A DNA stretch of 64,000 nucleotides, from NCBI RefSeq assembly GCF_000214595.1, contig NZ_AFIG01000001.1, forward strand, positions 1,034,382 to 1,098,381, given 5' to 3'. Below, piece by piece: positions 1 to 64,000 of the stretch. The stretch comes from Methylophaga thalassica MP (lineage in GTDB: Bacteria > Pseudomonadota > Gammaproteobacteria > Nitrosococcales > Methylophagaceae). Made by a program: the position numbers and the translations under genes. The notes beneath the pieces were generated by a model. It saw nothing but the letters and a program-made list of their open reading frames with translations. It ran no database searches and was not told the DNA's origin. Position 1 is the stretch's first letter, and each line of letters opens with the position of its first letter.

Positions 1-2
1 AT

Positions 3-896
3 CAAGGGCCTCTGGCATCTGCAGAAGTGGCACGATTATTTCGTGAAATTATGTCCGCCTGTCTGGCTGCAGAAAAACCTTTGCAGGTTGCGTATCTCGG
101 TCCGGAAGGCTCTTTTACTCAAGCGGCAGCACAAAAGCAGTTTGGTGGTAGTGTTGAGCTACATCCGATGACTACGATTGCTGATGTTTTCCATGCCGTT
201 GAGACATCACATGCTTGTTACGGTGTTGTTCCTGTAGAAAACTCAACGGAAGGTATGGTTTCGCATACCTTAGATCGGTTTATCTCGTCGCCTTTGAAAA
301 TTAATGGTGAGGTGACCCTTCGTATTCATCATTATTTGTTAAGTAAAGAGAAAAACCTGGAAGATATCAGCAAAGTCTATGCACATCCACAAGCCATAGC
401 GCAGTGCCGACAATGGTTGATGGAACAGCTTCCGCAAGCGGAATTGGTTCCGCTTAACAGTAATTCCGAAGCCGCTAAACGTGTCGCAGCAGAACCTCAA
501 AACAGTGCAGCCATTGCGGCCAATCGGGCAGCTGATATTTATGGCTTATCCATCTTAGCCAGGAATATTGAAGATGAAGTGGATAACACTACGCGCTTTT
601 TAGTGATTGGCACACAAAATGTTGGCCCATCTGGTGTGGACAAAACCGCGTTATTGGTTGCAACAAAAAACAAACCTGGTGCTTTACAAACCTTGTTAAA
701 ACCGCTGGCTGATAACAGTATCAGTATGACCAGAATTGAGTCCAGACCATCCAGAAAGGGGATTTGGGAATATGTGTTTTTTATCGATATTGAAGGGCAC
801 ATTCACGAACCGGCTGTCGCATCTGCACTCTCTCTATTAGAAAACGAGTCTTCTATGTTTCGTATATTAGGTTCTTATCCAAAGGCAGTTTTATGA
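3..896 (+). CDS. pheA: Bifunctional chorismate mutase/prephenate dehydratase (P-protein), 5' truncated by window edge
   Basis: Converts prephenate to phenylpyruvate in phenylalanine synthesis. The open frame runs to the first base of the window, and its visible N-terminal residues ([13 protein letters not shown]) look like the end of a chorismate mutase domain, so the gene starts upstream; the GTG at 27 is internal. The prephenate dehydratase domain shows [15 protein letters not shown] and the catalytic TTRF motif. A C-terminal ACT domain carries GAL and ESRP motifs that bind phenylalanine in this family, so feedback inhibition by phenylalanine is expected. The stop overlaps the ispH start by 4 bp, indicating translational coupling. 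Confidence 0.95.
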
Positions 897-1852
897 GTAA
901 AGAACTCATTTTGGCGAATCCACGAGGTTTTTGTGCGGGTGTTGATCGTGCTATCGATATTGTTGAACGTGCACTGGAATTGTTTGGTGCGCCCGTTTAT
1001 GTACGCCATGAGGTAGTTCACAATCGCTTTGTTGTTGACGGACTACGAGATAAAGGCGCTATTTTCGTTGAAGAAGTTGACGAAGTACCTGATGGAAATA
1101 CGCTGATTTTCAGTGCACATGGTGTATCTAAAAAAGTTCAGAGCGAAGGCCGCAAAAGAGACTTAAAAGTATTCGATGCCACTTGTCCATTAGTGACTAA
1201 AGTACATATGGAAGTCTCTCGCTATGAGAAACAGAATATGGAATGTATTCTGATTGGGCATGCCGGACATCCAGAAGTGGAAGGCACAATGGGGCAATAT
1301 ACTTCGACAGAAGGTGGAATGTATTTAGTCGAATCTCCAGAAGATGTCGCTAAACTCAAAGTGAAAAATCCACAGCGATTGGCCTTTGTTACCCAAACAA
1401 CCCTTTCTGTTGATGACACATCCGTGGTAATTGATGCATTACGTGAGCATTTTCCCGACATTATTGGCCCAAGCAAAGATGATATTTGTTATGCCACCCA
1501 AAACAGACAGGATGCTGTAAAAAAACTGGCGAATGAATGTGACCTGGTATTAGTAGTAGGCTCCGTGAATAGTTCTAACTCCAATCGCTTGCGTGAATTA
1601 TCAGAGAAATTGGGGACGCCAGCATATTTAATAGACAATGCAGAGCAAATAGATCCACAATGGCTTGAAAACAAAAATCGAATTGGTCTGACTGCTGGTG
1701 CTTCAGCACCAGAGATATTAGTCAATCAAGTCGTTGAAAAACTACGTGACTTAGGTGTTGATTCGTCATACGAAGATGACGGTTTAAAAGAGAACATTGA
1801 GTTCTCATTACCCAGAGAACTAAAGATTGATACATCAAGTCTGAAAAAATAA
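893..1852 (+). CDS. ispH: 4-hydroxy-3-methylbut-2-enyl diphosphate reductase
   Basis: Last enzyme of the MEP isoprenoid pathway: reduces HMBPP to IPP and DMAPP with an iron-sulfur cluster. The 319-residue length is typical. The three cluster cysteines are visible in GFCAGVDRA (Cys14), [10 protein letters not shown] and CYATQNRQ, and substrate-binding histidines in SAHGV and [10 protein letters not shown]. The ATG overlaps the pheA stop (ATGA), so the two are probably co-transcribed. No terminator follows before the ABC permease gene 13 bp downstream. Confidence 0.97.
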
Positions 1853-1865
1853 AACAAGGCTGACC

Positions 1866-3278
1866 ATGTCGTTTTTGCCCGTATTTCTTTGGACAGACAT
1901 TTTAATCTTCTTGCTCCTCACAATAATTGTGGCAGCAGTCATCTATATAAGAAGACGTCCTCATCTGTCTGCGCCTTGGAAATCAGTAATAATGCGAAAA
2001 CGGGGTATGATCTCCGTGATGATTCTGTCCTGCTACGTGGTTATCGGACTACTGGATTCTTTGCATTATCGCCCCGCCATGGAATCTACAGAACCTTCAC
2101 AACAAACATACTATTCCTCAGAAGTGTTGAGTGTATTTGATTGGTTGGTTTTACCACTTAAACAGCAAATGGAAAAAACCTATTCCGCGCCGTTTTCAGA
2201 TCGACTGTTTGTTAAAGAAATACAGACAATGAATGACGGCTCGCTTAAATATGATTACCCAAAACTGAAATACGGCGCAGCACATCTTGCTCAAGCAGGG
2301 GATAAAAAAGCAGATATTTACCAAACGGTTTTAAAAGCCAGTCTGCTGAGCTTGTTGTTACTGTTTCTGATGTATATTTGTCATGTGGCTGTTGCCTCGC
2401 GAGCTAAGCCGAATCAGTTCCCTCGCCAGTTTAAACGTATCTTTCTTAATCAATCTCACTATCCACTCTATACTTTCTATTTCACTGCTTTTTGTCTTCT
2501 TTTTGTTGTCCTCAATCTCGCTTTCCTCAGTCAAAATTATCACGTATTCGGCACCGATAAGGTGGGGCAGGATGTGTTATATCAATCCCTGAAAAGTGTT
2601 CGTACAGGTTTAGTGATTGGTACCTTAACCACCCTGGTTATGCTGCCGATGGCGATTATGTTGGGTATTGCGGCAGGTTATTTTAGAGGCTGGATAGACG
2701 ATGTTATTCAGTATATCTATACAACCTTAAATTCGATCCCCGGTGTTTTGTTGATTGCTGCAGCCGTTTTGATTCTGCAGGTTTACATGAATAATCATCC
2801 TGAGAATTTTAAAACGATTGCTGAGCGTGCAGATATCAGGCTTTTGTTTTTATGTATTATTTTGGGGATGACCAGTTGGACGGGGTTATGTCGAATTCTG
2901 AGGGCTGAAACCCTGAAGTTACGGGAAGCGGAATATGTGATGGCTTCACGTGCGTTGGGTGCAGGCAGTTTTAGTATTTTACATAAACATATTCTGCCTA
3001 ATCTGATGCATTTGGTACTTATTGCGGTTGTACTCGACTTTAGTGGTTTGGTTCTGGCCGAAGCGGTGTTGTCCTATGTCGGTGTTGGTGTGGATCCTTC
3101 GATGATTAGCTGGGGCAATATGATCAATAGTGCACGGCTTGAAATGGCTCGGGAACCCGTGGTTTGGTGGTCTTTAACTGCAGCGTTCATTTCTATGTTT
3201 GTGCTGGTTCTGGCAGCTAATTTATTCGCTGATGTTGTTCGTGATGCCTTCGATCCCAGAATGCAGGAGGCAAGATGA
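1866..3278 (+). CDS. Peptide/nickel-type ABC transporter permease (OppC/YejE-like, extended N-terminus)
   Basis: Inner-membrane permease of the Opp/Dpp/Yej class. At 470 residues it is well above the roughly 300 usual for OppC. The first 220 or so residues carry several extra hydrophobic segments (near 12-28, 45-65 and 160-180) around a hydrophilic stretch. The C-terminal half is a normal BPD_transp_1 domain with the EAA-type loop (ASRALGAGSFSILHKHILPN) that docks on the ATPase. It overlaps the downstream ATPase gene by 4 bp. No OppA- or OppB-like gene lies beside it, so its partners must be elsewhere or the complex is atypical. Confidence 0.85.
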   Translation: MSFLPVFLWTDILIFLLLTIIVAAVIYIRRRPHLSAPWKSVIMRKRGMISVMILSCYVVIGLLDSLHYRPAMESTEPSQQTYYSSEVLSVFDWLVLPLKQQMEKTYSAPFSDRLFVKEIQTMNDGSLKYDYPKLKYGAAHLAQAGDKKADIYQTVLKASLLSLLLLFLMYICHVAVASRAKPNQFPRQFKRIFLNQSHYPLYTFYFTAFCLLFVVLNLAFLSQNYHVFGTDKVGQDVLYQSLKSVRTGLVIGTLTTLVMLPMAIMLGIAAGYFRGWIDDVIQYIYTTLNSIPGVLLIAAAVLILQVYMNNHPENFKTIAERADIRLLFLCIILGMTSWTGLCRILRAETLKLREAEYVMASRALGAGSFSILHKHILPNLMHLVLIAVVLDFSGLVLAEAVLSYVGVGVDPSMISWGNMINSARLEMAREPVVWWSLTAAFISMFVLVLAANLFADVVRDAFDPRMQEAR

Positions 3279-5302
3279 GCACGCTATTGGAAGTGAGAGG
3301 TTTAAGAACCTGGTTTGGTGATAATAGCGAGCCCTACCGAGCGGTAGATGGGATCGACTTCTGTATTGAAAAAGGCCAGACCTTTGCCTTGCTAGGTGAG
3401 TCTGGTTGTGGAAAATCGATGACAGCCTTATCACTTTTAAGGCTGAACCCATACCCAGCAAGTCATATTGTTTCAGGCGAAGTCAGGTTAGCCGGAGAGG
3501 AAATTCTGTCTTTATCTGAAGCAGAAATGGAAAAAATTCGTGGCCGTCGGGTTGCTATGATATTTCAGGAACCGCAGAGTTCATTAAATCCGGTGCTGAC
3601 AGTGGGACAACAGATTGCTGAGGTGTTTCAATGGCACTTCAAGCTGGATAAAAAAGCGATCTACACGCGAACACTCGAATTACTTCACGCTGTCGGTATT
3701 CCTGATCCTACTGAACGAATAAATGCTTATCCCCATCAACTATCAGGCGGTATGAAACAACGCGTGATGATTGCCATGGCCTTGGCAGGCGAACCTGAAT
3801 TACTGATTGCTGATGAGCCGACTACCGCCTTGGATGTCACCATTCAGGCGCAAATTCTCGACTTGTTAAAAGAGATTCAACAAAAGACGGGAATGGCTAT
3901 TTTATTAATCACCCATGACCTGGGGGTTGTTGCACAAATGGCGGATCATGTCGCGGTAATGTATGCCGGACAGATTGTTGAGTCGGCCAGCCGAGAGCAA
4001 TTTTTTAATAATACCCAACATCCGTATACACAGAAACTGTTTGAGGCTTTACCTTCTGAACAGAAACGTCAAGAAAAGCTGACAGTTATAAAAGGCAGTG
4101 TGCCAGCATTGAATCGACAGTTTAAAGCTTGTCGCTTTGCTGAGCGTTGTGACTTAGCCTGGCAGCATTGTGAAGACGCTGAACCTCGCTGGATTAACAA
4201 TAACGATCACGGTGTACGTTGTCATTTGTATGATCCAGATATTGATGCTGAGCATATTCAATCTCAAAAGCAGGTATTTAGCTCGCGATTATCTGAAGTT
4301 GTTCCAGCGAAAAATGCTATTTTGCAGGTCAGTCAATTAAAAGTGCACTTTCCTATCAAAAAAGGGCTTTTTCAACGCACGATAGGATCGGTTAAGGCTG
4401 TTGACGATATTACTTTGGAGCTGCGTTCAGCTGAGACACTTGCTCTGGTGGGCGAATCAGGCTGCGGTAAAACAACGGTGGGTAAAGGGATTTTACAGCT
4501 TGTCCCAGTGACTTCAGGTAACGTTATTTTTGAGGGACAAAAACTGAATCGCTTATCGAATCGCGCTTTACGTTCAGTTCGTGCATCCATGCAAATTATT
4601 TTTCAGGATCCCTTTGCTTCGATGAATCCGCGAATGACTATTAGTCATGTCATTAGAGAAGGGATGCTGACTTCGAAGATGAAAGACTCAGCCAGCCAAG
4701 AGGCAAAAGTGGATGAATTATTAACGCGGGTAGGTTTACGCGCAGATATAAAACATCGCTATCCACACGAATTTTCCGGTGGACAACGCCAGCGTATTTG
4801 TATTGCCCGGGCATTGGCTGCTGAGCCTGATTTAATTATTTGTGATGAACCCACCAGTGCCTTAGATGTATCTGTACAGGCGCAGATTTTAAATTTACTG
4901 CGTGATATTCAACATGAGTTCGGCCTATCTTTCTTATTTATCACTCACAATATTAGTGTGGTCGACTATTTAGCTCATCGTGTTGCGGTTATGTACTTGG
5001 GGCGAATTGTTGAGCAGGGTACTCGTGAGGAAGTGTTAAATAGCCCAAAACATCCCTACACCCAAGCACTGCTTGCCGCAGTACCTAAAATTGCGGCAGA
5101 CACTCATCTGAGTAAACAAAAACTGGAAGGTGAACTTCCTTCACCAGCCAATCCACCAAAAGGCTGCCACTTTCATCAACGCTGTCCACATGTGATGCCC
5201 GTGTGTTTAGAGCAATACCCTGACACGACATTACTGAGTCCAACACATAATGTGAAATGTTTTTTATTTGAGGAAAATTATGGATCAACAAACACAAACT
5301 GA
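3275..5302 (+). CDS. Duplicated ABC transporter ATPase (OppD-OppF fusion, YejF-like)
   Basis: Energises peptide uptake. It contains two full nucleotide-binding domains in one 675-residue chain. Domain one has Walker [11 protein letters not shown], signature SGGMKQR and Walker [13 protein letters not shown]. Domain two has [17 protein letters not shown] and [12 protein letters not shown]. Each is followed by an oligopeptide C-terminal domain with clustered cysteines ([21 protein letters not shown]). The layout matches YejF-type fused ATPases. It is translationally coupled to the permease upstream (ATGA), and its 3' end overlaps the DUF1244 start. Confidence 0.92.
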
Positions 5303-5537
5303 ACTGGAAGCAGCCGCATTCAGACGTTTACTTGAACATTTACGAGAAAATACTGATGTTCAGAATATTGATTTAATGAATTTGGCAGGCTTCTGTCGTA
5401 ACTGTTTATCAAAATGGTATTTAGCTGCAGCTGAAGAAAAACAAATCGAAATGGATTACGAGCAAGCACGTGAGTATGTCTATGGAATGCCTTACAGTGA
5501 ATGGAAGGACAAGTATCAGACAGGACCAAAACAGTAA
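5280..5537 (+). CDS. DUF1244 family protein
   Basis: Small 85-residue helical protein of a widespread proteobacterial family whose function I do not know. The conserved core includes GFCRNCLSKWY and YGMPYSEWKDKYQ. A TTG at 5268 would add four residues, but the ATG at 5280 is preferred because GAGG sits at 5270-5273 with good spacing. The gene overlaps the ABC ATPase 3' end by 23 bp, so it probably shares that transcript. It ends 19 bp from the convergent anti-sigma gene. Confidence 0.85.
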   Translation: MDQQTQTELEAAAFRRLLEHLRENTDVQNIDLMNLAGFCRNCLSKWYLAAAEEKQIEMDYEQAREYVYGMPYSEWKDKYQTGPKQ

Positions 5538-5556
5538 GTATTTAAACCCTGTGAGC

Positions 5557-5799
5557 TCATCTAGATTCTGAATCAGACAGAGCTCGCAGCTTTTCTGCTA
5601 ATGCTTTTGTATCCGTTTGATGTTCTTCTGTCGGATGAATAGTGGCAATGGTATTAATCGTCTGACGAATCTGCTGTAAATAATTACGGCAGCAGCTACA
5701 GATAACCAAATGTAAAAACAAACCGATACGTTTTCTCAAAGGCAGATCTCCTTCAAGATAGTTGCTGGCTTCTTCTGCTACATCTTTACATTGAAACAT
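5557..5799 (-). CDS. Zinc-motif anti-sigma factor (zf-HC2-like)
   Basis: An 80-residue protein immediately behind an ECF sigma gene. It has a CKDV...SNYLEGDL opening typical of zf-HC2 anti-sigma domains and an H-x3-C-x2-C zinc motif (HLVICSCC). It has no convincing membrane segment, so it looks like a soluble redox- or metal-responsive anti-sigma factor rather than a membrane-bound one (inference). The frame is open further upstream inside the sigma gene, but ATG 5799 begins the recognisable domain, lies 4 bp past the sigma stop and has GAGGA about 12 nt upstream. It is expected to sequester the 5804-6415 sigma factor. Confidence 0.8.
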   Translation of the reverse strand: MFQCKDVAEEASNYLEGDLPLRKRIGLFLHLVICSCCRNYLQQIRQTINTIATIHPTEEHQTDTKALAEKLRALSDSESR

Positions 5800-5803
5800 C
5801 TGC

Positions 5804-6415
5804 TTATAGTCCTCGGTACTCTTCAATTTTGTGATGCAATGTAGTCCGTGCCCGGTGTAAAAGCACTCTAGCATTAGACGAACTAATATCAAGAATGTTA
5901 CAAATTTCTGACATGTCTAGTCCTTCCATATCATACATAGTTAACATAGCGCGCTGATTGGCGGGTAACTGGCGGAAGCTTGTTTCGATAATAATTCGTA
6001 GTTGTTCATTTTCTAACAAAGCGTCTGGCGTGTCTTCATCCCAGGGTAGGACGTCATCTAAGCGATGTCCACGTTCATCAAATTTGTCGTGTGAAACAGA
6101 CTCCCAGCCGTCATCAAGCGAAACTTGACGTTGCTCGCGTTTAAAGCGGGTCTTAGCGCCGTTGCTGGTGATTTGTAATAACCAGGTTTTCAGGCTTGAG
6201 CGACCCTCAAAGTTAGGTAATGCTTTGATAGCAGATAACCAGGCATCCTGAACAATTTCATCAGCAAATGCTTCTCCAACAATAGCTCTTGCTACGGTTA
6301 ACATCAGCCCGTGGTATTGAGATACGACATAGTCAAACGCTTTCGCATCGCCATTGATAAGTTGTTTAATTAAGCTTTGCTCATCGGCGGGACTCAGCTT
6401 CACTTTTTTTTTCAT
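5804..6415 (-). CDS. ECF-type RNA polymerase sigma-70 factor
   Basis: Alternative sigma factor of about 203 residues. Region 2 is visible in FDYVVSQYHGLMLTVARAI and DEIVQDAWLSAIKALPNFEG. Region 4, the -35 binder, is visible in QLPANQRAMLTMYDMEGLDM and SSNARVLLHRAR. The open frame extends to 6457, but ATG 6415 (MKKKVKLS) fits family starts and leaves the divergent promoter region free. It is paired with the anti-sigma gene downstream and faces the secreted Cys-repeat gene across a short gap with an ECF-type promoter. Control of that operon is the likely role. Confidence 0.92.
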   Translation of the reverse strand: MKKKVKLSPADEQSLIKQLINGDAKAFDYVVSQYHGLMLTVARAIVGEAFADEIVQDAWLSAIKALPNFEGRSSLKTWLLQITSNGAKTRFKREQRQVSLDDGWESVSHDKFDERGHRLDDVLPWDEDTPDALLENEQLRIIIETSFRQLPANQRAMLTMYDMEGLDMSEICNILDISSSNARVLLHRARTTLHHKIEEYRGL

Positions 6416-6421
6416 TTTGTT

Positions 6422-6449
6422 TGTAACAATCCTTTGTGAGGCTCGTCTA
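6422..6449 (+). promoter_or_regulatory. Candidate ECF sigma promoter driving the Cys-repeat/DoxX/MsrPQ operon
   Basis: TGTAAC at 6422-6427 and CGTCTA at 6444-6449 are separated by 16 nt. This is the AAC/CGTC pattern seen in many ECF promoters. It points toward the gene at 6511, in the gap between the sigma gene and its likely target. The match is by eye; no start-site data exist here. Confidence 0.6.
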
Positions 6450-6510
6450 CTATGCAAGACGGGATGAAAGCCCGTTGGAATTTTAACAACAATAGAAGGA
6501 AGTAATCATC

Positions 6511-6834
6511 ATGGCAACATTAAATAAATCATCAATCGCTATTGCATCATTTGCAGCAGGTTTAGCGATGGCACCATCAATGGCCAGTGCAGGTAATAAC
6601 CCATTTGCGTCGACGGAATTGTCGAGTGGCTATATGCAGCTTGCTGAACACCATGCTGAAGAAGGTAAATGTGGTGAAGCGAAATGTGGTGCTGAGAAAA
6701 AAGCTGAAGAAGCTAAATGCGGCGCTGAGAAAAAAGCTGAAGAAGGTAAATGTGGTGCAGAGAAAAAAGCCGAAGAAGCGAAATGTGGCGCTGAGAAAAA
6801 AGCCCATGAAGCAAGCTGTGGTGGTAATAAATAA
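6511..6834 (+). CDS. Secreted Cys-repeat low-complexity protein, HvfA-like RiPP metallophore precursor candidate
   Basis: A 107-residue protein. Residues 1-27 form a signal peptide ending MASA, with cleavage before GNN. After a short linker (about 28-50), the C-terminal half is built from EGKCG/EAKCG motifs in an 11-residue repeat, KCGAEKKAEE(A/G). Cysteines fall at 54, 59, 70, 81, 92 and 103, so spacing is 11 after the first pair. Exported EGKCG-repeat proteins of this look are called HvfA-family precursors, whose cysteines are modified by an MNIO enzyme (HvfB) with HvfC and bind copper (family knowledge). Here a DoxX gene follows, but no HvfB or HvfC gene is adjacent. It is preceded by AGAAGGAAG and an ECF-type promoter. 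An alternative is an unmodified thiol-rich metal buffer. Confidence 0.8.
   Translation: MATLNKSSIAIASFAAGLAMAPSMASAGNNPFASTELSSGYMQLAEHHAEEGKCGEAKCGAEKKAEEAKCGAEKKAEEGKCGAEKKAEEAKCGAEKKAHEASCGGNK
6682..6813 (+). repeat. Four tandem 33-bp coding repeats
   Basis: Four in-frame 33-bp units encode KCGAEKKAEEA, KCGAEKKAEEG, KCGAEKKAEEA and KCGAEKKAHEA, followed by a degenerate SCG unit. Synonymous differences (gct/gca/gcc, gaa/gag) separate the copies, so the array is not a very recent expansion. Confidence 0.9.
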
Positions 6835-6850
6835 AGTACGCTGAAAGGTC

Positions 6851-6880
6851 AAATAAGGGCTCATTGAGCCCTTATTTTCT
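6851..6880 (+). terminator. Hairpin between the Cys-repeat gene and doxX, probable attenuator
   Basis: A perfect 12-bp stem AAATAAGGGCTC/GAGCCCTTATTT (6851-6862 and 6866-6877) with a 3-nt loop and a short U-rich tail. It sits between the precursor-like gene and doxX, and partial read-through would make the first gene far more abundant than the rest. Confidence 0.8.
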
Positions 6881-6893
6881 TTAGGAGAACCTC

Positions 6894-7523
6894 ATGTTTT
6901 GTCGTCTTTATCAAACACTCTTTTATCAGTTGAATAAAACCCGTGCTTTGGACTTTATTGCACCCGTTTTGTTGCGACTATATCTAGCGCCTGTTTTTTG
7001 GGTAGCTGCCAACAACAAATGGAATCCGTTTGATGCTGATAGCTCTCTGAATAATACGATTGCCTGGTTTGCTAACCCGGACTGGGGGTTGGGTTTACCT
7101 TTTCCAGAGGTCATGGCGTATCTAGCTTGGGGGGCTGAATATTTTGGTGCCATTTTTCTGGTTCTAGGTCTGGGAGTCCGCTTAGTGTCTATTCCGCTAA
7201 TGATTACGATGATCGTCGCTATGGTCACTGTCCACTGGAAAAATGGCTGGCAAGCAATTCACGACACAATGAGTCCTTTTGCTTCTGCTGATGTCAATGA
7301 AGCTATAGAGCGCTTACACAAGGCAAAAGAAATTTTGCAGGAATATGGTCATTATGACTGGTTAACGCAACATGGTAATTTCGTTGTACTGAATAATGGC
7401 ATTGAGTTTGCGGCAACCTATTTTCTCATGTTGCTCGTTCTATTTTTTATCGGTGCAGGAAACTATTTGAGTGTCGATTACTGGCTGAACAGACGTTGTC
7501 AGCAAAGTGGGGAGGGTAAGTAA
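6894..7523 (+). CDS. DoxX family membrane protein (HvfD-like)
   Basis: A 209-residue inner-membrane protein with about four hydrophobic segments (near 22-40, 75-95, 98-115 and 168-190). It carries the DoxX-type RLYLAPVFWVAANNKWNPF start and a hydrophilic insertion at about 125-160. DoxX proteins are thought to be quinone- or redox-linked membrane components, and a DoxX member is a common partner of HvfA-type precursors (family knowledge). It has an AGGAG site directly upstream, follows the hairpin, and its stop abuts the msrP ATG. Its role is inferred from position. Confidence 0.82.
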   Translation: MFCRLYQTLFYQLNKTRALDFIAPVLLRLYLAPVFWVAANNKWNPFDADSSLNNTIAWFANPDWGLGLPFPEVMAYLAWGAEYFGAIFLVLGLGVRLVSIPLMITMIVAMVTVHWKNGWQAIHDTMSPFASADVNEAIERLHKAKEILQEYGHYDWLTQHGNFVVLNNGIEFAATYFLMLLVLFFIGAGNYLSVDYWLNRRCQQSGEGK

Positions 7524-8483
7524 ATGTTTTATAAAAAACAAAAATCTTGGGAAATAGCCGAATCTGAAGTCACCGATTATGAGGTCTATCAAAACCGTCG
7601 ACAGTTTCTTGGTACAACTCTGGCGGTGGGTTTGGCTGGTGCACTGCCAACAATGGCATTAGCCGATGTGACTGAACAACCGAAGCCCTTCGTTGACGTG
7701 AGTAAAAGTCCATTTTCCACCGATGAAGAAAAAACCGATTTTGAGTCCATCACCACCTATAATAATTTTTATGAATTTGGTACATCAAAGCAGGACCCTG
7801 CAATCAACGCCACCGCTTTTCCAGATAGCTCTCAACCCTGGAAAGTAGTCATTGATGGTGAATGTGATAAACCCGGCACATACGATTATGAGGACCTGAT
7901 AAAACCGTTCACGTTAGAAGAACGTATCTACCGAATGCGTTGTGTTGAAGGCTGGTCAATGGTTATTCCATGGATTGGTTTCCCACTGGCAGACTTATTA
8001 AAAAAAGCTCAGCCAAACTCCAATGCGAAGTTTGTTGAATTCACTACCTTGTATGACCCTAAACAAATGCCTGGGCAACGGCGTGCTGTGCTTGACTGGC
8101 CTTATGTTGAAGGTTTGCGTATTGATGAAGCGATGAATCCTTTGACTTTACTTTCCGTTGGTCTCTATGGCAAAGAGTTATTGGGTCAAAATGGGGCGCC
8201 AATACGACTCGTTGTGCCATGGAAATATGGCTTTAAAGGCATAAAGTCAATTGTGCGTATTCGCTTTGTTGAAGAGATGCCTCAGACCGCATGGATGAAA
8301 GCTAACGCCAGAGAGTATGGTTTTTATTCGAATGTTAATCCTGATGTCGATCACCCTCGCTGGAGTCAGGCAAAAGAGCGTCGCATAGGGGAGTTTCTGA
8401 AACGTAAAACTTTAATGTTTAACGGCTATGGTGAACAGGTGGCAGACTTATATGCAGGCATGGATCTTAAACGTTATTTCTGA
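7524..8483 (+). CDS. msrP: Periplasmic methionine sulfoxide reductase catalytic subunit MsrP (YedY)
   Basis: Molybdopterin enzyme that repairs oxidised methionines in periplasmic proteins. A twin-arginine signal (NRRQFLG, residues about 26-32) followed by a hydrophobic stretch predicts Tat export. The Mo-ligating cysteine lies in [15 protein letters not shown], and the C-terminal [13 protein letters not shown] segment is typical of the family. The 319-residue length is normal. It begins immediately after the doxX stop and overlaps msrQ, so it sits in the ECF-linked operon. MsrP is a known hypochlorite/oxidant defence enzyme. Confidence 0.95.
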
Positions 8484-9099
8484 ACAACGATTGTCAGCAA
8501 AGACCAAAGCAAATGTCGTAAAGACGTTGTTGTTTATTGTTTGTCTGCTGCCTCTCATTTATCTTGTCTGGGGACTTTTGACGGATAACCTCGGAGCAAA
8601 TCCTGTGGAAACCTTAACCAGAAGTTCTGGTTTATGGGCCTTACGTTTTTTATTAATTACTCTGTTGGTGTCGCCTATTCGTTGGTATACCGGCTTAACT
8701 GCGATTGTAAAATATCGGCGTATGCTGGGCTTGTATGCATTTTTTTATGCCAGCGTGCATATGCTGTTATATCTCGGCTTGGATCAGCTATTTGATATTC
8801 AGGATATCTGGAAGGATATCCTTAAAAGGCCTTTCATTACCGTAGGGTTTATCAGCTTTATACTTTTGTTGCCTCTGGTGATGACATCAACCAACAAAAT
8901 GATGAAACGACTTGGTGGCAAGCGTTGGAAACGGTTACATCGCTTGACCTATGTAATAGCGACTTTATCCTGCGTGCATTTTCTTATGTTGGTGAAAGCG
9001 GATATCCGTGAACCGATCATTTATATGATTCTTCTATCATTTCTCTTCTCCATCAGATTATTTCATTCATTGAATAAAAAAAAGCTGGTCAGCCGCTGA
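8452..9099 (+). CDS. msrQ: Heme-binding membrane subunit MsrQ (YedZ)
   Basis: Inner-membrane b-type cytochrome that feeds quinol-derived electrons to MsrP. About six hydrophobic helices are visible, with conserved histidines in [12 protein letters not shown] and [17 protein letters not shown] that would ligate heme. The start is uncertain: ATG 8452 has AGGTGG nine bases upstream and overlaps msrP by 32 bp, while ATG 8428 in the same frame would add eight residues. No obvious terminator follows. Confidence 0.9.
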
Positions 9100-9236
9100 A
9101 TTTTTTCGCAAACTGCTAAGCAACACCGTGAAGTCGTGGTGTGAACTAACCATAAGTCAGTAAACAAGTTTCTGTTTAAATTCTGTGTCAAGTGGCATTG
9201 TATATAGTGGTTTGAGTCATGAATTCAAACAAAAAC

Positions 9237-9245
9237 TGTTACAAT
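9237..9245 (+). promoter_or_regulatory. Candidate extended -10 promoter for aceE
   Basis: TGTTACAAT fits an extended -10 element, 42 nt before the aceE ATG. I found no good -35 at the usual distance, so it is only a candidate. Confidence 0.35.
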
Positions 9246-9287
9246 GTTCCGCTGTTATTCATCGCGTTATGATTTGAGAAGGTATTT

Positions 9288-11942
9288 ATGACTGATTTTG
9301 TCGATCACGATCCACAGGAAACTCAAGAATGGCTTGATGCCCTTGAGTCTGTAATTGAGGCCGGTGGTGAGGAAAAAGCGCACTTTATCATTGAGAAGCT
9401 CATTGATATGGCTCGTCGCACCGGGATCAATCTCCCGTATAGCGCTAACACTGCATACGTCAACACCATCCCTGTTGATCAGCAAGAACGCATCCCTGGT
9501 GACCAGGCGATGGAACACAAGCTGAGATCTTATATTCGCTGGAATGCTATGGCGATGGTAGTGAAAGCTAATATGAAACCCGGCTCTGTCGGTGGTCATA
9601 TTGCTAGCTTTTCATCAGCAGCCACCCTTTACGATGTGGGCTTTAACCACTTCTTTAAAGGTGATGAATATGGCAACGGTGCAGATATGGTTTTTGTTCA
9701 AGGCCACTCATCACCTGGTATCTATGCTCGTTCATTCCTTGAAGGCAGACTGACCGAAGAACAATTAGAAAATTTCCGTTTCGAAGTAAACGGTAAAGGT
9801 CTGTCCTCATACCCACATCCATGGTTGATGCCTGATTATTGGCAGTTCCCAACCGTGTCAATGGGCTTAGGCCCCATCCTCGCCATCTATCAAGCACGCT
9901 TCATGAAATATATGCAGCATCGCGATATCGTTAAAACAGAAGGCCGTCATGTCTGGGCTTATCTGGGCGATGGTGAAATGGATGAGCCGGAATCACTAGG
10001 TGCGATCACTCTTGCGGGTCGTGAGAAGCTGGATAACCTTATCTATGTAGTTAACTGTAACTTACAGCGTCTGGATGGTCCTGTTCGCGGTAACGGTAAA
10101 ATCATACAAGAATTAGAAGCCTTATTCCGTGGCGCTGGCTGGAATGTCATTAAAGTCTTATGGGGTAGTGGCTGGGATCAGTTACTAGCTCGTGACACCA
10201 ATGGCCTGCTACTGAAACGTATGGAAGAAGTGGTTGATGGTGAATACCAGAACTATAAAGCGAAAGATGGTGCTTATGTTCGTAAACACTTCTTTGGCAA
10301 ATATCCTGAATTGTTAGAAATGGTTTCTGACATGACGGATGAGGATATCTGGCATTTGAGTCGTGGTGGTCATGATCCAAGAAAGATCTACGCTGCATAT
10401 AAACGAGCTGTAGACCATGTAGGACAACCGACAGTTATCCTTGCTAAAACCGTAAAAGGTTACGGTATGGGTGAAGCCGGTGAAGGCCAAAACACCACGC
10501 ACCAACAGAAGAAACTGGAAATCGAACAAATGAAACGATTCCGTGATCGTTTCAATATTCCTTTAACCGATGAAGAAGTGGATAAAGTCCCATTCATCAA
10601 GCTTAAAGATGACAGCCCAGAGAAGAAATATTTACTGGAACGTCGTAAAGAGTTGGGTGGTTTCTTACCAAAACGTAATAACAGTGCACCTGCACTGAAA
10701 ATTCCTGAATTAAAGCTGTTTGATGCCGTACTGAAATCAAGCGGTGATCGTGAACTTTCTACCACAATGGCGTTTGTTCGCGTCTTAACAGCACTGATTC
10801 GTGATAAACAGATCGGTAAGAATATTGTGCCAATCGTGCCAGACGAAGCCCGTACCTTCGGTATGGAAGGTCTGTTCCGTAGTGTCGGTATTTATTCCTC
10901 TTCTGGTCAACGTTATGAGCCTGAAGATTCAGGTAAAGTCATGTGGTACCGTGAAGATACCAAAGGTCAGATTCTGGAAGAAGGCATCAATGAAGCGGGT
11001 TCAATGGCTGAATGGGTTTCTGCTGCAACGGCTTACAGTAACTACAACGTTAATATGGTGCCGTTCTATATCTACTACTCGATGTTTGGTTATCAGCGTG
11101 TAGGTGATTTATGGTGGTTAGCGGGTGATATTCAAGCTAAAGGTTTCCTCATCGGGGGGACTGCAGGTCGTACGACCCTCAATGGTGAAGGTTTACAACA
11201 CCAGGATGGTCACAACCTGTTGATGGCAAATGCCATTCCAAACTGCATCAGTTATGACCCAACCTATGCCTACGAAATGGCGGTTATCGTTCATGATGGT
11301 ATGAAACGTATGTATGAGAAGCAGGAAAATGTCTTCTATTACATCACTGCGATGAATGAAAATTACAAACATCCTGATATGCCTGAAGGTGTCGAAGAGG
11401 GCATTATCAAAGGTCTGTATAAATTAAAAACGGGCGGTAAACACAAACTTAAAGCACAGCTTATGGGCAGTGGTACGATTCTACGTGAAGTGGAAGCGGC
11501 TGCGGAGTTGCTGGAAAAAGACTGGAAAGTCTCTGCTGATGTGTGGAGCGCGACCAGCATGAATGAATTGGTTCGTGATGGACAAGAGGTTGAACGTCAC
11601 AATCGCCTCAACCCAACCGCACCGAAGAAACGCAGCTATATTTCTGAATGCTTAGATGATGCAGCTGGTGTTGTGGTTGCAGCAACAGACTATGTACGTT
11701 TATATGCAGAACAAATTCGTCCATGGGTTAAAGCGAGCTATACCGTATTAGGTACAGATGGTTTTGGCCGTAGTGATACACGTGAAGCATTGCGTAGCTT
11801 CTTTGAAGTTGACCGCTATCATGTAGTGGTTGCAACTCTGCATGCATTAGCCGATGAAGGTCAGATCAAATACGATGTGGTTGCTGATGCAATCAAGAAG
11901 TATGAGATTAATGCTGATGCAATCAACCCAGTTAAGGCATAA
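9288..11942 (+). CDS. aceE: Pyruvate dehydrogenase E1 component (homodimeric type)
   Basis: Decarboxylates pyruvate with thiamine diphosphate and acetylates the lipoyl groups of E2. The 884-residue length matches E. coli AceE. The ThDP-binding motif is seen as GDGEMDEPES...NLIYVVNCN, together with the AceE-specific DGPVRGNGKIIQELE segment. It is the first gene of a three-gene PDH operon with a 3-bp gap to aceF. GAGAAGG precedes the ATG. Confidence 0.98.
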   Translation: MTDFVDHDPQETQEWLDALESVIEAGGEEKAHFIIEKLIDMARRTGINLPYSANTAYVNTIPVDQQERIPGDQAMEHKLRSYIRWNAMAMVVKANMKPGSVGGHIASFSSAATLYDVGFNHFFKGDEYGNGADMVFVQGHSSPGIYARSFLEGRLTEEQLENFRFEVNGKGLSSYPHPWLMPDYWQFPTVSMGLGPILAIYQARFMKYMQHRDIVKTEGRHVWAYLGDGEMDEPESLGAITLAGREKLDNLIYVVNCNLQRLDGPVRGNGKIIQELEALFRGAGWNVIKVLWGSGWDQLLARDTNGLLLKRMEEVVDGEYQNYKAKDGAYVRKHFFGKYPELLEMVSDMTDEDIWHLSRGGHDPRKIYAAYKRAVDHVGQPTVILAKTVKGYGMGEAGEGQNTTHQQKKLEIEQMKRFRDRFNIPLTDEEVDKVPFIKLKDDSPEKKYLLERRKELGGFLPKRNNSAPALKIPELKLFDAVLKSSGDRELSTTMAFVRVLTALIRDKQIGKNIVPIVPDEARTFGMEGLFRSVGIYSSSGQRYEPEDSGKVMWYREDTKGQILEEGINEAGSMAEWVSAATAYSNYNVNMVPFYIYYSMFGYQRVGDLWWLAGDIQAKGFLIGGTAGRTTLNGEGLQHQDGHNLLMANAIPNCISYDPTYAYEMAVIVHDGMKRMYEKQENVFYYITAMNENYKHPDMPEGVEEGIIKGLYKLKTGGKHKLKAQLMGSGTILREVEAAAELLEKDWKVSADVWSATSMNELVRDGQEVERHNRLNPTAPKKRSYISECLDDAAGVVVAATDYVRLYAEQIRPWVKASYTVLGTDGFGRSDTREALRSFFEVDRYHVVVATLHALADEGQIKYDVVADAIKKYEINADAINPVKA

Positions 11943-11945
11943 ATA

Positions 11946-13271
11946 ATGGCAGAATTAATTGAGTTAAAAGTTCCTGATATTGGTGACTTTGAGGCAGTCG
12001 AAATCATTGAAGTGCTTGTTGCTGTTGGCGATAGCATCGATGAAAACCAAGAAGTCATTACTGTTGAGTCTGATAAAGCGATGATGGAAATTCCAGCATC
12101 GCAAGCAGGCGTCATCAAAGAAATGAAAGTAGCCGTTGGTGATAAGGTGAGCGAAGGCACAGTTATCGCTATGCTTGAAGTGGCCGAAGGTGCTGGTGCT
12201 TCATCTGCAGAAGAAGCTAAACCCGAAGAAAAAACAGAAAAGCCAGCTGCTGCACCTACTGAAAATCCGCAGCCGAAACCGGAAGCGAAGGTTGAAGCAA
12301 GTCCTGCAGCCAATACGCCTCCAGCGGAAGCTATTCCTTATGCACCTGACAATAAATCGGGCATTCGCCGTGCACATGCTTCACCATCAGTACGTCGTTT
12401 TGCTCATGATTTAGGGGTCGTTTTAACCTCTGTAACCGGTAGTGGTCCTAAAGGTCGTATCACCAAGGAAGATGTTCAAAACTATGTGAAACAGGTCATG
12501 ACTGCACCAGCAGCTGCACCTGCTCAGACAGGTAGCGGTATCCCATCAGTACCTGTGGTGAATTTCGAACAGTTTGGTGATGTTGAAACACAAGAGTTAT
12601 CTCGAATTAAGAGAATTTCTGGCAAACATTTACATGCATGCTGGCTGAATATTCCTCATGTGACTCAGTTTGATGAAGCCGACATTACGGAGTTAGATGC
12701 TTTCCGTAAAGAAAATAAAGAAATGGCTGCGAAAAAAGGCGTTAACCTCACACCTTTAGTTTTCATCATGAAAGCGGTTGTTGCCTGTCTGAAACAATTC
12801 CCTGAGTTCAACGCGTCACTTAGTGAAGACAAAGAAAGTCTGATCCTGAAAAATTATTACAACCTGGGTGTGGCTGTCGATACACCTAATGGCCTTATGG
12901 TGCCAGTAATCAAGGATGTCGATAAAAAAGGTTTCCTTGAATTAGCCGGTGAGCTCGGTGATATCAGTGCCCGTGCACGTGAAGGTTCATTAACAGCCAA
13001 AGATTTACAGGGCGGCACATTCTCTATTTCAAGTCTTGGTGGTATTGGTGGACAATTCTTTACACCTATTGTCAATGCACCTGAGGTTGCTATCTTGGGC
13101 GTCAGCCGTCATCAAATGAAACCGGTTTGGAATGGAAAAGAGTTTGTTCCACGACTGATGTTGCCATTATCTGTATCGTATGACCATCGTGTTATTGATG
13201 GTGCAGCAGGTGCACGCTTTACCGTGATGCTCAGCCAAATGTTGTCCGATATTCGTAAGGTGCTGCTATGA
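11946..13271 (+). CDS. aceF: Dihydrolipoyllysine acetyltransferase (PDH E2), single lipoyl domain
   Basis: Core acyltransferase of the pyruvate dehydrogenase complex. It has one lipoyl domain (residues 1 to about 78, lipoyl-Lys44 in ESDKA), an Ala/Pro/Glu-rich linker, a peripheral subunit-binding domain ([14 protein letters not shown]), a second Ala/Pro linker and the catalytic domain ending with DHRVIDG. E. coli AceF has three lipoyl domains, so this is a short form at 441 residues. It overlaps lpd by 4 bp. Confidence 0.97.
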
Positions 13272-15040
13272 GTGAAATAGAAGTAAAAGTCCCGGATATT
13301 GGTGATTTTGATGCTGTTGAAATCATTGAAGTGCTGGTTAGTGAGGGTGATGTTGTTGAAGAAAATCAGGACATTATCACGCTAGAGTCAGACAAGGCTG
13401 CGATGGAGATTCCAAGCACGGCCAAAGGTAAAATTGTCAGCTTAAAAGTGGCTGTGGGTGACAAAGTATCGAAAGGTGATGTCATTCTGACGCTTGAAGC
13501 TGAACAGCCAGCTGGTGAAAACACGGATTCAAAAGCTCCAGCAACGGAAACTAAAGCTACTGCACCTGCAGCTGAAAAAACGGCACCGACACCCGCAGCG
13601 GCGCCGAAAGGTGATGCTGATGTACATGCCGAGGTATTAGTGCTGGGTTCCGGTCCTGGTGGCTACACTGCTGCGTTCAGAGCTGCTGACCTTGGTAAAC
13701 AGGTTGTGATGGTAGAGCGCCATGAACGTATTGGTGGTGTTTGTCTTAACGTCGGTTGTATTCCATCTAAAGCACTGTTACACACTGCACAGATTATTAA
13801 TGAAGCTGAAGAAATGTCGCATCACGGGGTTAAATTCAATAAACCTCAGATTGATATTCGTGAATTAGAATCATGGAAAAGCAGTGTTGTTAATCAGCTG
13901 ACTGGGGGATTAAAAGCCTTAGCCAAAACACGCAAAGTCACGATCATTCAGGGTGAGGGGAGCTTTACCAGTCCAAACACCTTGAAAGTAGAAGGTCCTG
14001 ATGGCGAGAAAATGATTTCGTTTGATAACTGCATTATTGCTGCCGGTTCTCGTGTCACTAAAATCCCGGTGTTTCCAAATGATGATCCAAGAATGATGGA
14101 TTCGACCGATGCACTGGAACTGGAAGATGTACCAGAGAAATTATTGGTCATCGGCGGTGGCATTATCGGACTGGAAATGGCGACTGTCTATGATGCCTTA
14201 GGATCAAAGATCACCGTCGTTGAATTGCAGGATAGTCTGATTCCGGGTGCAGATAAAGATATCGTAAAACCATTGCTCAAACGTGTGCAGGAAAAATACG
14301 ACAATATTTACCTGAACACAAAAGTCAGTAATATTGAGCCGAAAGATGACGGTTTATTGGTGACCTTTGAAGGTAAAGAGGCACCTGAACAAGCTATGTT
14401 TGACAAAATACTGGTTGCTGTCGGACGCTCACCGAACGGTAAGCTGATTAATGCTGAAGCAGCGGGTGTTATAGTGACTGATCATGGCTTTATTGAAACA
14501 GATGGTCAGATGCGTACTAACGTCCCTCATATTTTTGCCATAGGGGATATTGTTGGTCAGCCTATGTTGGCACACAAAGCCACCCATGAAGGTAAAGTTG
14601 CTGCTGAAGTTATTGCTGGACAGAAATCGGTATTTGAACCAATGACGATTCCTTCTGTTGCTTACACCGATCCGGAAGTCGCATGGATGGGTATGAGTGA
14701 AGATGAAGCGAAAAAACAAGGTATCGACTACGTCAAAGGAGCTTTCCCATGGGCAGCCAGCGGTCGAAGCTTGAGTCTTGGCCGTGATGAAGGTCTGACA
14801 AAAGCCTTGTTTGAAAAAGAAACGGGCCGCTTGATTGGTGCTGGTATTGTCGGTCCCAATGCCGGTGAATTAATTGCTGAAGCAGTTTTAGCTTTAGAGA
14901 TGGGCGCTGATGCAGAAGATATTGGTCTGACTATTCACCCGCATCCAACATTATCTGAAACACTAGGTTTTGCTGCTGAAATGGCGGAAGGTTCGATTAC
15001 CGATCTGATGCCTCCACGCAAGACATTGCACTCTAAGTAA
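13268..15040 (+). CDS. lpd: Dihydrolipoamide dehydrogenase (E3) with N-terminal lipoyl domain
   Basis: Reoxidises dihydrolipoamide using FAD and NAD+. Residues 1 to about 78 are a lipoyl domain (Lys43 in ESDKA) joined by an Ala/Pro linker to a standard E3. The E3 part shows the FAD site [11 protein letters not shown], redox disulfide [16 protein letters not shown] site [10 protein letters not shown] and C-terminal HPHPTLSET base. The 590-residue length reflects the extra domain. Such lipoyl-E3 fusions are known in some bacteria. It is the last gene of the PDH operon and ends 35 bp before a strong terminator. Confidence 0.97.
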
Positions 15041-15075
15041 GCCTGTGTAAACTGGCTATAGCCAGTAATTAATGG

Positions 15076-15114
15076 GGGTATATCTGTGTTTTACACAGGT
15101 ATACCCGTTTTTTT
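15076..15114 (+). terminator. Rho-independent terminator of the aceEF-lpd operon
   Basis: A 14-bp stem (15076-15089 with 15093-15106, one G-U pair) with a TTT loop, followed by seven T residues at 15108-15114. Confidence 0.93.
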
Positions 15115-15137
15115 GTCTATTATTTTTATTTGAGTTA

Positions 15138-15938
15138 ATGACGAGCAAGGGCCATTTTGATGCCACGTTAAAACCGCCACTCAAATGGGCAGGGGGGAAA
15201 CGCTGGTTATTACCCGTTCTTAAACGCTACTGGAGTAAACATCAGCAATCCAGACTGGTGGAACCCTTCTGTGGTGGGCTTTCTGTCGCGCTCGGCCTGG
15301 CACCTGAGCGTGCGTTACTCAATGATGTCAATCCTGCATTAATCAATTTTTACCAGCATTTAAGTGAAGGACTAGAGGTTGATATATCATTCATTAATGA
15401 TGAATCAGCTTACTATCATTGTCGTGATGAATTTAATCAACTGAATGCTAAACAAAATAATCCGGCACGTGCAGCACAATTGTTCTATTACTTAAACCGA
15501 ACGGGTTATAACGGTTTATGTCGTTTTAACAGTAGTGGTGGTTACAATGTGCCTTTCGGTCGCTATAAAACCATTAATTATTTAGAGAGTTTTATTGACT
15601 ATCAGCCGATTTTGTCCCGTTGGCAATTCAGTTGTCAGGATTTCGAAACAATACCACTCGAATCTATGGATTTTGTGTATGCGGATCCGCCATATGACAC
15701 GCCTTTTCATCAATATTCACAAAAAGGCTTTAAGTGGGAAGATCAAGAGCGGCTCGCACTTTGGTTAAGTCAGCATGATGGCCCTGTTTTATTATCAAAC
15801 CAAGCCACAGATAGAATTATTGATTTATATCGAAAACTTGGATTTAGACTTCGATATCTTGATGCTCCACGATTAATAAGTTGTAAAGGAAATGGTCGTA
15901 AAGCCGTGAAAGAAGTGCTTGCAATCCGTGGTTTTTGA
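15138..15938 (+). CDS. dam: D12-class DNA adenine N6-methyltransferase (Dam-like)
   Basis: Methylates adenine in DNA, GATC if it is a true Dam. It contains the SAM-binding LKWAGGKRW motif near residue 15, the Dam-type TGYNGLCRFNSSGGYNVPFG block and the catalytic ADPPYDTPF (DPPY) motif. The open frame continues upstream through the terminator to 15072, but ATG 15138 starts the alignable protein (266 residues). No restriction enzyme gene is nearby, so a housekeeping methylase role in mismatch repair, replication timing or gene control is likely. Confidence 0.88.
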   Translation: MTSKGHFDATLKPPLKWAGGKRWLLPVLKRYWSKHQQSRLVEPFCGGLSVALGLAPERALLNDVNPALINFYQHLSEGLEVDISFINDESAYYHCRDEFNQLNAKQNNPARAAQLFYYLNRTGYNGLCRFNSSGGYNVPFGRYKTINYLESFIDYQPILSRWQFSCQDFETIPLESMDFVYADPPYDTPFHQYSQKGFKWEDQERLALWLSQHDGPVLLSNQATDRIIDLYRKLGFRLRYLDAPRLISCKGNGRKAVKEVLAIRGF

Positions 15939-16047
15939 TACAATACGCGTTCTTTTTTATTCAAGTTAATTTCTATCTTGCCGATGTTATTACTATGGTG
16001 ATTTAGGGATTAAGTCAGCTAATTTTTTACAGGAATAAATATCACCC

Positions 16048-17265
16048 ATGTCTAAGATCAACAAAGTCGTTTTAGCCTATTCAGGTGGACTGGATACTTC
16101 CGTTATTTTGAAGTGGTTGCAGGATAAATATGAGTGTGAAGTAGTTACTTTCACAGCTGACCTTGGGCAGGGTGAAGAAGTTGAACCAGCCAGAGCAAAA
16201 GCAAAATCGCTAGGTATCAAAGAAATTTACATTGAAGATTTACGTGAAGAGTTTGCGCGTGATTACGTTTTCCCAATGTTTCGTGCGAATGCCATCTATG
16301 AAGGCGAATACTTATTAGGCACCTCCATCGCACGTCCATTGATCGCAAAACGTTTGGTTGAGATTGCTAATCAAACCGGTGCTGAAGCGGTTTCACATGG
16401 TGCTACAGGTAAAGGTAACGACCAAGTCCGTTTTGAACTTGGTGCCTATGCCTTGAACCCTAACATTAAAGTTATCGCACCTTGGAGAGAATGGGACTTA
16501 TTGTCTCGTCAAAAGCTACTTGATTACGCTGAACAGCACGGTATTCCAGTAGAAATGAAACAAGGTAAAAAGTCGCCTTATTCGATGGATGCGAACTTGT
16601 TACATATCTCCTATGAAGGCGGTATTTTGGAAGATCCATGGGCTGAACCTGAAGAGTCTATGTGGCGTTGGTCTGTGTCACCAGAAAATGCGCCAGACAA
16701 AGCAACTTATCTTGAATTAACCTACGAAAAAGGTGATATCACTGCAATTAATGGTGAAGCAATGTCGCCTGCGACTGTGATGACGTATTTGAATAAAGTT
16801 GCTGGCGAAAACGGTATCGGTCGCCTGGATATTGTTGAAAATCGTTACGTCGGGATGAAGTCTCGAGGTTGTTATGAAACACCTGCGGGCACAGTAATGT
16901 TGAAAGCGCACCGTGCTATTGAATCTTTAACGCTGGACCGAGAAGTTGCACATCTTAAAGATGAATTGATGCCACGTTATGCCTCGCTGATCTATAACGG
17001 ATACTGGTGGGCACCAGAGCGTGTGATGCTTCAGAAAATGATTGATGAATCACAGCAAACAGTTAACGGTAAAGTACGTATCAAATTATATAAGGGTAAT
17101 GTTTCTGTGGTTGGTCGTGCGTCAGATACGGATAGCTTGTTTGATGAGTCAATTGCAACGTTTGAAGATGACGCCGGTGCTTATAATCAAAAGGACGCTG
17201 AAGGCTTCATCAAATTGAACGCCTTGCGTCTGAAAATTGCTGGGAAGGCAAAGCGTAAGGTCTAA
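16048..17265 (+). CDS. argG: Argininosuccinate synthase
   Basis: Joins citrulline and aspartate using ATP in arginine synthesis. The N-terminal PP-loop AYSGGLDTS is clear, as are [13 protein letters not shown] and [17 protein letters not shown]. The 405-residue length is standard. AGGAATAAAT precedes the ATG. The next gene begins 23 bp downstream, so the diguanylate cyclase could be on the same transcript. Confidence 0.98.
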
Positions 17266-17288
17266 CAAACCTCACGCAGGCTTTAAGC

Positions 17289-18326
17289 ATGGACTACAAT
17301 GAATTATCTGATAAAGCCGCAGAATATATGCGGCTTGCATTGCCTCTGATGCGCAAACATGGAGTGCCAATGACACCAGATAATTATACGGTCTGGTATG
17401 AGCATGTATCTGGTGGTAACCAAGAGCTTTCGCTGTCTATCCAAGATATGGTGAAAGAAACGCCGCTATTAAGTGAGAGTCAATGCAAGACCCTGTTCAA
17501 GCGATTTTTCAATATAGAAAAAGAGCGTGAAGAAGTTTATCAAATGCGTCTTGAATTGGCGCGCTTGCTGAAAGAAGTCATTAATTTTATCTATAGCAGT
17601 GTCATGCATACGGATAAAACGAATCAGCGATTAAACGATCTAATGAGTCGGATTAACCGTGATATGTCTGCTGCAGAAATTCATCAGATTGTCGATGATA
17701 TTCTCGCTGAAACACGGCAGGCGATGAATAGTGGTGAGTTGCTGACTGAGCGTTTAAATACTGCGATGACTGAGGTAGAAAAACTCAAGAAAGAGTTTGA
17801 CGTTTCTAAGCAAGAAGCAAAAACAGACACATTGACAGGCTTAGCTAACCGTAAAGCCTTTGATGATGTGGTAAGCAAAGTCACCAATGATGCAGATGAT
17901 TCCGGGCTGGATGTCTGCATTATCTTCGCCGACCTTGATATGTTTAAAAATATTAATGATAAACATGGGCACTTGGTCGGTGATCAGGTGCTGCGTGTGG
18001 TGGCGAATGCATTAAAAGATAGTGTTAAAGGACGTGATCTTGTTGCAAGATACGGTGGTGAGGAATTTGCCATTGTCCTACTGAATACCAGTCTGCAGAA
18101 TGCAAAAAATGTTGCTGAAAATATTCGTCAGGAAATTGCTTCTAAACGTATACAGCGCAAAGATACCAGGGAGTCACTGGGTGTTATCACCATGTCATTT
18201 GGTGTGGCACGTTATGTTAGCTCTGAAGGTAGTGAGAGTTTCATGCAGCGAGCTGACAGAGCTTTATATATGTCTAAGAGGAAAGGGCGCAACTGTGTGT
18301 CAGAAGCGCCACCTCCAATCATTTAG
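17289..18326 (+). CDS. GGDEF diguanylate cyclase
   Basis: Predicted to make cyclic di-GMP. Residues 1 to about 170 form a helical N-terminal domain with no membrane segment (PDNYTVWYEHVSGG), probably a cytoplasmic sensor or dimerisation part. A coiled-coil linker leads to the GGDEF domain, starting TDTLTGLANRKAFD, with active site ARYGGEEFAIVL. The product-inhibition I-site (RxxD five residues before GGEEF) reads KGRD, so the key arginine is changed. The gene overlaps the convergent nitroreductase by 8 bp. Confidence 0.93.
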   Translation: MDYNELSDKAAEYMRLALPLMRKHGVPMTPDNYTVWYEHVSGGNQELSLSIQDMVKETPLLSESQCKTLFKRFFNIEKEREEVYQMRLELARLLKEVINFIYSSVMHTDKTNQRLNDLMSRINRDMSAAEIHQIVDDILAETRQAMNSGELLTERLNTAMTEVEKLKKEFDVSKQEAKTDTLTGLANRKAFDDVVSKVTNDADDSGLDVCIIFADLDMFKNINDKHGHLVGDQVLRVVANALKDSVKGRDLVARYGGEEFAIVLLNTSLQNAKNVAENIRQEIASKRIQRKDTRESLGVITMSFGVARYVSSEGSESFMQRADRALYMSKRKGRNCVSEAPPPII

Positions 18327-18936
18327 TTTCGTCTGGAAACTTGTCTGTAAACAGGACTTCATCTAGCTCTAACTGCCCCGAGCGTGGACGTGCTTCCTGT
18401 AGTTTTTTACCGATTGTAATCATCATTACAATGACGTGATCATGAGGCAAATTGATAATTCTTGCCACTTTATCAAAGTCAAAACCATCCATTGGGCATG
18501 AATCATAACCCATGCCTTTTGCCATTAACATAATAGTGCTGGCAGCAATGCCGACAGATCGAAAACATTCATCGCGCTGCCCCTGATGATGGTTGGTGTA
18601 ATAACCTTCAATGGCTGGCAGCATGAAGTCTTGTACTTCTTTTGGAGCATGACGCCAGTAGCGTTGAGGATCTTTCTCCCAGGCATTTAAATCGGCACAC
18701 AGCACTAATAACATCGACGAATCTGTGACTTGAGCTTGACCGTAACTGGCTTCGCGGATTTCTTGACGAAGCTGTTTATCTTCAACATTAATAAAACGCC
18801 AGTGCTGAAGATTAAATGCTGTTGGAGATAATATCGCATGCTCCATTAATGTTCTGACTTCTTCTTTTGTCATTGTGTGGTCAGGGTCATAATGTTTAAC
18901 AGAACGACGGGTAAGAATCGCTTCTTTGATATCCAT
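18319..18936 (-). CDS. NAD(P)H nitroreductase family protein
   Basis: FMN-dependent oxidoreductase of the nitroreductase fold, 205 residues. The N-terminal RRSVKHYDPDHTMTKEE and SPTAFNLQHWRFINV segments bind FMN in this family, and GIAASTIMLMAKGMGYDSCP marks the second conserved region. The substrate cannot be read from the sequence. It lies 14 bp downstream of the secretin-N-like gene on the same strand and may end a purB-DUF7931-secretin-N transcript. Confidence 0.9.
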   Translation of the reverse strand: MDIKEAILTRRSVKHYDPDHTMTKEEVRTLMEHAILSPTAFNLQHWRFINVEDKQLRQEIREASYGQAQVTDSSMLLVLCADLNAWEKDPQRYWRHAPKEVQDFMLPAIEGYYTNHHQGQRDECFRSVGIAASTIMLMAKGMGYDSCPMDGFDFDKVARIINLPHDHVIVMMITIGKKLQEARPRSGQLELDEVLFTDKFPDETK

Positions 18937-18950
18937 AAATACTCTTGTGA

Positions 18951-19745
18951 TTAATTTGAAGATGTTTCGACTTTCAGATAGATAATTTGTTGCTGGCCTT
19001 GATGTGTTTGATACTGTTTCAGCCCCTCTTTTTGTTCATGCTGATCTTCTGAAACATAGGCTATTTCTATCCATTGGCCTAATTTGCCATGTACGGTGCT
19101 GATAAGGTTACTACTGTTAATTTGCCCATCGTGGCTACGGTCAGAGAAAAAAGGGTGTATTTCTACCTTCACATTATTATCTGACAGCAAAAAGGGGACA
19201 GCCATAAATCCTCTTGAGGTCGATATATATTGTGTATTCGAGGCGAAACCGATATTGCCATTGGCGTTAACGAAGTATAGATAGTCTTTTTCTGGTCTAG
19301 CATTACCGATATTGATAGCAATCGGCTGTCCAGCAATACCTTGCGCGCTATAACGATTATTTTTATCGTCTTTGCCTTTTGTTGACCATTGTTTTATTGA
19401 TACTGATGCATTGGGTTCTTCCGTGGACAGTTCGATATTGGCCTGATGACCAGACTGATGATTGAGCTGTTCAGATGTCTGCCAGACAGTGACCAGAACA
19501 GACTTCAGAGGAACATCCAGCTTTTTAATCAGCTGTTCAACATTTGCTACAGTAGCGCGATCAGACTTCAAAATAAGCATATTGTCGTACGCTTTTATCG
19601 TGGCTGACTCGGGGAGAAAAGGGCGGACTTGATCGACAACCTCACTTGCCAAGCGATGCTTCAGGCTGATGGTATGAATGTCGGAATCTGCAAATAAGCT
19701 CTTGCAGAACATTAGTATCGCAACGGTCAGAATGAGTTTTTTCAT
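18951..19745 (-). CDS. Secreted protein with secretin N-domain-like fold
   Basis: A 264-residue exported protein with a signal peptide (MKKLILTVAILMFCKSLFA). Residues about 25-100 (ISLKHRLASEVVDQVRPFLP through LIKKLDVPLKSVLVTV) resemble the N1/NolW repeat of type II/III secretins. The C-terminal 150 residues are beta-rich without the secretin pore domain. It is therefore a secretin-N-only protein rather than a pore. It overlaps the DUF7931 gene by 4 bp, which suggests a functional pair. The role is unknown. Confidence 0.7.
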   Translation of the reverse strand: MKKLILTVAILMFCKSLFADSDIHTISLKHRLASEVVDQVRPFLPESATIKAYDNMLILKSDRATVANVEQLIKKLDVPLKSVLVTVWQTSEQLNHQSGHQANIELSTEEPNASVSIKQWSTKGKDDKNNRYSAQGIAGQPIAINIGNARPEKDYLYFVNANGNIGFASNTQYISTSRGFMAVPFLLSDNNVKVEIHPFFSDRSHDGQINSSNLISTVHGKLGQWIEIAYVSEDQHEQKEGLKQYQTHQGQQQIIYLKVETSSN

Positions 19746-20242
19746 AATTGCAAACGCCTCGTATTCACATCAAACTGGCTTCTTGACCACATGTCCTCGA
19801 AGTCCTTTTTTCTATTACTGACCTGACGTACAGCATCAAAGTCAACTATACCCTCGTAACGGGCAGAATTGGGACAATATAAAAATGCCTTATTATCTAT
19901 CAATAGATACATATAACGAGATTTCTGATCTTGCTTATCTGCAATATGAATTTGAATTTTACTGGACAACCTCTGCGCTAAAGGAATAAGTAAATGCCTT
20001 TGGGCAGTTGTTTGCTGAGTACTGTGCACTAAAAAGCGAATACCGCAGCGCTGGCTTTGGTTAATAAAGGCGATTAATTTATCGACGACAATTTGATTAT
20101 TGAATAAAACACTATCCAACTCAGGTCCACAAAAACAAATTTCCTGTCTGGCGGACTCGATGAGTTCGATAGTGTAGCGGCTTGCATATTCCCGACTGTC
20201 GAACGGTATAGATTGATCGTCAGTCGGGATACTCTCACTCAT
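19742..20242 (-). CDS. DUF7931-like protein (phospholipase-D-like fold fragment)
   Basis: A 166-residue soluble protein with a strand/helix pattern reminiscent of the non-catalytic half of PLD-superfamily proteins (EICFCGPELDSVLFNNQIVV; IRFLVHSTQQ; YMYLLIDNKAFLYCPN). No HKD catalytic motif is present, so enzyme activity is doubtful. I recall this arrangement being labelled DUF7931, but the assignment is tentative. It lies 2 bp past purB and overlaps the secreted secretin-N-like gene. Confidence 0.65.
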   Translation of the reverse strand: MSESIPTDDQSIPFDSREYASRYTIELIESARQEICFCGPELDSVLFNNQIVVDKLIAFINQSQRCGIRFLVHSTQQTTAQRHLLIPLAQRLSSKIQIHIADKQDQKSRYMYLLIDNKAFLYCPNSARYEGIVDFDAVRQVSNRKKDFEDMWSRSQFDVNTRRLQL

Positions 20243-20244
20243 GC

Positions 20245-21662
<1,418 letters not shown>

Positions 21663-21733
21663 GAGTTCGCTCGTACTAAACGCTTTCAGGTAAAATGTCA
21701 CCGTTTCATTCTCAAACTTTGGGGTACACATAC

Positions 21734-24265
21734 GTGCTGAAAGAATATCAATCGCAAGTTGAAGAACGTGCCAAACTTGGCTTACCACCGTTACCACTTG
21801 ATGCTGAACAAGTTTCTACCTTAGTCGAACAACTCAAAAATGGCAGTGATGACAGTGAAGCATTACTCGAACTCCTGATTCACAGAGTTCCGCCAGGCGT
21901 CGACCAAGCGGCCTATGTGAAAGCAGGCTTTCTCACCGATATCGGAAAAGGTGAAGTTAAATGTGCTTTGATTTCACCCGTAAAGGCGACTGAATTACTC
22001 GGTACGATGATGGGTGGTTACAATGTGCAATCATTGATTCAGCTACTTGATATTGAAGAAACAGCGGCGACGGCTGAGAAAGCATTATGCAAAACATTGA
22101 TGGTTTACGATGCGTATCATGACGTGGTTGAAAAAGCTGAAACCAATGACTATGCAAAGCGCGTATTACAATCTTGGGCTGACGCTGAGTGGTTTACCTC
22201 ACGACCTAAATTAGCAGAACAGATCACGCTAACGGTATTTAAAGTCCCGGGCGAGACGAATACGGATGATTTATCACCAGCAACTGAAGCCTGGAGCCGC
22301 CCAGATATTCCATTACATGCAAAAGCCATGCTTGTCAGCAAAATGGATGATCCCATTGGTGATATCGAGAAATTGAAAGAAAAGGGCCATCCACTGGCAT
22401 TTGTCGGTGACGTGGTGGGAACCGGATCTTCAAGAAAATCAGCGATCAACTCAGTGTTGTGGCATATGGGCCACGATATCCCTTATGTACCTAATAAACG
22501 TCAGGGTGGCGTCATTCTCGGTAACAATATTGCTCCTATCTTCTTTAATACAGCCGAAGATTCTGGCGCGATGCCGATTGAATGTGATGTCCAGAACATG
22601 GAAACAGGTGATGTTATTACGATTCTGCCTTATGAAGGCAAGATATTAAACGAAGCGGGCAACGTCATCAGTGAATTCAGTATGCGTCCAACCACACTGG
22701 CTGATGAGGTGCGTGCCGGAGGTCGTATTCCACTAATCATTGGTCGTGGCCTGACTGATAAAGCCCGTGAAACACTCGGCTTACCTCCCTCTGATATTTT
22801 TGTACGCCCAGTTGAACCTGTTGATACCGGTAAAGGTTTCACACTGGCGCAGAAAATGGTTGGCCGTGCTTGTGGTGTGGATGGCGTTCGTCCTAACAGT
22901 TACTGCGAACCTAAGGTCACTACTGTTGGTTCACAGGATACAACGGGTGCCATGACGCGTGATGAGTTAAAAGAATTAGCCTGTTTAGGTTTTTCTGCTG
23001 ACCTGGTTATGCAGTCTTTCTGTCATACCGCTGCTTATCCAAAACCAGTTGATATTAAGTTACAGCATGAACTACCTGACTTTATCAGTACACGTGGTGG
23101 TGTTTCATTACGTCCAGGCGACGGTATTATTCACTCGTGGTTAAACCGCATGATTTTGCCTGATACCGTGGGTACGGGTGGTGACTCGCATACTCGTTTC
23201 CCCATTGGTATTAGTTTCCCGGCTGGCTCAGGCCTGGTGGCATTTGGTGCTGCTCTTGGGGTCATGCCACTGGATATGCCGGAGTCAGTGCTGGTTAAAT
23301 TTAAAGGGGAAATGCAGCCCGGCATCACCTTGCGTGACCTGGTAAATGCGATTCCATACGCCGCTATTCAACAAGGTTTATTAACGGTTGAGAAAAAAGG
23401 TAAGAAAAATATTTTCAATGGCCGCGTGCTGGAAATTGAAGGTTTGCCTGATCTGAAAGTGGAACAGGCGTTTGAATTATCTGATGCCTCAGCTGAACGT
23501 AGCGCGAATGGTTGTACCGTTCGTCTTAACAAAGAACCTATCATTGAGTTTTTAAATTCAAATATGGCGCTGATGGAATGGATGATTGCTGAAGGTTATC
23601 AGGATGAACGTACATTACGTCGTCGTATTGATAGCATGAAAGCCTGGTTAGATGATCCACAATTACTAGAGCCTGATGCTGATGCGGAATATGCTGCGGT
23701 GATTGAGATTGATCTCAATGAAATCAAAGAACCTCTACTCGCTTGTCCAAATGATCCTGATGACATTAAACCGTTGTCAGAATTACAAGGCAATAAAATT
23801 GATGAAGTGTTTATTGGCTCATGCATGACTAATATTGGTCATTATCGTGCTGCGAGTAAAGTGTTGGAAAATATGCGTAATTTGCCTGTGAAATTATGGA
23901 TTGCGCCGCCTACTAAAATGGATAAATACCAGCTGACTGAAGAAGGGGTTTACAGTACATTTGGACGTGTAGGTGCCCGTACAGAAACACCAGGATGTTC
24001 TTTATGTATGGGCAATCAGGCTCGGGTAGCTGATGGAGCGACCGTGGTTTCTACATCAACACGTAATTTCCCGAATCGTTTGGGTAATAATGCCGATGTC
24101 TATCTGTCTTCTGCTGAGCTTGCTGCAGTGGTGGCCAGTATAGGACGTTTACCCACCGTTGCCGAATATCTTGAAGCGGTAGCAGGAATTAAACCGATGG
24201 CGGCAGAAATTTATCGTTATCTCAACTTCCATGAGATGGATGAATATCGACGTGCTGCCAGCTAA
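21734..24265 (+). CDS. acnB: Aconitate hydratase B
   Basis: TCA-cycle citrate/isocitrate isomerase with a [4Fe-4S] cluster. Cluster cysteines are in GSCMTN and [10 protein letters not shown], and the AcnB-specific N-terminal HEAT-like domain starts [20 protein letters not shown]. The frame is open from ATG 21695, but family members begin at the residue encoded by GTG 21734, which has GGGGT at 21721-21725. I therefore prefer that start (843 residues). A strong terminator follows. Confidence 0.96.
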
Positions 24266-24289
24266 TTACTAGTCGTATCGTATTAAACT

Positions 24290-24325
24290 AAAAAGGCTGT
24301 TTTTGTGATAAAAACAGCCTTTTTT
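24290..24325 (+). terminator. Rho-independent terminator after acnB
   Basis: A 15-bp perfect stem (24290-24304 with 24310-24324) with GC core GGCTG/CAGCC, loop GTGAT and a T run. Confidence 0.93.
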
Positions 24326-24345
24326 ATATCTGAGAAAATATAAGC

Positions 24346-25053
24346 ATGAATACATCGGTGCAAGTTATTTCGAATTTCCAACTGACTCTAGCTTTTATTC
24401 CAGTGGTTGTTGTTTTGCTGATGATGCTGCATTGGTCGCTCAAAGCGGGTTTTGCCGTTTATGCACTGATTCGCATGTTGATTCAGTTGCTACTCGTCGG
24501 ATATGTGTTAACAACGGTATTTGCTGCTGAACAATCCTGGGTAGTGATGCTGGTGATGTTTATCATGGTGAGTGCAGCCAGCTGGATTGCATTAGGCACC
24601 GTTCAGGCTCAACGTCGGCAGTTGTATCCGCTTGCTTTTCTTAGCATTTTGTTGGGCGGCGGGCTGACGCTGATGTTAGTAACACAGAGTGTGATCGGGT
24701 TATCGCCATGGTTTGAGCCGCGATATATGATTCCATTAGCGGGGATGATCTTCGCTAATGCGATGAATAGTATCAGCCTGGCCGCAGAGCGTTTATCAGC
24801 TGAACTTGCAAGAAATATCGATTACCTGAGCGCTAGAAATGAAGCCTTTCAGGCTGCATTCATTCCTACGATTAATTCGATGTTGGCTGTGGGACTGGTG
24901 TCTTTACCAGGCATGATGACCGGACAAATTTTATCGGGCGTATCGCCAATTACTGCTGCCCATTATCAGATCGTAGTGATGTGTATGATTTTTGGTGGCT
25001 CAGGTTTATCGATTATTCTTTTCTTATGGCTGGCTAAAGCCCGTTTTAGCTAG
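24346..25053 (+). CDS. FetB-like (UPF0014) ABC transporter permease
   Basis: A 235-residue inner-membrane protein with about seven hydrophobic segments. It matches the UPF0014/FetB family by ALIRMLIQLLLVGYVL, PLAGMIFANAMNSISLA and FIPTINSMLAVGLVSLPGMM. E. coli FetAB exports iron and protects against peroxide (family knowledge). No FetA ATPase gene is adjacent, so the partner is elsewhere or missing. It is convergent with hflD and overlaps it by 4 bp. Confidence 0.88.
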   Translation: MNTSVQVISNFQLTLAFIPVVVVLLMMLHWSLKAGFAVYALIRMLIQLLLVGYVLTTVFAAEQSWVVMLVMFIMVSAASWIALGTVQAQRRQLYPLAFLSILLGGGLTLMLVTQSVIGLSPWFEPRYMIPLAGMIFANAMNSISLAAERLSAELARNIDYLSARNEAFQAAFIPTINSMLAVGLVSLPGMMTGQILSGVSPITAAHYQIVVMCMIFGGSGLSIILFLWLAKARFS

Positions 25054-25682
25054 ACTTCACGCGATAGTGCTTCAGTAGCACTAAGTAGTTTTCCGCTCTG
25101 AAATAGAAACTGCCAGCGCCGTCCACCTTTCTGTTGCCATAACACGGCAGCGCGAATACCACTAAGAAGTAGGGCTCTTACTCGGTTAATATTGTCTGGC
25201 TGTTGTAAAAATCCGGGATCACCATAGACCTGAATTCTTGGCTTTAACTCACTCAAGGTACGTTGATAGATATCGGCAAAACGAGCGATGACTTGGGGCG
25301 ACATAATATCGCCGAAATAATCAATTTGTGCAGGCACTTGCTGAATTTCACGATCAATCAACGCCAGCATTTCCGGCTGCTTGGCTAATTGTCGCTCTAG
25401 GTGAAGAAGACTGATGACATAACGTAATAAGGTCACATCTTTTTTGTCTTTTTTCTTTGATAGCTGGGTATTAAGTGCTTCAATTCCAGTTCGTAATTGA
25501 CTGACTGAACCATACACAGACTCTGTATCAGGTGCATTTTCTACCAGTAAGCTTTCCAGCATTACTTTCATATCAGCACTGTTTACCTGACCGGTTTCAG
25601 CAACTTGTTGAACTAATGAGGCGGCTTGAACAACAGCGGAAATGGCAATTGTCCGGTCACGTAAACGCGGATTAAGACTCAT
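25050..25682 (-). CDS. hflD: High frequency lysogenization protein HflD homolog
   Basis: A 210-residue protein directly after mnmA, as in most gammaproteobacteria. The recognisable segments are [29 protein letters not shown] and [18 protein letters not shown]. coli HflD is a peripheral membrane protein that affects phage lambda CII. Its cellular role here is not known. The start overlaps the mnmA stop by 4 bp. Confidence 0.93.
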
Positions 25683-26782
25683 GGATGAATACCGGGTGCA
25701 TCAGTGGAGACGATGATACCGCCACCCAGGCAGTCATCATCCAGATAGAACACAACAGATTGACCAGGCGTCACTGCACGCTGTTTTTCGTCAAATTCAA
25801 CATGGATGTTACCGTTATCATCCTGAGTAATGGTGCATGCCTGATCAGGTTGACGGTAGCGAGTTTTCGCTGCTGCCCGACAAGGAAATTCAGGCGGATG
25901 ACCCGCCACCCATGACAGTTCTTCAGCGACCAGATTTTGACTCCATAACCAGGGGTGATCCCCCTGAACAACGTAAAGAATCTGATTATCCATATCTTTA
26001 CCGGCGACAAACCACGGCTCACCTGTACTGTCTTTACGCCCGCCGATGCCCAAACCTTGGCGTTGTCCGAGGGTGTAATACATTAGCCCTGCGTGATCAC
26101 CAATTATTTCACCTTCAGGTGTGCGCATTTCACCAGGTTGTGCCGGTATGTAGCGGCTCAAAAATTCGCGAAAGTGGCGTTCACCAATAAAACAAATGCC
26201 TGTACTGTCTTTTTTATCGTGATTGATAAAACCGGCTTGTTCAGCGATACGTCTTACTTCTGTTTTAGGTAAATCACCCAAAGGGAAGCGTGTGCGTGAT
26301 AGCTGTTCCTGTCCCAAAGTATACAAAAAGTAGCTTTGATCCTTTTTATGATCCTGACCTTTGAGGAGATGGAACTGGCCATTTCGTTCTTCAACTCTTG
26401 CATAGTGGCCAGTGGCAATAATGTCACCGCCCAATTCAATCGCATGATCGAGAAAGGTTTTAAATTTGATTTCACGATTACAAAGAATATCCGGGTTTGG
26501 GGTACGACCTGCACGATACTCATCGAGAAAATGTTTAAAAACATAATCCCAGTATTCCATGGCAAAGTTGGCTTCATGAAAGGGGATACCAACTGTCTCA
26601 GCCACAGAGCTGGCGTCTTTACGGTCTTCTTCAACGGTACATTCGCTTTCATCTGCAAAATCAACCCAATTCTTCATAAACAGCCCTTCAACATGATCAA
26701 ATTGCTGTTTTAGCAATAATGCGGCTACAGAAGAATCGACGCCGCCGGAGAGTCCGACGACTACTTTATTATCATTACTCAT
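25679..26782 (-). CDS. mnmA: tRNA 2-thiouridylase MnmA
   Basis: Thiolates U34 of tRNA-Lys/Glu/Gln using sulfur relayed from IscS. It shows the ATP-binding PP-loop [15 protein letters not shown], the first catalytic cysteine in [12 protein letters not shown] and the second in [12 protein letters not shown]. The 367-residue length is standard. It is translationally coupled to hflD and lies 2 bp past nudJ. Confidence 0.98.
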
Positions 26783-26784
26783 AT

Positions 26785-27225
26785 TTAATTACGTAAAATA
26801 TCCAGAGGATAGCGGTGGCCATCAATATAGTCTTGGAAACAATCGGTTACAAGTGTACTACGCAGATCCGCTTGTCTGCGGCGTATCTCATCAAAAGGTA
26901 ACCAGAGTGCTTGATAAATATCATCATCCAGCGCCTGGTTTGGATCGTGATCGGTCACTGTTCCTGAAAAGCAGTAACGAATATACGTTTCCCCTTTACG
27001 AGGGTGAATCCAGCGATAAATCCCGACCAGTGATTGCGGATGAAACGTCCAGGCGGTTTCTTCCTTTGTCTCACGAATCACTGCGTCGATAAGACTTTCG
27101 TCTGGTTCGAGATGGCCGGCTGGCTGGTTTAAGGTCATTTTGCCGTTGATCTCCTCTTCGACCAGAAGGAATCGATCGTTCTGTTCGACTACGGCGGCGA
27201 CTGTTGTTCGAGGCTTCCAAATCAT
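26785..27225 (-). CDS. nudJ: NUDIX phosphatase NudJ
   Basis: Nucleoside di/triphosphate and thiamine-PP-type hydrolase family, 146 residues. The start [14 protein letters not shown] aligns with E. coli NudJ (MFKPHVTVACVV), so ATG 27225 is right. The Nudix box [16 protein letters not shown]...KEETAW is present, with Ala where the consensus has Gly near the end. Its first 155 bp are overlapped in another frame by the 3' end of rluE. The order rluE-nudJ-mnmA-hflD matches the enterobacterial cluster. Confidence 0.93.
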
Positions 27226-27784
27226 CCCGCCATTTTATCACGTCATTGGCATTAACGGAGCACCATTGCCCCGGTTCTAGATCATTTAATTGCCATGGAC
27301 CAATAGCCGCGCGGATAAGCCGAAGTGTCGGGTGGCCGATGGCAGCTGTCATCCGCCTTACCTGTCGGTTTCGGCCCTCAGTGATTTTGAGCTCCAGCCA
27401 CTGTGTAGGAATGGCTTTTCGTTCACGGATAGGCGGTATTCTTTCCCAAATATCAGGTGGTTGAATCAAGCGTACTTTCGCAGGTTTCGTCATCCCATCT
27501 TTCAGTTTTACGCCTGAAACCAACTGTTGCAGTGACGCTGAATCAGGAATATTCTCCACCTGGACCCAATAGGTTTTTTCTAATTTGAATTTGGGATTGG
27601 CTATTTGATGCTGTAGTTGACCATCGTTGGTCAATAAAACCAGTCCTTCACTATCCCGATCCAGCCGGCCGGCAGGGTAGACCTCGTCAATGTCGATATA
27701 GTCTTTTAACGTCTTTCGACCTGACTCATCAGTAAATTGGGTGAGAACATCATAGGGTTTATTAAATAGGATCAGCTTCGTCAT
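27071..27784 (-). CDS. rluE: 23S rRNA pseudouridine synthase RluE-like, with basic C-terminal tail overlapping nudJ
   Basis: Pseudouridine synthase of the RsuA/RluE branch that modifies 23S rRNA (U2457 in E. coli). The catalytic aspartate lies in [18 protein letters not shown]. Other family blocks are [20 protein letters not shown] and [20 protein letters not shown]. The catalytic core ends near residue 185. The last 50 or so residues, rich in Arg and Ser, are encoded entirely inside the nudJ coding region in another frame. The tail may be genuine basic RNA-binding sequence or the result of a lost stop codon. Core identity is certain, the tail less so. Confidence 0.92.
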
Positions 27785-28198
27785 AATTAGTGTGTGAAGG
27801 AGTTTAATGATAAAATACTCAACTTTTTTTATCGTAGAATGTATTGTTTAATGCACTTAGCGATGTAATGACAACATAACGTCAAGTTTTGTCTAACATC
27901 TGTTAAGTCTGTTCTTGATGATAAAAAATTAAGCTGATGATGGCTTTTATTAGTTAGCAAGGTATTGATACTATACCAGCGCAGGCTAGTAAAAGCGGAT
28001 GGATTCATATCTGAAATTATTAGCGAACAGCTATTAGTAACGTCGTACTTGAGTCGTATTGATGACAATAATAGCTGTTGATGTTTAAAACCAAGACAAA
28101 CTGAACTTCAGATTGATTCAGTTGTATGGCGAGAACATCAATAAGTTGTAGTGATTATGCTGCAGCTGTAATCCAAAACATGTAAGTGAGGAATCTAA
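27785..28198. other. 414-bp AT-rich intergenic region between rluE and slyD
   Basis: No convincing protein or RNA gene. It holds a 25-bp inverted repeat (28099-28123), a 14-codon ATG frame at 27807-27851 preceded by AAGGAG, and presumably both divergent promoters. A 79-codon minus-strand frame (27829-28068) lacks codon bias or family resemblance and is not called. Direct slyD translation uses GTGAGG at 28186-28191. Confidence 0.6.
28099..28123. repeat. 25-bp inverted repeat upstream of slyD
   Basis: AACTGAA and TTCAGTT, 7-bp arms separated by 11 bp, centred about 88 bp before the slyD ATG. Two-turn spacing fits a dimeric regulator site, though a weak RNA hairpin is equally possible. Confidence 0.4.
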
Positions 28199-28681
28199 AT
28201 GAAAGTTGCAGATAATACTGTTGTAGTAATCGACTATACCCTGACTGATAACGATGGCAGTGTCATCGATAGCTCGGAAGCAGCGGGCCCGTTAGCTTAC
28301 CTTCATGGTGCAGGTAATATTATTCCTGGTCTGGAAGATGCGCTGAATGGCAAAGAAGCGGGCGATGCGGTCAAAGCAAGTATTGAACCAGCCAAAGCGT
28401 ATGGCGAAAGACACGAAGAGTTAAAGCAAGACGTACCACGTGAACTATTCAGCGGTGTTGATGATGTTCAGGTTGGCATGCAGTTTCAATCTGAAACAGA
28501 GCAGGGACCGGTTCTGGTAACTGTTGTCGACATTAAAGATGACACAGTGACAGTTGATGGTAATCATCCTTTAGCAGGCGTTCACCTGAATTTTGATGTA
28601 ACTGTCCGTGAAGTTCGTGAAGCCAGTGCAGAAGAACTTGAGCACGGCCATGTTCATGGTGAGGGCGGTCATCATCACTAA
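28199..28681 (+). CDS. slyD: FKBP-type peptidyl-prolyl isomerase SlyD
   Basis: Prolyl isomerase and chaperone with metal binding, 160 residues. The FKBP domain (VVVIDYTLTDNDGSVIDSS, LHGAGNIIPGLEDALNGKEAGD) is interrupted by the insert-in-flap region at about 75-125. The C-terminus is a short His-rich tail (HGHVHGEGGHHH), much shorter than the Cys/His tail of E. coli SlyD. The tail suggests nickel or other divalent metal binding. Its own terminator follows. Confidence 0.95.
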   Translation: MKVADNTVVVIDYTLTDNDGSVIDSSEAAGPLAYLHGAGNIIPGLEDALNGKEAGDAVKASIEPAKAYGERHEELKQDVPRELFSGVDDVQVGMQFQSETEQGPVLVTVVDIKDDTVTVDGNHPLAGVHLNFDVTVREVREASAEELEHGHVHGEGGHHH

Positions 28682-28726
28682 TAAGGGTTTTTCCTTATAG
28701 TGAATGACTATACTGTCTATGGAGAG

Positions 28727-28747
28727 ACGGGCGTAAGCCCGTTTTTT
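28727..28747 (+). terminator. Rho-independent terminator after slyD
   Basis: ACGGGC/GCCCGT stem with GTAA loop and a TTTTTT tail. A second small hairpin (ATAAGG/CCTTAT, 28681-28698) lies just before it. Confidence 0.88.
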
Positions 28748-28764
28748 CGTTTGGAATAGTGAAT

Positions 28765-29670
28765 ATGCAGGATTTAGAAACACTTAATCGTCTGTTTGGT
28801 AAAGAAGCTGAAGTGTGCTTTGTTGAAGGGCAATCAGGAATGCCCATCATTGAAGTAGCCACGAAAAAAGCTTCTGCGACGATTGCCCTTTATGGCGGGC
28901 AAATATTGTCATATAAATCAAATGGAATGGAACACGATCTTTTTTACTTAAGTGAAAAAGCCATTTATCAGCAAGGCAAAGCGATACGTGGTGGTGTACC
29001 CGTTTGCTGGCCATGGTTTGGCGAAGACCCTGGTAATTTAGGTCGTCAGGCACATGGTTTTGCCCGTAATTTATTATGGAATGTGCTGGACTGTCAGTTA
29101 CATGATGACATTGTCGAAATTACCCTGGGTCTGGAATCGACAGCGACCAGTAAACAATGGTGGCCGAATGAATTCCGCCTGCGTAAGAAAATTGTTATCG
29201 GTGAGCAGCTGGATATTTCTCTGACAACTGAAAACAGAGGCGAAATACCGTTTAGTATTTCAAAAGCCCTACACACGTATTTTCAGGTGGGAGATATTTC
29301 GCAAACCACGGTGGTGGGGTTAGATGGTCTGGATTACCTGGACAAAACATTAGACTTTTCTAAGCACACCCAAGTCGGTGACATTACCCCCTTTGCTGAA
29401 ACAGATCGTGTTTATCTGGCATCTCCTGCACGTGTTCAGATTATTGACGAAGTTTTGAATCGACAAATTAATATCGAACAGAGTGGGGCAGAAAATATCG
29501 TTGTATGGAATCCCTGGACGCGAGCTTCTTTACTGAATGACATGGATGCCAGTGACTACCAGCAATTTATCTGTGTTGAAACGGCAAATGCCATAGCGAA
29601 CAGCGTGATTATTGCGCCAGGAGCATCGCATCAAATGCAGGTTAAGTACAACGTGAGTTCGATTGCTTAG
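28765..29670 (+). CDS. D-hexose-6-phosphate mutarotase (YeaD-like)
   Basis: Aldose-1-epimerase-fold enzyme that interconverts anomers of hexose 6-phosphates. The catalytic histidine is in ALHTYFQV and the glutamate in ICVETANA. Family blocks AIRGGVPVCWPWFG and VVWNPWT are clear. GTG 28759 is in frame, but ATG 28765 has GGAA at 28753-28756 with proper spacing, giving 302 residues. It is followed 16 bp later by a small membrane protein gene. Confidence 0.92.
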   Translation: MQDLETLNRLFGKEAEVCFVEGQSGMPIIEVATKKASATIALYGGQILSYKSNGMEHDLFYLSEKAIYQQGKAIRGGVPVCWPWFGEDPGNLGRQAHGFARNLLWNVLDCQLHDDIVEITLGLESTATSKQWWPNEFRLRKKIVIGEQLDISLTTENRGEIPFSISKALHTYFQVGDISQTTVVGLDGLDYLDKTLDFSKHTQVGDITPFAETDRVYLASPARVQIIDEVLNRQINIEQSGAENIVVWNPWTRASLLNDMDASDYQQFICVETANAIANSVIIAPGASHQMQVKYNVSSIA

Positions 29671-29686
29671 ATGAACAAGTAATCTA

Positions 29687-30106
29687 ATGGAAGAGCTGAT
29701 CAAAACAATATGGAGCAATGAAACGTGGTTATGGTCATTGGGAATCATCTCCATACTCAGTTTTGTTGCTTCTTTAGTTTTTATTCCCTATCTGATCGTC
29801 AGGATGCCCGCCGACTATTTCTCAGCAGAAAAGAGACATAAAACGCCTTGGGCTGATCAACATATCATCATCAGAACAGTGCTTATCACCCTGAAAAATT
29901 GCCTGGGAATTGTTTTAGTCATTTTGGGCCTGGCCATGCTGGTATTACCCGGACAGGGATTATTGACGTTATTTATCGGTCTTATATGCCTTAATTTTCC
30001 AGGAAAATATCGACTGGAAAAATGGTTAATCCAACAAAAAAATATTCGACGTTCTATTGACTGGCTACGTCAGCGAGCGGGCAGTGAACCTTTGAATTAT
30101 GAGTGA
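29687..30106 (+). CDS. PGPGW-type small membrane protein
   Basis: A 139-residue protein with hydrophobic segments near 17-40 and 65-100. The middle contains GLAMLVLPGQGLLTLFIGL, a variant of the PGPGW motif of the putative transmembrane protein family I recall as PF09656, followed by a basic region (KYRLEKWLIQQKNIRRSIDW). Function unknown. It ends 2 bp from the convergent nudF gene. Confidence 0.75.
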   Translation: MEELIKTIWSNETWLWSLGIISILSFVASLVFIPYLIVRMPADYFSAEKRHKTPWADQHIIIRTVLITLKNCLGIVLVILGLAMLVLPGQGLLTLFIGLICLNFPGKYRLEKWLIQQKNIRRSIDWLRQRAGSEPLNYE

Positions 30107-30108
30107 TT

Positions 30109-30720
30109 TTATTGCCATTGCTGGCGAAGTTTATCGCGGTTTAATTGTAACCACTGAATAGCAATAAGTGGAATCGCTGATTTAATGCGCCCAGTTTCAA
30201 CTAGCTTGCAAGCATCCTCAAAGGTAACAACGCTGACAGCGATATCCTCATCTTCTTCAGCAAGGCCATGAACGCCACCCACTTCACTGGTGTCGACTTT
30301 GCCACAGAATAAAGTGAGGCATTCAGAGGTGCCGCCGGGTGAGGTATAAAACTCGCTGACCTTCATCAGTTCTGTGATAACACAACCGGCTTCTTCCTGA
30401 GCTTCTCTGATGGCAACTTCTTCCGGTGTTTCATTTTCTTCAACAGCGCCGGCAACAATCTCAAGTAACCAGGCATCTTCTTGTGGTTTCGACAATACTG
30501 CCCCGGCACGAAACTGTTCAATAATAACCACTTCATCACGGTGCGGATCATAAAGCAAAACGCCAACGCAGTCGCCGCGATGAAAGACTTCTCTTTCAAC
30601 TACCTGACTCCAGCCACCATGATAAAGCGTATGTTGCAGTGTATATTTTTTTACGCTGAAGAAACCTTTGTATACGGTCTTCTGATTAAGCACTTTAAAA
30701 GACTTTTTAGTCATGGGCAT
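30109..30720 (-). CDS. nudF: ADP-ribose pyrophosphatase NudF
   Basis: NUDIX hydrolase that splits ADP-ribose into AMP and ribose 5-phosphate. The Nudix box GAVEENETPEEVAIREAQEE followed by AG is intact, and the upstream IIEQFRAGAV and downstream EFYTSPGGTSE match NudF. The 203-residue length is normal. The start overlaps the DUF3108 gene by 14 bp (ATG at 30720; a second in-frame ATG is two codons later). Confidence 0.94.
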   Translation of the reverse strand: MPMTKKSFKVLNQKTVYKGFFSVKKYTLQHTLYHGGWSQVVEREVFHRGDCVGVLLYDPHRDEVVIIEQFRAGAVLSKPQEDAWLLEIVAGAVEENETPEEVAIREAQEEAGCVITELMKVSEFYTSPGGTSECLTLFCGKVDTSEVGGVHGLAEEDEDIAVSVVTFEDACKLVETGRIKSAIPLIAIQWLQLNRDKLRQQWQ

Positions 30721-31471
30721 TTACAGTGTCTGTCGCGTTATTATTAATGAATGCATGCTGATAATCCATGCCGGTGAGTCGGCGAAGGACTGCAGTAAAG
30801 GTGGTGCCATCTTCGGTGTGTTCCAGTTTTACTGGTAAATAGGAAAGGGAAGGAGCACACCAGAGTGTTGTTTCACGATCATTATCTTTGTCACGGTGCC
30901 GGGTTAATTTAACCGCATCAATTTCACCCAGCGGTGTTTTGATGCGTTCCTGGCCTAATATACGGATCTGATAGGTTTTTAATTTGCCGCCATCAGCAAT
31001 ACGATAGTTGATGTGATCACCTTCATGCTTGGCTAAATCCCGCATCAGGCTGATTTGATAAACGAGTTTATCCAAGGTGTTGGGTTCAAGATGAAGCTGC
31101 CAGGGATGTTCCTGATCATCAATCTGTACCGTCATATCTGGCCAGTCAAACTTCATTTCCAGGCGTTTTTCTTTTTTTCCGCCAGTTCGAAGATACCGAT
31201 AGAACTGGGGTTGTACGGTATTATCGTGTATTTTCCATAAACTGGTTTCTTCAATGACATCCGGTTTAAAAAACGAAAATACGCCCTTGGCTTGTGAAAC
31301 AGAACTGAAGTGTCTGATCCCTGTTTCATCTGTCTCAAGTGTACGTTTCAGCTCACCTGCCTGAATACCATTCAACTTCACTGAATAATTGGCCGAAAAG
31401 TCCGGTATATCTGCCGCAATAGATACTTTTATAAAAATAAACAGCAAAAAAACACTGAACAATAGTCGCAT
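30707..31471 (-). CDS. DUF3108 domain periplasmic protein
   Basis: A 254-residue exported protein with signal peptide MRLLFSVFLLFIFIKVSIAA and a beta-rich body (IPDFSANYSVKLNGIQAGEL; TLWCAPSLSYLPVKLEHTED) typical of DUF3108. Function unknown; family members are often near purM/purN, as here. It lies 2 bp from purN and overlaps nudF. Confidence 0.85.
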   Translation of the reverse strand: MRLLFSVFLLFIFIKVSIAADIPDFSANYSVKLNGIQAGELKRTLETDETGIRHFSSVSQAKGVFSFFKPDVIEETSLWKIHDNTVQPQFYRYLRTGGKKEKRLEMKFDWPDMTVQIDDQEHPWQLHLEPNTLDKLVYQISLMRDLAKHEGDHINYRIADGGKLKTYQIRILGQERIKTPLGEIDAVKLTRHRDKDNDRETTLWCAPSLSYLPVKLEHTEDGTTFTAVLRRLTGMDYQHAFINNNATDTVNAHD

Positions 31472-31473
31472 TA

Positions 31474-32067
31474 TTAGTCCTGTTTAACATTCACCAGTTT
31501 TTGTATGGCAGCAGGATACAACTGATGTTCCTGTTCTAATACTCTTGCAGCAAGTGTTTGTGCTGAATCATCAGGCATAACCTGGACTTTGGCCTGCATA
31601 ATGACCGGACCATCATCCAGTTCTGCAGTGACAAAATGTACACTGGCTCCATGTTCTTTTTCACCGGCATCAATAGCGCGTTGATGTGTATCAAGGCCTT
31701 TGAATTTCGGTAATAGAGAGGGGTGAATATTAATCAGTTTATTTTGATAATGCTCAACAAACTCAGCAGTAAGAATGCGCATAAAGCCAGCTAAAATCAC
31801 GTAATCGGGATTAAATTCGTCAATTTGCTGAGCTAAGGCTCTGTCAAAACTCTCCCTGTCTGCAAAAGCCTTGTGATCAATAATCTTGGTAGGAATGGAT
31901 TGGCTACTGGCGTATTCCAATCCCGCTGCATCTGGACGATTACTGATAACTGCAGCTACCCTAGCATCAAGTTGCTGATGATTAATCGCTTCGATAATAG
32001 AGCGCATATTGCTACCGCGGCCGGAGATTAAAATCACCAGCCGGGTTGTAGGTTCATTCACACTCAT
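31474..32067 (-). CDS. purN: Phosphoribosylglycinamide formyltransferase 1
   Basis: Transfers formyl from 10-formyl-THF to GAR in purine synthesis. It shows the N-terminal VILISGRGSNMRSII, catalytic Asn/His in INIHPSLLPKFKG and Asp in GASVHFVTAELDDGPVI. The 197-residue length is normal. It follows purM with a 2-bp gap, so the two form one operon. Confidence 0.97.
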   Translation of the reverse strand: MSVNEPTTRLVILISGRGSNMRSIIEAINHQQLDARVAAVISNRPDAAGLEYASSQSIPTKIIDHKAFADRESFDRALAQQIDEFNPDYVILAGFMRILTAEFVEHYQNKLINIHPSLLPKFKGLDTHQRAIDAGEKEHGASVHFVTAELDDGPVIMQAKVQVMPDDSAQTLAARVLEQEHQLYPAAIQKLVNVKQD

Positions 32068-32069
32068 GA

Positions 32070-33125
32070 TTATTGAATTTCGACTAGTTCGTCAGCCGCA
32101 TTTGCTGTTTCAATTTGACCAATTAAACTGGCTTGTTCACCAGCACTGTTCAACACCGCTAAAGCTTCAGACACATCATTCTCTGCAACCACGATAACCA
32201 TACCTATCCCATTATTGAATGTGCGATACATTTCTTTATCTGTAACGTTGCCATTTTCTTGCAGCCAGTCAAACACAGCAGGACGCTGCCAACTACTGGC
32301 ATCAATGACCGCTTTCACACCTTCTGGCAGAACGCGTGGAATATTTTCAAGCAGACCGCCACCGGTAATGTGTGATAACGCATGAATGCTGACTTTTTCA
32401 TTCAGCTGTAATAGCGATTTCACGTAAATTTTTGTTGGCGCTAATAATTTTTCACCTAAAGTGGCGCCATCAAATGCCGAGCTTAAGGATTGACCGCTAC
32501 GTTCAAGAATTTTACGGATGAGTGAATACCCATTTGAATGTGGACCAGAAGCGGCGAGACCAATGAGTTTATCCCCAGCAGCGACTTTTGAACCATCGAT
32601 AACGGCTTCTTTTTCAACCACACCGACACAAAAGCCTGCTAAATCATAATCGCCATCTTCATACATGCTAGGCATTTCAGCTGTTTCACCACCGACTAAC
32701 GCGGCTCCAGCCTGCAAACAACCTTCAGCTATGCCAGATACCACAGACTCTGCAATATCGACATCCAGTTTTCCCGTTGCATAATAATCGAGGAAGAATA
32801 AAGGCTCTGCGCCCAATACAGCGATATCGTTGACACACATCGCCACCAAGTCAATGCCGATGGTATTGTGGATACCGGATTCGATCGCCAGACGTAATTT
32901 AGTGCCCACGCCATCGGTGCCGGAGACTAGAACAGGCTGTTTGTATTTATCGACCGGAAGTTCGAAAAGACTACCAAAACCACCTAAACCAGCCATAACA
33001 CCTGGTCGACGGGTTCTTGCTGCGTGAGGTTTAATGCGATCGACTAAGGCGTTGCCAGCTTCAATATCAACGCCGGCATCACGATAACTAAGAGAGGTGC
33101 GAGAAGAGTCCACGCTATCGGTCAT
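32070..33125 (-). CDS. purM: Phosphoribosylformylglycinamidine cyclo-ligase
   Basis: Makes AIR from FGAM with ATP. The starting block [18 protein letters not shown], substrate loop [11 protein letters not shown] and [14 protein letters not shown] are all present. Its 351 residues are standard. It is divergent from the DUF2066-hda-recJ run across a 59-bp gap and leads purM-purN-DUF3108-nudF. Confidence 0.98.
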
Positions 33126-33184
33126 AATGTATTCCTGAAAATGTTGTGCATCACATGCTTAAAACAGCGTGTTAGAATACCACA

Positions 33185-34246
33185 ATGCACCGATTATTTT
33201 ATGCCCTTATTTTGCTGTTTCTGAGTTTTAGTAGCTATGCTGCTGAGGTCAATAATCTTTATCAGGCGACAGCTCCTGTCACGACACAACAGCAGAAAGA
33301 GCGCGATGCTCTGGCACCTGACTTGCTCAAGCAAGTTCTTATTAAGTTAGTCGGTAATGAAAATCAGCTTAGTCAAGCCGATATTGCTCCGGTACTTGCC
33401 AATGCCACGCAACTGGTCGAACGTTATGAGTATATTCGTAACAATATAGAAGCTGCCGATTTAACACAGCCTGATCAACTTTCATTGCGTTTGAGTTTTG
33501 ATAAAAATGCCGTCAATGCGGTTATACGTCAGCTTGGTCTGCCTCGATGGGGGAAAGTCAGACCGGACGTGCTGGTCTGGTTAGCTACTGATATAGATGG
33601 CCAGCAAAGTTTGCAAGGTTTAGAAAATATTCCCCAAGACGTTTTTAAACCGTTACAACAAGCGGCTGATGAACGAGGCTTGCCCATTCTTATGCCGTTG
33701 ATGGACCTGCAAGATCAGTCTGCTTTGAGTTTTGAGGACGTGTGGTCAGGTAACGATGATGCCATCAAGACCGCTTCTCAGCGTTATGGGGCGGATATCA
33801 TTCTTGTTATCAAAATGACAATCCATAATGACACCACTCAGATTATCTGGCAGTCAGGCACGGGTGAAACGCGTCAACGCTGGACCTCAGAAGGCTTTAT
33901 CAGCGCTTCGATAAATAAAGGCTTAGGTGTGTTAGTCGATAGTCTGGCTAGCGAGTATGCTCAGCATAACCAGGTATCTGATACGAATAAGACACTCTCT
34001 GTGCAGATTGATGATGTTAATGACTACGCTGATTTTTCCAGAGTCATGGCCTATCTCAACCAAATCGACAGTATTGACAATATCCGGGTGAATAATTTGG
34101 GTATGAATATTCTCGATTTAGATATTAGCTATAGTGGTGACATGCAAGTTCTGCAACGTCTTTTGTCTGTTGGTGGCCTTTTATCAGAATTAACCGAACC
34201 TGAGGGCACGATAACGGATAAAAAATATTATCGGTTAACACATTGA
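33185..34246 (+). CDS. DUF2066 domain secreted protein
   Basis: A 353-residue protein with signal peptide MHRLFYALILLFLSFSSYAA. It matches the gammaproteobacterial family encoded next to purM and perM/hda (core LPRWGKVRPDVLVWLATD; PLMDLQDQ). Function unknown. Its stop overlaps the TTG start of the following phosphatidyltransferase-like gene. Confidence 0.88.
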   Translation: MHRLFYALILLFLSFSSYAAEVNNLYQATAPVTTQQQKERDALAPDLLKQVLIKLVGNENQLSQADIAPVLANATQLVERYEYIRNNIEAADLTQPDQLSLRLSFDKNAVNAVIRQLGLPRWGKVRPDVLVWLATDIDGQQSLQGLENIPQDVFKPLQQAADERGLPILMPLMDLQDQSALSFEDVWSGNDDAIKTASQRYGADIILVIKMTIHNDTTQIIWQSGTGETRQRWTSEGFISASINKGLGVLVDSLASEYAQHNQVSDTNKTLSVQIDDVNDYADFSRVMAYLNQIDSIDNIRVNNLGMNILDLDISYSGDMQVLQRLLSVGGLLSELTEPEGTITDKKYYRLTH

Positions 34247-34797
34247 GTTTACGTGATATTCCCAATCTGATTTCATTGTTACGTATTTTGCTGGTGATTC
34301 CAGTGGTATGGGCACTGGTTCACGAACGCTATGTATTAGCACTAATCGTATCCGCCATCGCAGGCATTTCAGACGGGATTGATGGTTTTCTCGCCAAACA
34401 TTTTCACTGGCAATCACGTCTCGGCTCAATTCTTGACCCGATAGCTGACAAACTCTTGTTAGTGGCGAGTTTTGCTACTCTGGCCTGGATTGGTCTGCTT
34501 CCGATGTGGTTGCTTTGGTTAGTGCTTGCCAGGGATGTCATCATTGTGTGTGGTGGATTGGTCTATCATTACACCATTGGCGAATTTGAACTGCTACCGT
34601 TGTGGAGCAGTAAACTTAATACAGCATTACAAATTCTATTAGTGTTACTGGTGATCATTGAACAACAATGGCTGCCTGCTCTGCATTCTGTGGTGACCAT
34701 GGGTATATGGGCCGTTGTGGCCAGTGTTTTATACAGTGGTTTTGAATATGTGATTATTTGGGGAAATAAAGCATGGAAGCAGAGAAAACAACCATAA
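34243..34797 (+). CDS. CDP-alcohol phosphatidyltransferase family protein (PgsA-like)
   Basis: A 184-residue membrane enzyme likely to make a phospholipid headgroup such as phosphatidylglycerophosphate. The CDP-OH motif is present as DGIDGFLAKHFHWQ followed by LGSILDPIADKL; the usual Arg of the DG-x2-AR element is Lys. Several hydrophobic helices follow. The start is TTG 34243, overlapping the upstream stop (TTGA), so translation is probably coupled. The substrate cannot be assigned beyond family level. Confidence 0.87.
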   Translation: MSLRDIPNLISLLRILLVIPVVWALVHERYVLALIVSAIAGISDGIDGFLAKHFHWQSRLGSILDPIADKLLLVASFATLAWIGLLPMWLLWLVLARDVIIVCGGLVYHYTIGEFELLPLWSSKLNTALQILLVLLVIIEQQWLPALHSVVTMGIWAVVASVLYSGFEYVIIWGNKAWKQRKQP

Positions 34798-35843
34798 TGA
34801 CGGATACCAATAAGTTTTTGCTTGTGGCCATCGTTGTTATAGCAGGTTGGTTATTATTTGAGCTGTCACCAGTATTGATGCCATTTTTTATTGCGACGCT
34901 TTTTGCCTACCTGGGGGATCCCCTGGTAGATAGACTGGAAAGCTGGAATTTATCCAGAACCATGTCAGTAAGTGTGGTATTTGCCGTTATTTTTATTGTG
35001 GTTGCTTTAATGTTATTAGTCATGCTGCCTTTACTCAGTGCTCAGGTAGCCAAATTGTTTAGTAATTTGCCTGATTATTTAACACAGACACAGAAACTGA
35101 TAGAGCCGTGGTTGAACTCAGTGGGGTTACCAACCGATGTGTTTAACCTGCAGACAGTAAAACAGGCGTTGAGTAAATACTGGTCGGAGTTTGGGCAGGT
35201 TGCCGGAGGTGTTTTCAGCTATATGACACGTTCTGGCATGGTGTTAGTACAGTGGTTGGGGAATTTGCTTTTAATTCCGGTGCTTACTTTTTATTTATTG
35301 AGAGACTGGGATAGTTTAGTTGCCCGTTTCAGAGAGTTACTGCCAAGACGATATGCGAAAAAATTCATTGAAATGTCATTGGAATGTGATGACATGTTAG
35401 CTGGCTTTATGCGTGGTCAGCTGATGGTGATGTTCGCACTTGCGGTGATATATACCTTAGGGCTCAGTTTGATTGGCCTGGAATTAGCCTTATTACTGGG
35501 CGTAATTGCCGGGCTTGTCAGTTTTGTTCCATATCTTGGCTTAATCGTAGGCATTTTACTGGCTGGATTGGCCGCATTCTTTCAATTTGGTGACTGGCTA
35601 CCGGTGCTGCAAGTGGCCATTGTATTTGCTGTCGCCCAAGCTATAGAAGGGATGGTGCTGACGCCTCGTTTTGTTGGTGAGCGTATTGGTTTGCATCCAG
35701 TGGCCGTTATTTTTTCTGTATTAGCCGGTGGGCAATTATTTGGCTTTACCGGTGTGTTACTTGCTTTGCCTGCCGCTTCGGTTGTCATGGTGTTGTTACG
35801 CCATGCGCATCAGCGTTATCTCGATAGTCATTTGTATTCTTAA
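34773..35843 (+). CDS. AI-2E family transporter / PerM-like permease
   Basis: A 356-residue membrane protein with about seven or eight helices and the family block IPVLTFYLLRDWD, plus the C-terminal GVIAGLVSFVPYLGLIVGIL and EGMVLTPRFVGERIGLHP. Family members range from AI-2 exporters to Na+/H+ antiporters, so the substrate is open. ATG 34773 has GGGGA eight bases upstream and overlaps the previous gene by 25 bp; ATG 34797 (TAATG junction) is an alternative. Confidence 0.9.
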   Translation: MEAEKTTIMTDTNKFLLVAIVVIAGWLLFELSPVLMPFFIATLFAYLGDPLVDRLESWNLSRTMSVSVVFAVIFIVVALMLLVMLPLLSAQVAKLFSNLPDYLTQTQKLIEPWLNSVGLPTDVFNLQTVKQALSKYWSEFGQVAGGVFSYMTRSGMVLVQWLGNLLLIPVLTFYLLRDWDSLVARFRELLPRRYAKKFIEMSLECDDMLAGFMRGQLMVMFALAVIYTLGLSLIGLELALLLGVIAGLVSFVPYLGLIVGILLAGLAAFFQFGDWLPVLQVAIVFAVAQAIEGMVLTPRFVGERIGLHPVAVIFSVLAGGQLFGFTGVLLALPAASVVMVLLRHAHQRYLDSHLYS

Positions 35844-35858
35844 ATTAGTCACGCACAC

Positions 35859-36563
35859 ATGTCATTAGCTGAAACACAACTAACGCTTAGACTATCTCCT
35901 CAGGAGATATACAGGCTCGATAATTTCTTGTTTGCCAAACAAGAAACCAAACAAGCTCTACAAGCGTTTTGTCAGTTAGCTGAATTGGATTTCCTATACC
36001 TTGCGGGGGATAGTGGCACAGGTAAAACACATTTGCTGATAGCTTGTGCCGAAACGGTTCAGCAAATGGGTTACAGGGTCATTTATTTGTCGTTATCAGA
36101 ACTTGTGAAAACGGCAGCGCCTGCAGCACTTCAGGCAATTGAACAAGCCGATTTACTCTGCCTGGATGATATCGATGCGATTGCTGGCTTACCCGAGTGG
36201 GAAGAAGCTGTTTTTCACTGTTTTAATCGCTTGCATGATGCAAAGGGGCGCCTGTTGGTGGCAGCACAACAGACCCCAGCGAATAGTTCAATTCGATTAC
36301 CGGATTTGCGGTCAAGGCTGGCGACGGGGCTGGTTTATCAATTAGTGATGATGACAGATGAACAGAAACAGCAAGCCTTGATATTACAGGCACAGTCGCG
36401 TGGCTTAACGATAACAACTGAGGTGGCACAATATTTACTGCGTCATTATGGACGCGATATGCCTGCTCTGATGACCGTTTTACAGCAGTTAGATAAAGCT
36501 TCTTTACAGGCTAAACGAAAGTTAACCATACCGTTTATCCGGCAAGTTTTGGCGAATGGCTAG
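35859..36563 (+). CDS. hda: DnaA regulatory inactivator Hda
   Basis: With the beta clamp, promotes ATP hydrolysis by DnaA to prevent over-initiation of replication. The N-terminal QLTLRL is the clamp-binding motif. The AAA+ domain shows Walker A GDSGTGKTH, Walker B LLCLDDIDAI and sensor-like DLRSRLATGLVYQL. The 234-residue length is typical. It overlaps the next gene by 8 bp. Confidence 0.96.
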   Translation: MSLAETQLTLRLSPQEIYRLDNFLFAKQETKQALQAFCQLAELDFLYLAGDSGTGKTHLLIACAETVQQMGYRVIYLSLSELVKTAAPAALQAIEQADLLCLDDIDAIAGLPEWEEAVFHCFNRLHDAKGRLLVAAQQTPANSSIRLPDLRSRLATGLVYQLVMMTDEQKQQALILQAQSRGLTITTEVAQYLLRHYGRDMPALMTVLQQLDKASLQAKRKLTIPFIRQVLANG

Positions 36564-37488
36564 CCAACAACTGACGCTGATTCTGCCTGCTTTTTCGGTC
36601 GTCGTTGCCAATCCAATAAACCAGAGCTTTTTACCTCAATCATTAAAAATACTGATGAAAAGAGGGACGTTTATTGAGTCTGAAGATCGTTTTTTTCAGC
36701 AACTATTATCATTATTTTCTGAAGAAACAAGATATTGGGACGACTTCCCCATGGCGAGGTTAAGAGGTGGAACGGAGTTCAGTCTGTGTGTAGAGCCCTG
36801 TTATTTACAAGCTGACCGGGACCAACTGCTGCTATTTCATCATGGCCTGGATATCAGTATGGACGAAGCTGAACAACTTATCGCTTCGATTCAATATCTG
36901 TTTGATGATTTGGGCGCTTCATTAAGCATTAATACAGCGAATCAATGGCTGCTGAGCATGCCAATCGAACCTGATATTGAATTGACTTGTGTGGATAAGG
37001 TCGATCGTCACCCAGTGACTGAATTTTTACCCAAAGGCGCTGATGCCCGCTTATGGATTCGTTTATGGAATGAGATTCAGATGGTGTTATTCGACTGTCC
37101 GGTGAATCAGGCAAGAGAAGCACAGGGTAAGGTGCCGATTAATAGTGTCTGGTTCTGGGGGAAGGAAAAAATGCCTGATGAATGGCAGACCTGGTCACAT
37201 GTTTCTGGTCAAGATGAAACATTGAAGCAATTGAGTCACTACAGTGGCTCTGAATGGCTGGAGAATATTGACCATTTTACTGATATTCAAGCAAAACACG
37301 CCTTGCATTTAGCCCATTTTGATCCAGATAAAGACTGGTCAACGCAAATGGAAGTGCTTGATAAAAACTGGTTAACGCCTATTTATAAAGCATTAAAACG
37401 TTTTCAGTTGGATTCCGTGCATATCGTTATTCCTGAGTGGGGGACTTACCATTTAACACCGACATCGGCCTGGAAAATCTGGTTATGA
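36556..37488 (+). CDS. Uncharacterised protein encoded between hda and recJ
   Basis: A 310-residue soluble protein without a signal peptide. The most conserved-looking part is PINSVWFWGKEKMPDEW (about residues 193-209), a block I associate with a poorly described proteobacterial family sometimes compared with phosphoglycerate mutase regulatory proteins. That link is weak. It overlaps hda by 8 bp and recJ by 4 bp, so it is firmly embedded in this operon. A role tied to replication or repair is only guilt by association. Confidence 0.8.
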   Translation: MASQQLTLILPAFSVVVANPINQSFLPQSLKILMKRGTFIESEDRFFQQLLSLFSEETRYWDDFPMARLRGGTEFSLCVEPCYLQADRDQLLLFHHGLDISMDEAEQLIASIQYLFDDLGASLSINTANQWLLSMPIEPDIELTCVDKVDRHPVTEFLPKGADARLWIRLWNEIQMVLFDCPVNQAREAQGKVPINSVWFWGKEKMPDEWQTWSHVSGQDETLKQLSHYSGSEWLENIDHFTDIQAKHALHLAHFDPDKDWSTQMEVLDKNWLTPIYKALKRFQLDSVHIVIPEWGTYHLTPTSAWKIWL

Positions 37489-39239
37489 GTGTATTACCTG
37501 ATATTGTTGAACGCCCTCACCATGGCTGGGATAAGCTCCCTGAGTCATGGCCAGACAGTTTGCGAAAAATCATGGCCGCACGCGGTATTACCGCGGTGGA
37601 ACAGTTGTATTTTGAACTGGCTGACCTACCAAGGCCAGATCAGCTCCTTGGCATGCAGGCCGCTGTTGAATTATTAGCCACTGCTTTGAAAGAACAATGG
37701 AAAGTCACGATTGTTGCTGATTTTGATAGTGACGGTGCTACCAGTTGTGCTTTGGCGATACGTGGTTTGCAGTCGATGGGCTTGAAACAGGTTCATTATA
37801 TTGTTCCTAATCGCTTTATTCATGGCTATGGACTGACTCCCTCGTTATTAGAGGATATTCCAGCGCATGAACAGCCAGATTTACTGGTGACGGTGGATAA
37901 TGGCATTGCCTCAATATCAGGGGTAAAAGCGGCACATCAACGAGGAATGAAAGTGTTGGTGACTGATCATCACCTGGCTGGTGAGGAATTGCCGGAAGCG
38001 GATGCCATCGTGAATCCCAATCAAACCGACGATCCTTTTCCCTATAAAAATCTGGCTGGTGTCGGTGTCTGTTTCTATGTGTTGTTAGGCTTAAGGCAGC
38101 ATTTAAGAACAACCGGCTGGTTCGAAAGCGCCTCTTTGCCTGAACCGAAAGTGGGGGATTGGCTCGATCTCGTCGCTTTAGGGACGGTAGCGGATGTGGT
38201 GCCACTGGATAAATTAAATCGAACATTGGTCAATCACGGATTGCAGCGTATTCGTCGCGGTAAAGGCTGTATCGGCATACAAGCACTGATTCGAATTGCG
38301 GGCAGAGAAAAAGAAAAACTAGTTTCTTCTGACTTAGGCTTTAGTATTGCCCCCAGATTGAATGCAGCTGGGCGTATGGAAGATATGGGACTCGGCATTA
38401 ACTTACTGCTGACAGATAATGCTGATCAGGCCCTTAGTATAGCGACACAGCTGGATAGCATTAATTTGGAACGACGCGCGGTAGAGCAAACGATGCAAGT
38501 GGATGCATTGAAGATGCTGGAACAGATTGATATTGAGGACAATACCTTAAGAACCGGCTATTGCTTATTTAATGAAGATTGGCATCAGGGTGTGATTGGG
38601 CTGTTGGCCTCACGTATTAAAGAAAAAACATACCGTCCGGTTATTGCTTTTGCTCCCGGTAATGACGATGAAGTCAAAGGATCGGCACGTTCTATTCCAG
38701 GCATACATATTCGAGATGTATTAGCCCGAGTAGCAGCTAAACATCCTAAATTGTTAGAACGTTTTGGTGGTCATGCTATGGCGGCTGGTTTAACGATAAA
38801 AAAAGCCGATATAAGCGAATTTAATCGGGCATTTGAATCGGCCTTGAATGAGATGGTGTCAACCGAAACCTACTTACAACAACTACCTTCAGATGGTGAG
38901 TTAGCAGCAAGCGATTGCCAGTTGTCATTTGCAGAAATACTGTCTGAGGCAGCGCCTTGGGGCCAGGGTTTTGAGGAGCCCAGGTTTCATGGGGTGTTTA
39001 AAGTAAATCATTTTCGTTTAGTTGGACAAGAACAGAATCACCTGCGTTTACAGCTTGAGATGAATGGTAACAGGCAGGTGAATGCGATGGCTTTCGGTCA
39101 GGATAAACCGAGCTGGTTAGATGAAAACAGTCTAGTATTAGTGCGTTATAAATTATCTGTAAATGAGTTTCGCGGTCAGAAAACCTTACAGTTCCTGGTG
39201 GATGAATTAATGCCAGCCAATACAGATACGCATAACTGA
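37485..39239 (+). CDS. recJ: Single-stranded-DNA-specific exonuclease RecJ
   Basis: 5'-3' ssDNA exonuclease for recombination and mismatch repair. DHH-family motifs include VADFDSDGATSCAL, VTVDNG, VTDHHLAGEE and the DHHA1 block RFGGHAMAAGLTI. The open frame begins at 37437, but ATG 37485 overlaps the previous stop (ATGA) and fits the family, giving 584 residues. Confidence 0.96.
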   Translation: MSVLPDIVERPHHGWDKLPESWPDSLRKIMAARGITAVEQLYFELADLPRPDQLLGMQAAVELLATALKEQWKVTIVADFDSDGATSCALAIRGLQSMGLKQVHYIVPNRFIHGYGLTPSLLEDIPAHEQPDLLVTVDNGIASISGVKAAHQRGMKVLVTDHHLAGEELPEADAIVNPNQTDDPFPYKNLAGVGVCFYVLLGLRQHLRTTGWFESASLPEPKVGDWLDLVALGTVADVVPLDKLNRTLVNHGLQRIRRGKGCIGIQALIRIAGREKEKLVSSDLGFSIAPRLNAAGRMEDMGLGINLLLTDNADQALSIATQLDSINLERRAVEQTMQVDALKMLEQIDIEDNTLRTGYCLFNEDWHQGVIGLLASRIKEKTYRPVIAFAPGNDDEVKGSARSIPGIHIRDVLARVAAKHPKLLERFGGHAMAAGLTIKKADISEFNRAFESALNEMVSTETYLQQLPSDGELAASDCQLSFAEILSEAAPWGQGFEEPRFHGVFKVNHFRLVGQEQNHLRLQLEMNGNRQVNAMAFGQDKPSWLDENSLVLVRYKLSVNEFRGQKTLQFLVDELMPANTDTHN

Positions 39240-39269
39240 CCATCATTAGTTATATCAGGTAGATAAGTC

Positions 39270-40268
39270 ATGCCCACTCATCAAATTGCTATGTTTAGTG
39301 CTAAGTCATACGATGAACGCTTTTTATTGCAAGCGTCAGTGCCTGCGATTCAATTCATTTGTCATGAGGTCACACTGAATCCATCCACCGCGGTGATGGC
39401 AGAGGGGTTTGAAATTGTCAGTGCCTTTGTTAATGATGATTTGAGTCGGGAAACATTAGGCACACTAGCAGAAGGTGGCACGCGACTGATTGCCTTACGC
39501 TGTGCGGGTTATAATCAGGTCGATCTGAGCGCCGCGCATGCGTTGGGCATCAGCGTGGTTAACGTTCCCGCCTATTCGCCTTATGCTGTAGCTGAGCACA
39601 CCATCGCTTTGATGTTGGCATTAAGTCGTAAAATTCCTCGTGCCTATAATCGTGTCCGTGATGGCAATTTCTCTCTGGATGGCTTACTCGGCTTTGATTT
39701 CTACCAAAAAAACGTAGGGATAGTCGGTGGTGGGAAAATTGGTTTATTAGTGGCGGAAAGAATGCGGGCGTTTGGGTGTGAGGTGCTTGTTTATGAGCCT
39801 GTTAACTCGCAATACTGCGTAAAGAAAGACTTCCAAGTTGTTGATTTAAAAACACTTATTCAAAAATCCGATATTATCAGTCTGCATTGCCCGTTAAATA
39901 GTGACACGCGTTACCTGGTTAATCATGACAGCATTGCCAGCATGAAACCGGGAGTGATGTTAATTAACACCAGTCGCGGAGCGTTAATGGATACCCGAGC
40001 GCTATTAGACGGACTGAAATCCAAACAAATCGGCTATCTCGGCATTGATGTCTATGAACAGGAAGGCAGTTTGTTTTTTGAAGATCATTCACTTGATATT
40101 ATTCAGGATGATTTATTTCAACGTCTGTTAACCTTTCCAAATGTATTAGTGACCGGGCATCAGGCCTATTTCACCCAGGAAGCTGTTCAACATATTGCTG
40201 AAACCACAGTAAAAAATGTGCTGGCTTATCTTAATGGTGAACGTTTAAGTAATAGAGTGGGCATGTGA
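39270..40268 (+). CDS. ldhA: D-lactate dehydrogenase / 2-hydroxyacid dehydrogenase
   Basis: NAD-dependent D-2-hydroxyacid dehydrogenase, closest in look to fermentative LdhA (332 residues). It shows substrate arginine-region LIALRCAGYNQVDL, NAD-binding VGIVGGGKIGLLVAERM, NTSRGALMDT and the catalytic histidine in VLVTGHQAYFT. Its end overlaps the GTG start of the helicase gene. Pyruvate reduction is the likely reaction; related hydroxyacids are possible. Confidence 0.93.
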   Translation: MPTHQIAMFSAKSYDERFLLQASVPAIQFICHEVTLNPSTAVMAEGFEIVSAFVNDDLSRETLGTLAEGGTRLIALRCAGYNQVDLSAAHALGISVVNVPAYSPYAVAEHTIALMLALSRKIPRAYNRVRDGNFSLDGLLGFDFYQKNVGIVGGGKIGLLVAERMRAFGCEVLVYEPVNSQYCVKKDFQVVDLKTLIQKSDIISLHCPLNSDTRYLVNHDSIASMKPGVMLINTSRGALMDTRALLDGLKSKQIGYLGIDVYEQEGSLFFEDHSLDIIQDDLFQRLLTFPNVLVTGHQAYFTQEAVQHIAETTVKNVLAYLNGERLSNRVGM

Positions 40269-42352
40269 CGGCAGTAACAACATTATTTGAGCGCATCGAA
40301 GCGGCGATGCCTGATTTTAAGGCGCGTCCACAACAGGTGCAAATGAGTGAGTTCATTGCTCAAGCCATGTCAAAACCACCGCAAAAACGGGTGGCTGTCG
40401 TCGAAGCACCGACTGGGGTGGGTAAAACGCTGGCTTATCTGACCGGCACTATTCAAGCAGCCCTGCTACAAAAGAAAACACTGGTGATCAGTACTGCCAC
40501 GGTCAACTTACAACAACAGCTTATTCAAAAGGATTTACCTCAGTTTTCAGCGACACTCGAAGAACCTATCCGTTTTGTTCAGGTAAAAGGGCGTCGTCGT
40601 TATGTCTGCCCCAGTAAGCTCAATCAGGTAGCTACCACACCGGAACAGCAGTCGCTCAATATTGATGTGGATGAAAAGTATCAACAGGTGCTGCATACGG
40701 CGCAAGCTAAGCAGTTACTGAGTGACTGGGACGAAGAACGCTGGGATGGTGATCGCGATAGTCGCCGTGACAAAATAGACGCTGAACTCTGGCATCAGGT
40801 TTCCACCGATTCGGAAGGCTGTGCCGGGAAAAGCTGTTCCTTCTACTTACGTTGTCCATACTATAAGTTACGGCGGGAAATGACGGCGGCGCAGGTGGTG
40901 GTCGCCAATCATGATCTGATACTGAGTGATGCAGACTTAGGTGGTGGTTTGGTATTACCGAACCCGGAAGAAATTCTTTTTGTGTTTGATGAAGCGCATA
41001 ACCTGCCACGAAAAGCGCTGGATCATGCGGCTAAAGCATTAAATTTTATTCAGCTTTACCAAACCACAGAAACAGCGGACAGTGTACTGAAAAAGATACC
41101 GTCCACATTGGCATACAGACAACATGATTTTGGCTATATGCTGTCGGAACTAAGACGTGACTTACCGGCGGTAATGAGTCACTTGCAACAGATTGAAACC
41201 ATTTTACACAGTGATGGTGTTGTGCAGGACTTATTGGAAAAGCATATCAGTGAGCCACGTATTTTCTGGAATAGCCCGTTAGTCAATGCTCTATTAATCC
41301 CGTGCCAGGGGTTATTACAGCGCGCTAATTCGATTTATAAACACTATTCTGTACTGGCCAAATGGATTAAGGAAGGGCTGGAAAAAACACAGCTTCCGAA
41401 TAAAGTTGGGGAAGCCTTATTACCGCAAGTGGGTACGGTTCAGAATATTTTTGGCTACCTCATCGACTTTATGGCTTTGTTTCTAGAGCCTGACCAGGAG
41501 GATCGACCGCCTAATGTACGTTGGCTATCCGTAGAAACATTTGCAAAGCAGCAAACACTGGTTGTTCATGCCGGTCCGATGACGGCTGCGTATTTCCTGG
41601 ATCGCAGTTTATGGTCAAGAGCCTATGGTGTTGTTCTCACATCAGCGACACTTCGTGGTTTGGGGGTATTCCATCGTTTCAGATTGGATTGTGGTTTACA
41701 TCGCTTTGATGAACAGCACTTTTTAGCCGTGCCTTCACCGTTTAACTATCAAAAGCAAGCCACACTACATATTCCGGATATGCGTTTCCTACCCAATGAG
41801 CAACAGCAGCAATGGCAGCAGGAAGTTGTTAAAAAACTCATCGATATTATTGACGTCACTGAAGCCACTTTAGTGTTATTTACCTCAAAGCTGGTAATGG
41901 AAGCGGTATACCGACAATGTCCCGCCGCGATTACGGCCATAACGATGGTGCAGGGTGACAACCTCTCTCCTAAAAATATGGTGCATCGTCATATTCGACA
42001 GATTGAGTCAGGCAAAGGCAGTATTATTTTCGGTTTGGATCGCTTCGCTGAAGGTGTGGATCTGCCGGGGCATTTATGTACCCATGTGGTGATTACAAAA
42101 TTACCTTTTCCAGTATTTACCAGACCGATTGAACAGGCAAAGCAAGAGTGGATTATTCGTAAAGGTGGCCAGCCTTTTACTGCGCTTTCCTTGCCCGCGG
42201 TTAGCGTAAAACTGATACAAGCGTGTGGCAGGTTGCTAAGAAAGGAAACGGACTCGGGAAGAATTACTATTCTTGATAAACGTTTATTAACAAAGGGTTA
42301 TGGTAAACAATTACTTGCCCATTTACCTGATTATCAGCTTGAGCAGTCATAA
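40265..42352 (+). CDS. dinG: DinG-family ATP-dependent DNA helicase
   Basis: XPD-like 5'-3' helicase, 695 residues. Walker A is EAPTGVGKTLAYL, the DEAH box FDEAHNLPRKAL and motif VI QACGRLLRKETDSGRI. Four cysteines in YVCPSK and GCAGKSCSFYLRCPYY fit the [4Fe-4S] cluster of DinG/XPD helicases. Start is GTG 40265, overlapping the ldhA TGA. E. coli DinG is SOS-induced and resolves R-loops; no LexA box was seen here because the gene lies inside an operon. Confidence 0.92.
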   Translation: MTAVTTLFERIEAAMPDFKARPQQVQMSEFIAQAMSKPPQKRVAVVEAPTGVGKTLAYLTGTIQAALLQKKTLVISTATVNLQQQLIQKDLPQFSATLEEPIRFVQVKGRRRYVCPSKLNQVATTPEQQSLNIDVDEKYQQVLHTAQAKQLLSDWDEERWDGDRDSRRDKIDAELWHQVSTDSEGCAGKSCSFYLRCPYYKLRREMTAAQVVVANHDLILSDADLGGGLVLPNPEEILFVFDEAHNLPRKALDHAAKALNFIQLYQTTETADSVLKKIPSTLAYRQHDFGYMLSELRRDLPAVMSHLQQIETILHSDGVVQDLLEKHISEPRIFWNSPLVNALLIPCQGLLQRANSIYKHYSVLAKWIKEGLEKTQLPNKVGEALLPQVGTVQNIFGYLIDFMALFLEPDQEDRPPNVRWLSVETFAKQQTLVVHAGPMTAAYFLDRSLWSRAYGVVLTSATLRGLGVFHRFRLDCGLHRFDEQHFLAVPSPFNYQKQATLHIPDMRFLPNEQQQQWQQEVVKKLIDIIDVTEATLVLFTSKLVMEAVYRQCPAAITAITMVQGDNLSPKNMVHRHIRQIESGKGSIIFGLDRFAEGVDLPGHLCTHVVITKLPFPVFTRPIEQAKQEWIIRKGGQPFTALSLPAVSVKLIQACGRLLRKETDSGRITILDKRLLTKGYGKQLLAHLPDYQLEQS

Positions 42353-42388
42353 TCGGCAACGCCACAGGTCACAACATCCTCGTTCAGC

Positions 42389-42402
42389 AGGAAGCGCTTC
42401 CT
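42389..42402. promoter_or_regulatory. 14-bp perfect palindrome upstream of a small secreted protein gene
   Basis: AGGAAGCGCTTCCT is a perfect palindrome without a loop, 138 bp before the ATG at 42541, in an otherwise featureless 188-bp gap. It could be an operator; no regulator is known. Confidence 0.4.
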
Positions 42403-42540
42403 TAATCAAAAGGATTTAATGTAGCAGCGATTGGGAGGTTCTGCTGCATCTATTCCGTCTTCATTACTCTATTCTATTTCCTAAGCTAAATAGTCCCTGA
42501 GCTACTGATTTTTAATTTAACCTGAGGAAGGAATCTGACC

Positions 42541-42831
42541 ATGAAAAAAACAACGTTTGCTGCGTTAACTGCATTGAGTCTTGTTGTTGCACCTGCATTT
42601 GCTGATATTGAAAACAGAACGTTTTCTGAGCAATTACAGTTACAAAAAACACAACTGCGTCCACATGCGTTTAACTTCTTTTCTGATCGCTACCTGCAAG
42701 TACAAGCGATGAAAAAACCGGTTACTTTAAGCTTTAAAGAGCAATTAGATAGCCAAAAAACATTACTGCGCAAGCAACAGTTTAATCCAATCAGTGATGC
42801 TTATTTACAGACGCATGCTCGTCAGTCATAA
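42541..42831 (+). CDS. Small secreted protein with an internal duplication
   Basis: A 96-residue protein I do not recognise. Residues 1-21 are a signal peptide (ALSLVVAPAFA). The mature part is two copies of a roughly 31-residue unit with pattern (T/S)F-x-EQL-x2-QKT-x-LR-x4-FN-x2-SD-x-YLQ. The first copy spans about 28-57 and the second about 63-93. GAGGAAGG precedes the ATG, and a bidirectional terminator follows, so it is a stand-alone, well-expressed-looking gene. Periplasmic location is predicted; function unknown. Confidence 0.8.
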   Translation: MKKTTFAALTALSLVVAPAFADIENRTFSEQLQLQKTQLRPHAFNFFSDRYLQVQAMKKPVTLSFKEQLDSQKTLLRKQQFNPISDAYLQTHARQS

Positions 42832-42852
42832 GCCTTATTAATAGGTTGAAAT

Positions 42853-42882
42853 AAAAAACCCGGCTAAAGCCGGGTTTTTTTT
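42853..42882. terminator. Bidirectional terminator
   Basis: AAAAAACCCGGC-TAAA-GCCGGGTTTTTT gives a GC stem flanked by A and T runs, serving both the small secreted protein gene and the convergent ppiC. Confidence 0.93.
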
Positions 42883-42887
42883 ATGCC

Positions 42888-43169
42888 TTATTCAGTGCGG
42901 CTAGTCACTTCTAATAAGTGATAACCAAACTGTGTTTTTACTGGACCCTGAACGGTGTTAACGGGAGCAGAAAAAACCACCTTATCAAATTCAGGCACCA
43001 TCATACCTGGGCCAAATTCGCCTAAATCACCGCCTGAACGGCCAGATGGGCATGAAGAGTGTTCTTTAGCAATGTCAGCAAAATCGGCACCTTGTTCGAT
43101 TTCACGTTTAAGTTCTAAACAGATTTCTTCACTATCTACCAGGATATGTCTTGCTGTTGCTTTAGCCAT
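42888..43169 (-). CDS. ppiC: Parvulin-type peptidyl-prolyl isomerase PpiC
   Basis: A 93-residue single-domain rotamase, same length as E. coli PpiC. It shows [27 protein letters not shown] and [19 protein letters not shown] 43169 is chosen over the in-frame GTG 43175 because it matches family starts and has GAGAG upstream. It is cytoplasmic, with no signal peptide. Confidence 0.95.
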
Positions 43170-43199
43170 GTTCACTCTCTATTTTGATAAAATAGCGAC

Positions 43200-43208
43200 A
43201 GTATATCA
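43200..43208 (-). promoter_or_regulatory. Candidate extended -10 promoter for ppiC
   Basis: Minus-strand TGATATACT lies 30 bp before the ppiC ATG, just past the end of the DJ-1-like gene. No clear -35. Confidence 0.35.
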
Positions 43209-43211
43209 GTT

Positions 43212-43898
43212 TCAGGCAAACTTACGCAGACGACTCAGTAAGGCCTGAGCAGTGACTTCTGAGGACTGTGGGTTTTGTCCAGTGATTAATAAACCATCCT
43301 CACAGCAGAATGGGGCCCAGTCGTCCGCTTTATGATAATAACCACCGGCATTTTTTAATTCGTCTTCCAGTAAAAACGGGACGACATCGGTAAGGCCTAC
43401 GGCGTCTTCTTCTGAGTTTGAGAAACCGGTTACCGACAGATTCTTAACAAGTGGTTCGTCGGTGAGTGTTTTTACATTGAGTAACACGGCTGGGGCATGG
43501 CAGACTGCTGCCACGGGTTTATCCTGGAAGATAAATTGTTGAATCAATTCAATCGACTTCTCTGACACACTCAGATCCCATAAGGGGCCATGACCACCGG
43601 GATAAAACACCGCATCATAATCATCAGCACGGACAGTATCGAGAACCAATGTATTAGCCAGTTCAGCTTGTGCTTCTTTGTCTTGTTTAAAGCGTTTTGT
43701 TGATTCTGTTTGTGAATCTGGATCGTCACTTTTTGGATCTAATGGCGGTTGACCACCTTTAGGACTAGCCAAAGTGATATCAACGCCAGCGTCTTTGAAT
43801 ACATAATAGGGCGAGGCAAACTCTTCTAACCAAAAGCCGGTTTTTTTACCTGTATTTCCTAAACTATCGTGAGATGTCAAAATCATTAAAATTCGCAT
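43212..43898 (-). CDS. DJ-1/PfpI family protein (Hsp31-like glyoxalase III type)
   Basis: A 228-residue class-I glutamine-amidotransferase-like protein. The nucleophile elbow AAVCHAPAVLLNV holds the reactive cysteine; YPGGHGPLWDL and GFWLEEFASPYYVF match the Hsp31/HchA-like branch. Members act as methylglyoxal-detoxifying enzymes or chaperones, which is plausible but not provable here. It overlaps the upstream methyltransferase gene by 35 bp. Confidence 0.88.
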   Translation of the reverse strand: MRILMILTSHDSLGNTGKKTGFWLEEFASPYYVFKDAGVDITLASPKGGQPPLDPKSDDPDSQTESTKRFKQDKEAQAELANTLVLDTVRADDYDAVFYPGGHGPLWDLSVSEKSIELIQQFIFQDKPVAAVCHAPAVLLNVKTLTDEPLVKNLSVTGFSNSEEDAVGLTDVVPFLLEDELKNAGGYYHKADDWAPFCCEDGLLITGQNPQSSEVTAQALLSRLRKFA

Positions 43899-44610
43899 GT
43901 TTCTCCCTTTTTTTGTCAGTATTGATGGGGCATGAATGGGTATCTACCACTAACATATGGCTAGCACCTTTCTGGAATTGATAATCAACAGGCTGCTGCT
44001 GCAGATTATAACCCCTTTGCGTTAATGCTTTGCTTATCAAGCCTAGATGAGGAGAGGGGGTATTGTCCAACCCAATCAACGGATATACTCTGACTTGTCT
44101 GGCGACTCGACACAACTCAAGCATGGCATGCAGGTGAAACTCAAGGTCATAATGCTCGCTGTACAAAAACAAAAAGTGTGAGCATAAAGCTAAATCAAAT
44201 TGCTTATCCTCAAAGGGCAGTTGAGGTAGTTGCGCATTAATATAAAACGACGCGCTGGTTGGCAGCGCATAATCTGCTAAAAATAACTGCATTGCCCTCA
44301 TGCGCTGTTGATATAAATCATCAGTATCAGAGAAATCCTGCCAGATAAACTGATGTTGATACTCACGGACCTGAGCGATCACATCCGGCCCTAGCTGTTC
44401 GATTCGCTGCCGGATCTGTTCAGCATTGAATTGATAGATAGGGTCTACTGATGTGACATTTGCACCTTTTTGTCTGGCTTCGACATTAAAACTCGCCGGT
44501 CCATCACCACAGCCTAAAATAGATTGTTGAAAGTCATCATCACTGAGCAGAAACATCCGTTGATATTCCAGCAGATTACGACCCCAGGGTACGACGTTAT
44601 CTAATTTCAT
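43864..44610 (-). CDS. Class I SAM-dependent methyltransferase
   Basis: A 248-residue protein with motif I SILGCGDGPASFN near residue 31, an acidic end of strand 2 (TSVDPIY) and a motif IV-like region FDLALCSHFLFLYSEHYDL. Substrate unknown. The 35-bp overlap with the DJ-1-like gene adds a short C-terminal tail (NTDKKREKHANFNDFDISR) that may be non-essential. Confidence 0.82.
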   Translation of the reverse strand: MKLDNVVPWGRNLLEYQRMFLLSDDDFQQSILGCGDGPASFNVEARQKGANVTSVDPIYQFNAEQIRQRIEQLGPDVIAQVREYQHQFIWQDFSDTDDLYQQRMRAMQLFLADYALPTSASFYINAQLPQLPFEDKQFDLALCSHFLFLYSEHYDLEFHLHAMLELCRVARQVRVYPLIGLDNTPSPHLGLISKALTQRGYNLQQQPVDYQFQKGASHMLVVDTHSCPINTDKKREKHANFNDFDISR

Positions 44611-44723
44611 TCTGTTGTGGGCTTTTACTTAATCAGTATGGCGTTTAGATTGCCGTTGATAAGATGGGTTTGCATTCATTCTAATTGGTGAAGAAAACTG
44701 GAAATCCATTAAAAGTCTGGGGT

Positions 44724-44942
44724 TTATTCAGAGATAATCAGGGTAATATCTTCAAAGCCAATTTCATCTCCACCGACAATTTTTCTGCGCTTCCGTGTTT
44801 CCAGTTCGCCATTTACAGAAACCAGACCTTGCTCAATAAAGAGTTTGGCTTCAGCACCGCTGGCTGCGATACCTTCGAATTTAAGTACTTTATATAGCTC
44901 AACCGGTGTACTGGTGAGTTCGACTTCGATTGTTTGAGACAT
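44724..44942 (-). CDS. S4-domain RNA-binding protein (YbcJ-like)
   Basis: A 72-residue protein made almost entirely of one S4 fold: LYKVLKFEGIAASGAEAKLF then IEQGLVSVNGELETRKRRKI. Small RNA-binding proteins of this type (E. coli YbcJ) have unclear targets, probably rRNA or tRNA. It stands alone between two short non-coding gaps. Confidence 0.92.
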   Translation of the reverse strand: MSQTIEVELTSTPVELYKVLKFEGIAASGAEAKLFIEQGLVSVNGELETRKRRKIVGGDEIGFEDITLIISE

Positions 44943-45103
44943 GATGAACTCTCATAAAAAAGACTCATGATAAAGCCTATCTGTGACAGTGTGATAACGA
45001 TTTCTTAATAAAACATGTCAAAACTATTCAAGAGTGTGAATCAGGTCGCGCACTATTAATCTATCTTCTTTTATATTGTGCTAATTACACGGAGTGTTTA
45101 TAG

Positions 45104-45412
45104 ATGAAACTACTGGTTAATTTCATACAAATTCTGATTATCGGCGTCATCGTTTATCCCATTTATTATGTATGGGAAACACAGCATATTGATAATTTTT
45201 GCAGAGAAATTACACCAGGAATGTCTGATAAGAAACTGATTGAATTAGTTAAAGAGTATCATGTCACTTTAATTGGCTTTGATGAGAACGAGGCCGACAA
45301 AGGTAAGTGGCTGGCACAAGTTAAAGCGAAATCATCGTTTTCAGATTATCGCTGTGAGATTGGTGGAATAGCGAATAAAGTGGCACATGCCAGCATAATG
45401 GAAGAAAAATAG
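45104..45412 (+). CDS. Small membrane-anchored hypothetical protein
   Basis: A 102-residue protein with one N-terminal hydrophobic segment (residues about 5-24, LVNFIQILIIGVIVYPIYYV) and a small soluble domain with two cysteines (NFCREI, YRCEI) that could form a disulfide if exported. I do not recognise the family. CGGAG precedes the ATG at moderate distance and a hairpin follows, supporting a real gene. Confidence 0.65.
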   Translation: MKLLVNFIQILIIGVIVYPIYYVWETQHIDNFCREITPGMSDKKLIELVKEYHVTLIGFDENEADKGKWLAQVKAKSSFSDYRCEIGGIANKVAHASIMEEK

Positions 45413-45442
45413 ACACCCTATCTGTTAGATAGAGTGTCTATT
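45408..45442. terminator. Hairpin between convergent 45104 gene and oadB
   Basis: A long stem (45408-45423 with 45427-45442) with a single C-A mismatch and GTT loop. AT-rich ends on both sides suggest it serves both directions. It covers the stop codon of the 45104 gene. Confidence 0.75.
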
Positions 45443-45449
45443 AATCATG

Positions 45450-46583
45450 TTATGCGCCGACGTAATTAATCAGAATACCTGCGGCGACAGCTGAGCCGAT
45501 AACACCAGCAACATTCGGTCCCATCGCATGCATTAACAGGAAGTTATGTGGATCAGATTCTAAACCAAGCTTATTGGATACGCGTGCGGCCATAGGCACA
45601 GCAGATACGCCCGCAGAGCCAATCAGTGGGTTAATCGGTTCCTTGATCAATTTGTTCAGCACTTTAGCCATGATGACACCCGATGCCGTGCCGATAGCAA
45701 ATGCCGCCATACCTAGTACCAAGATACCTAGCGTCTGCAAATCAAGGAATTTATCTGCACTCAGCTTTGAACCTACGGCTAAGCCTAAAAAGATGGTTAC
45801 CGTATTAATCAGCGAATTCTGAGTGGTGTTGCTTAAACGATCTACCACAGCACACTCTTTCATTAAATTACCAAAACAGAACATACCGAGTAATGGTGCT
45901 GCATCAGGTAATAAAAACGCGACAAGGATAAGTAACACTAGCGGAAAGACAATTTTTTCTCGTTGTGAAACATGCCGTTGTTGCACCATTTTGATTTTAC
46001 GTTCTGATTCGGTAGTCAGTGCACGCATAATCGGTGGCTGAATTAATGGCACCAAAGCCATGTAGGAGTATGAGGCTACCGCAATGGCGCCGAGTAAATC
46101 CGGAGCAAGTTTACTGGCAACATAAATAGACGTTGGTCCATCTGCACCGCCGATAATGCCTATGGCGGCGGCATCAGCCAGACTAAAGTCAAAAATGCCA
46201 AAGTGAGCTAACACAACGGCACCCATCAAGGTAGCGAAGATACCGAACTGGGCAGCAGCCCCCAGAAACAGTGTTTTAGGATTGGCTAACAAAGGACCAA
46301 AGTCAGTCATTGCGCCTACACCCATAAAGATGATGAGAGGAAAGGCGCCGCTTTCAATACCGACCGCATAGAAAATGTGCAGGATACCATTACCTTCGGC
46401 GAGACCAGCACCGGGAATATTGGCCAATACACCACCAAAACCAATGGGCACCAACAGTAAAGGTTCGAAGTTTTTCTTGATAGCCAGATACAGCAATAAC
46501 ATGCCGATCAGAATCATGACACCTTGGCCAGGTGTCATTTGGTTTATGCCTGTTACTTGCCAGAGATGAAGTAGTTTATCCAT
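45450..46583 (-). CDS. oadB: Oxaloacetate decarboxylase beta subunit (Na+ pump)
   Basis: Membrane carboxybiotin decarboxylase that couples decarboxylation to Na+ export. It has about nine or more hydrophobic helices with the conserved [18 protein letters not shown] and [17 protein letters not shown] segments. An in-frame TTG at 46595 exists, but ATG 46583 with GGGGGA upstream is the better start (377 residues). Third gene of oadGAB. Confidence 0.95.
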
Positions 46584-46595
46584 GAATTCCCCCAA

Positions 46596-48377
46596 TTAAG
46601 CGATAGTTGCCAGCTGATCACCGACTTTGACGGAATCACCTTGTTTAACAGAAATGGACGACACGGTACCTGATTTAGAAGCCACGATTTGTGTTTCCAT
46701 TTTCATCGCTTCCAGAATCAAAATAGTGTCACCTTCATTGACTTGCTGACCAACGCTGACCTCGATTTTCCAGATATTGCCGGATAAGGGGGCTTCAACA
46801 GGATCCCCTTCACCCATTGGGGCCGTTGCTGAACTTGAAGAGGATTCAACATGGCTGATATCACCACCTTCATTCACTTGAACAACATAGCTCTGACCAT
46901 TGACTTTAATGGTATAGGTTTCTTGTTCTTGGCTTTGAGGACGAGAGGGGGATGATGGGCTGTTATCAATAACAGGAACAGGTTCAAATGCGTCTGGATT
47001 ATGACGGTTTTTGAGGAATTTAAGCCCGATTTGTGGGAATAGCGCGTAGGTTAAAACATCATCAACGTGTTGTTCACCCTCGGCCAGAACAATTTTTTCC
47101 TCATCAGCGATAGCGAGAAGTTCGGTCGTGAGCTTTTCCATTTCTGCTTCAAGTAGGTCAGCAGGGCGGCAAGTGATGGGTTCAGCACCTTCAAGTACCC
47201 GGTCCTGAAGCTCTTTGTTATAAAGTGCAGGGGCTGCTCCGTATTCTCCTTTGAGAATACCTGCTGTTTCCGCAGCGATGGTTTTATAACGTTCACCGGT
47301 CAGAACATTGATGACGGCCTGGGTGCCGACAATTTGAGATGTGGGGGTGACCAGAGGAATAAAGCCCAAGTCTTCACGAACCCGTGGAATCTCTTTTAAT
47401 ACCTGATCCATCTTGTCCAGTGCATTTTGTTCACGTAGCTGACTTTCCATATTGGTCAACATGCCGCCCGGTACCTGAGCGACCAAAATACGTGAATCTA
47501 CACCACGCAGGGAGCCTTCGAACTGGGCATATTTTTTTCTCACCTCGCGGAAGTAGGCTGCTACTTCTTCGAGGAGTTCGATATTAAGACCTGTATCGCG
47601 ATCCGTATCTTCAAAGATAGAGACAACTGATTCTGTTGCTGAGTGACCGTAGGTCATCGACATTGATGAAATAGCTGAATCGACATTATCAATACCGGCT
47701 TCCACGCATTTCATAATAGTGGCTGTCGACAAACCGGTGGTGGCGTGTGATTGCATGTGAATCGGGATATCAATGGTCTGCTTAAGGCTTTGAACTAATT
47801 CATAAGCTACATAAGGCTTAAGCAAACCAGCCATATCTTTAATACATAAAGAGTGGGCACCCATGTCTTCAATACGTTTAGCCATGTCTAACCACAAATT
47901 CAGATCATGAACCGGACTTATTGTGTAGGCGATGGTGCCTTGTGCGTGACGGTCATTTTCCAGCACGGCTTTGATTGCGGTTTCTAGATTGCGTGGATCA
48001 TTCATCGCATCAAATACACGGAACACATCAACGCCATTGATCGCCGCTCTTTCAACAAATTTACTGACCACGTCATCAGCATAGTGGCGATAGCCTAATA
48101 GATTCTGACCCCGTAACAGCATTTGCTGACGGGTATTCGGCATAGCGGCTTTAAGTGAGCGAATACGATGCCATGGATCTTCGCCCAGATAACGAATACA
48201 GGCATCAAAAGTGGCGCCGCCCCAACTTTCGACAGACCAAAAGCCAATCTGGTCAAGCTTATCGGCGATGGGCAACATGTCATCTAATCTGAGTCGGGTG
48301 GCAAATAATGATTGGTGAGCATCACGTAAAACGACATCCGTAATGCCAAGTGGTTTTTTAACTTCGGTCATATTCAT
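46596..48377 (-). CDS. oadA: Oxaloacetate decarboxylase alpha subunit (carboxyltransferase plus biotin carrier)
   Basis: Transfers the carboxyl group of oxaloacetate to biotin. The N-terminal carboxyltransferase domain is marked by [24 protein letters not shown] and [16 protein letters not shown] conserved carboxylase region follows, then a Ser/Pro/Gln linker (about 480-500) and a C-terminal biotinyl domain with EAMKMET (Lys559). The 593-residue length is typical. Confidence 0.97.
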
Positions 48378-48419
48378 GGCCTTAATTGATTGATTCGAAA
48401 AAGTCTTTAATGCGCTGAT

Positions 48420-48701
48420 TTATTTATGGCGGGAACGAAATTTGTGCACTGCTGCAGAAAGCACAGTGATTAAGTTTTTATCATCATTAGCATGCTGAGA
48501 CTGGTTCATGGCCGGGCTGATGACAGCGGTAGGTGAAGAAATGCCTTCTTCAGGTAAGACACCTACATTTTTTTCGTAGCTGGTGATAATGCGTGACATG
48601 ATGGATGTGACAAACACCAGTAATGTCAAAAATATAAATACGAACCCCATGCCGATAAGCATCAAGTTCAGACCTTCAGTCATTAAGTTTGAAGTAGTCA
48701 T
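48420..48701 (-). CDS. oadG: Oxaloacetate decarboxylase gamma subunit
   Basis: A 93-residue single-pass membrane subunit: one helix at about 10-35 (LMLIGMGFVFIFLTLLVFVT) followed by a hydrophilic tail with residues that may bind zinc. Small, poorly conserved and identified mainly by position upstream of oadA-oadB. First gene of the operon. Confidence 0.9.
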   Translation of the reverse strand: MTTSNLMTEGLNLMLIGMGFVFIFLTLLVFVTSIMSRIITSYEKNVGVLPEEGISSPTAVISPAMNQSQHANDDKNLITVLSAAVHKFRSRHK

Positions 48702-48769
48702 TATTATAATCTCTCTCCGTTGGTTTTCTTAGGTCATTAAATCAATGACTTACAAAAAAGCAGCCGGCA

Positions 48770-48778
48770 ATTATACCA
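48770..48778 (-). promoter_or_regulatory. Extended -10 promoter for oadGAB
   Basis: Minus-strand TGGTATAAT is a perfect extended -10, about 70 bp upstream of the oadG ATG. The -35 is weak. Confidence 0.5.
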
Positions 48779-48954
48779 TTGTTGCCCTATGAACGAATCA
48801 CCGTGCCGAAACTCCTTAATTTTAAAAGAATAATGGAGAAAAAATCCCTTGTTGTAGTGACGTTAATCTATTCATTGTGCGTATGATATTTTCCTATCTG
48901 TTGAAACCCTGCCAAACTAATAGTCACGATAGCAAGCAATAACAAAGGACATCT

Positions 48955-50331
48955 ATGACACCTGATGAGTCTGATTTCTGGTTTTTACCTTTGGGAGGAA
49001 CCGGAGAAATAGGGATGAATCTCAATCTGTATGGCCATGATGGTCGATGGCTGATGGTTGATTGCGGGGTGACCTTCGAAGCCAAAACTGATATTGATGG
49101 TGAACCGATAGAAGGGGCTCGAGCAGAAGTACAAATGGCTGATCCACAATTTATTGTGGATCGCAGAGAGCAATTAGACGGCCTTATTATCACCCATGCC
49201 CACGAAGATCATATCGGGGCTGTGCCGTATTTATGGGAACGATTCCGTTGTCCGATTTACACAACGGCTTATACGGCTGAAATCTTACGCCGAAAACTGG
49301 CTGAGGCCGGATTAATAAAAAAAGTGAAAGTCCATATTGTTGAAGCGCATGCATCAAGACAAATAGGCGTATTCAATGTGCAGTGGATTCAGCTGACACA
49401 CTCCATTCCCGATCCCTTTGCTTTATTGATTACAACCCCTGTTGGCAAAGTGTTTCATACCGCTGACTGGAAGCTGGATTCAGGCCCTGTGGTCGGTGAG
49501 GCGTATAGGGAAGAAGATTATTCCCGGTTGGGAGAACTGGGGATTGATGTGATGGTATGTGATTCGACCAATGCTAATGTGCCTGGCTGGTCAACTTCTG
49601 AGGCGTCTTTATACAAAGGCCTAAAACACCATGTAGAGCAGGCTAAAGGACGGGTTGTTATAACCTGTTTTGGCAGTAATATTGCCCGATTACGAACGGT
49701 GGCGGATATTGCTAAAGAAACAGGACGTCATTTAGGTCTGTTGGGACGCTCGTTATTAAATACCCATGCGGCGGCAAAACGAGTCGGTTTGTGGAATGGC
49801 ATTGATACCTTTGTTGATCCTCATCATTTAGGTTTTCTGCCGCGAGATACGGTTTTATTAGTCGCTACAGGCAGTCAGGGCGAACCACGAACAGCACTGA
49901 ACCGGCTGAGCCAGAACAGTTTTCGTGATATTGAGCTGGAAGCGGGTGATACCGTTATTTTCAGTTCTAAAGTCATTCCTGGAAATGAACTCCCAATTGA
50001 GGCATTAATCGAACGGCTCAAGGCAATGAATGTGAACGTAATTACCGTAGATAACAGTCGACTGGAAATTCATGCTTCAGGTCATCCGGCTATGGAAGAA
50101 CTGAAGGCCATGTATCGTTGGGTTAAGCCAGCTTGTGCTATTCCTGTACACGGTGAGTTTCAACATCTCAGAGCGAATGCCAGACTGGCAAAATCAGTCG
50201 GGATTCCTGAGCAACTCGAAGGCAAAAATGGTGACTTATATTACATAGCGCCTGTAAAAGGCATCCGACGTGATGCAGTAAAAACAGGACGATTGGGTCT
50301 TGTCCAGGATAAATTGAAAAAATTGTTTTAA
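48955..50331 (+). CDS. RNase J-like beta-CASP metallo-beta-lactamase nuclease
   Basis: A 458-residue MBL-fold protein with zinc motif ITHAHEDHIGAVPYLW, VCDSTNAN, beta-CASP ASGHPAMEEL and the PVHGEFQHL motif. These are RNase J hallmarks (RNA 5'-3' exo/endonuclease). It is about 100 residues shorter than Bacillus RNase J, lacking most of the C-terminal domain. RNase J is not the main RNA-decay enzyme in Gammaproteobacteria, so this short form may have a specialised role. A PilZ gene follows 34 bp later. Confidence 0.85.
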   Translation: MTPDESDFWFLPLGGTGEIGMNLNLYGHDGRWLMVDCGVTFEAKTDIDGEPIEGARAEVQMADPQFIVDRREQLDGLIITHAHEDHIGAVPYLWERFRCPIYTTAYTAEILRRKLAEAGLIKKVKVHIVEAHASRQIGVFNVQWIQLTHSIPDPFALLITTPVGKVFHTADWKLDSGPVVGEAYREEDYSRLGELGIDVMVCDSTNANVPGWSTSEASLYKGLKHHVEQAKGRVVITCFGSNIARLRTVADIAKETGRHLGLLGRSLLNTHAAAKRVGLWNGIDTFVDPHHLGFLPRDTVLLVATGSQGEPRTALNRLSQNSFRDIELEAGDTVIFSSKVIPGNELPIEALIERLKAMNVNVITVDNSRLEIHASGHPAMEELKAMYRWVKPACAIPVHGEFQHLRANARLAKSVGIPEQLEGKNGDLYYIAPVKGIRRDAVKTGRLGLVQDKLKKLF

Positions 50332-50365
50332 TCACATTGTTATTAAATAGCGATAAGCTAACAAA

Positions 50366-50788
50366 ATGATAGAAGAACTGAGACGGTTTATACGCCACCC
50401 AAGTAGCGTGCCTATCCAGGTTAAGCTAGGTGAGCAGCATCAACAACGTTCGCTGAAAGATGTGAGTAAAGGTGGCCTGTGTTTTTGTTCAGCTGCGCCC
50501 ATAGCTGTCGGCACGCTGGTTGAGATCAATATCCTGGCCTGTAAGCCGGGATTTACGGCAAAAGGTATTATCAGTTGGTGTAAACCTGAAGGAAATCAGT
50601 ATCTGGTAGGGGTTAACTTTCAGAGTAAAGCTATGACTTATGCACTCAGAATGGTTGAGCAGATTTGTTATATAGAAGATTACAGAAAACGTATTAGCGC
50701 TAACACCGGGCGTCAGTTAACCAGTGATGAAGCGGCGTTAGAATGGATTCAGAAATATGCGGCAGACTTTCCGAGATTAAACGAGTAA
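50366..50788 (+). CDS. PilZ domain protein
   Basis: A 140-residue putative c-di-GMP receptor. The PilZ motif is present as RRFIRHPSS (RxxxR) and DVSKGGL (D/NxSxxG), with the barrel continuing to VGVNFQ. The C-terminal 50 residues are helical. No pilus genes are near, but a GGDEF and an EAL protein are encoded in this window. It may share a transcript with the RNase J-like gene. Confidence 0.9.
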   Translation: MIEELRRFIRHPSSVPIQVKLGEQHQQRSLKDVSKGGLCFCSAAPIAVGTLVEINILACKPGFTAKGIISWCKPEGNQYLVGVNFQSKAMTYALRMVEQICYIEDYRKRISANTGRQLTSDEAALEWIQKYAADFPRLNE

Positions 50789-50794
50789 ACCATG

Positions 50795-51010
50795 TCAGGC
50801 TTTTGCTTCAAAGCGTTGTGAGCGGCGATCGGATGAGACCCGACGTTCGATAAATGGTCTTTGATTTCGTTTTCTACGATCATAGCGTTGTCTACGATCA
50901 CTATTGTTGGATGGTTTTGCTTCTTGAGCAGCAGGGCGAGCTGGTTCAACCTGTGATGGCGGGCTGATAGTTATCATCGTATTGTGATATAGCTTAGGTA
51001 TCTCGTTCAT
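50795..51010 (-). CDS. Small basic protein with DRR repeats
   Basis: A 71-residue hydrophilic protein, Pro/Ala-rich at first and then very Arg-rich with repeated DRR/ERR elements (SDRRQRYDRRKRNQRP, IERRVSSDRRSQRF). I know similar short DRR-type proteins from other gammaproteobacteria, without function. The upstream ribosome site is weak. It ends 6 bp from the convergent PilZ gene. Confidence 0.55.
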   Translation of the reverse strand: MNEIPKLYHNTMITISPPSQVEPARPAAQEAKPSNNSDRRQRYDRRKRNQRPFIERRVSSDRRSQRFEAKA

Positions 51011-51071
51011 TTTTCGCTGAAGATGAGTTATATAAACAAGCTATCGGATTGATTTTTCTAAGCTTTAGAAA

Positions 51072-51497
51072 TTATTTCGTGTCCGTATATCTCACTTCGA
51101 ACTGGCCGTTTTTAATGCGGGGCTTATTGTTTAAGGGGTACTGATAAAGATAGGCCCAGGCAAGCGTTAGACTGAAATCGGCAGCGTGTGTTTGGATGGT
51201 GATTAACTGACGTTGGTATTCATGTGGTTCAGGGAAAGATGAGGAACATTCTTCATAATCATCCAGTTGACTGAGCACCCAACTGGCATTGGATAGTTTA
51301 TAGAGTTCGCCATAGACGATGTCGTCTTTGCTCTCAGAGAGAATAGCGCCCGGATAGTAGTCAATAAGGTAGAGTTGGCCCTGCATTGAGGCACGACAAA
51401 TAAACTCACTATGTTTGGTAAGTAACTGCGCCATTGAATGATTGGTGTCTTTCATCAATGTGCCGTACACAAATAAATAGGTATTTTGTTCAGTCAT
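51072..51497 (-). CDS. Gamma-glutamylcyclotransferase-like (AIG2/GGCT fold) protein
   Basis: A 141-residue protein with the GGCT-fold opening YLFVYGTLMKD and the glutamate-bearing region QLDDYEEC. Members cyclise gamma-glutamylamines or gamma-glutamyl amino acids to 5-oxoproline; the substrate is not clear. Stand-alone gene divergent from the patatin gene. Confidence 0.88.
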   Translation of the reverse strand: MTEQNTYLFVYGTLMKDTNHSMAQLLTKHSEFICRASMQGQLYLIDYYPGAILSESKDDIVYGELYKLSNASWVLSQLDDYEECSSSFPEPHEYQRQLITIQTHAADFSLTLAWAYLYQYPLNNKPRIKNGQFEVRYTDTK

Positions 51498-51553
51498 TAC
51501 TTTATTAATCTTTTTTATCTACATGATAAATATAACAAACTATAGGTTTTAAG

Positions 51554-52486
51554 TTGAGCGAAAAATTAAAGGTAGGCTTGGCATTAGGTAGTGGGGCAGC
51601 GCGTGGCTGGGCACACATTGGCATTATCAGACAGTTAGAAAAACTGGGTGTTACTCCCGATATTGTTACAGGTACCTCAATAGGTGCATTGGTTGGTGCA
51701 GCTTACGTAGCGAATAATATCGACAAATTGAATGATTGGGTACTGCGGTTGGATAAATTGAAAACTGCTCAGTATTTTGCGATTAATCGCTCACTGCAAG
51801 GCTTCGTTAATAAAAACCGTTTACGCAGTTTTCTTAATGAATACGTGGTGGAACAGGATGTTGCCATCGAAGATCTACAAACGCGTTTTGCTACTGTGGC
51901 GACAGATTTATACAATGGTCGTGAGATATGGAACACACGGGGCAATATAATGGATGCGGTCTGGTCATCCATGTCCTTACCTGGATTATTTCCAGCGATT
52001 AAACACAATAACCGTTGGCTAATAGATGGTGGCTTGGTCAATCCTGTACCCGTCTCTTTATGCCGTGCTTTGGGCGCCGATGTGGTGATAGCTGTTAACC
52101 TCAACAGTGGCATCGTGGGTAAACATTTTAGAACGGATATTGATGATAGCGAGCCCGAAGCAACTCTCGATCTCCCTACCAGCTGGACTGGCAAAGTCAG
52201 TCATATGGTGGCGGATTACACCAATAACTTATTTCCCAAACGACGTGAAGAAAAAGAAGAACCACCTGCATTATTAGACGCCATTGCGGCATCGATTAAT
52301 ATTACGCAGGATCGTATCACCCGAAGTCGGATGGCGGGTGATCCTCCAGAAATTATTTTAAACCCACGTCTCTCCCATATAGGGATTCTGGAGTTTTATC
52401 GTGCTGGTGAAGCCATAGAAGAGGGTATTGCCTGTGTCAAACGTCAGCAAACAGAGCTGGGTTATTATTTGCCAATCGATAAATGA
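51554..52486 (+). CDS. Patatin-like phospholipase family protein (RssA-like)
   Basis: A 310-residue serine lipase with oxyanion loop GSGAARGWAHIG, nucleophile GTSIG and catalytic aspartate in DGGLVNPVP, so the Ser-Asp dyad is intact. It has no signal peptide. Start is TTG 51554 (SEKLKVGLALG follows), with a poor ribosome site, so expression may be low. It abuts the convergent LysR gene without a gap. Confidence 0.92.
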   Translation: MSEKLKVGLALGSGAARGWAHIGIIRQLEKLGVTPDIVTGTSIGALVGAAYVANNIDKLNDWVLRLDKLKTAQYFAINRSLQGFVNKNRLRSFLNEYVVEQDVAIEDLQTRFATVATDLYNGREIWNTRGNIMDAVWSSMSLPGLFPAIKHNNRWLIDGGLVNPVPVSLCRALGADVVIAVNLNSGIVGKHFRTDIDDSEPEATLDLPTSWTGKVSHMVADYTNNLFPKRREEKEEPPALLDAIAASINITQDRITRSRMAGDPPEIILNPRLSHIGILEFYRAGEAIEEGIACVKRQQTELGYYLPIDK

Positions 52487-53401
52487 TTACCTGGCAGGAC
52501 ACTCCCAGTTTTTCAGTTTGGCAAAGTAGTCACGTAAGAAATCGATTAATATTCTGACTCGGTGAGATAAAAAACGTGTTTGAGAATAGATGGCATAAAT
52601 CCCGACCTCTTTTTGAACCAAGGCATCATCCAGTATGGTAATGAGTTTGCCGGACTTGATTGCCGGGTAGGAAATAAAATCCGGCGTCAAGATTAAGCCT
52701 TTTCCAGTTATACAGACATCTCGCAGGTATTCGCCATTGTTTGATGAAAGCACGGTTGGTAAATTCACAGAAATGGCTTGGCCCTGATAATCCAATAATG
52801 ACCAACTGCTACTGACATGGGAATAGTGCAGCTTCACATGACCGTAGAGAAGATCTTCTGTCTTTTCTGGTAAGCCATTTCGAGCAAAGTAATCTGGGCT
52901 GCCACAGATTTGTAATCGTGTTGAAGCCAGTTTACGTGCGATTAGACTGGAGTCAGTTAAGTTCGATATACGAATGGCTAAATCTAAACCCTCAGCGACC
53001 AAATCTTGGTGTCTGTCGCTAAAGTCGATATCAAAAATGATTTCCGGATGGATCAGATTAAATTCACGTAAAGCCGGACTTAAATGCATTAAACCAAAAC
53101 TAATGGGTGCAGAGAGCCTGATACGTCCAGACAGCGATGTTTGCTCATTACCTAAAGCATGTTCAACCTCATAAATATCATCAAGAATACGGACGCAATG
53201 CTGGTAGTAACTGCGACCGGCATCGGTGAGCGTTTGTTTACGCGTTGTTCTTTTGAGCAAGCTGATACCCAGTCGTCTTTCTAAATCTGTTAAACGTTTG
53301 CTGATAGCAGATTTGACCGTATTCATTTGCTCTGCGGCTTTTGTGATACTGCCAGCTTCAACTACCCGCACAAAACATTGCATTTCTTCTAACTGACTCA
53401 T
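52487..53401 (-). CDS. LysR-type transcriptional regulator
   Basis: A 304-residue regulator with an N-terminal winged helix-turn-helix (FVRVVEAGSITKAAEQMN) and a type-2 periplasmic-fold sensor domain. It resembles the CrgA/DsdC-like group that often controls neighbouring oxidoreductase genes. It is divergent from doxX-azoR-pirin and has a T-N11-A operator 4 bp ahead of its ATG, so it probably represses itself and controls that operon. The ligand may be a quinone or other electrophile (inference). Confidence 0.93.
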   Translation of the reverse strand: MSQLEEMQCFVRVVEAGSITKAAEQMNTVKSAISKRLTDLERRLGISLLKRTTRKQTLTDAGRSYYQHCVRILDDIYEVEHALGNEQTSLSGRIRLSAPISFGLMHLSPALREFNLIHPEIIFDIDFSDRHQDLVAEGLDLAIRISNLTDSSLIARKLASTRLQICGSPDYFARNGLPEKTEDLLYGHVKLHYSHVSSSWSLLDYQGQAISVNLPTVLSSNNGEYLRDVCITGKGLILTPDFISYPAIKSGKLITILDDALVQKEVGIYAIYSQTRFLSHRVRILIDFLRDYFAKLKNWECPAR

Positions 53402-53404
53402 TTG

Positions 53405-53429
53405 TATTGTTCTCTATTTGGTAACAATA
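53405..53429. promoter_or_regulatory. LysR-type operator (T-N11-A)
   Basis: TATTGTT and AACAATA, perfect 7-bp arms separated by 11 bp, lie directly before the lysR start in the divergent gap. This is the classic LTTR half-site spacing. Confidence 0.65.
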
Positions 53430-53511
53430 AGTTCATTAATACACTGTTTTATAAAAATATGGAAACGATAAACTGTGAACTATCAAGACAACACAACAAA
53501 AAGGAAAAAAC

Positions 53512-53895
53512 ATGAACGCAGTAACAGGATTATCAACAGTCACAGGTCGTTTTTTATTGAGTCTGATGTTCATTTCAGCCGGCATTGGAAAACTCGGAGC
53601 AGGTTACGAAGCGACACAAGGCTATATGAGCATGATGGGAGTACCGACATCACTGTTGCCTTTGGTGATTGCAACAGAAATTTTAGGTGGTTTGGCGATT
53701 TTATTTGGTTTTAAAACGCGTATCGCTGCTTTCTTATTAGCTGGGTTTACCGTCATCGCAGCCGCCATCTTCCACAATAATTTTGCTGATCAAATGCAGA
53801 GCATTTTGTTTATGAAGGATTTAGCCATTGCCGGTGGTTTGTTGTTACTGGTGGCTAATGGTGCGGGTAATTTAGCTATCGACAATATTAAATAA
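53512..53895 (+). CDS. DoxX family membrane protein
   Basis: A 127-residue four-helix protein starting GRFLLSLMFISAGIGKLGAG, the typical DoxX opening, with ILGGLAILFGFKTRIAAFLL and FHNNFADQMQSILFMKDLAI. It is distinct from and shorter than the DoxX at 6894. First gene of a doxX-azoR-pirin run, with AAGGAAAA before the ATG. It is likely involved in redox or quinone stress at the membrane. Confidence 0.92.
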   Translation: MNAVTGLSTVTGRFLLSLMFISAGIGKLGAGYEATQGYMSMMGVPTSLLPLVIATEILGGLAILFGFKTRIAAFLLAGFTVIAAAIFHNNFADQMQSILFMKDLAIAGGLLLLVANGAGNLAIDNIK

Positions 53896-53920
53896 TGTTA
53901 TCGAAAACAGGAGAATAAAC

Positions 53921-54499
53921 ATGAATAACACGATTTTACATATCAATAGTAGTGAACGTATTCAGGACTCTGTGACACGCCAGGTATCTGCTGAACTGGT
54001 CTCGCAACTACAAAAGCAGTCTGGGCTAGCTATTAAATCTCGTGATCTAGCGAAGGGTATTCCGTTTATTAACGAAGATTGGATCCATGCCAATTTTACC
54101 GATCCCGAGCAACGTACTGAGCAAAATAGACAGGCTTTAGCTACCTCGGACCAACTGGTAGAAGAGTTACAAGCGGCCGAGATATTGGTCATTGCATCGC
54201 CTATCTACAACTTTAGCGTACCAGCCGTATTAAAAGCCTGGATCGATCAGGTGGCGAGAGCAAGAGTCACATTTCGTTACACTGAAAATGGCCCAGAAGG
54301 TTTATTGAAGGCGAAAAAAGCGTATCTGGTGATGGCTTCTGGCGGCGTGCCTCTGGGTAGTGAAGTCGATTACGCTTCTACTTACCTGAAGCAGGTCATG
54401 AATTTTCTTGGAATTCAGGATGTCACTGTGGTGGATGCAGGCAGTCTGATTCAAGAAACAGAAACACTCACACAAAAAATTGCTGATATTGTCAGCTAA
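53921..54499 (+). CDS. azoR: FMN-dependent NADH-azoreductase / quinone reductase
   Basis: A 192-residue flavodoxin-fold enzyme that reduces quinones and azo compounds by two electrons. It shows the FMN-binding INSSERIQDSVTR start, ASPIYNFSVPAVLKAWIDQV and ASGGVPLGSEVDYAS. It sits 25 bp after doxX and 19 bp before the pirin gene. With the LysR regulator, this suggests electrophile or quinone defence. Confidence 0.94.
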   Translation: MNNTILHINSSERIQDSVTRQVSAELVSQLQKQSGLAIKSRDLAKGIPFINEDWIHANFTDPEQRTEQNRQALATSDQLVEELQAAEILVIASPIYNFSVPAVLKAWIDQVARARVTFRYTENGPEGLLKAKKAYLVMASGGVPLGSEVDYASTYLKQVMNFLGIQDVTVVDAGSLIQETETLTQKIADIVS

Positions 54500-54518
54500 T
54501 ATCTATCGGGAGAATGTG

Positions 54519-55361
54519 ATGACTCAGACAAGGGAATTAAGACAAATCATCAACGGAGACCGGGTCTCAGATGGCGCAGGTGTTCAGCTGACGCGTATTA
54601 TCGGCTCACCACATCTCAATATGCTTGACCCTTTTCTGATGTTTGATGCCTTTGGTTCAGATAAGCCTCAGGACTATATTGCTGGCTTTCCTCCACATCC
54701 CCATCGTGGCTTTGAGACGGTGACCTACATGTTAGAAGGTCGTATGCGTCATGAAGACAGTGCAGGCAATGCCGGGGTAATTGAAACCGGTGGTGTGCAA
54801 TGGATGACGGCAGGCAAAGGGATTATTCATTCGGAAATGCCAGAGCAGAAAGAAGGACGCTTAGCGGGGTTCCAGTTGTGGGTTAACCTGCCGGCAAAAG
54901 AAAAGATGAGTGAGCCTAAGTATCAGGAGTTTGATGCTGAGCAGATTCCGGTAGCCAAATTGGATAATGGCACCGAAATCAAGGTCATTGCTGGTCAGAC
55001 AGATAGTGGCGTGAGTGGTGTGATTAATAACCCGTTTGTTAATCCCCTATACCTGCATGTGTTTTTACCTGCGGGAGTCACGTTTGAGCAGACAGTGAAG
55101 GAAACGGACAACACGTTTTTGTATCTTATGAAAGGTCAGATACAGATCGGCGATAAACAGCGACTACTTAATGCTGGTCAACTTGCCGTATTGGAGACCG
55201 GATCAAAAGTGCGTGTCTACAGTGAACGTGATACTGAGTTTGTACTGGTATCAGGGCAGCCTTTGAAGGAACCTGTCGCCAGGGGAGGACCGTTTGTGAT
55301 GAACACGCGGGAACAGATTGAACAAGCCTTCGATGATTATCGTCAGGGTCGGTTCGCTTAA
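54519..55361 (+). CDS. Pirin family protein (possible quercetinase)
   Basis: A 280-residue bicupin. Metal ligands are visible in PPHPHRGFETVTYM (two His) and KGIIHSEMP (His, Glu). Bacterial pirins include quercetin dioxygenases and redox-sensing regulators. The open frame reaches 54480, but ATG 54519 with CGGGAGAA upstream is the start. Last gene before a strong terminator. Confidence 0.93.
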   Translation: MTQTRELRQIINGDRVSDGAGVQLTRIIGSPHLNMLDPFLMFDAFGSDKPQDYIAGFPPHPHRGFETVTYMLEGRMRHEDSAGNAGVIETGGVQWMTAGKGIIHSEMPEQKEGRLAGFQLWVNLPAKEKMSEPKYQEFDAEQIPVAKLDNGTEIKVIAGQTDSGVSGVINNPFVNPLYLHVFLPAGVTFEQTVKETDNTFLYLMKGQIQIGDKQRLLNAGQLAVLETGSKVRVYSERDTEFVLVSGQPLKEPVARGGPFVMNTREQIEQAFDDYRQGRFA

Positions 55362-55381
55362 GTTTTGTTTGTTTTGCTGAG

Positions 55382-55412
55382 AAAAAGCCACTGATTTGTC
55401 AGTGGCTTTTTT
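55382..55412 (+). terminator. Rho-independent terminator after pirin gene
   Basis: AAAAAGCCACTGA/TCAGTGGCTTTTT stem with TTTG loop and T tail. Confidence 0.93.
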
Positions 55413-55476
55413 GTTTAAGTATTTTTTAAGTTGCAGGGATTAATCTTGGCCAAAATTAATTTGGTTGAGGTTTATC

Positions 55477-57099
55477 ATGCGTCGTGCGATTTCTTCTCAG
55501 TATCTAGTATTACTGTTCTCAGTGCTCTTGATGCTTGCTTATAACAATGGTTTGTGGGGTGGCATCGTTCAGGCAAATCAATTAATCACTCAACATAATC
55601 TGTTGTTTTTAGGTTCATGTGCCATCTTCATGACGGCGCTGTTTAATTTAATATTTAATTTGGTGTCATCCCGATACTTGATAAAACCGATTTTGATTTT
55701 CATTGTGTTATGTTCCGCCGCCGCCAGCTATTTTATTGATAGCTATGGTGTGCATATTGACAGTTCGATGATTCAGAATGTGTTAGAGACGGATACCGCA
55801 GAAACAAAAGAATTATTGAGTCAAGATTTCATTATTCATTTTCTGTTATGGGGTATTTTGCCGGCATTTTTAATTGCTAAACTACGGATTGCCCATGTCC
55901 GTTGGACAAAGCAATTACTGATGAGCTCGTTTTCTATCACCATGAGTATTTTAGCCATGGGCTTGGTTGCTGCTTTTTTCTATCAGGACTACGCTTCTAC
56001 CTTCCGCAATCACCGGGATTTACGTTATTTAATCAATCCCACCAGTTATATCTATGCGGTCACCAAAATTGCCAAACAACAGTTTGCTGAAGCTGATAAA
56101 CCATTGATACCTATTTCACAAAATGCCGCGCTCGGCAGCTTCGCGCATGAGAAAAAACACCGTACCGTAACAGTAATGGTGGTGGGGGAAACTGCCAGGG
56201 CAGAATCGTTTCATCTGAATGGTTATGAGCGTGAAACAACCCCAGAGTTAGAGAAAACCAATAGTCTGTATTTTAATAACGTTTCGTCTTGCGGTACGGC
56301 GACAGCTACTTCAGTGCCATGCATGTTCTCACAGTTTTCTCGTGATGATTATGATGATGAAAAAGGCCATGGTTATGAAAGTGTTCTGGACGCTATTTCT
56401 GCTGCCGGTGTGAAGGTCAGCTGGCTTGATAATAACAGTGGCTGTAAAGGTGTATGTGATCGCGTTGAGCACCAGAAAGTGACAGAGGTTAATCTGGCAG
56501 AGTTATGTCCTGATGGTGAGTGTTATGACGAAGTGTTACTCACTAATCTTAAAGCGCTGGTCGCGAAGTCTGACGGTGATCAGTTGATTGTGTTACATCA
56601 GAAAGGCAGCCATGGTCCGGCCTATTTCAAACGTGTACCAGCAGCCTTTGAAAAGTATAAACCGGTGTGCCAAACCTCAGAGTTACAAAAATGCTCTAAT
56701 GAGGAACTCAGAAATGCGTATGACAATACGATTTTATACACCGACCATGTGCTCGCTCAGCTGATTCAGTATCTGGATAACTTATCTTCTCAATCGATTG
56801 ATACCGCGATGATTTATGTGTCTGATCATGGTGAGTCCTTAGGTGAACATAATCTGTATCTGCACGGCACACCTTATTTTGCAGCACCTAGCCAGCAAAC
56901 CCATGTACCTATGGTGGTGTGGCTGTCAGATAACTATGAACGTGACTATCACATTAATCCGCTGTGTATGAAAAATGAAACCGGTAAAGCTGTCAGCCAT
57001 GACAATATTTTCCATTCATTGTTAGGCATGAACAATGTCTTACTGCCAGGTAAATATGACCCTGCTTTAGATATCTTTGCCAGCTGTCAGCATAGCTAA
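55477..57099 (+). CDS. eptA: Lipid A phosphoethanolamine transferase (EptA-like)
   Basis: Adds phosphoethanolamine to lipid A phosphates in the periplasm, lowering negative charge and giving polymyxin resistance in known systems. It has five N-terminal helices (about residues 10-170) and a sulfatase-fold domain with VVGETARAESFHLNGYER, nucleophile threonine in SSCGTATATSVPCM and zinc-site YVSDHGESLGEHNLYLHG. ATG 55477 has GAGG upstream; an earlier in-frame TTG (55465) is less likely. A PAP2 gene follows 7 bp later. Confidence 0.94.
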   Translation: MRRAISSQYLVLLFSVLLMLAYNNGLWGGIVQANQLITQHNLLFLGSCAIFMTALFNLIFNLVSSRYLIKPILIFIVLCSAAASYFIDSYGVHIDSSMIQNVLETDTAETKELLSQDFIIHFLLWGILPAFLIAKLRIAHVRWTKQLLMSSFSITMSILAMGLVAAFFYQDYASTFRNHRDLRYLINPTSYIYAVTKIAKQQFAEADKPLIPISQNAALGSFAHEKKHRTVTVMVVGETARAESFHLNGYERETTPELEKTNSLYFNNVSSCGTATATSVPCMFSQFSRDDYDDEKGHGYESVLDAISAAGVKVSWLDNNSGCKGVCDRVEHQKVTEVNLAELCPDGECYDEVLLTNLKALVAKSDGDQLIVLHQKGSHGPAYFKRVPAAFEKYKPVCQTSELQKCSNEELRNAYDNTILYTDHVLAQLIQYLDNLSSQSIDTAMIYVSDHGESLGEHNLYLHGTPYFAAPSQQTHVPMVVWLSDNYERDYHINPLCMKNETGKAVSHDNIFHSLLGMNNVLLPGKYDPALDIFASCQHS

Positions 57100-57106
57100 A
57101 TCAACT

Positions 57107-57793
57107 ATGCAAAATCATCTGGTAAGACTATGGGGCCTGTATTTTATTCTGATCAGTTTTATTGCTGTCACAGAGCTGGATAAATTAGTCGCCAACATCT
57201 GGTATCAACTTGAAGGCGGCCAATGGCAATTGAAGCATTATTGGCTGACACAAACCTGGTTACATGATGGCGGTCATGACCTGGCAGTCATCCTGTTTAT
57301 CCTTGTATTACTTAGCTATGTCATCAGTGTTTTGACGCGATATTTATCACCATATCGTCATGTTTTAGCTTATCTAAGTATGAGTATTCCACTATCGACA
57401 CTGACAGTGAGTGCGGTAAAAAGACTAACCGAGGTCGACTGTCCCTGGTCTGTGATCGAATTTGGTGGAGACAGGCCTTATCAGTTCTGGTTGCATAGTT
57501 TATGGTCGCCATTGGAAGGCGCAGATCATTGTTTTCCAGCTGGTCATGCAAGTTCAGCTTATATGTTTTTTGGGGTGTATTTTGTCAGCAAGCAACTTTT
57601 CCCTCAGCATGCCAGAAACGTGTTGTATGGCATCATCGTATTAGGCGTGATTTTCGGGGTAGCTCAGCAGTTACGGGGGGCGCACTTCATCAGTCATGAT
57701 CTCACCTCAGCATTTATATGCTGGACAGTATCCTGGTTATTATGGCGTTTCTGGCCAATTCAAAAATTGAAACAGGAAGTTATTCACGAATAG
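57107..57793 (+). CDS. PAP2-family membrane phosphatase
   Basis: A 228-residue integral membrane phosphatase with five or six helices. The motifs are VKRLTEVDCPW (replacing the usual K-x6-RP, with Cys before Pro), PAGHASSAYMFFG and RGAHFISHDLTSAF. The active-site His residues of motifs two and three are intact. Next to eptA it may dephosphorylate lipid A or undecaprenyl-PP, as in other EptA-PAP2 pairs (inference). ATG 57107 is preferred over the overlapping start at 57077. Confidence 0.88.
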   Translation: MQNHLVRLWGLYFILISFIAVTELDKLVANIWYQLEGGQWQLKHYWLTQTWLHDGGHDLAVILFILVLLSYVISVLTRYLSPYRHVLAYLSMSIPLSTLTVSAVKRLTEVDCPWSVIEFGGDRPYQFWLHSLWSPLEGADHCFPAGHASSAYMFFGVYFVSKQLFPQHARNVLYGIIVLGVIFGVAQQLRGAHFISHDLTSAFICWTVSWLLWRFWPIQKLKQEVIHE

Positions 57794-57881
57794 ATGATCC
57801 ACGTCATTTCAGTTATTTCGCTATTGTGTATTATTAGGTTTAGCATTCATTCCGATAACGCCTCAACACAGAAGACAACAC

Positions 57882-58862
57882 ATGCTGCGATTACGAAATT
57901 TAATTTTGTTACTGATAGTGATTGCCGTGGCCGCGGCGAGTTATTACTGGAAATCTGAACAAGAGCTGACATTACCGAGTGGTTTTGCTGCAGGTAACAG
58001 CCGTATTGAAGCCACTGAAGTCGATGTGGCGACAAAAACGGCAGGTAAAGTGGAACAAATTACGGTGAATGAAGGCGACTGGGTCTCCCAAGGTCAGGTG
58101 CTGGCGGTTATGGATACCGAACAAGCCAAGGCCAGTCTGGCGGTAGCCAATGCTAATCTGAATAAAGCGAATGAATCCAAAAAATATGCCCAGGCCATTC
58201 TGGCACAGCGGCGCAGTGAAGTTACCCTGGCAAAAAAAGAGCTTGAACGCACGCAAGCCTTGGTAAAAAAAGGCCACCTTAGTCAGGAAGTGATGGATCA
58301 AAAAGAAACACAAAAGGCGACGGCTCAGGCAGCCATGCAAGCGGCATCAGTGCAAGTGGCTGAAGCTCAAGCCGCCATTGAAGCAGCCAAAGCTGAGGTG
58401 ACAAAAGCACAGGTGGTGATTGCGGATAGCCAGTTAACGACGCCGCGCAATGGCCGTGTTTTATACCGCTTAGCTGAGCCAGGTGAGGTATTAGCTGCTG
58501 GTGGAAAAGTGGTGACATTAATAGATGTCAGTGATGTCTATATGTATCTGTTTTTACCGACGGACCAGGCGGGGCAAACGCGGGTTGGTGCAGAAGCTCG
58601 TATTGTCGTTGATGCTTATCCTGATTTTTCTATTCCTGCCCATGTGTCTTTTGTGGCGCCTCAGGCTCAGTTCACGCCTAAATCAGTCGAAACCGAAGAA
58701 GAGCGCCAAAAGCTCATGTTTCGGGTAAAAGTGAAAATTGAAGAAAGTGTATTAAAAAAATACGCAGAACAAGTTAAAACTGGGGTGCCTGGTGTGGCGT
58801 ACATCAAGTTAGATGAGAATGCGCAGTGGCCAGAAAAAGTGCCACCACTTATCACATACTGA
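57882..58862 (+). CDS. yhiI: HlyD/membrane-fusion protein (YhiI-like)
   Basis: Periplasmic adaptor, 326 residues. An N-terminal signal anchor (NLILLLIVIAVAAASYYW), lipoyl-like half motifs (GKVEQITVNEGDWVSQGQVL and PRNGRVLYRLAEPGEVL) and an Ala/Gln/Lys-rich coiled coil at about 75-180 identify it. It is directly followed by an RbbA-like ATPase and a YhhJ-like permease, the same order as E. coli yhiI-rbbA-yhhJ. The exporter would be a tripartite drug or envelope-compound pump. Confidence 0.92.
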   Translation: MLRLRNLILLLIVIAVAAASYYWKSEQELTLPSGFAAGNSRIEATEVDVATKTAGKVEQITVNEGDWVSQGQVLAVMDTEQAKASLAVANANLNKANESKKYAQAILAQRRSEVTLAKKELERTQALVKKGHLSQEVMDQKETQKATAQAAMQAASVQVAEAQAAIEAAKAEVTKAQVVIADSQLTTPRNGRVLYRLAEPGEVLAAGGKVVTLIDVSDVYMYLFLPTDQAGQTRVGAEARIVVDAYPDFSIPAHVSFVAPQAQFTPKSVETEEERQKLMFRVKVKIEESVLKKYAEQVKTGVPGVAYIKLDENAQWPEKVPPLITY

Positions 58863-58869
58863 TCTGTCA

Positions 58870-61593
58870 ATGTCTGCAGAAACAGTAGTCAGCTTAAAAG
58901 ACGTCAGTCATCAGTATGGTGATACTCAGGCATTAAATGATGTGTCACTGGAGATTCCTTGCGGACAACGCGTTGGTTTTATTGGACCTGACGGTGTCGG
59001 CAAGTCAACCTTATTAGGCCTTATTGCTGGGGTAAAAAAAGGTCAGAGTGGTCAGTGTCTGGTTATGGGCACTGACATCCAGAATAATAAGCAACGAACA
59101 GAGATGTGTTCAAGAATTGCTTACATGCCGCAAGGTTTAGGTAAGAACCTGTATATGACCTTGTCGGTACATGAAAATCTATTATTTTTTGCTCGCTTGT
59201 TTAATTTACCTGCTGATGAGCGCGAACAACGTATCCAGCTGTTATTAAAAAGTACTGGTCTGAGTGAGTTTCGTGATCGTCCAGCTGGCCAGTTATCGGG
59301 CGGTATGAAACAGAAACTCGGATTGTGTTGTGCTTTAATTCATAACCCCGACCTGTTGATTCTTGATGAGCCGACCACCGGTGTGGATCCCTTATCGCGG
59401 CGTCAGTTCTGGACGCTCATCGACCGGATTCGCGCTCAGCGTCCACAGATGAGTGTGTTAATTGCAACTGCGTATATGGATGAAGCGGCTGGCTTTGATT
59501 TTCTCATTGCCATGGATGAGGGTGTGGTCATGGCTACAGGCACACCAGAAGCACTTATTGAACAGACGGGACAAGACAATCTCGATCAAGCGTTTATTGC
59601 GCTATTACCCGAAGATAAACGCCAGGGACATAAGGCCGTCACTGTTCCACCACGACAACAGTCAGAGAAGATTGCTATTTCAGCGAGAAATTTATCCAAG
59701 ACATTTGGTAACTTTACTGCGGTTGATAACGTTAACTTTGAAATAGAGCGCGGTGAAATTTTTGGTTTCCTTGGGTCTAACGGCTGCGGTAAAACCACTA
59801 CCATGAAGATGTTAACGGGATTATTACCGACAAGTTCTGGTGAGGCGCTTTTATTTGGCGAACAGGTGGATGCCAATGATATGGCGACTCGCCGCCGCGT
59901 AGGGTTTATGTCACAAAGCTTTTCTTTGTATGAAGAACTTTCTGTCAGTCAAAATCTATTTTTGCACGCCCGTTTATTTAATTTAGCCCAGGATTATCAA
60001 CACCAGCGTGTTGAGACGTTATTAAAAGAATTTGAACTCGAGCGTTATCAGAAGCAGTCAGCAAAGGATTTACCCTTGGGGATTCGGCAGCGTTTATCGC
60101 TGGCAGTGGCGATTATCCATGAACCAGAAATCCTGATTCTGGATGAACCGACATCGGGTGTTGATCCCGTGGCACGTGATGGGTTCTGGGAGCTATTGAT
60201 TGGCTTATCCCGTGAGCAAGGTGTCACTATTTTTGTTTCCACTCACTTTATGAACGAAGCCCAGCGTTGTGATCGGATTTCATTAATGCATGCAGGTGAA
60301 GTGCTCGCTACTGACTCACCAGCTGCCTTATGCAAAACAAAAGGGTTTGAGACTTTAGAGGAAACCTTCATTGCCTATCTCACGGAACAACAAGCAGACG
60401 ATGGGGATAATAGTCAGCTACTGGCAGAAAATACACTTTCCGAATCACAACATAAAAAAAAGCAAAACCGTTTTTCGTTGACTCGTCTACTGGCTTATAG
60501 CTTGCGAGAGACATTAGAAATTGGCCGTGATCCGGTTCGTCTGGTGTTTGCCTTTTTAGGGACAGTGATTTTGATGTTTGTGCTCGGCTATGGCATCAGT
60601 CTTGATGTCGAAGATATCGCGTTTGCGGTGATGGATCGTGATCAGTCACCTGAAAGTCGGGACTATATTCAAAGCCTTGCCGGCTCGCGTTACTTTGACG
60701 AAAAAACGCCTATTTTGTCAGATGCTGAGATGGATGAACGCATGCGAAGCGGTGATATCAGTATGGCGATAGAAATTCCACCCGACTATGGCAAAGATAT
60801 GCGCCATGGACAACAACCCAGTGTCAGTGTTTGGGTGGATGGTTCGATGCCTTATCGCGCTGAAACCATAAAAGGTTATATTCAGGGCTTTCACCTCAGT
60901 TATCTATCCGAATTGAGTCTCCGCCAGTTTGGCATAAAAGTGTCACCCAGCTATCAGCTTGTCTCACGCTATCGCTACAATCCTCAGGTCGAAAGTCTGA
61001 TTTCAATGGTGCCAGGTGTCTTGCCGATATTATTGTTGATGATTACTTCGATGCTGACGGCATTATCGATTGTGCGTGAAAAGGAATTGGGGTCCATCAC
61101 TAACTTTTATGCCACTCCCGTTAATCGGCTTGAATTTCTGATGGGCAAACAGTTGCCCTATATTGTGATTGGCATGATGAATTTTCTGATGCTGATGTGG
61201 CTGGTTTATATGGTCTTTGATGTGCCATTAACCGGCAGTTTTTGGGCATTACTGGTCGGGACATTTCTTTATATCGTTGTCGCTACCTGCATGGGACAGT
61301 TTATCTCTGCTTTTACTAAAACACAGATTGCCGCCATTTTTCTAACCATGATCACCAGTATTGTGCCTTGCGTGAATTACGCCGGACTGATTAATCCTAT
61401 TAATTCATTAGAAGGGGCAGGCTATGTGGTGGGGCATATCTACCCGGCTTCTTATTATCTGTTGATTTGTCGCGGTGCCTTTACTAAGGGCTTAGGTTTT
61501 GATGAATTAAACGCGTTTTATTGGCCCATGGCACTGGCTATTGTTGTTTTGATGTGTCTGAGTTGGTTGCTACTCAAAAAGCAGGATAAATAA
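58870..61593 (+). CDS. rbbA: RbbA-like ABC transporter: two ATPase domains fused to a permease
   Basis: A 907-residue protein. ATPase one has Walker A GPDGVGKST and signature LSGGMKQKLGLC. ATPase two has GSNGCGKTTT and a degenerate signature LPLGIRQRLSLAV. An ABC-2 membrane domain follows from about residue 545, with a helix near 565, a periplasmic loop and a cluster of helices from 720 onward. The open frame begins at 58813 inside yhiI, but ATG 58870 (MSAETVVSLKDVSHQYGD) is the natural start. E. coli RbbA was described as ribosome-bound, while the operon looks like an exporter. Confidence 0.93.
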   Translation: MSAETVVSLKDVSHQYGDTQALNDVSLEIPCGQRVGFIGPDGVGKSTLLGLIAGVKKGQSGQCLVMGTDIQNNKQRTEMCSRIAYMPQGLGKNLYMTLSVHENLLFFARLFNLPADEREQRIQLLLKSTGLSEFRDRPAGQLSGGMKQKLGLCCALIHNPDLLILDEPTTGVDPLSRRQFWTLIDRIRAQRPQMSVLIATAYMDEAAGFDFLIAMDEGVVMATGTPEALIEQTGQDNLDQAFIALLPEDKRQGHKAVTVPPRQQSEKIAISARNLSKTFGNFTAVDNVNFEIERGEIFGFLGSNGCGKTTTMKMLTGLLPTSSGEALLFGEQVDANDMATRRRVGFMSQSFSLYEELSVSQNLFLHARLFNLAQDYQHQRVETLLKEFELERYQKQSAKDLPLGIRQRLSLAVAIIHEPEILILDEPTSGVDPVARDGFWELLIGLSREQGVTIFVSTHFMNEAQRCDRISLMHAGEVLATDSPAALCKTKGFETLEETFIAYLTEQQADDGDNSQLLAENTLSESQHKKKQNRFSLTRLLAYSLRETLEIGRDPVRLVFAFLGTVILMFVLGYGISLDVEDIAFAVMDRDQSPESRDYIQSLAGSRYFDEKTPILSDAEMDERMRSGDISMAIEIPPDYGKDMRHGQQPSVSVWVDGSMPYRAETIKGYIQGFHLSYLSELSLRQFGIKVSPSYQLVSRYRYNPQVESLISMVPGVLPILLLMITSMLTALSIVREKELGSITNFYATPVNRLEFLMGKQLPYIVIGMMNFLMLMWLVYMVFDVPLTGSFWALLVGTFLYIVVATCMGQFISAFTKTQIAAIFLTMITSIVPCVNYAGLINPINSLEGAGYVVGHIYPASYYLLICRGAFTKGLGFDELNAFYWPMALAIVVLMCLSWLLLKKQDK

Positions 61594-61594
61594 G

Positions 61595-62716
61595 ATGAGC
61601 AGCCTGAAAAATATTATTAACCTTGGTATTAAAGAACTTCGCACTTTGGTACAAGATCCCGTCATGGTGATTGTGATTTTGGTGGCATTCACCTTAATGG
61701 TGTACTCAGCAGGCAAAAGTGTGTCGACAGAGCTGCAGAACACGCCGATAGCTGTGGTGGATGAAGACCATTCGGCGATTTCCATTAATATTGCAGAAGC
61801 GTTTTATGAGCCTCATTTTAAACCGGCGCAGCAAATATCACTTCAGGATGTGAATAAATCACTTGATACTGGTTCATATACTTTTGTACTCGACATCCCT
61901 GATGATTTTCAAAAGGATTTATTAGCAGGGCGCCAGCCTGAAATTCAGTTAGCGATTGATGCCACAATGATGAGTCAGGCTTTTATTGGTGCCGGCTATA
62001 TCAGTGAGATTATTGATAGAGAAGTACAGCATTTATTGGAAACAAATAATGCGACTTCCAGCCAGGCAGTAAAACAGATCGTAAGAATGCGGTTTAATCC
62101 AAACCTTAATAGCGCCTGGTTTAGCGGGGTGATGGAGCTGATCAATATGATTACATTGCTGTCAGTGATTCTGACGGGAGCCGCGTTGATACGAGAGCGT
62201 GAACACGGCACCTTAGAACATTTACTGGTGATGCCCATCACACCCTTTCAAATCATGATGGCGAAAATCTGGTCGATGGGGCTGGTGGTGTTAATGACCA
62301 GTACTTTTTCACTTTATGTTGTCATTCAGGGCTGGCTGAATATGACGATTGCTGGTTCCATTTTGCTGTTTCAGTTAGGGACGGCTTGCTTTTTATTCTC
62401 TACTACATCATTGGGCATTTTATTGGGCACACTGGCCCGAAGCATGCCACAGCTGGGCCTGTTATTACTGTTATTGATATTGCCGTTACAGATGTTGTCT
62501 GGTGGGATGACACCCTTCGATAGCATGCCAGAAATTGTGCAAAACATTATGCAGTTTGCACCGACTTCGCATTTTGTCAGTACTAGCCAGGCGGTGCTTT
62601 ATCGTGGTGCTGGTTTCTCCATCATTTGGCCCGATTTATTAGCCAATGTGGCGATTGGTAGCGTGTTTTTTTTATTTGCTCTGGCATTATTCAGAAAAAG
62701 TCTGGCAAGTGTTTGA
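61595..62716 (+). CDS. yhhJ: ABC-2 type permease (YhhJ-like)
   Basis: A 373-residue membrane protein with one N-terminal helix, a large periplasmic domain (about 45-175) and five or six C-terminal helices, containing REREHGTLEHLLVMPITPFQ. It starts 1 bp after rbbA, so the two are coupled, and completes the tripartite exporter as partner to the RbbA membrane half. No terminator is evident downstream. Confidence 0.93.
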   Translation: MSSLKNIINLGIKELRTLVQDPVMVIVILVAFTLMVYSAGKSVSTELQNTPIAVVDEDHSAISINIAEAFYEPHFKPAQQISLQDVNKSLDTGSYTFVLDIPDDFQKDLLAGRQPEIQLAIDATMMSQAFIGAGYISEIIDREVQHLLETNNATSSQAVKQIVRMRFNPNLNSAWFSGVMELINMITLLSVILTGAALIREREHGTLEHLLVMPITPFQIMMAKIWSMGLVVLMTSTFSLYVVIQGWLNMTIAGSILLFQLGTACFLFSTTSLGILLGTLARSMPQLGLLLLLLILPLQMLSGGMTPFDSMPEIVQNIMQFAPTSHFVSTSQAVLYRGAGFSIIWPDLLANVAIGSVFFLFALALFRKSLASV

Positions 62717-62793
62717 ACAGTGCTTAAGTCATCATTTGTTGGACAAGTTTTACGTCGTACTTCAGTATATCTGAGGATAGCCGATTGAATTTT

Positions 62794-62821
62794 AATTAAG
62801 TCCATAAAATTAAGTCATAAA
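62794..62821. repeat. Two adjacent 14-15-bp direct repeats upstream of the EAL gene
   Basis: AATTAAGTCCATAAA (62794-62808) and AATTAAGTCATAAA (62808-62821) sit head to tail about 100 bp before the EAL start. They may be tandem regulator half-sites or chance AT-rich repetition. Confidence 0.4.
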
Positions 62822-62919
62822 ATGATAGGGTTATAACATTATTGGTCATTTTCAAAGCTTCGCACATAGCAGACAGATGACGAGTAAGAAAAATAGCCAA
62901 GGTAAGGAGGGAATAGACC

Positions 62920-63684
62920 ATGAATTTAGAAGAGAAAATCTGCCAGAGTTGTACAGAAGAGAATAGTTTGGATTTCGACTTTACTATGGCTTTTCAACCC
63001 ATCATTAATTGCAGTAATGAGACTGTTTATGGTTACGAGGCGCTGGTTCGAGGCATTAATAACGAGTCAGCCTATTCTGTAATATCCAGAGTTAATGATA
63101 ATAATCGTTATTTATTTGATCAGCTCTGTCGGGTGAAAGCGATTTCACTTGCATCGAAGTTGAATATTACTTCGATGCTGAGTATTAACTTCCTACCTAA
63201 TGCGATTTATGTGCCGGAGCGTTGTATCCGCACTACCTTTGAAGCAGCTAAACAGTATGACTTCCCCTCTGAGAGAATTATGTTTGAGTTCACTGAGGTC
63301 GAAAAAATGGACGATACCGAGCATGTTAAACGTATCGTCGATTATTACCAGTCGCTGGGGTTTAAAACGGCAGTGGATGATTTCGGCTCTGGCTATTCAG
63401 GACTGAATCTGCTTGCCGACTTTCAGACAGACATTATTAAATTGGATATGGCGCTCATCAGAAACATTGATTCGAATAAGGTACGTCAATCTATCGTCAA
63501 GAATTGTTTAACCATGTTTAATGAGCTAAATATCACGACATTGGCTGAAGGCATTGAAACATATGAAGAATATGTCTGGTTACGTGATGTGGGGATCGAA
63601 CTCATGCAAGGCTATTATTTTGCAAAACCCGGGTTTGAGAGTTTGCCCGACATAAATCATGGACAATATACACAAGCAGGCTAG
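62920..63684 (+). CDS. EAL-domain cyclic di-GMP phosphodiesterase
   Basis: A 254-residue stand-alone EAL protein. The catalytic set looks complete: YEALVRG, SINFLP, FEFTEVE, DDFGSGYSG, IKLDMALI, AEGIET and MQGYYFAKP. It has no membrane or sensor domain; residues 1-30 hold a short Cys pair (CQSCTEE). A perfect AAGGAGG at 62904-62910 suggests strong translation. It likely lowers c-di-GMP and opposes the GGDEF protein at 17.3 kb. Confidence 0.94.
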   Translation: MNLEEKICQSCTEENSLDFDFTMAFQPIINCSNETVYGYEALVRGINNESAYSVISRVNDNNRYLFDQLCRVKAISLASKLNITSMLSINFLPNAIYVPERCIRTTFEAAKQYDFPSERIMFEFTEVEKMDDTEHVKRIVDYYQSLGFKTAVDDFGSGYSGLNLLADFQTDIIKLDMALIRNIDSNKVRQSIVKNCLTMFNELNITTLAEGIETYEEYVWLRDVGIELMQGYYFAKPGFESLPDINHGQYTQAG

Positions 63685-63848
63685 TGATAGCGTATTTGCA
63701 TAGAATAATTGATATATGCTGTTGTTTTCCTGTGCTGGTAAATGCGGTTCAAACAAAACATTGATGCATATATCACCTATAATCTACAGTTGATATCACT
63801 TCTCCAGGTGGTTAACGACAGGCAGATTCAGAAAAATAAGAGAGTCAG

Positions 63849-64000
63849 ATGACAATGTTTACCTGGTTAGCTAATCTTGGTGACGTTACCCATGCCGTAC
63901 AATTGGCGTTAACGCCTGCATTCTTGCTTACTGGTATGGCGGGAATCCTTAATGTAATGGCAAACCGACTTGCTCGGATTATAGACAGAGCACGTGTTTT
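63849..64000 (+). CDS. DUF2721 family membrane protein, 3' truncated by window edge
   Basis: The first 50 codons (MTMFTWLANLGDVTHAVQLA onward) match the DUF2721 N-terminus, including a first helix with LTPAFLLTGMAGILNVM and the conserved NRLARIIDRAR. The function of the family is unknown. The start is ATG 63849, and the gene continues past the window. Confidence 0.82.
   Translation, partial: MTMFTWLANLGDVTHAVQLALTPAFLLTGMAGILNVMANRLARIIDRARV

Follow-up and report, generated by a model that had tools for sequence, protein, structure and literature searches.

A candidate copper-peptide pathway at two loci in Methylophaga thalassica, with a proposed ECF sigma regulon and adjoining MsrPQ genes

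The sequence evidence makes it likely that the genes at positions 5557–9099 of the window (a stretch of 64,000 nucleotides from Methylophaga thalassica MP) belong to an oxazolin/captophorin-type (HvfA, EGKCG) copper-peptide pathway, the two loci of which are reunited by the pathway's own ECF sigma factor, with MsrPQ acting in repair. We infer that the peptide is modified, that the system is inducible and that it has a role with copper.

The local gene array and its precursor

Six genes lie in this interval, a ZAS-type anti-sigma and an ECF sigma gene that are divergent from genes for an hvfA-type precursor, HvfX (DoxX), MsrP and MsrQ. The features, in window coordinates, are as follows.

5557–5799 (open reading frame to 5892), minus strand: anti-sigma, 80 aa from the ATG at 5799; NF052368, 50.7 bits (cut-off 50)
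5804–6415 (open reading frame to 6457), minus strand: ECF sigma factor, 203 aa; sigma-70 regions 2 and 4 above the Pfam cut-offs, and NCBIfam
5876–5902, minus strand: putative ECF promoter within the sigma gene, upstream of the anti-sigma, TGTAACATTCTTGATATTAGTTCGTCT
6422–6449, plus strand: ECF-type promoter of the precursor operon, TGTAAC-N16-CGTCTA; motif in 31/32 family loci
6511–6834, plus strand: hvfA-type precursor, 107 aa; signal-like N-terminus, NPFASTELSSGYMQLA segment, six Cys-Gly
6851–6877, plus strand: 12-bp hairpin with a T-rich tail, between hvfA and hvfX
6894–7523, plus strand: hvfX, DoxX family membrane protein, 209 aa; NF050144, 234.7 (cut-off 80)
7524–8483, plus strand: msrP, molybdopterin methionine sulfoxide reductase, 319 aa; NF003767, 481.4 (cut-off 207)
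8452–9099, plus strand: msrQ, haem-binding membrane partner; NF003831, 187.5 (cut-off 130)

The open reading frames and the Pfam and NCBIfam profiles bear out the placement of all six genes in a preliminary description of this DNA, which had, however, the sigma pair facing the operon rather than divergent from it. That a related precursor precedes HvfX in all 32 HvfX-bearing genomes among the 35 Methylophaga-family genomes examined argues that the array is not due to chance. The start of the sigma gene, at the ATG ending at 6415, was picked by eye, and the ATG at 8452 is the likely start of msrQ, for which the listed open reading frame begins at 8428. The scores place HvfX in its family and MsrP and MsrQ in their equivalogs; this MsrP is the only one encoded in the genome, and its TAT_signal match falls under the Pfam cut-off (20.9 versus 22.7). 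The anti-sigma, for which a Pfam search gave no match, has the marks of the RsrA/MseR type of ZAS anti-sigma: an H30-x3-C34-x2-C37 motif together with an N-terminal Cys4 (residues read from the open reading frame), in a gene that follows that of the sigma factor, with zinc binding putative. The same four positions are printed for Neisseria NMB2145/MseR (PMC2893595).

The precursor has a signal peptide, as judged by eye, and six cysteines, each in a Cys-Gly pair, with cysteines 2 to 6 at 11-residue spacing. It passes the domain model NF050137 (36.6 bits, cut-off 19.5) and misses the stricter HvfA equivalog NF050188 (29 bits, cut-off 95), a miss that weighs against a split pathway, and we therefore file it in the broad family and not as an HvfA equivalog. 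The preliminary description had named the lack of a family match to HvfA-type sequences as evidence against itself; that lack is found at the equivalog level but not at the domain level. As for the HvfA type (Buf_EGKCG, oxazolin/captophorin), the signal peptide and KCG repeats are present and the genome encodes HvfB and HvfC, but the maturases are not in the same cluster, with 600 kb between precursor and hvfBC. Assignment to the bufferins (DUF2282) is not supported: a Pfam search gave the precursor no match, and the bufferin-type cluster of this genome is a separate locus (L002). The NPFASTELSSGYMQLA segment is common to precursors that adjoin hvfBC in other genomes, and an NPF..GY-like segment occurs in 33/33 split precursors and in 25/33 precursors beside hvfBC.

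The hairpin that follows the precursor gene is probably a partial terminator. A terminator-like hairpin lies 3' of hvfA in 32/32 family loci, with 28 distinct stems, and 40 of 1600 mononucleotide shuffles contain one; the hvfA-hvfX hairpin was not among the sites listed by a generic terminator scan.

Distant maturase genes and a shared promoter motif

The preliminary description reported no MNIO maturase, which holds for the locus but not for the genome. A profile search of the genome for MNIO and HvfC-like genes, the check that it had put forward, found an HvfB-HvfC pair 600 kb from the precursor, along with the MNIO of the bufferin cluster. Both members of the pair are above the NCBIfam cut-offs (443.5 versus 360 for the MNIO on the HvfB equivalog NF003818; 290.5 versus 142 for its neighbour on the HvfC equivalog NF050145), and a genuine lack of maturase was rejected on this ground. 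The L002 MNIO, the only other one in the genome, is disfavoured as the maturase: against the HvfB model, which requires 360 bits, it scores 185, and it is without the ECF-type motif. In a phylogenetic tree the 30 split hvfB cluster together (94/98) within an HvfB clade (100/100); this tree included 30 of the named-genome MNIO rows and carried a long-branch warning on its bufferin rows.

A shared promoter motif provides the probable link between the two loci. TGTAAC-N16-18-GTC occurs upstream of hvfA in 31/32 family loci and of hvfB in 29/30, and upstream of none of 119 family control genes (2 bufB, 5 other MNIO, 20 rhodanese, 26 upstream exported protein, 34 sigma ORFs and 32 msrP). One row per genome was counted, with L036/L037 giving way to the longer L107/L108 and L053/L054 to L110/L109, and L034, from outside the family, was left out. 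Because the −10 of the hvfA promoter is often AGTCTA or TGTCTA, a scan with a CG-type −10 had missed most of these promoters. Within the 3.26 Mb genome, TGTAACAW-N15-GTCT has three sites, before hvfA, before the distant hvfB and inside the sigma gene, and the reversed control has none; this tighter pattern was picked once the sites were known, so its count is no independent test. Looser forms of the motif were not above their reversed controls (2 versus 4; 3 versus 3). As these counts are uninformative, we relied on position and conservation instead. The motif of the putative promoter inside the sigma gene is found in 20/27 orthologs, a set that includes one truncated sequence, and across the 27 orthologs both of its −10 codons rank first and second among 203 codon columns for synonymous bias.

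The preliminary description had offered two readings of the missing maturases. For the first, that they act from elsewhere in the genome, support is strong: the distant HvfB and HvfC are precursor-less and carry the same ECF-type promoter. The second was an unmodified thiol buffer. In the periplasmic form weighed here, the precursor would leave the cytoplasm with its cysteines free, and the HvfBC pair 600 kb away would serve another peptide. Consistent with such a buffer are the local run without a maturase, the strict HvfA model that the precursor does not reach, and the genomes G001 (55% complete) and G019 (85%), in both of which, incomplete as they are, HvfX and MsrP are present and an MNIO was not found, an observation that also weighs against a split pathway. 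A search of the genome with a KCG-repeat model, however, shows no second precursor, both matches falling in the 6511–6834 gene, and none was found beside hvfBC. The promoter common to hvfA and hvfB also speaks against a buffer, as do the three HvfX-less family genomes (G011, G018 and G023; two incomplete), which are likewise without MNIO and MsrP. The thiol buffer is not supported, and we regard it as highly improbable.

Distribution of the arrangement and the place of MsrPQ

HvfX and MsrP are adjacent in 32/32 family genomes, and hvfB lies within 10 kb of HvfX on the same contig in 0/30 of those having both. A simple deletion in one strain, which the preliminary description had allowed for, is rejected because the split arrangement occurs throughout the family. 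The 32 loci are syntenic and represent one ancestral arrangement, and the rows are related, which weighs against a split pathway.

A survey of MsrPQ linkage had also been suggested at the outset. Linkage is complete at the 32 family loci. In a set of 80 HvfX loci, MsrP lies within 3 kb at 15, each of which has the same E1-type gene downstream, and the remaining 65 are without MsrP at that distance. Elsewhere an MNIO is near 39/65 HvfX loci. MsrPQ adjoins MNIO clusters in two other families, beside hvfABC in G049 and beside different MNIO clusters in G149 and G265; an ECF-type motif was looked for in the G049 cluster and not found, which weighs against a split pathway. Among the matches listed, read by eye, at least 3 of the 95 MsrP-bearing genomes sampled from the class outside the family have an MNIO beside MsrP, a rarity that likewise weighs against a split pathway. 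The ECF-type motif is found outside the family (L111–L190) near HvfX in L173, a Pseudomonadales MAG with a ZAS anti-sigma and a sigma of 44% identity, and in L163 (Pseudomonas guryensis), where it lies 268 bp upstream of the MNIO ORF; no other MsrP-less locus of this set has it. It is absent from L166 and L177 (Pseudomonas), where hvfABCX comes after a sigma of 44–45% identity and a ZAS anti-sigma.

These distributions bear on whether MsrPQ is a mere passenger, an old accidental adjacency kept by the shared promoter and without functional tie to the peptide. Such a passenger would be compatible with a split pathway, and the single syntenic arrangement in the family and the 65 HvfX loci without MsrP agree with it. 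Against it stand the recurrence in G049 and G149/G265 and two published cases of co-regulation: in Caulobacter, MNIO clusters are controlled together with YedY (PMC3511200), and in Haemophilus the DoxX cluster is controlled together with MsrAB and MtsZ (PMC7907618). We consider a passenger role possible but rather unlikely.

Alternatively, the peptide could be a sacrificial oxidant sink in the style of MrpX-YedYZ and BcrXQP, oxidised in place of other proteins and regenerated by MsrPQ. An ECF pair, a small exported peptide and MsrPQ homologs are indeed combined in BcrXQP and its Azospira homologs (PMC8315932). The peptide here is Cys-rich, though, not Met-rich as in an MrpX-type sink: it has one Met after the signal peptide, and MsrPQ-adjacent precursors show no Met enrichment over MsrPQ-less ones (0.027, n=31, versus 0.041, n=25; p 0.45), on which basis regeneration of a Met-rich peptide by MsrPQ was rejected. 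MsrPQ is not known to reduce oxidised cysteine, which also counts against a sink. We hold this alternative to be very unlikely.

Proposed mechanism and relation to known systems

For the split pathway we propose the following. A cytoplasmic zinc anti-sigma, with Cys4, His30, Cys34 and Cys37 as in Neisseria MseR, would hold the sigma factor and release it once the site is perturbed by soft metals or by oxidants of thiols. The freed sigma may then fire three promoters, predicted from sequence and conservation: that of the anti-sigma, as feedback, that of hvfA-hvfX-msrP-msrQ, and that of hvfB-hvfC 600 kb away. The hairpin past hvfA would let the precursor exceed HvfX and MsrPQ. HvfC, going by its enzyme family, could recruit the precursor, perhaps through the NPF..ELSSGY segment, and HvfB would convert the Cys-Gly cysteines to 5-thiooxazoles ahead of Sec export. 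In the periplasm the peptide may bind Cu(I), and MsrPQ may reduce the methionine sulfoxide of proteins there, probably ones that handle copper. With more reserve, we think it probable that a three-promoter sigma regulon, one promoter being set in the sigma's own codons, replaces the gene clustering of a RiPP pathway and makes one periplasmic copper-capture and methionine-repair module.

If so, "orphan" MNIO precursors become testable, as precursor and maturase can be paired by shared regulation rather than adjacency, and the promoter is a handle for locating the maturases of other unlinked precursors. Whether the peptide and the repair system guard against the same stress could be tested in a methylotroph that is not a pathogen.

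The preliminary description's "undescribed system" is too strong, because ECF regulons that unite MNIO-type clusters with Msr enzymes have already been described in Haemophilus (PMC7907618), Neisseria (PMC2893595, PMC3240639) and Caulobacter (PMC3511200), and in-trans modification has been proposed for unlinked bufferin precursors (PMC12452194). That MNIO landscape survey describes Buf_EGKCG/oxazolin clusters with the same precursor class, a few EGKCG clusters carrying Oxidored_molyb or ferric-reductase genes; its main text does not contain "methionine", "YedY", "orphan" or "Methylophaga", and, unlike the Methylophaga locus, the parts of it drawn on here give no promoter link (PMC12452194). 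In E. coli, MsrPQ is reported to take part in copper homeostasis (PMC9302797).

Azospira yedYZ-mrpX and Brucella bcrXQP share with Methylophaga an ECF sigma/anti-sigma pair, a small exported peptide and MsrPQ homologs, but their peptide is a proposed methionine sink, and the main text makes no mention of DoxX or DUF692 (PMC8315932). In Caulobacter, one ECF sigma, sigmaF, is described as controlling two DUF692 (MNIO) clusters, a DoxX gene and, separately, CC2748 for YedY (MsrP); the differences are DUF2282 bufferin precursors, a six-TM negative regulator in place of a ZAS protein and the promoter GTAACC-N16-CGAA (PMC3511200). The Neisseria sigmaE-MseR regulon (NMB2140-2145, msrA/msrB) shares with Methylophaga a ZAS anti-sigma and a −10 of CGTCTAAH (PMC2893595), and it includes methionine sulfoxide reductase (PMC2893595, PMC3240639). 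Its −35 is GTMAGBWTT with a 12–13 nt spacer (PMC2893595), whereas Methylophaga has TGTAACAW, and it uses MsrA/MsrB, not MsrPQ. Neisseria sigmaE expression is reported to be unchanged by oxidative stimuli (PMC2893595), which we counted against the split pathway. Haemophilus influenzae hvfABCX (oxazolin) has, as here, an EGKCG-type precursor, HvfB, HvfC and HvfX (PMC13419390), and Haemophilus RpoE2 with its small anti-sigma controls a DoxX/COG3220/DUF2063 cluster, which is probably hvf, plus periplasmic methionine sulfoxide repair (PMC7907618). There, hvf is in one operon and repair is by MsrAB and MtsZ, whereas in Methylophaga hvfBC is distant and MsrPQ sits in the precursor operon. This ties thiooxazole-type copper peptides to MsrPQ at the operon level, where the literature, in the accounts drawn on here, reports mainly co-regulation.

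Precursor operon and maturase genes

The source genome of the window (3.26 Mb, three contigs) encodes two MNIO (DUF692) enzymes, one at an hvfB-hvfC locus about 600 kb from the precursor operon (L001) and the other in a bufferin-type cluster (L002):

Window 5557-9099, minus strand: anti-sigma and ECF sigma genes
Window 5557-9099, plus strand: hvfA-type precursor (6511-6834), HvfX, MsrP and MsrQ
C3:1641721-1642569: L001 MNIO gene, adjoining a DUF2063 gene and passing the HvfB equivalog
L002 309-3528 (G000:C3:1206221-1210030): bufferin-type cluster of YHS protein, DUF2282 precursor, MNIO, DUF2063 protein and DoxX

The six genes of the window locus are flanked by a DUF1244 gene and a pyruvate-dehydrogenase E1-like gene, the latter recognised by eye. 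HvfX abuts MsrP, which is overlapped by MsrQ. The precursor begins with a signal-like N-terminus followed by a NPFASTELSSGYMQLA segment, and all six of its cysteines occur in Cys-Gly, with 11-residue spacing for cysteines 2 to 6. It was the sole match, in two places of one frame, when the whole genome was searched with a KCG-repeat model. Another DoxX-like stretch, at 53533-53781 of the window, scored 35.1 bits on the HvfX model against a cut-off of 80.

Both proteins of the L001 pair passed their NCBIfam equivalog cut-offs (HvfB, 443.5 against 360; HvfC (DUF2063), 290.5 against 142), and no precursor was found beside the pair within the 3.8 kb listed. Among solved structures (E up to 0.001), 3bww was the best relative of HvfB and 3dee the sole relative of HvfC. 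Directly upstream of hvfBC (L001 297-1408) are a rhodanese gene and a gene for an exported-looking 250-aa protein, for which no Pfam or NCBIfam match was found. The L002 MNIO stayed under the cut-offs of both the HvfB model (score 185) and the bufferin (BufB) model (285), and the motif scan found no ECF-type motif before it.

The split arrangement within and beyond the family

Within the organism's own family, HvfX exceeded its cut-off in 32 of 35 genomes and was adjoined by MsrP in all 32, and an HvfB-type MNIO was present in 30. hvfB shared a contig with HvfX in 8 of these 30, at a separation of at least 49 kb, and lay on a different contig in 22 (tables cross-read by eye), including two (G012 and G025) in which contig ends leave a possible join of less than 10 kb. 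MNIO was not found in G001 (55% complete) or G019 (85% complete), though HvfX and MsrP were present. Five family genomes (loci L043, L045, L047, L048 and L051) have another MNIO type, 34-38% identical to the split HvfB, which groups elsewhere in the tree and lacks the ECF-type motif. After the signal peptide, an NPF..GY-like segment (relaxed pattern) was found in 33/33 split-locus precursors and in 25/33 precursors beside hvfBC elsewhere.

The 30 split hvfB grouped together (94/98) in a tree of 80 MNIO proteins, within a 68-member HvfB clade (100/100) that excluded the paralogs and the bufferin-type enzymes; a long-branch warning applies to the latter. Closest to the split hvfB, though weakly supported (87/32), was the row from G049. 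This genome holds a co-directional MsrP-MsrQ-HvfA-HvfB-HvfC run, with a 223-base gap after MsrQ, which hints that msrPQ once lay with hvfABC and that hvfBC later moved away. MsrP was found (E up to 1e-90) in 98 genomes of a 229-genome class sample. Leaving aside three genomes of the own family, it adjoined MNIO in G049, G149 and G265 among the remaining 95, by eye and among the MNIO matches listed. In the last two, which are of one family, a row of four genes encodes MNIO, a DUF2063-like protein (21-24% identity), MsrP and MsrQ, and in G265 a small Cys-rich Buf2-like ORF, recognised by eye, precedes the MNIO.

HvfX was also surveyed in a named genome set. Among the best 80 of 540 confirmed stretches, several at contig ends, MNIO lay within 5 kb at 39 and MsrP within 3 kb at 15; none of the 80 had both and 26 had neither, so separation of HvfX from hvfABC is common in Gammaproteobacteria. 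Loci with neither nearby include L181, L174 and L154, some on short contigs. In a Pseudomonadales MAG (L173 8897-10570), an HvfX gene is directly preceded by the same promoter type, together with a 44% identical sigma and a zinc-type (ZAS) anti-sigma; BLAST found no MNIO or MsrP in that locus's 20 kb.

A putative shared ECF-type promoter

TGTAAC-N16-CGTCTA at 6422-6449 starts 89 bases upstream of the hvfA start codon, and TGTAAC-N16-CGTCTT starts 58 bases upstream of that of hvfB. The form TGTAACAW-N15-GTCT, tightened after the sites were known, has three matches in the genome against none for the reversed control; looser forms gave genome-wide counts no higher than their controls. Conservation is a stronger test of the promoter link than genome match count. 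TGTAAC-N16-18-GTC was found upstream of hvfA in 31/32 family loci (G027 reads GTATA) and of hvfB in 29/30 (in G007, ATC replaces GTC), with the promoters of L071, L039 and L084 missed by the scan and then read directly. The same scan, by which alone controls were scored, found it in 0/119 control genes (2 bufferin-cluster MNIO, 5 other MNIO paralogs, 20 rhodanese, 26 exported-protein genes directly upstream of hvfB, 34 sigma ORFs and 32 msrP). Scan windows were placed by where the stop-to-stop ORF starts; if this ORF is long, a promoter may be missed. In G027 (L085), where the precursor promoter has GTATA, the sigma gene is also split over three ORFs and HvfX is interrupted by stops. These features could reflect either decay or sequencing error; the MsrP and HvfB frames of this genome have no internal stop.

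The third genome match is internal to the sigma gene, with its end 77 bases upstream of the start codon of the anti-sigma. As such a motif might be mere coding sequence, codon choice was compared across 27 orthologs (related rows, one cut short), 20 of which have the motif. Among 203 columns, synonymous bias is highest at its -10 codons (TCG or GCG, followed by TCT; ranks 1 and 2), and the 11-codon window of strongest bias in the gene begins at the motif's second codon. However, the -35 codons rank just 81, 32 and 39, and bias is also seen at a few codons close to but outside both elements (ranks 4, 8 and 13). We read the motif as a putative promoter for the anti-sigma gene. Downstream of hvfA, a hairpin with 8 or more pairs was present in 32/32 loci, with 28 different stems and an often T-rich tail, compared with 40/1600 mononucleotide shuffles. 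It is probably a partial terminator favouring the precursor; a generic terminator scan did not include it among its calls.

Proposed function and relation to known systems

Anti-sigma residues Cys4, His30, Cys34 and Cys37 match the positions given for Neisseria NMB2145 (PMC2893595), which makes it plausible that oxidants or metals trigger release. The abstract of that paper, however, reports that oxidative stimuli did not alter sigmaE expression. Freed sigma would then direct expression of precursor, HvfX and MsrPQ, with HvfBC predicted to be made in trans. Haemophilus HvfBC is reported to make copper-binding 5-thiooxazoles (PMC13419390, PMC13097082), and MsrPQ is reported to contribute to copper homeostasis in E. 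coli, where CusF is its suggested substrate (PMC9302797). The predicted joint picture is one of periplasmic capture of copper or oxidant together with repair; the Met content of precursors does not support a role for the peptide as the MsrPQ substrate.

In an MNIO survey (PMC12452194), Oxidored_molyb and ferric-reductase genes appear in small numbers in EGKCG clusters, and in-trans modification is suggested. For Haemophilus, Neisseria and Caulobacter, published ECF regulons connect MNIO-type clusters and DoxX with methionine sulfoxide reductases. Among the open-licence papers listed on Methylophaga with MNIO terms, and on DUF692 with MsrPQ, YedY, DoxX and anti-sigma, none describes the split system in its title or abstract start. 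ECF coupling of these clusters to Msr enzymes is already known, and the split arrangement is taken as a variant of it.
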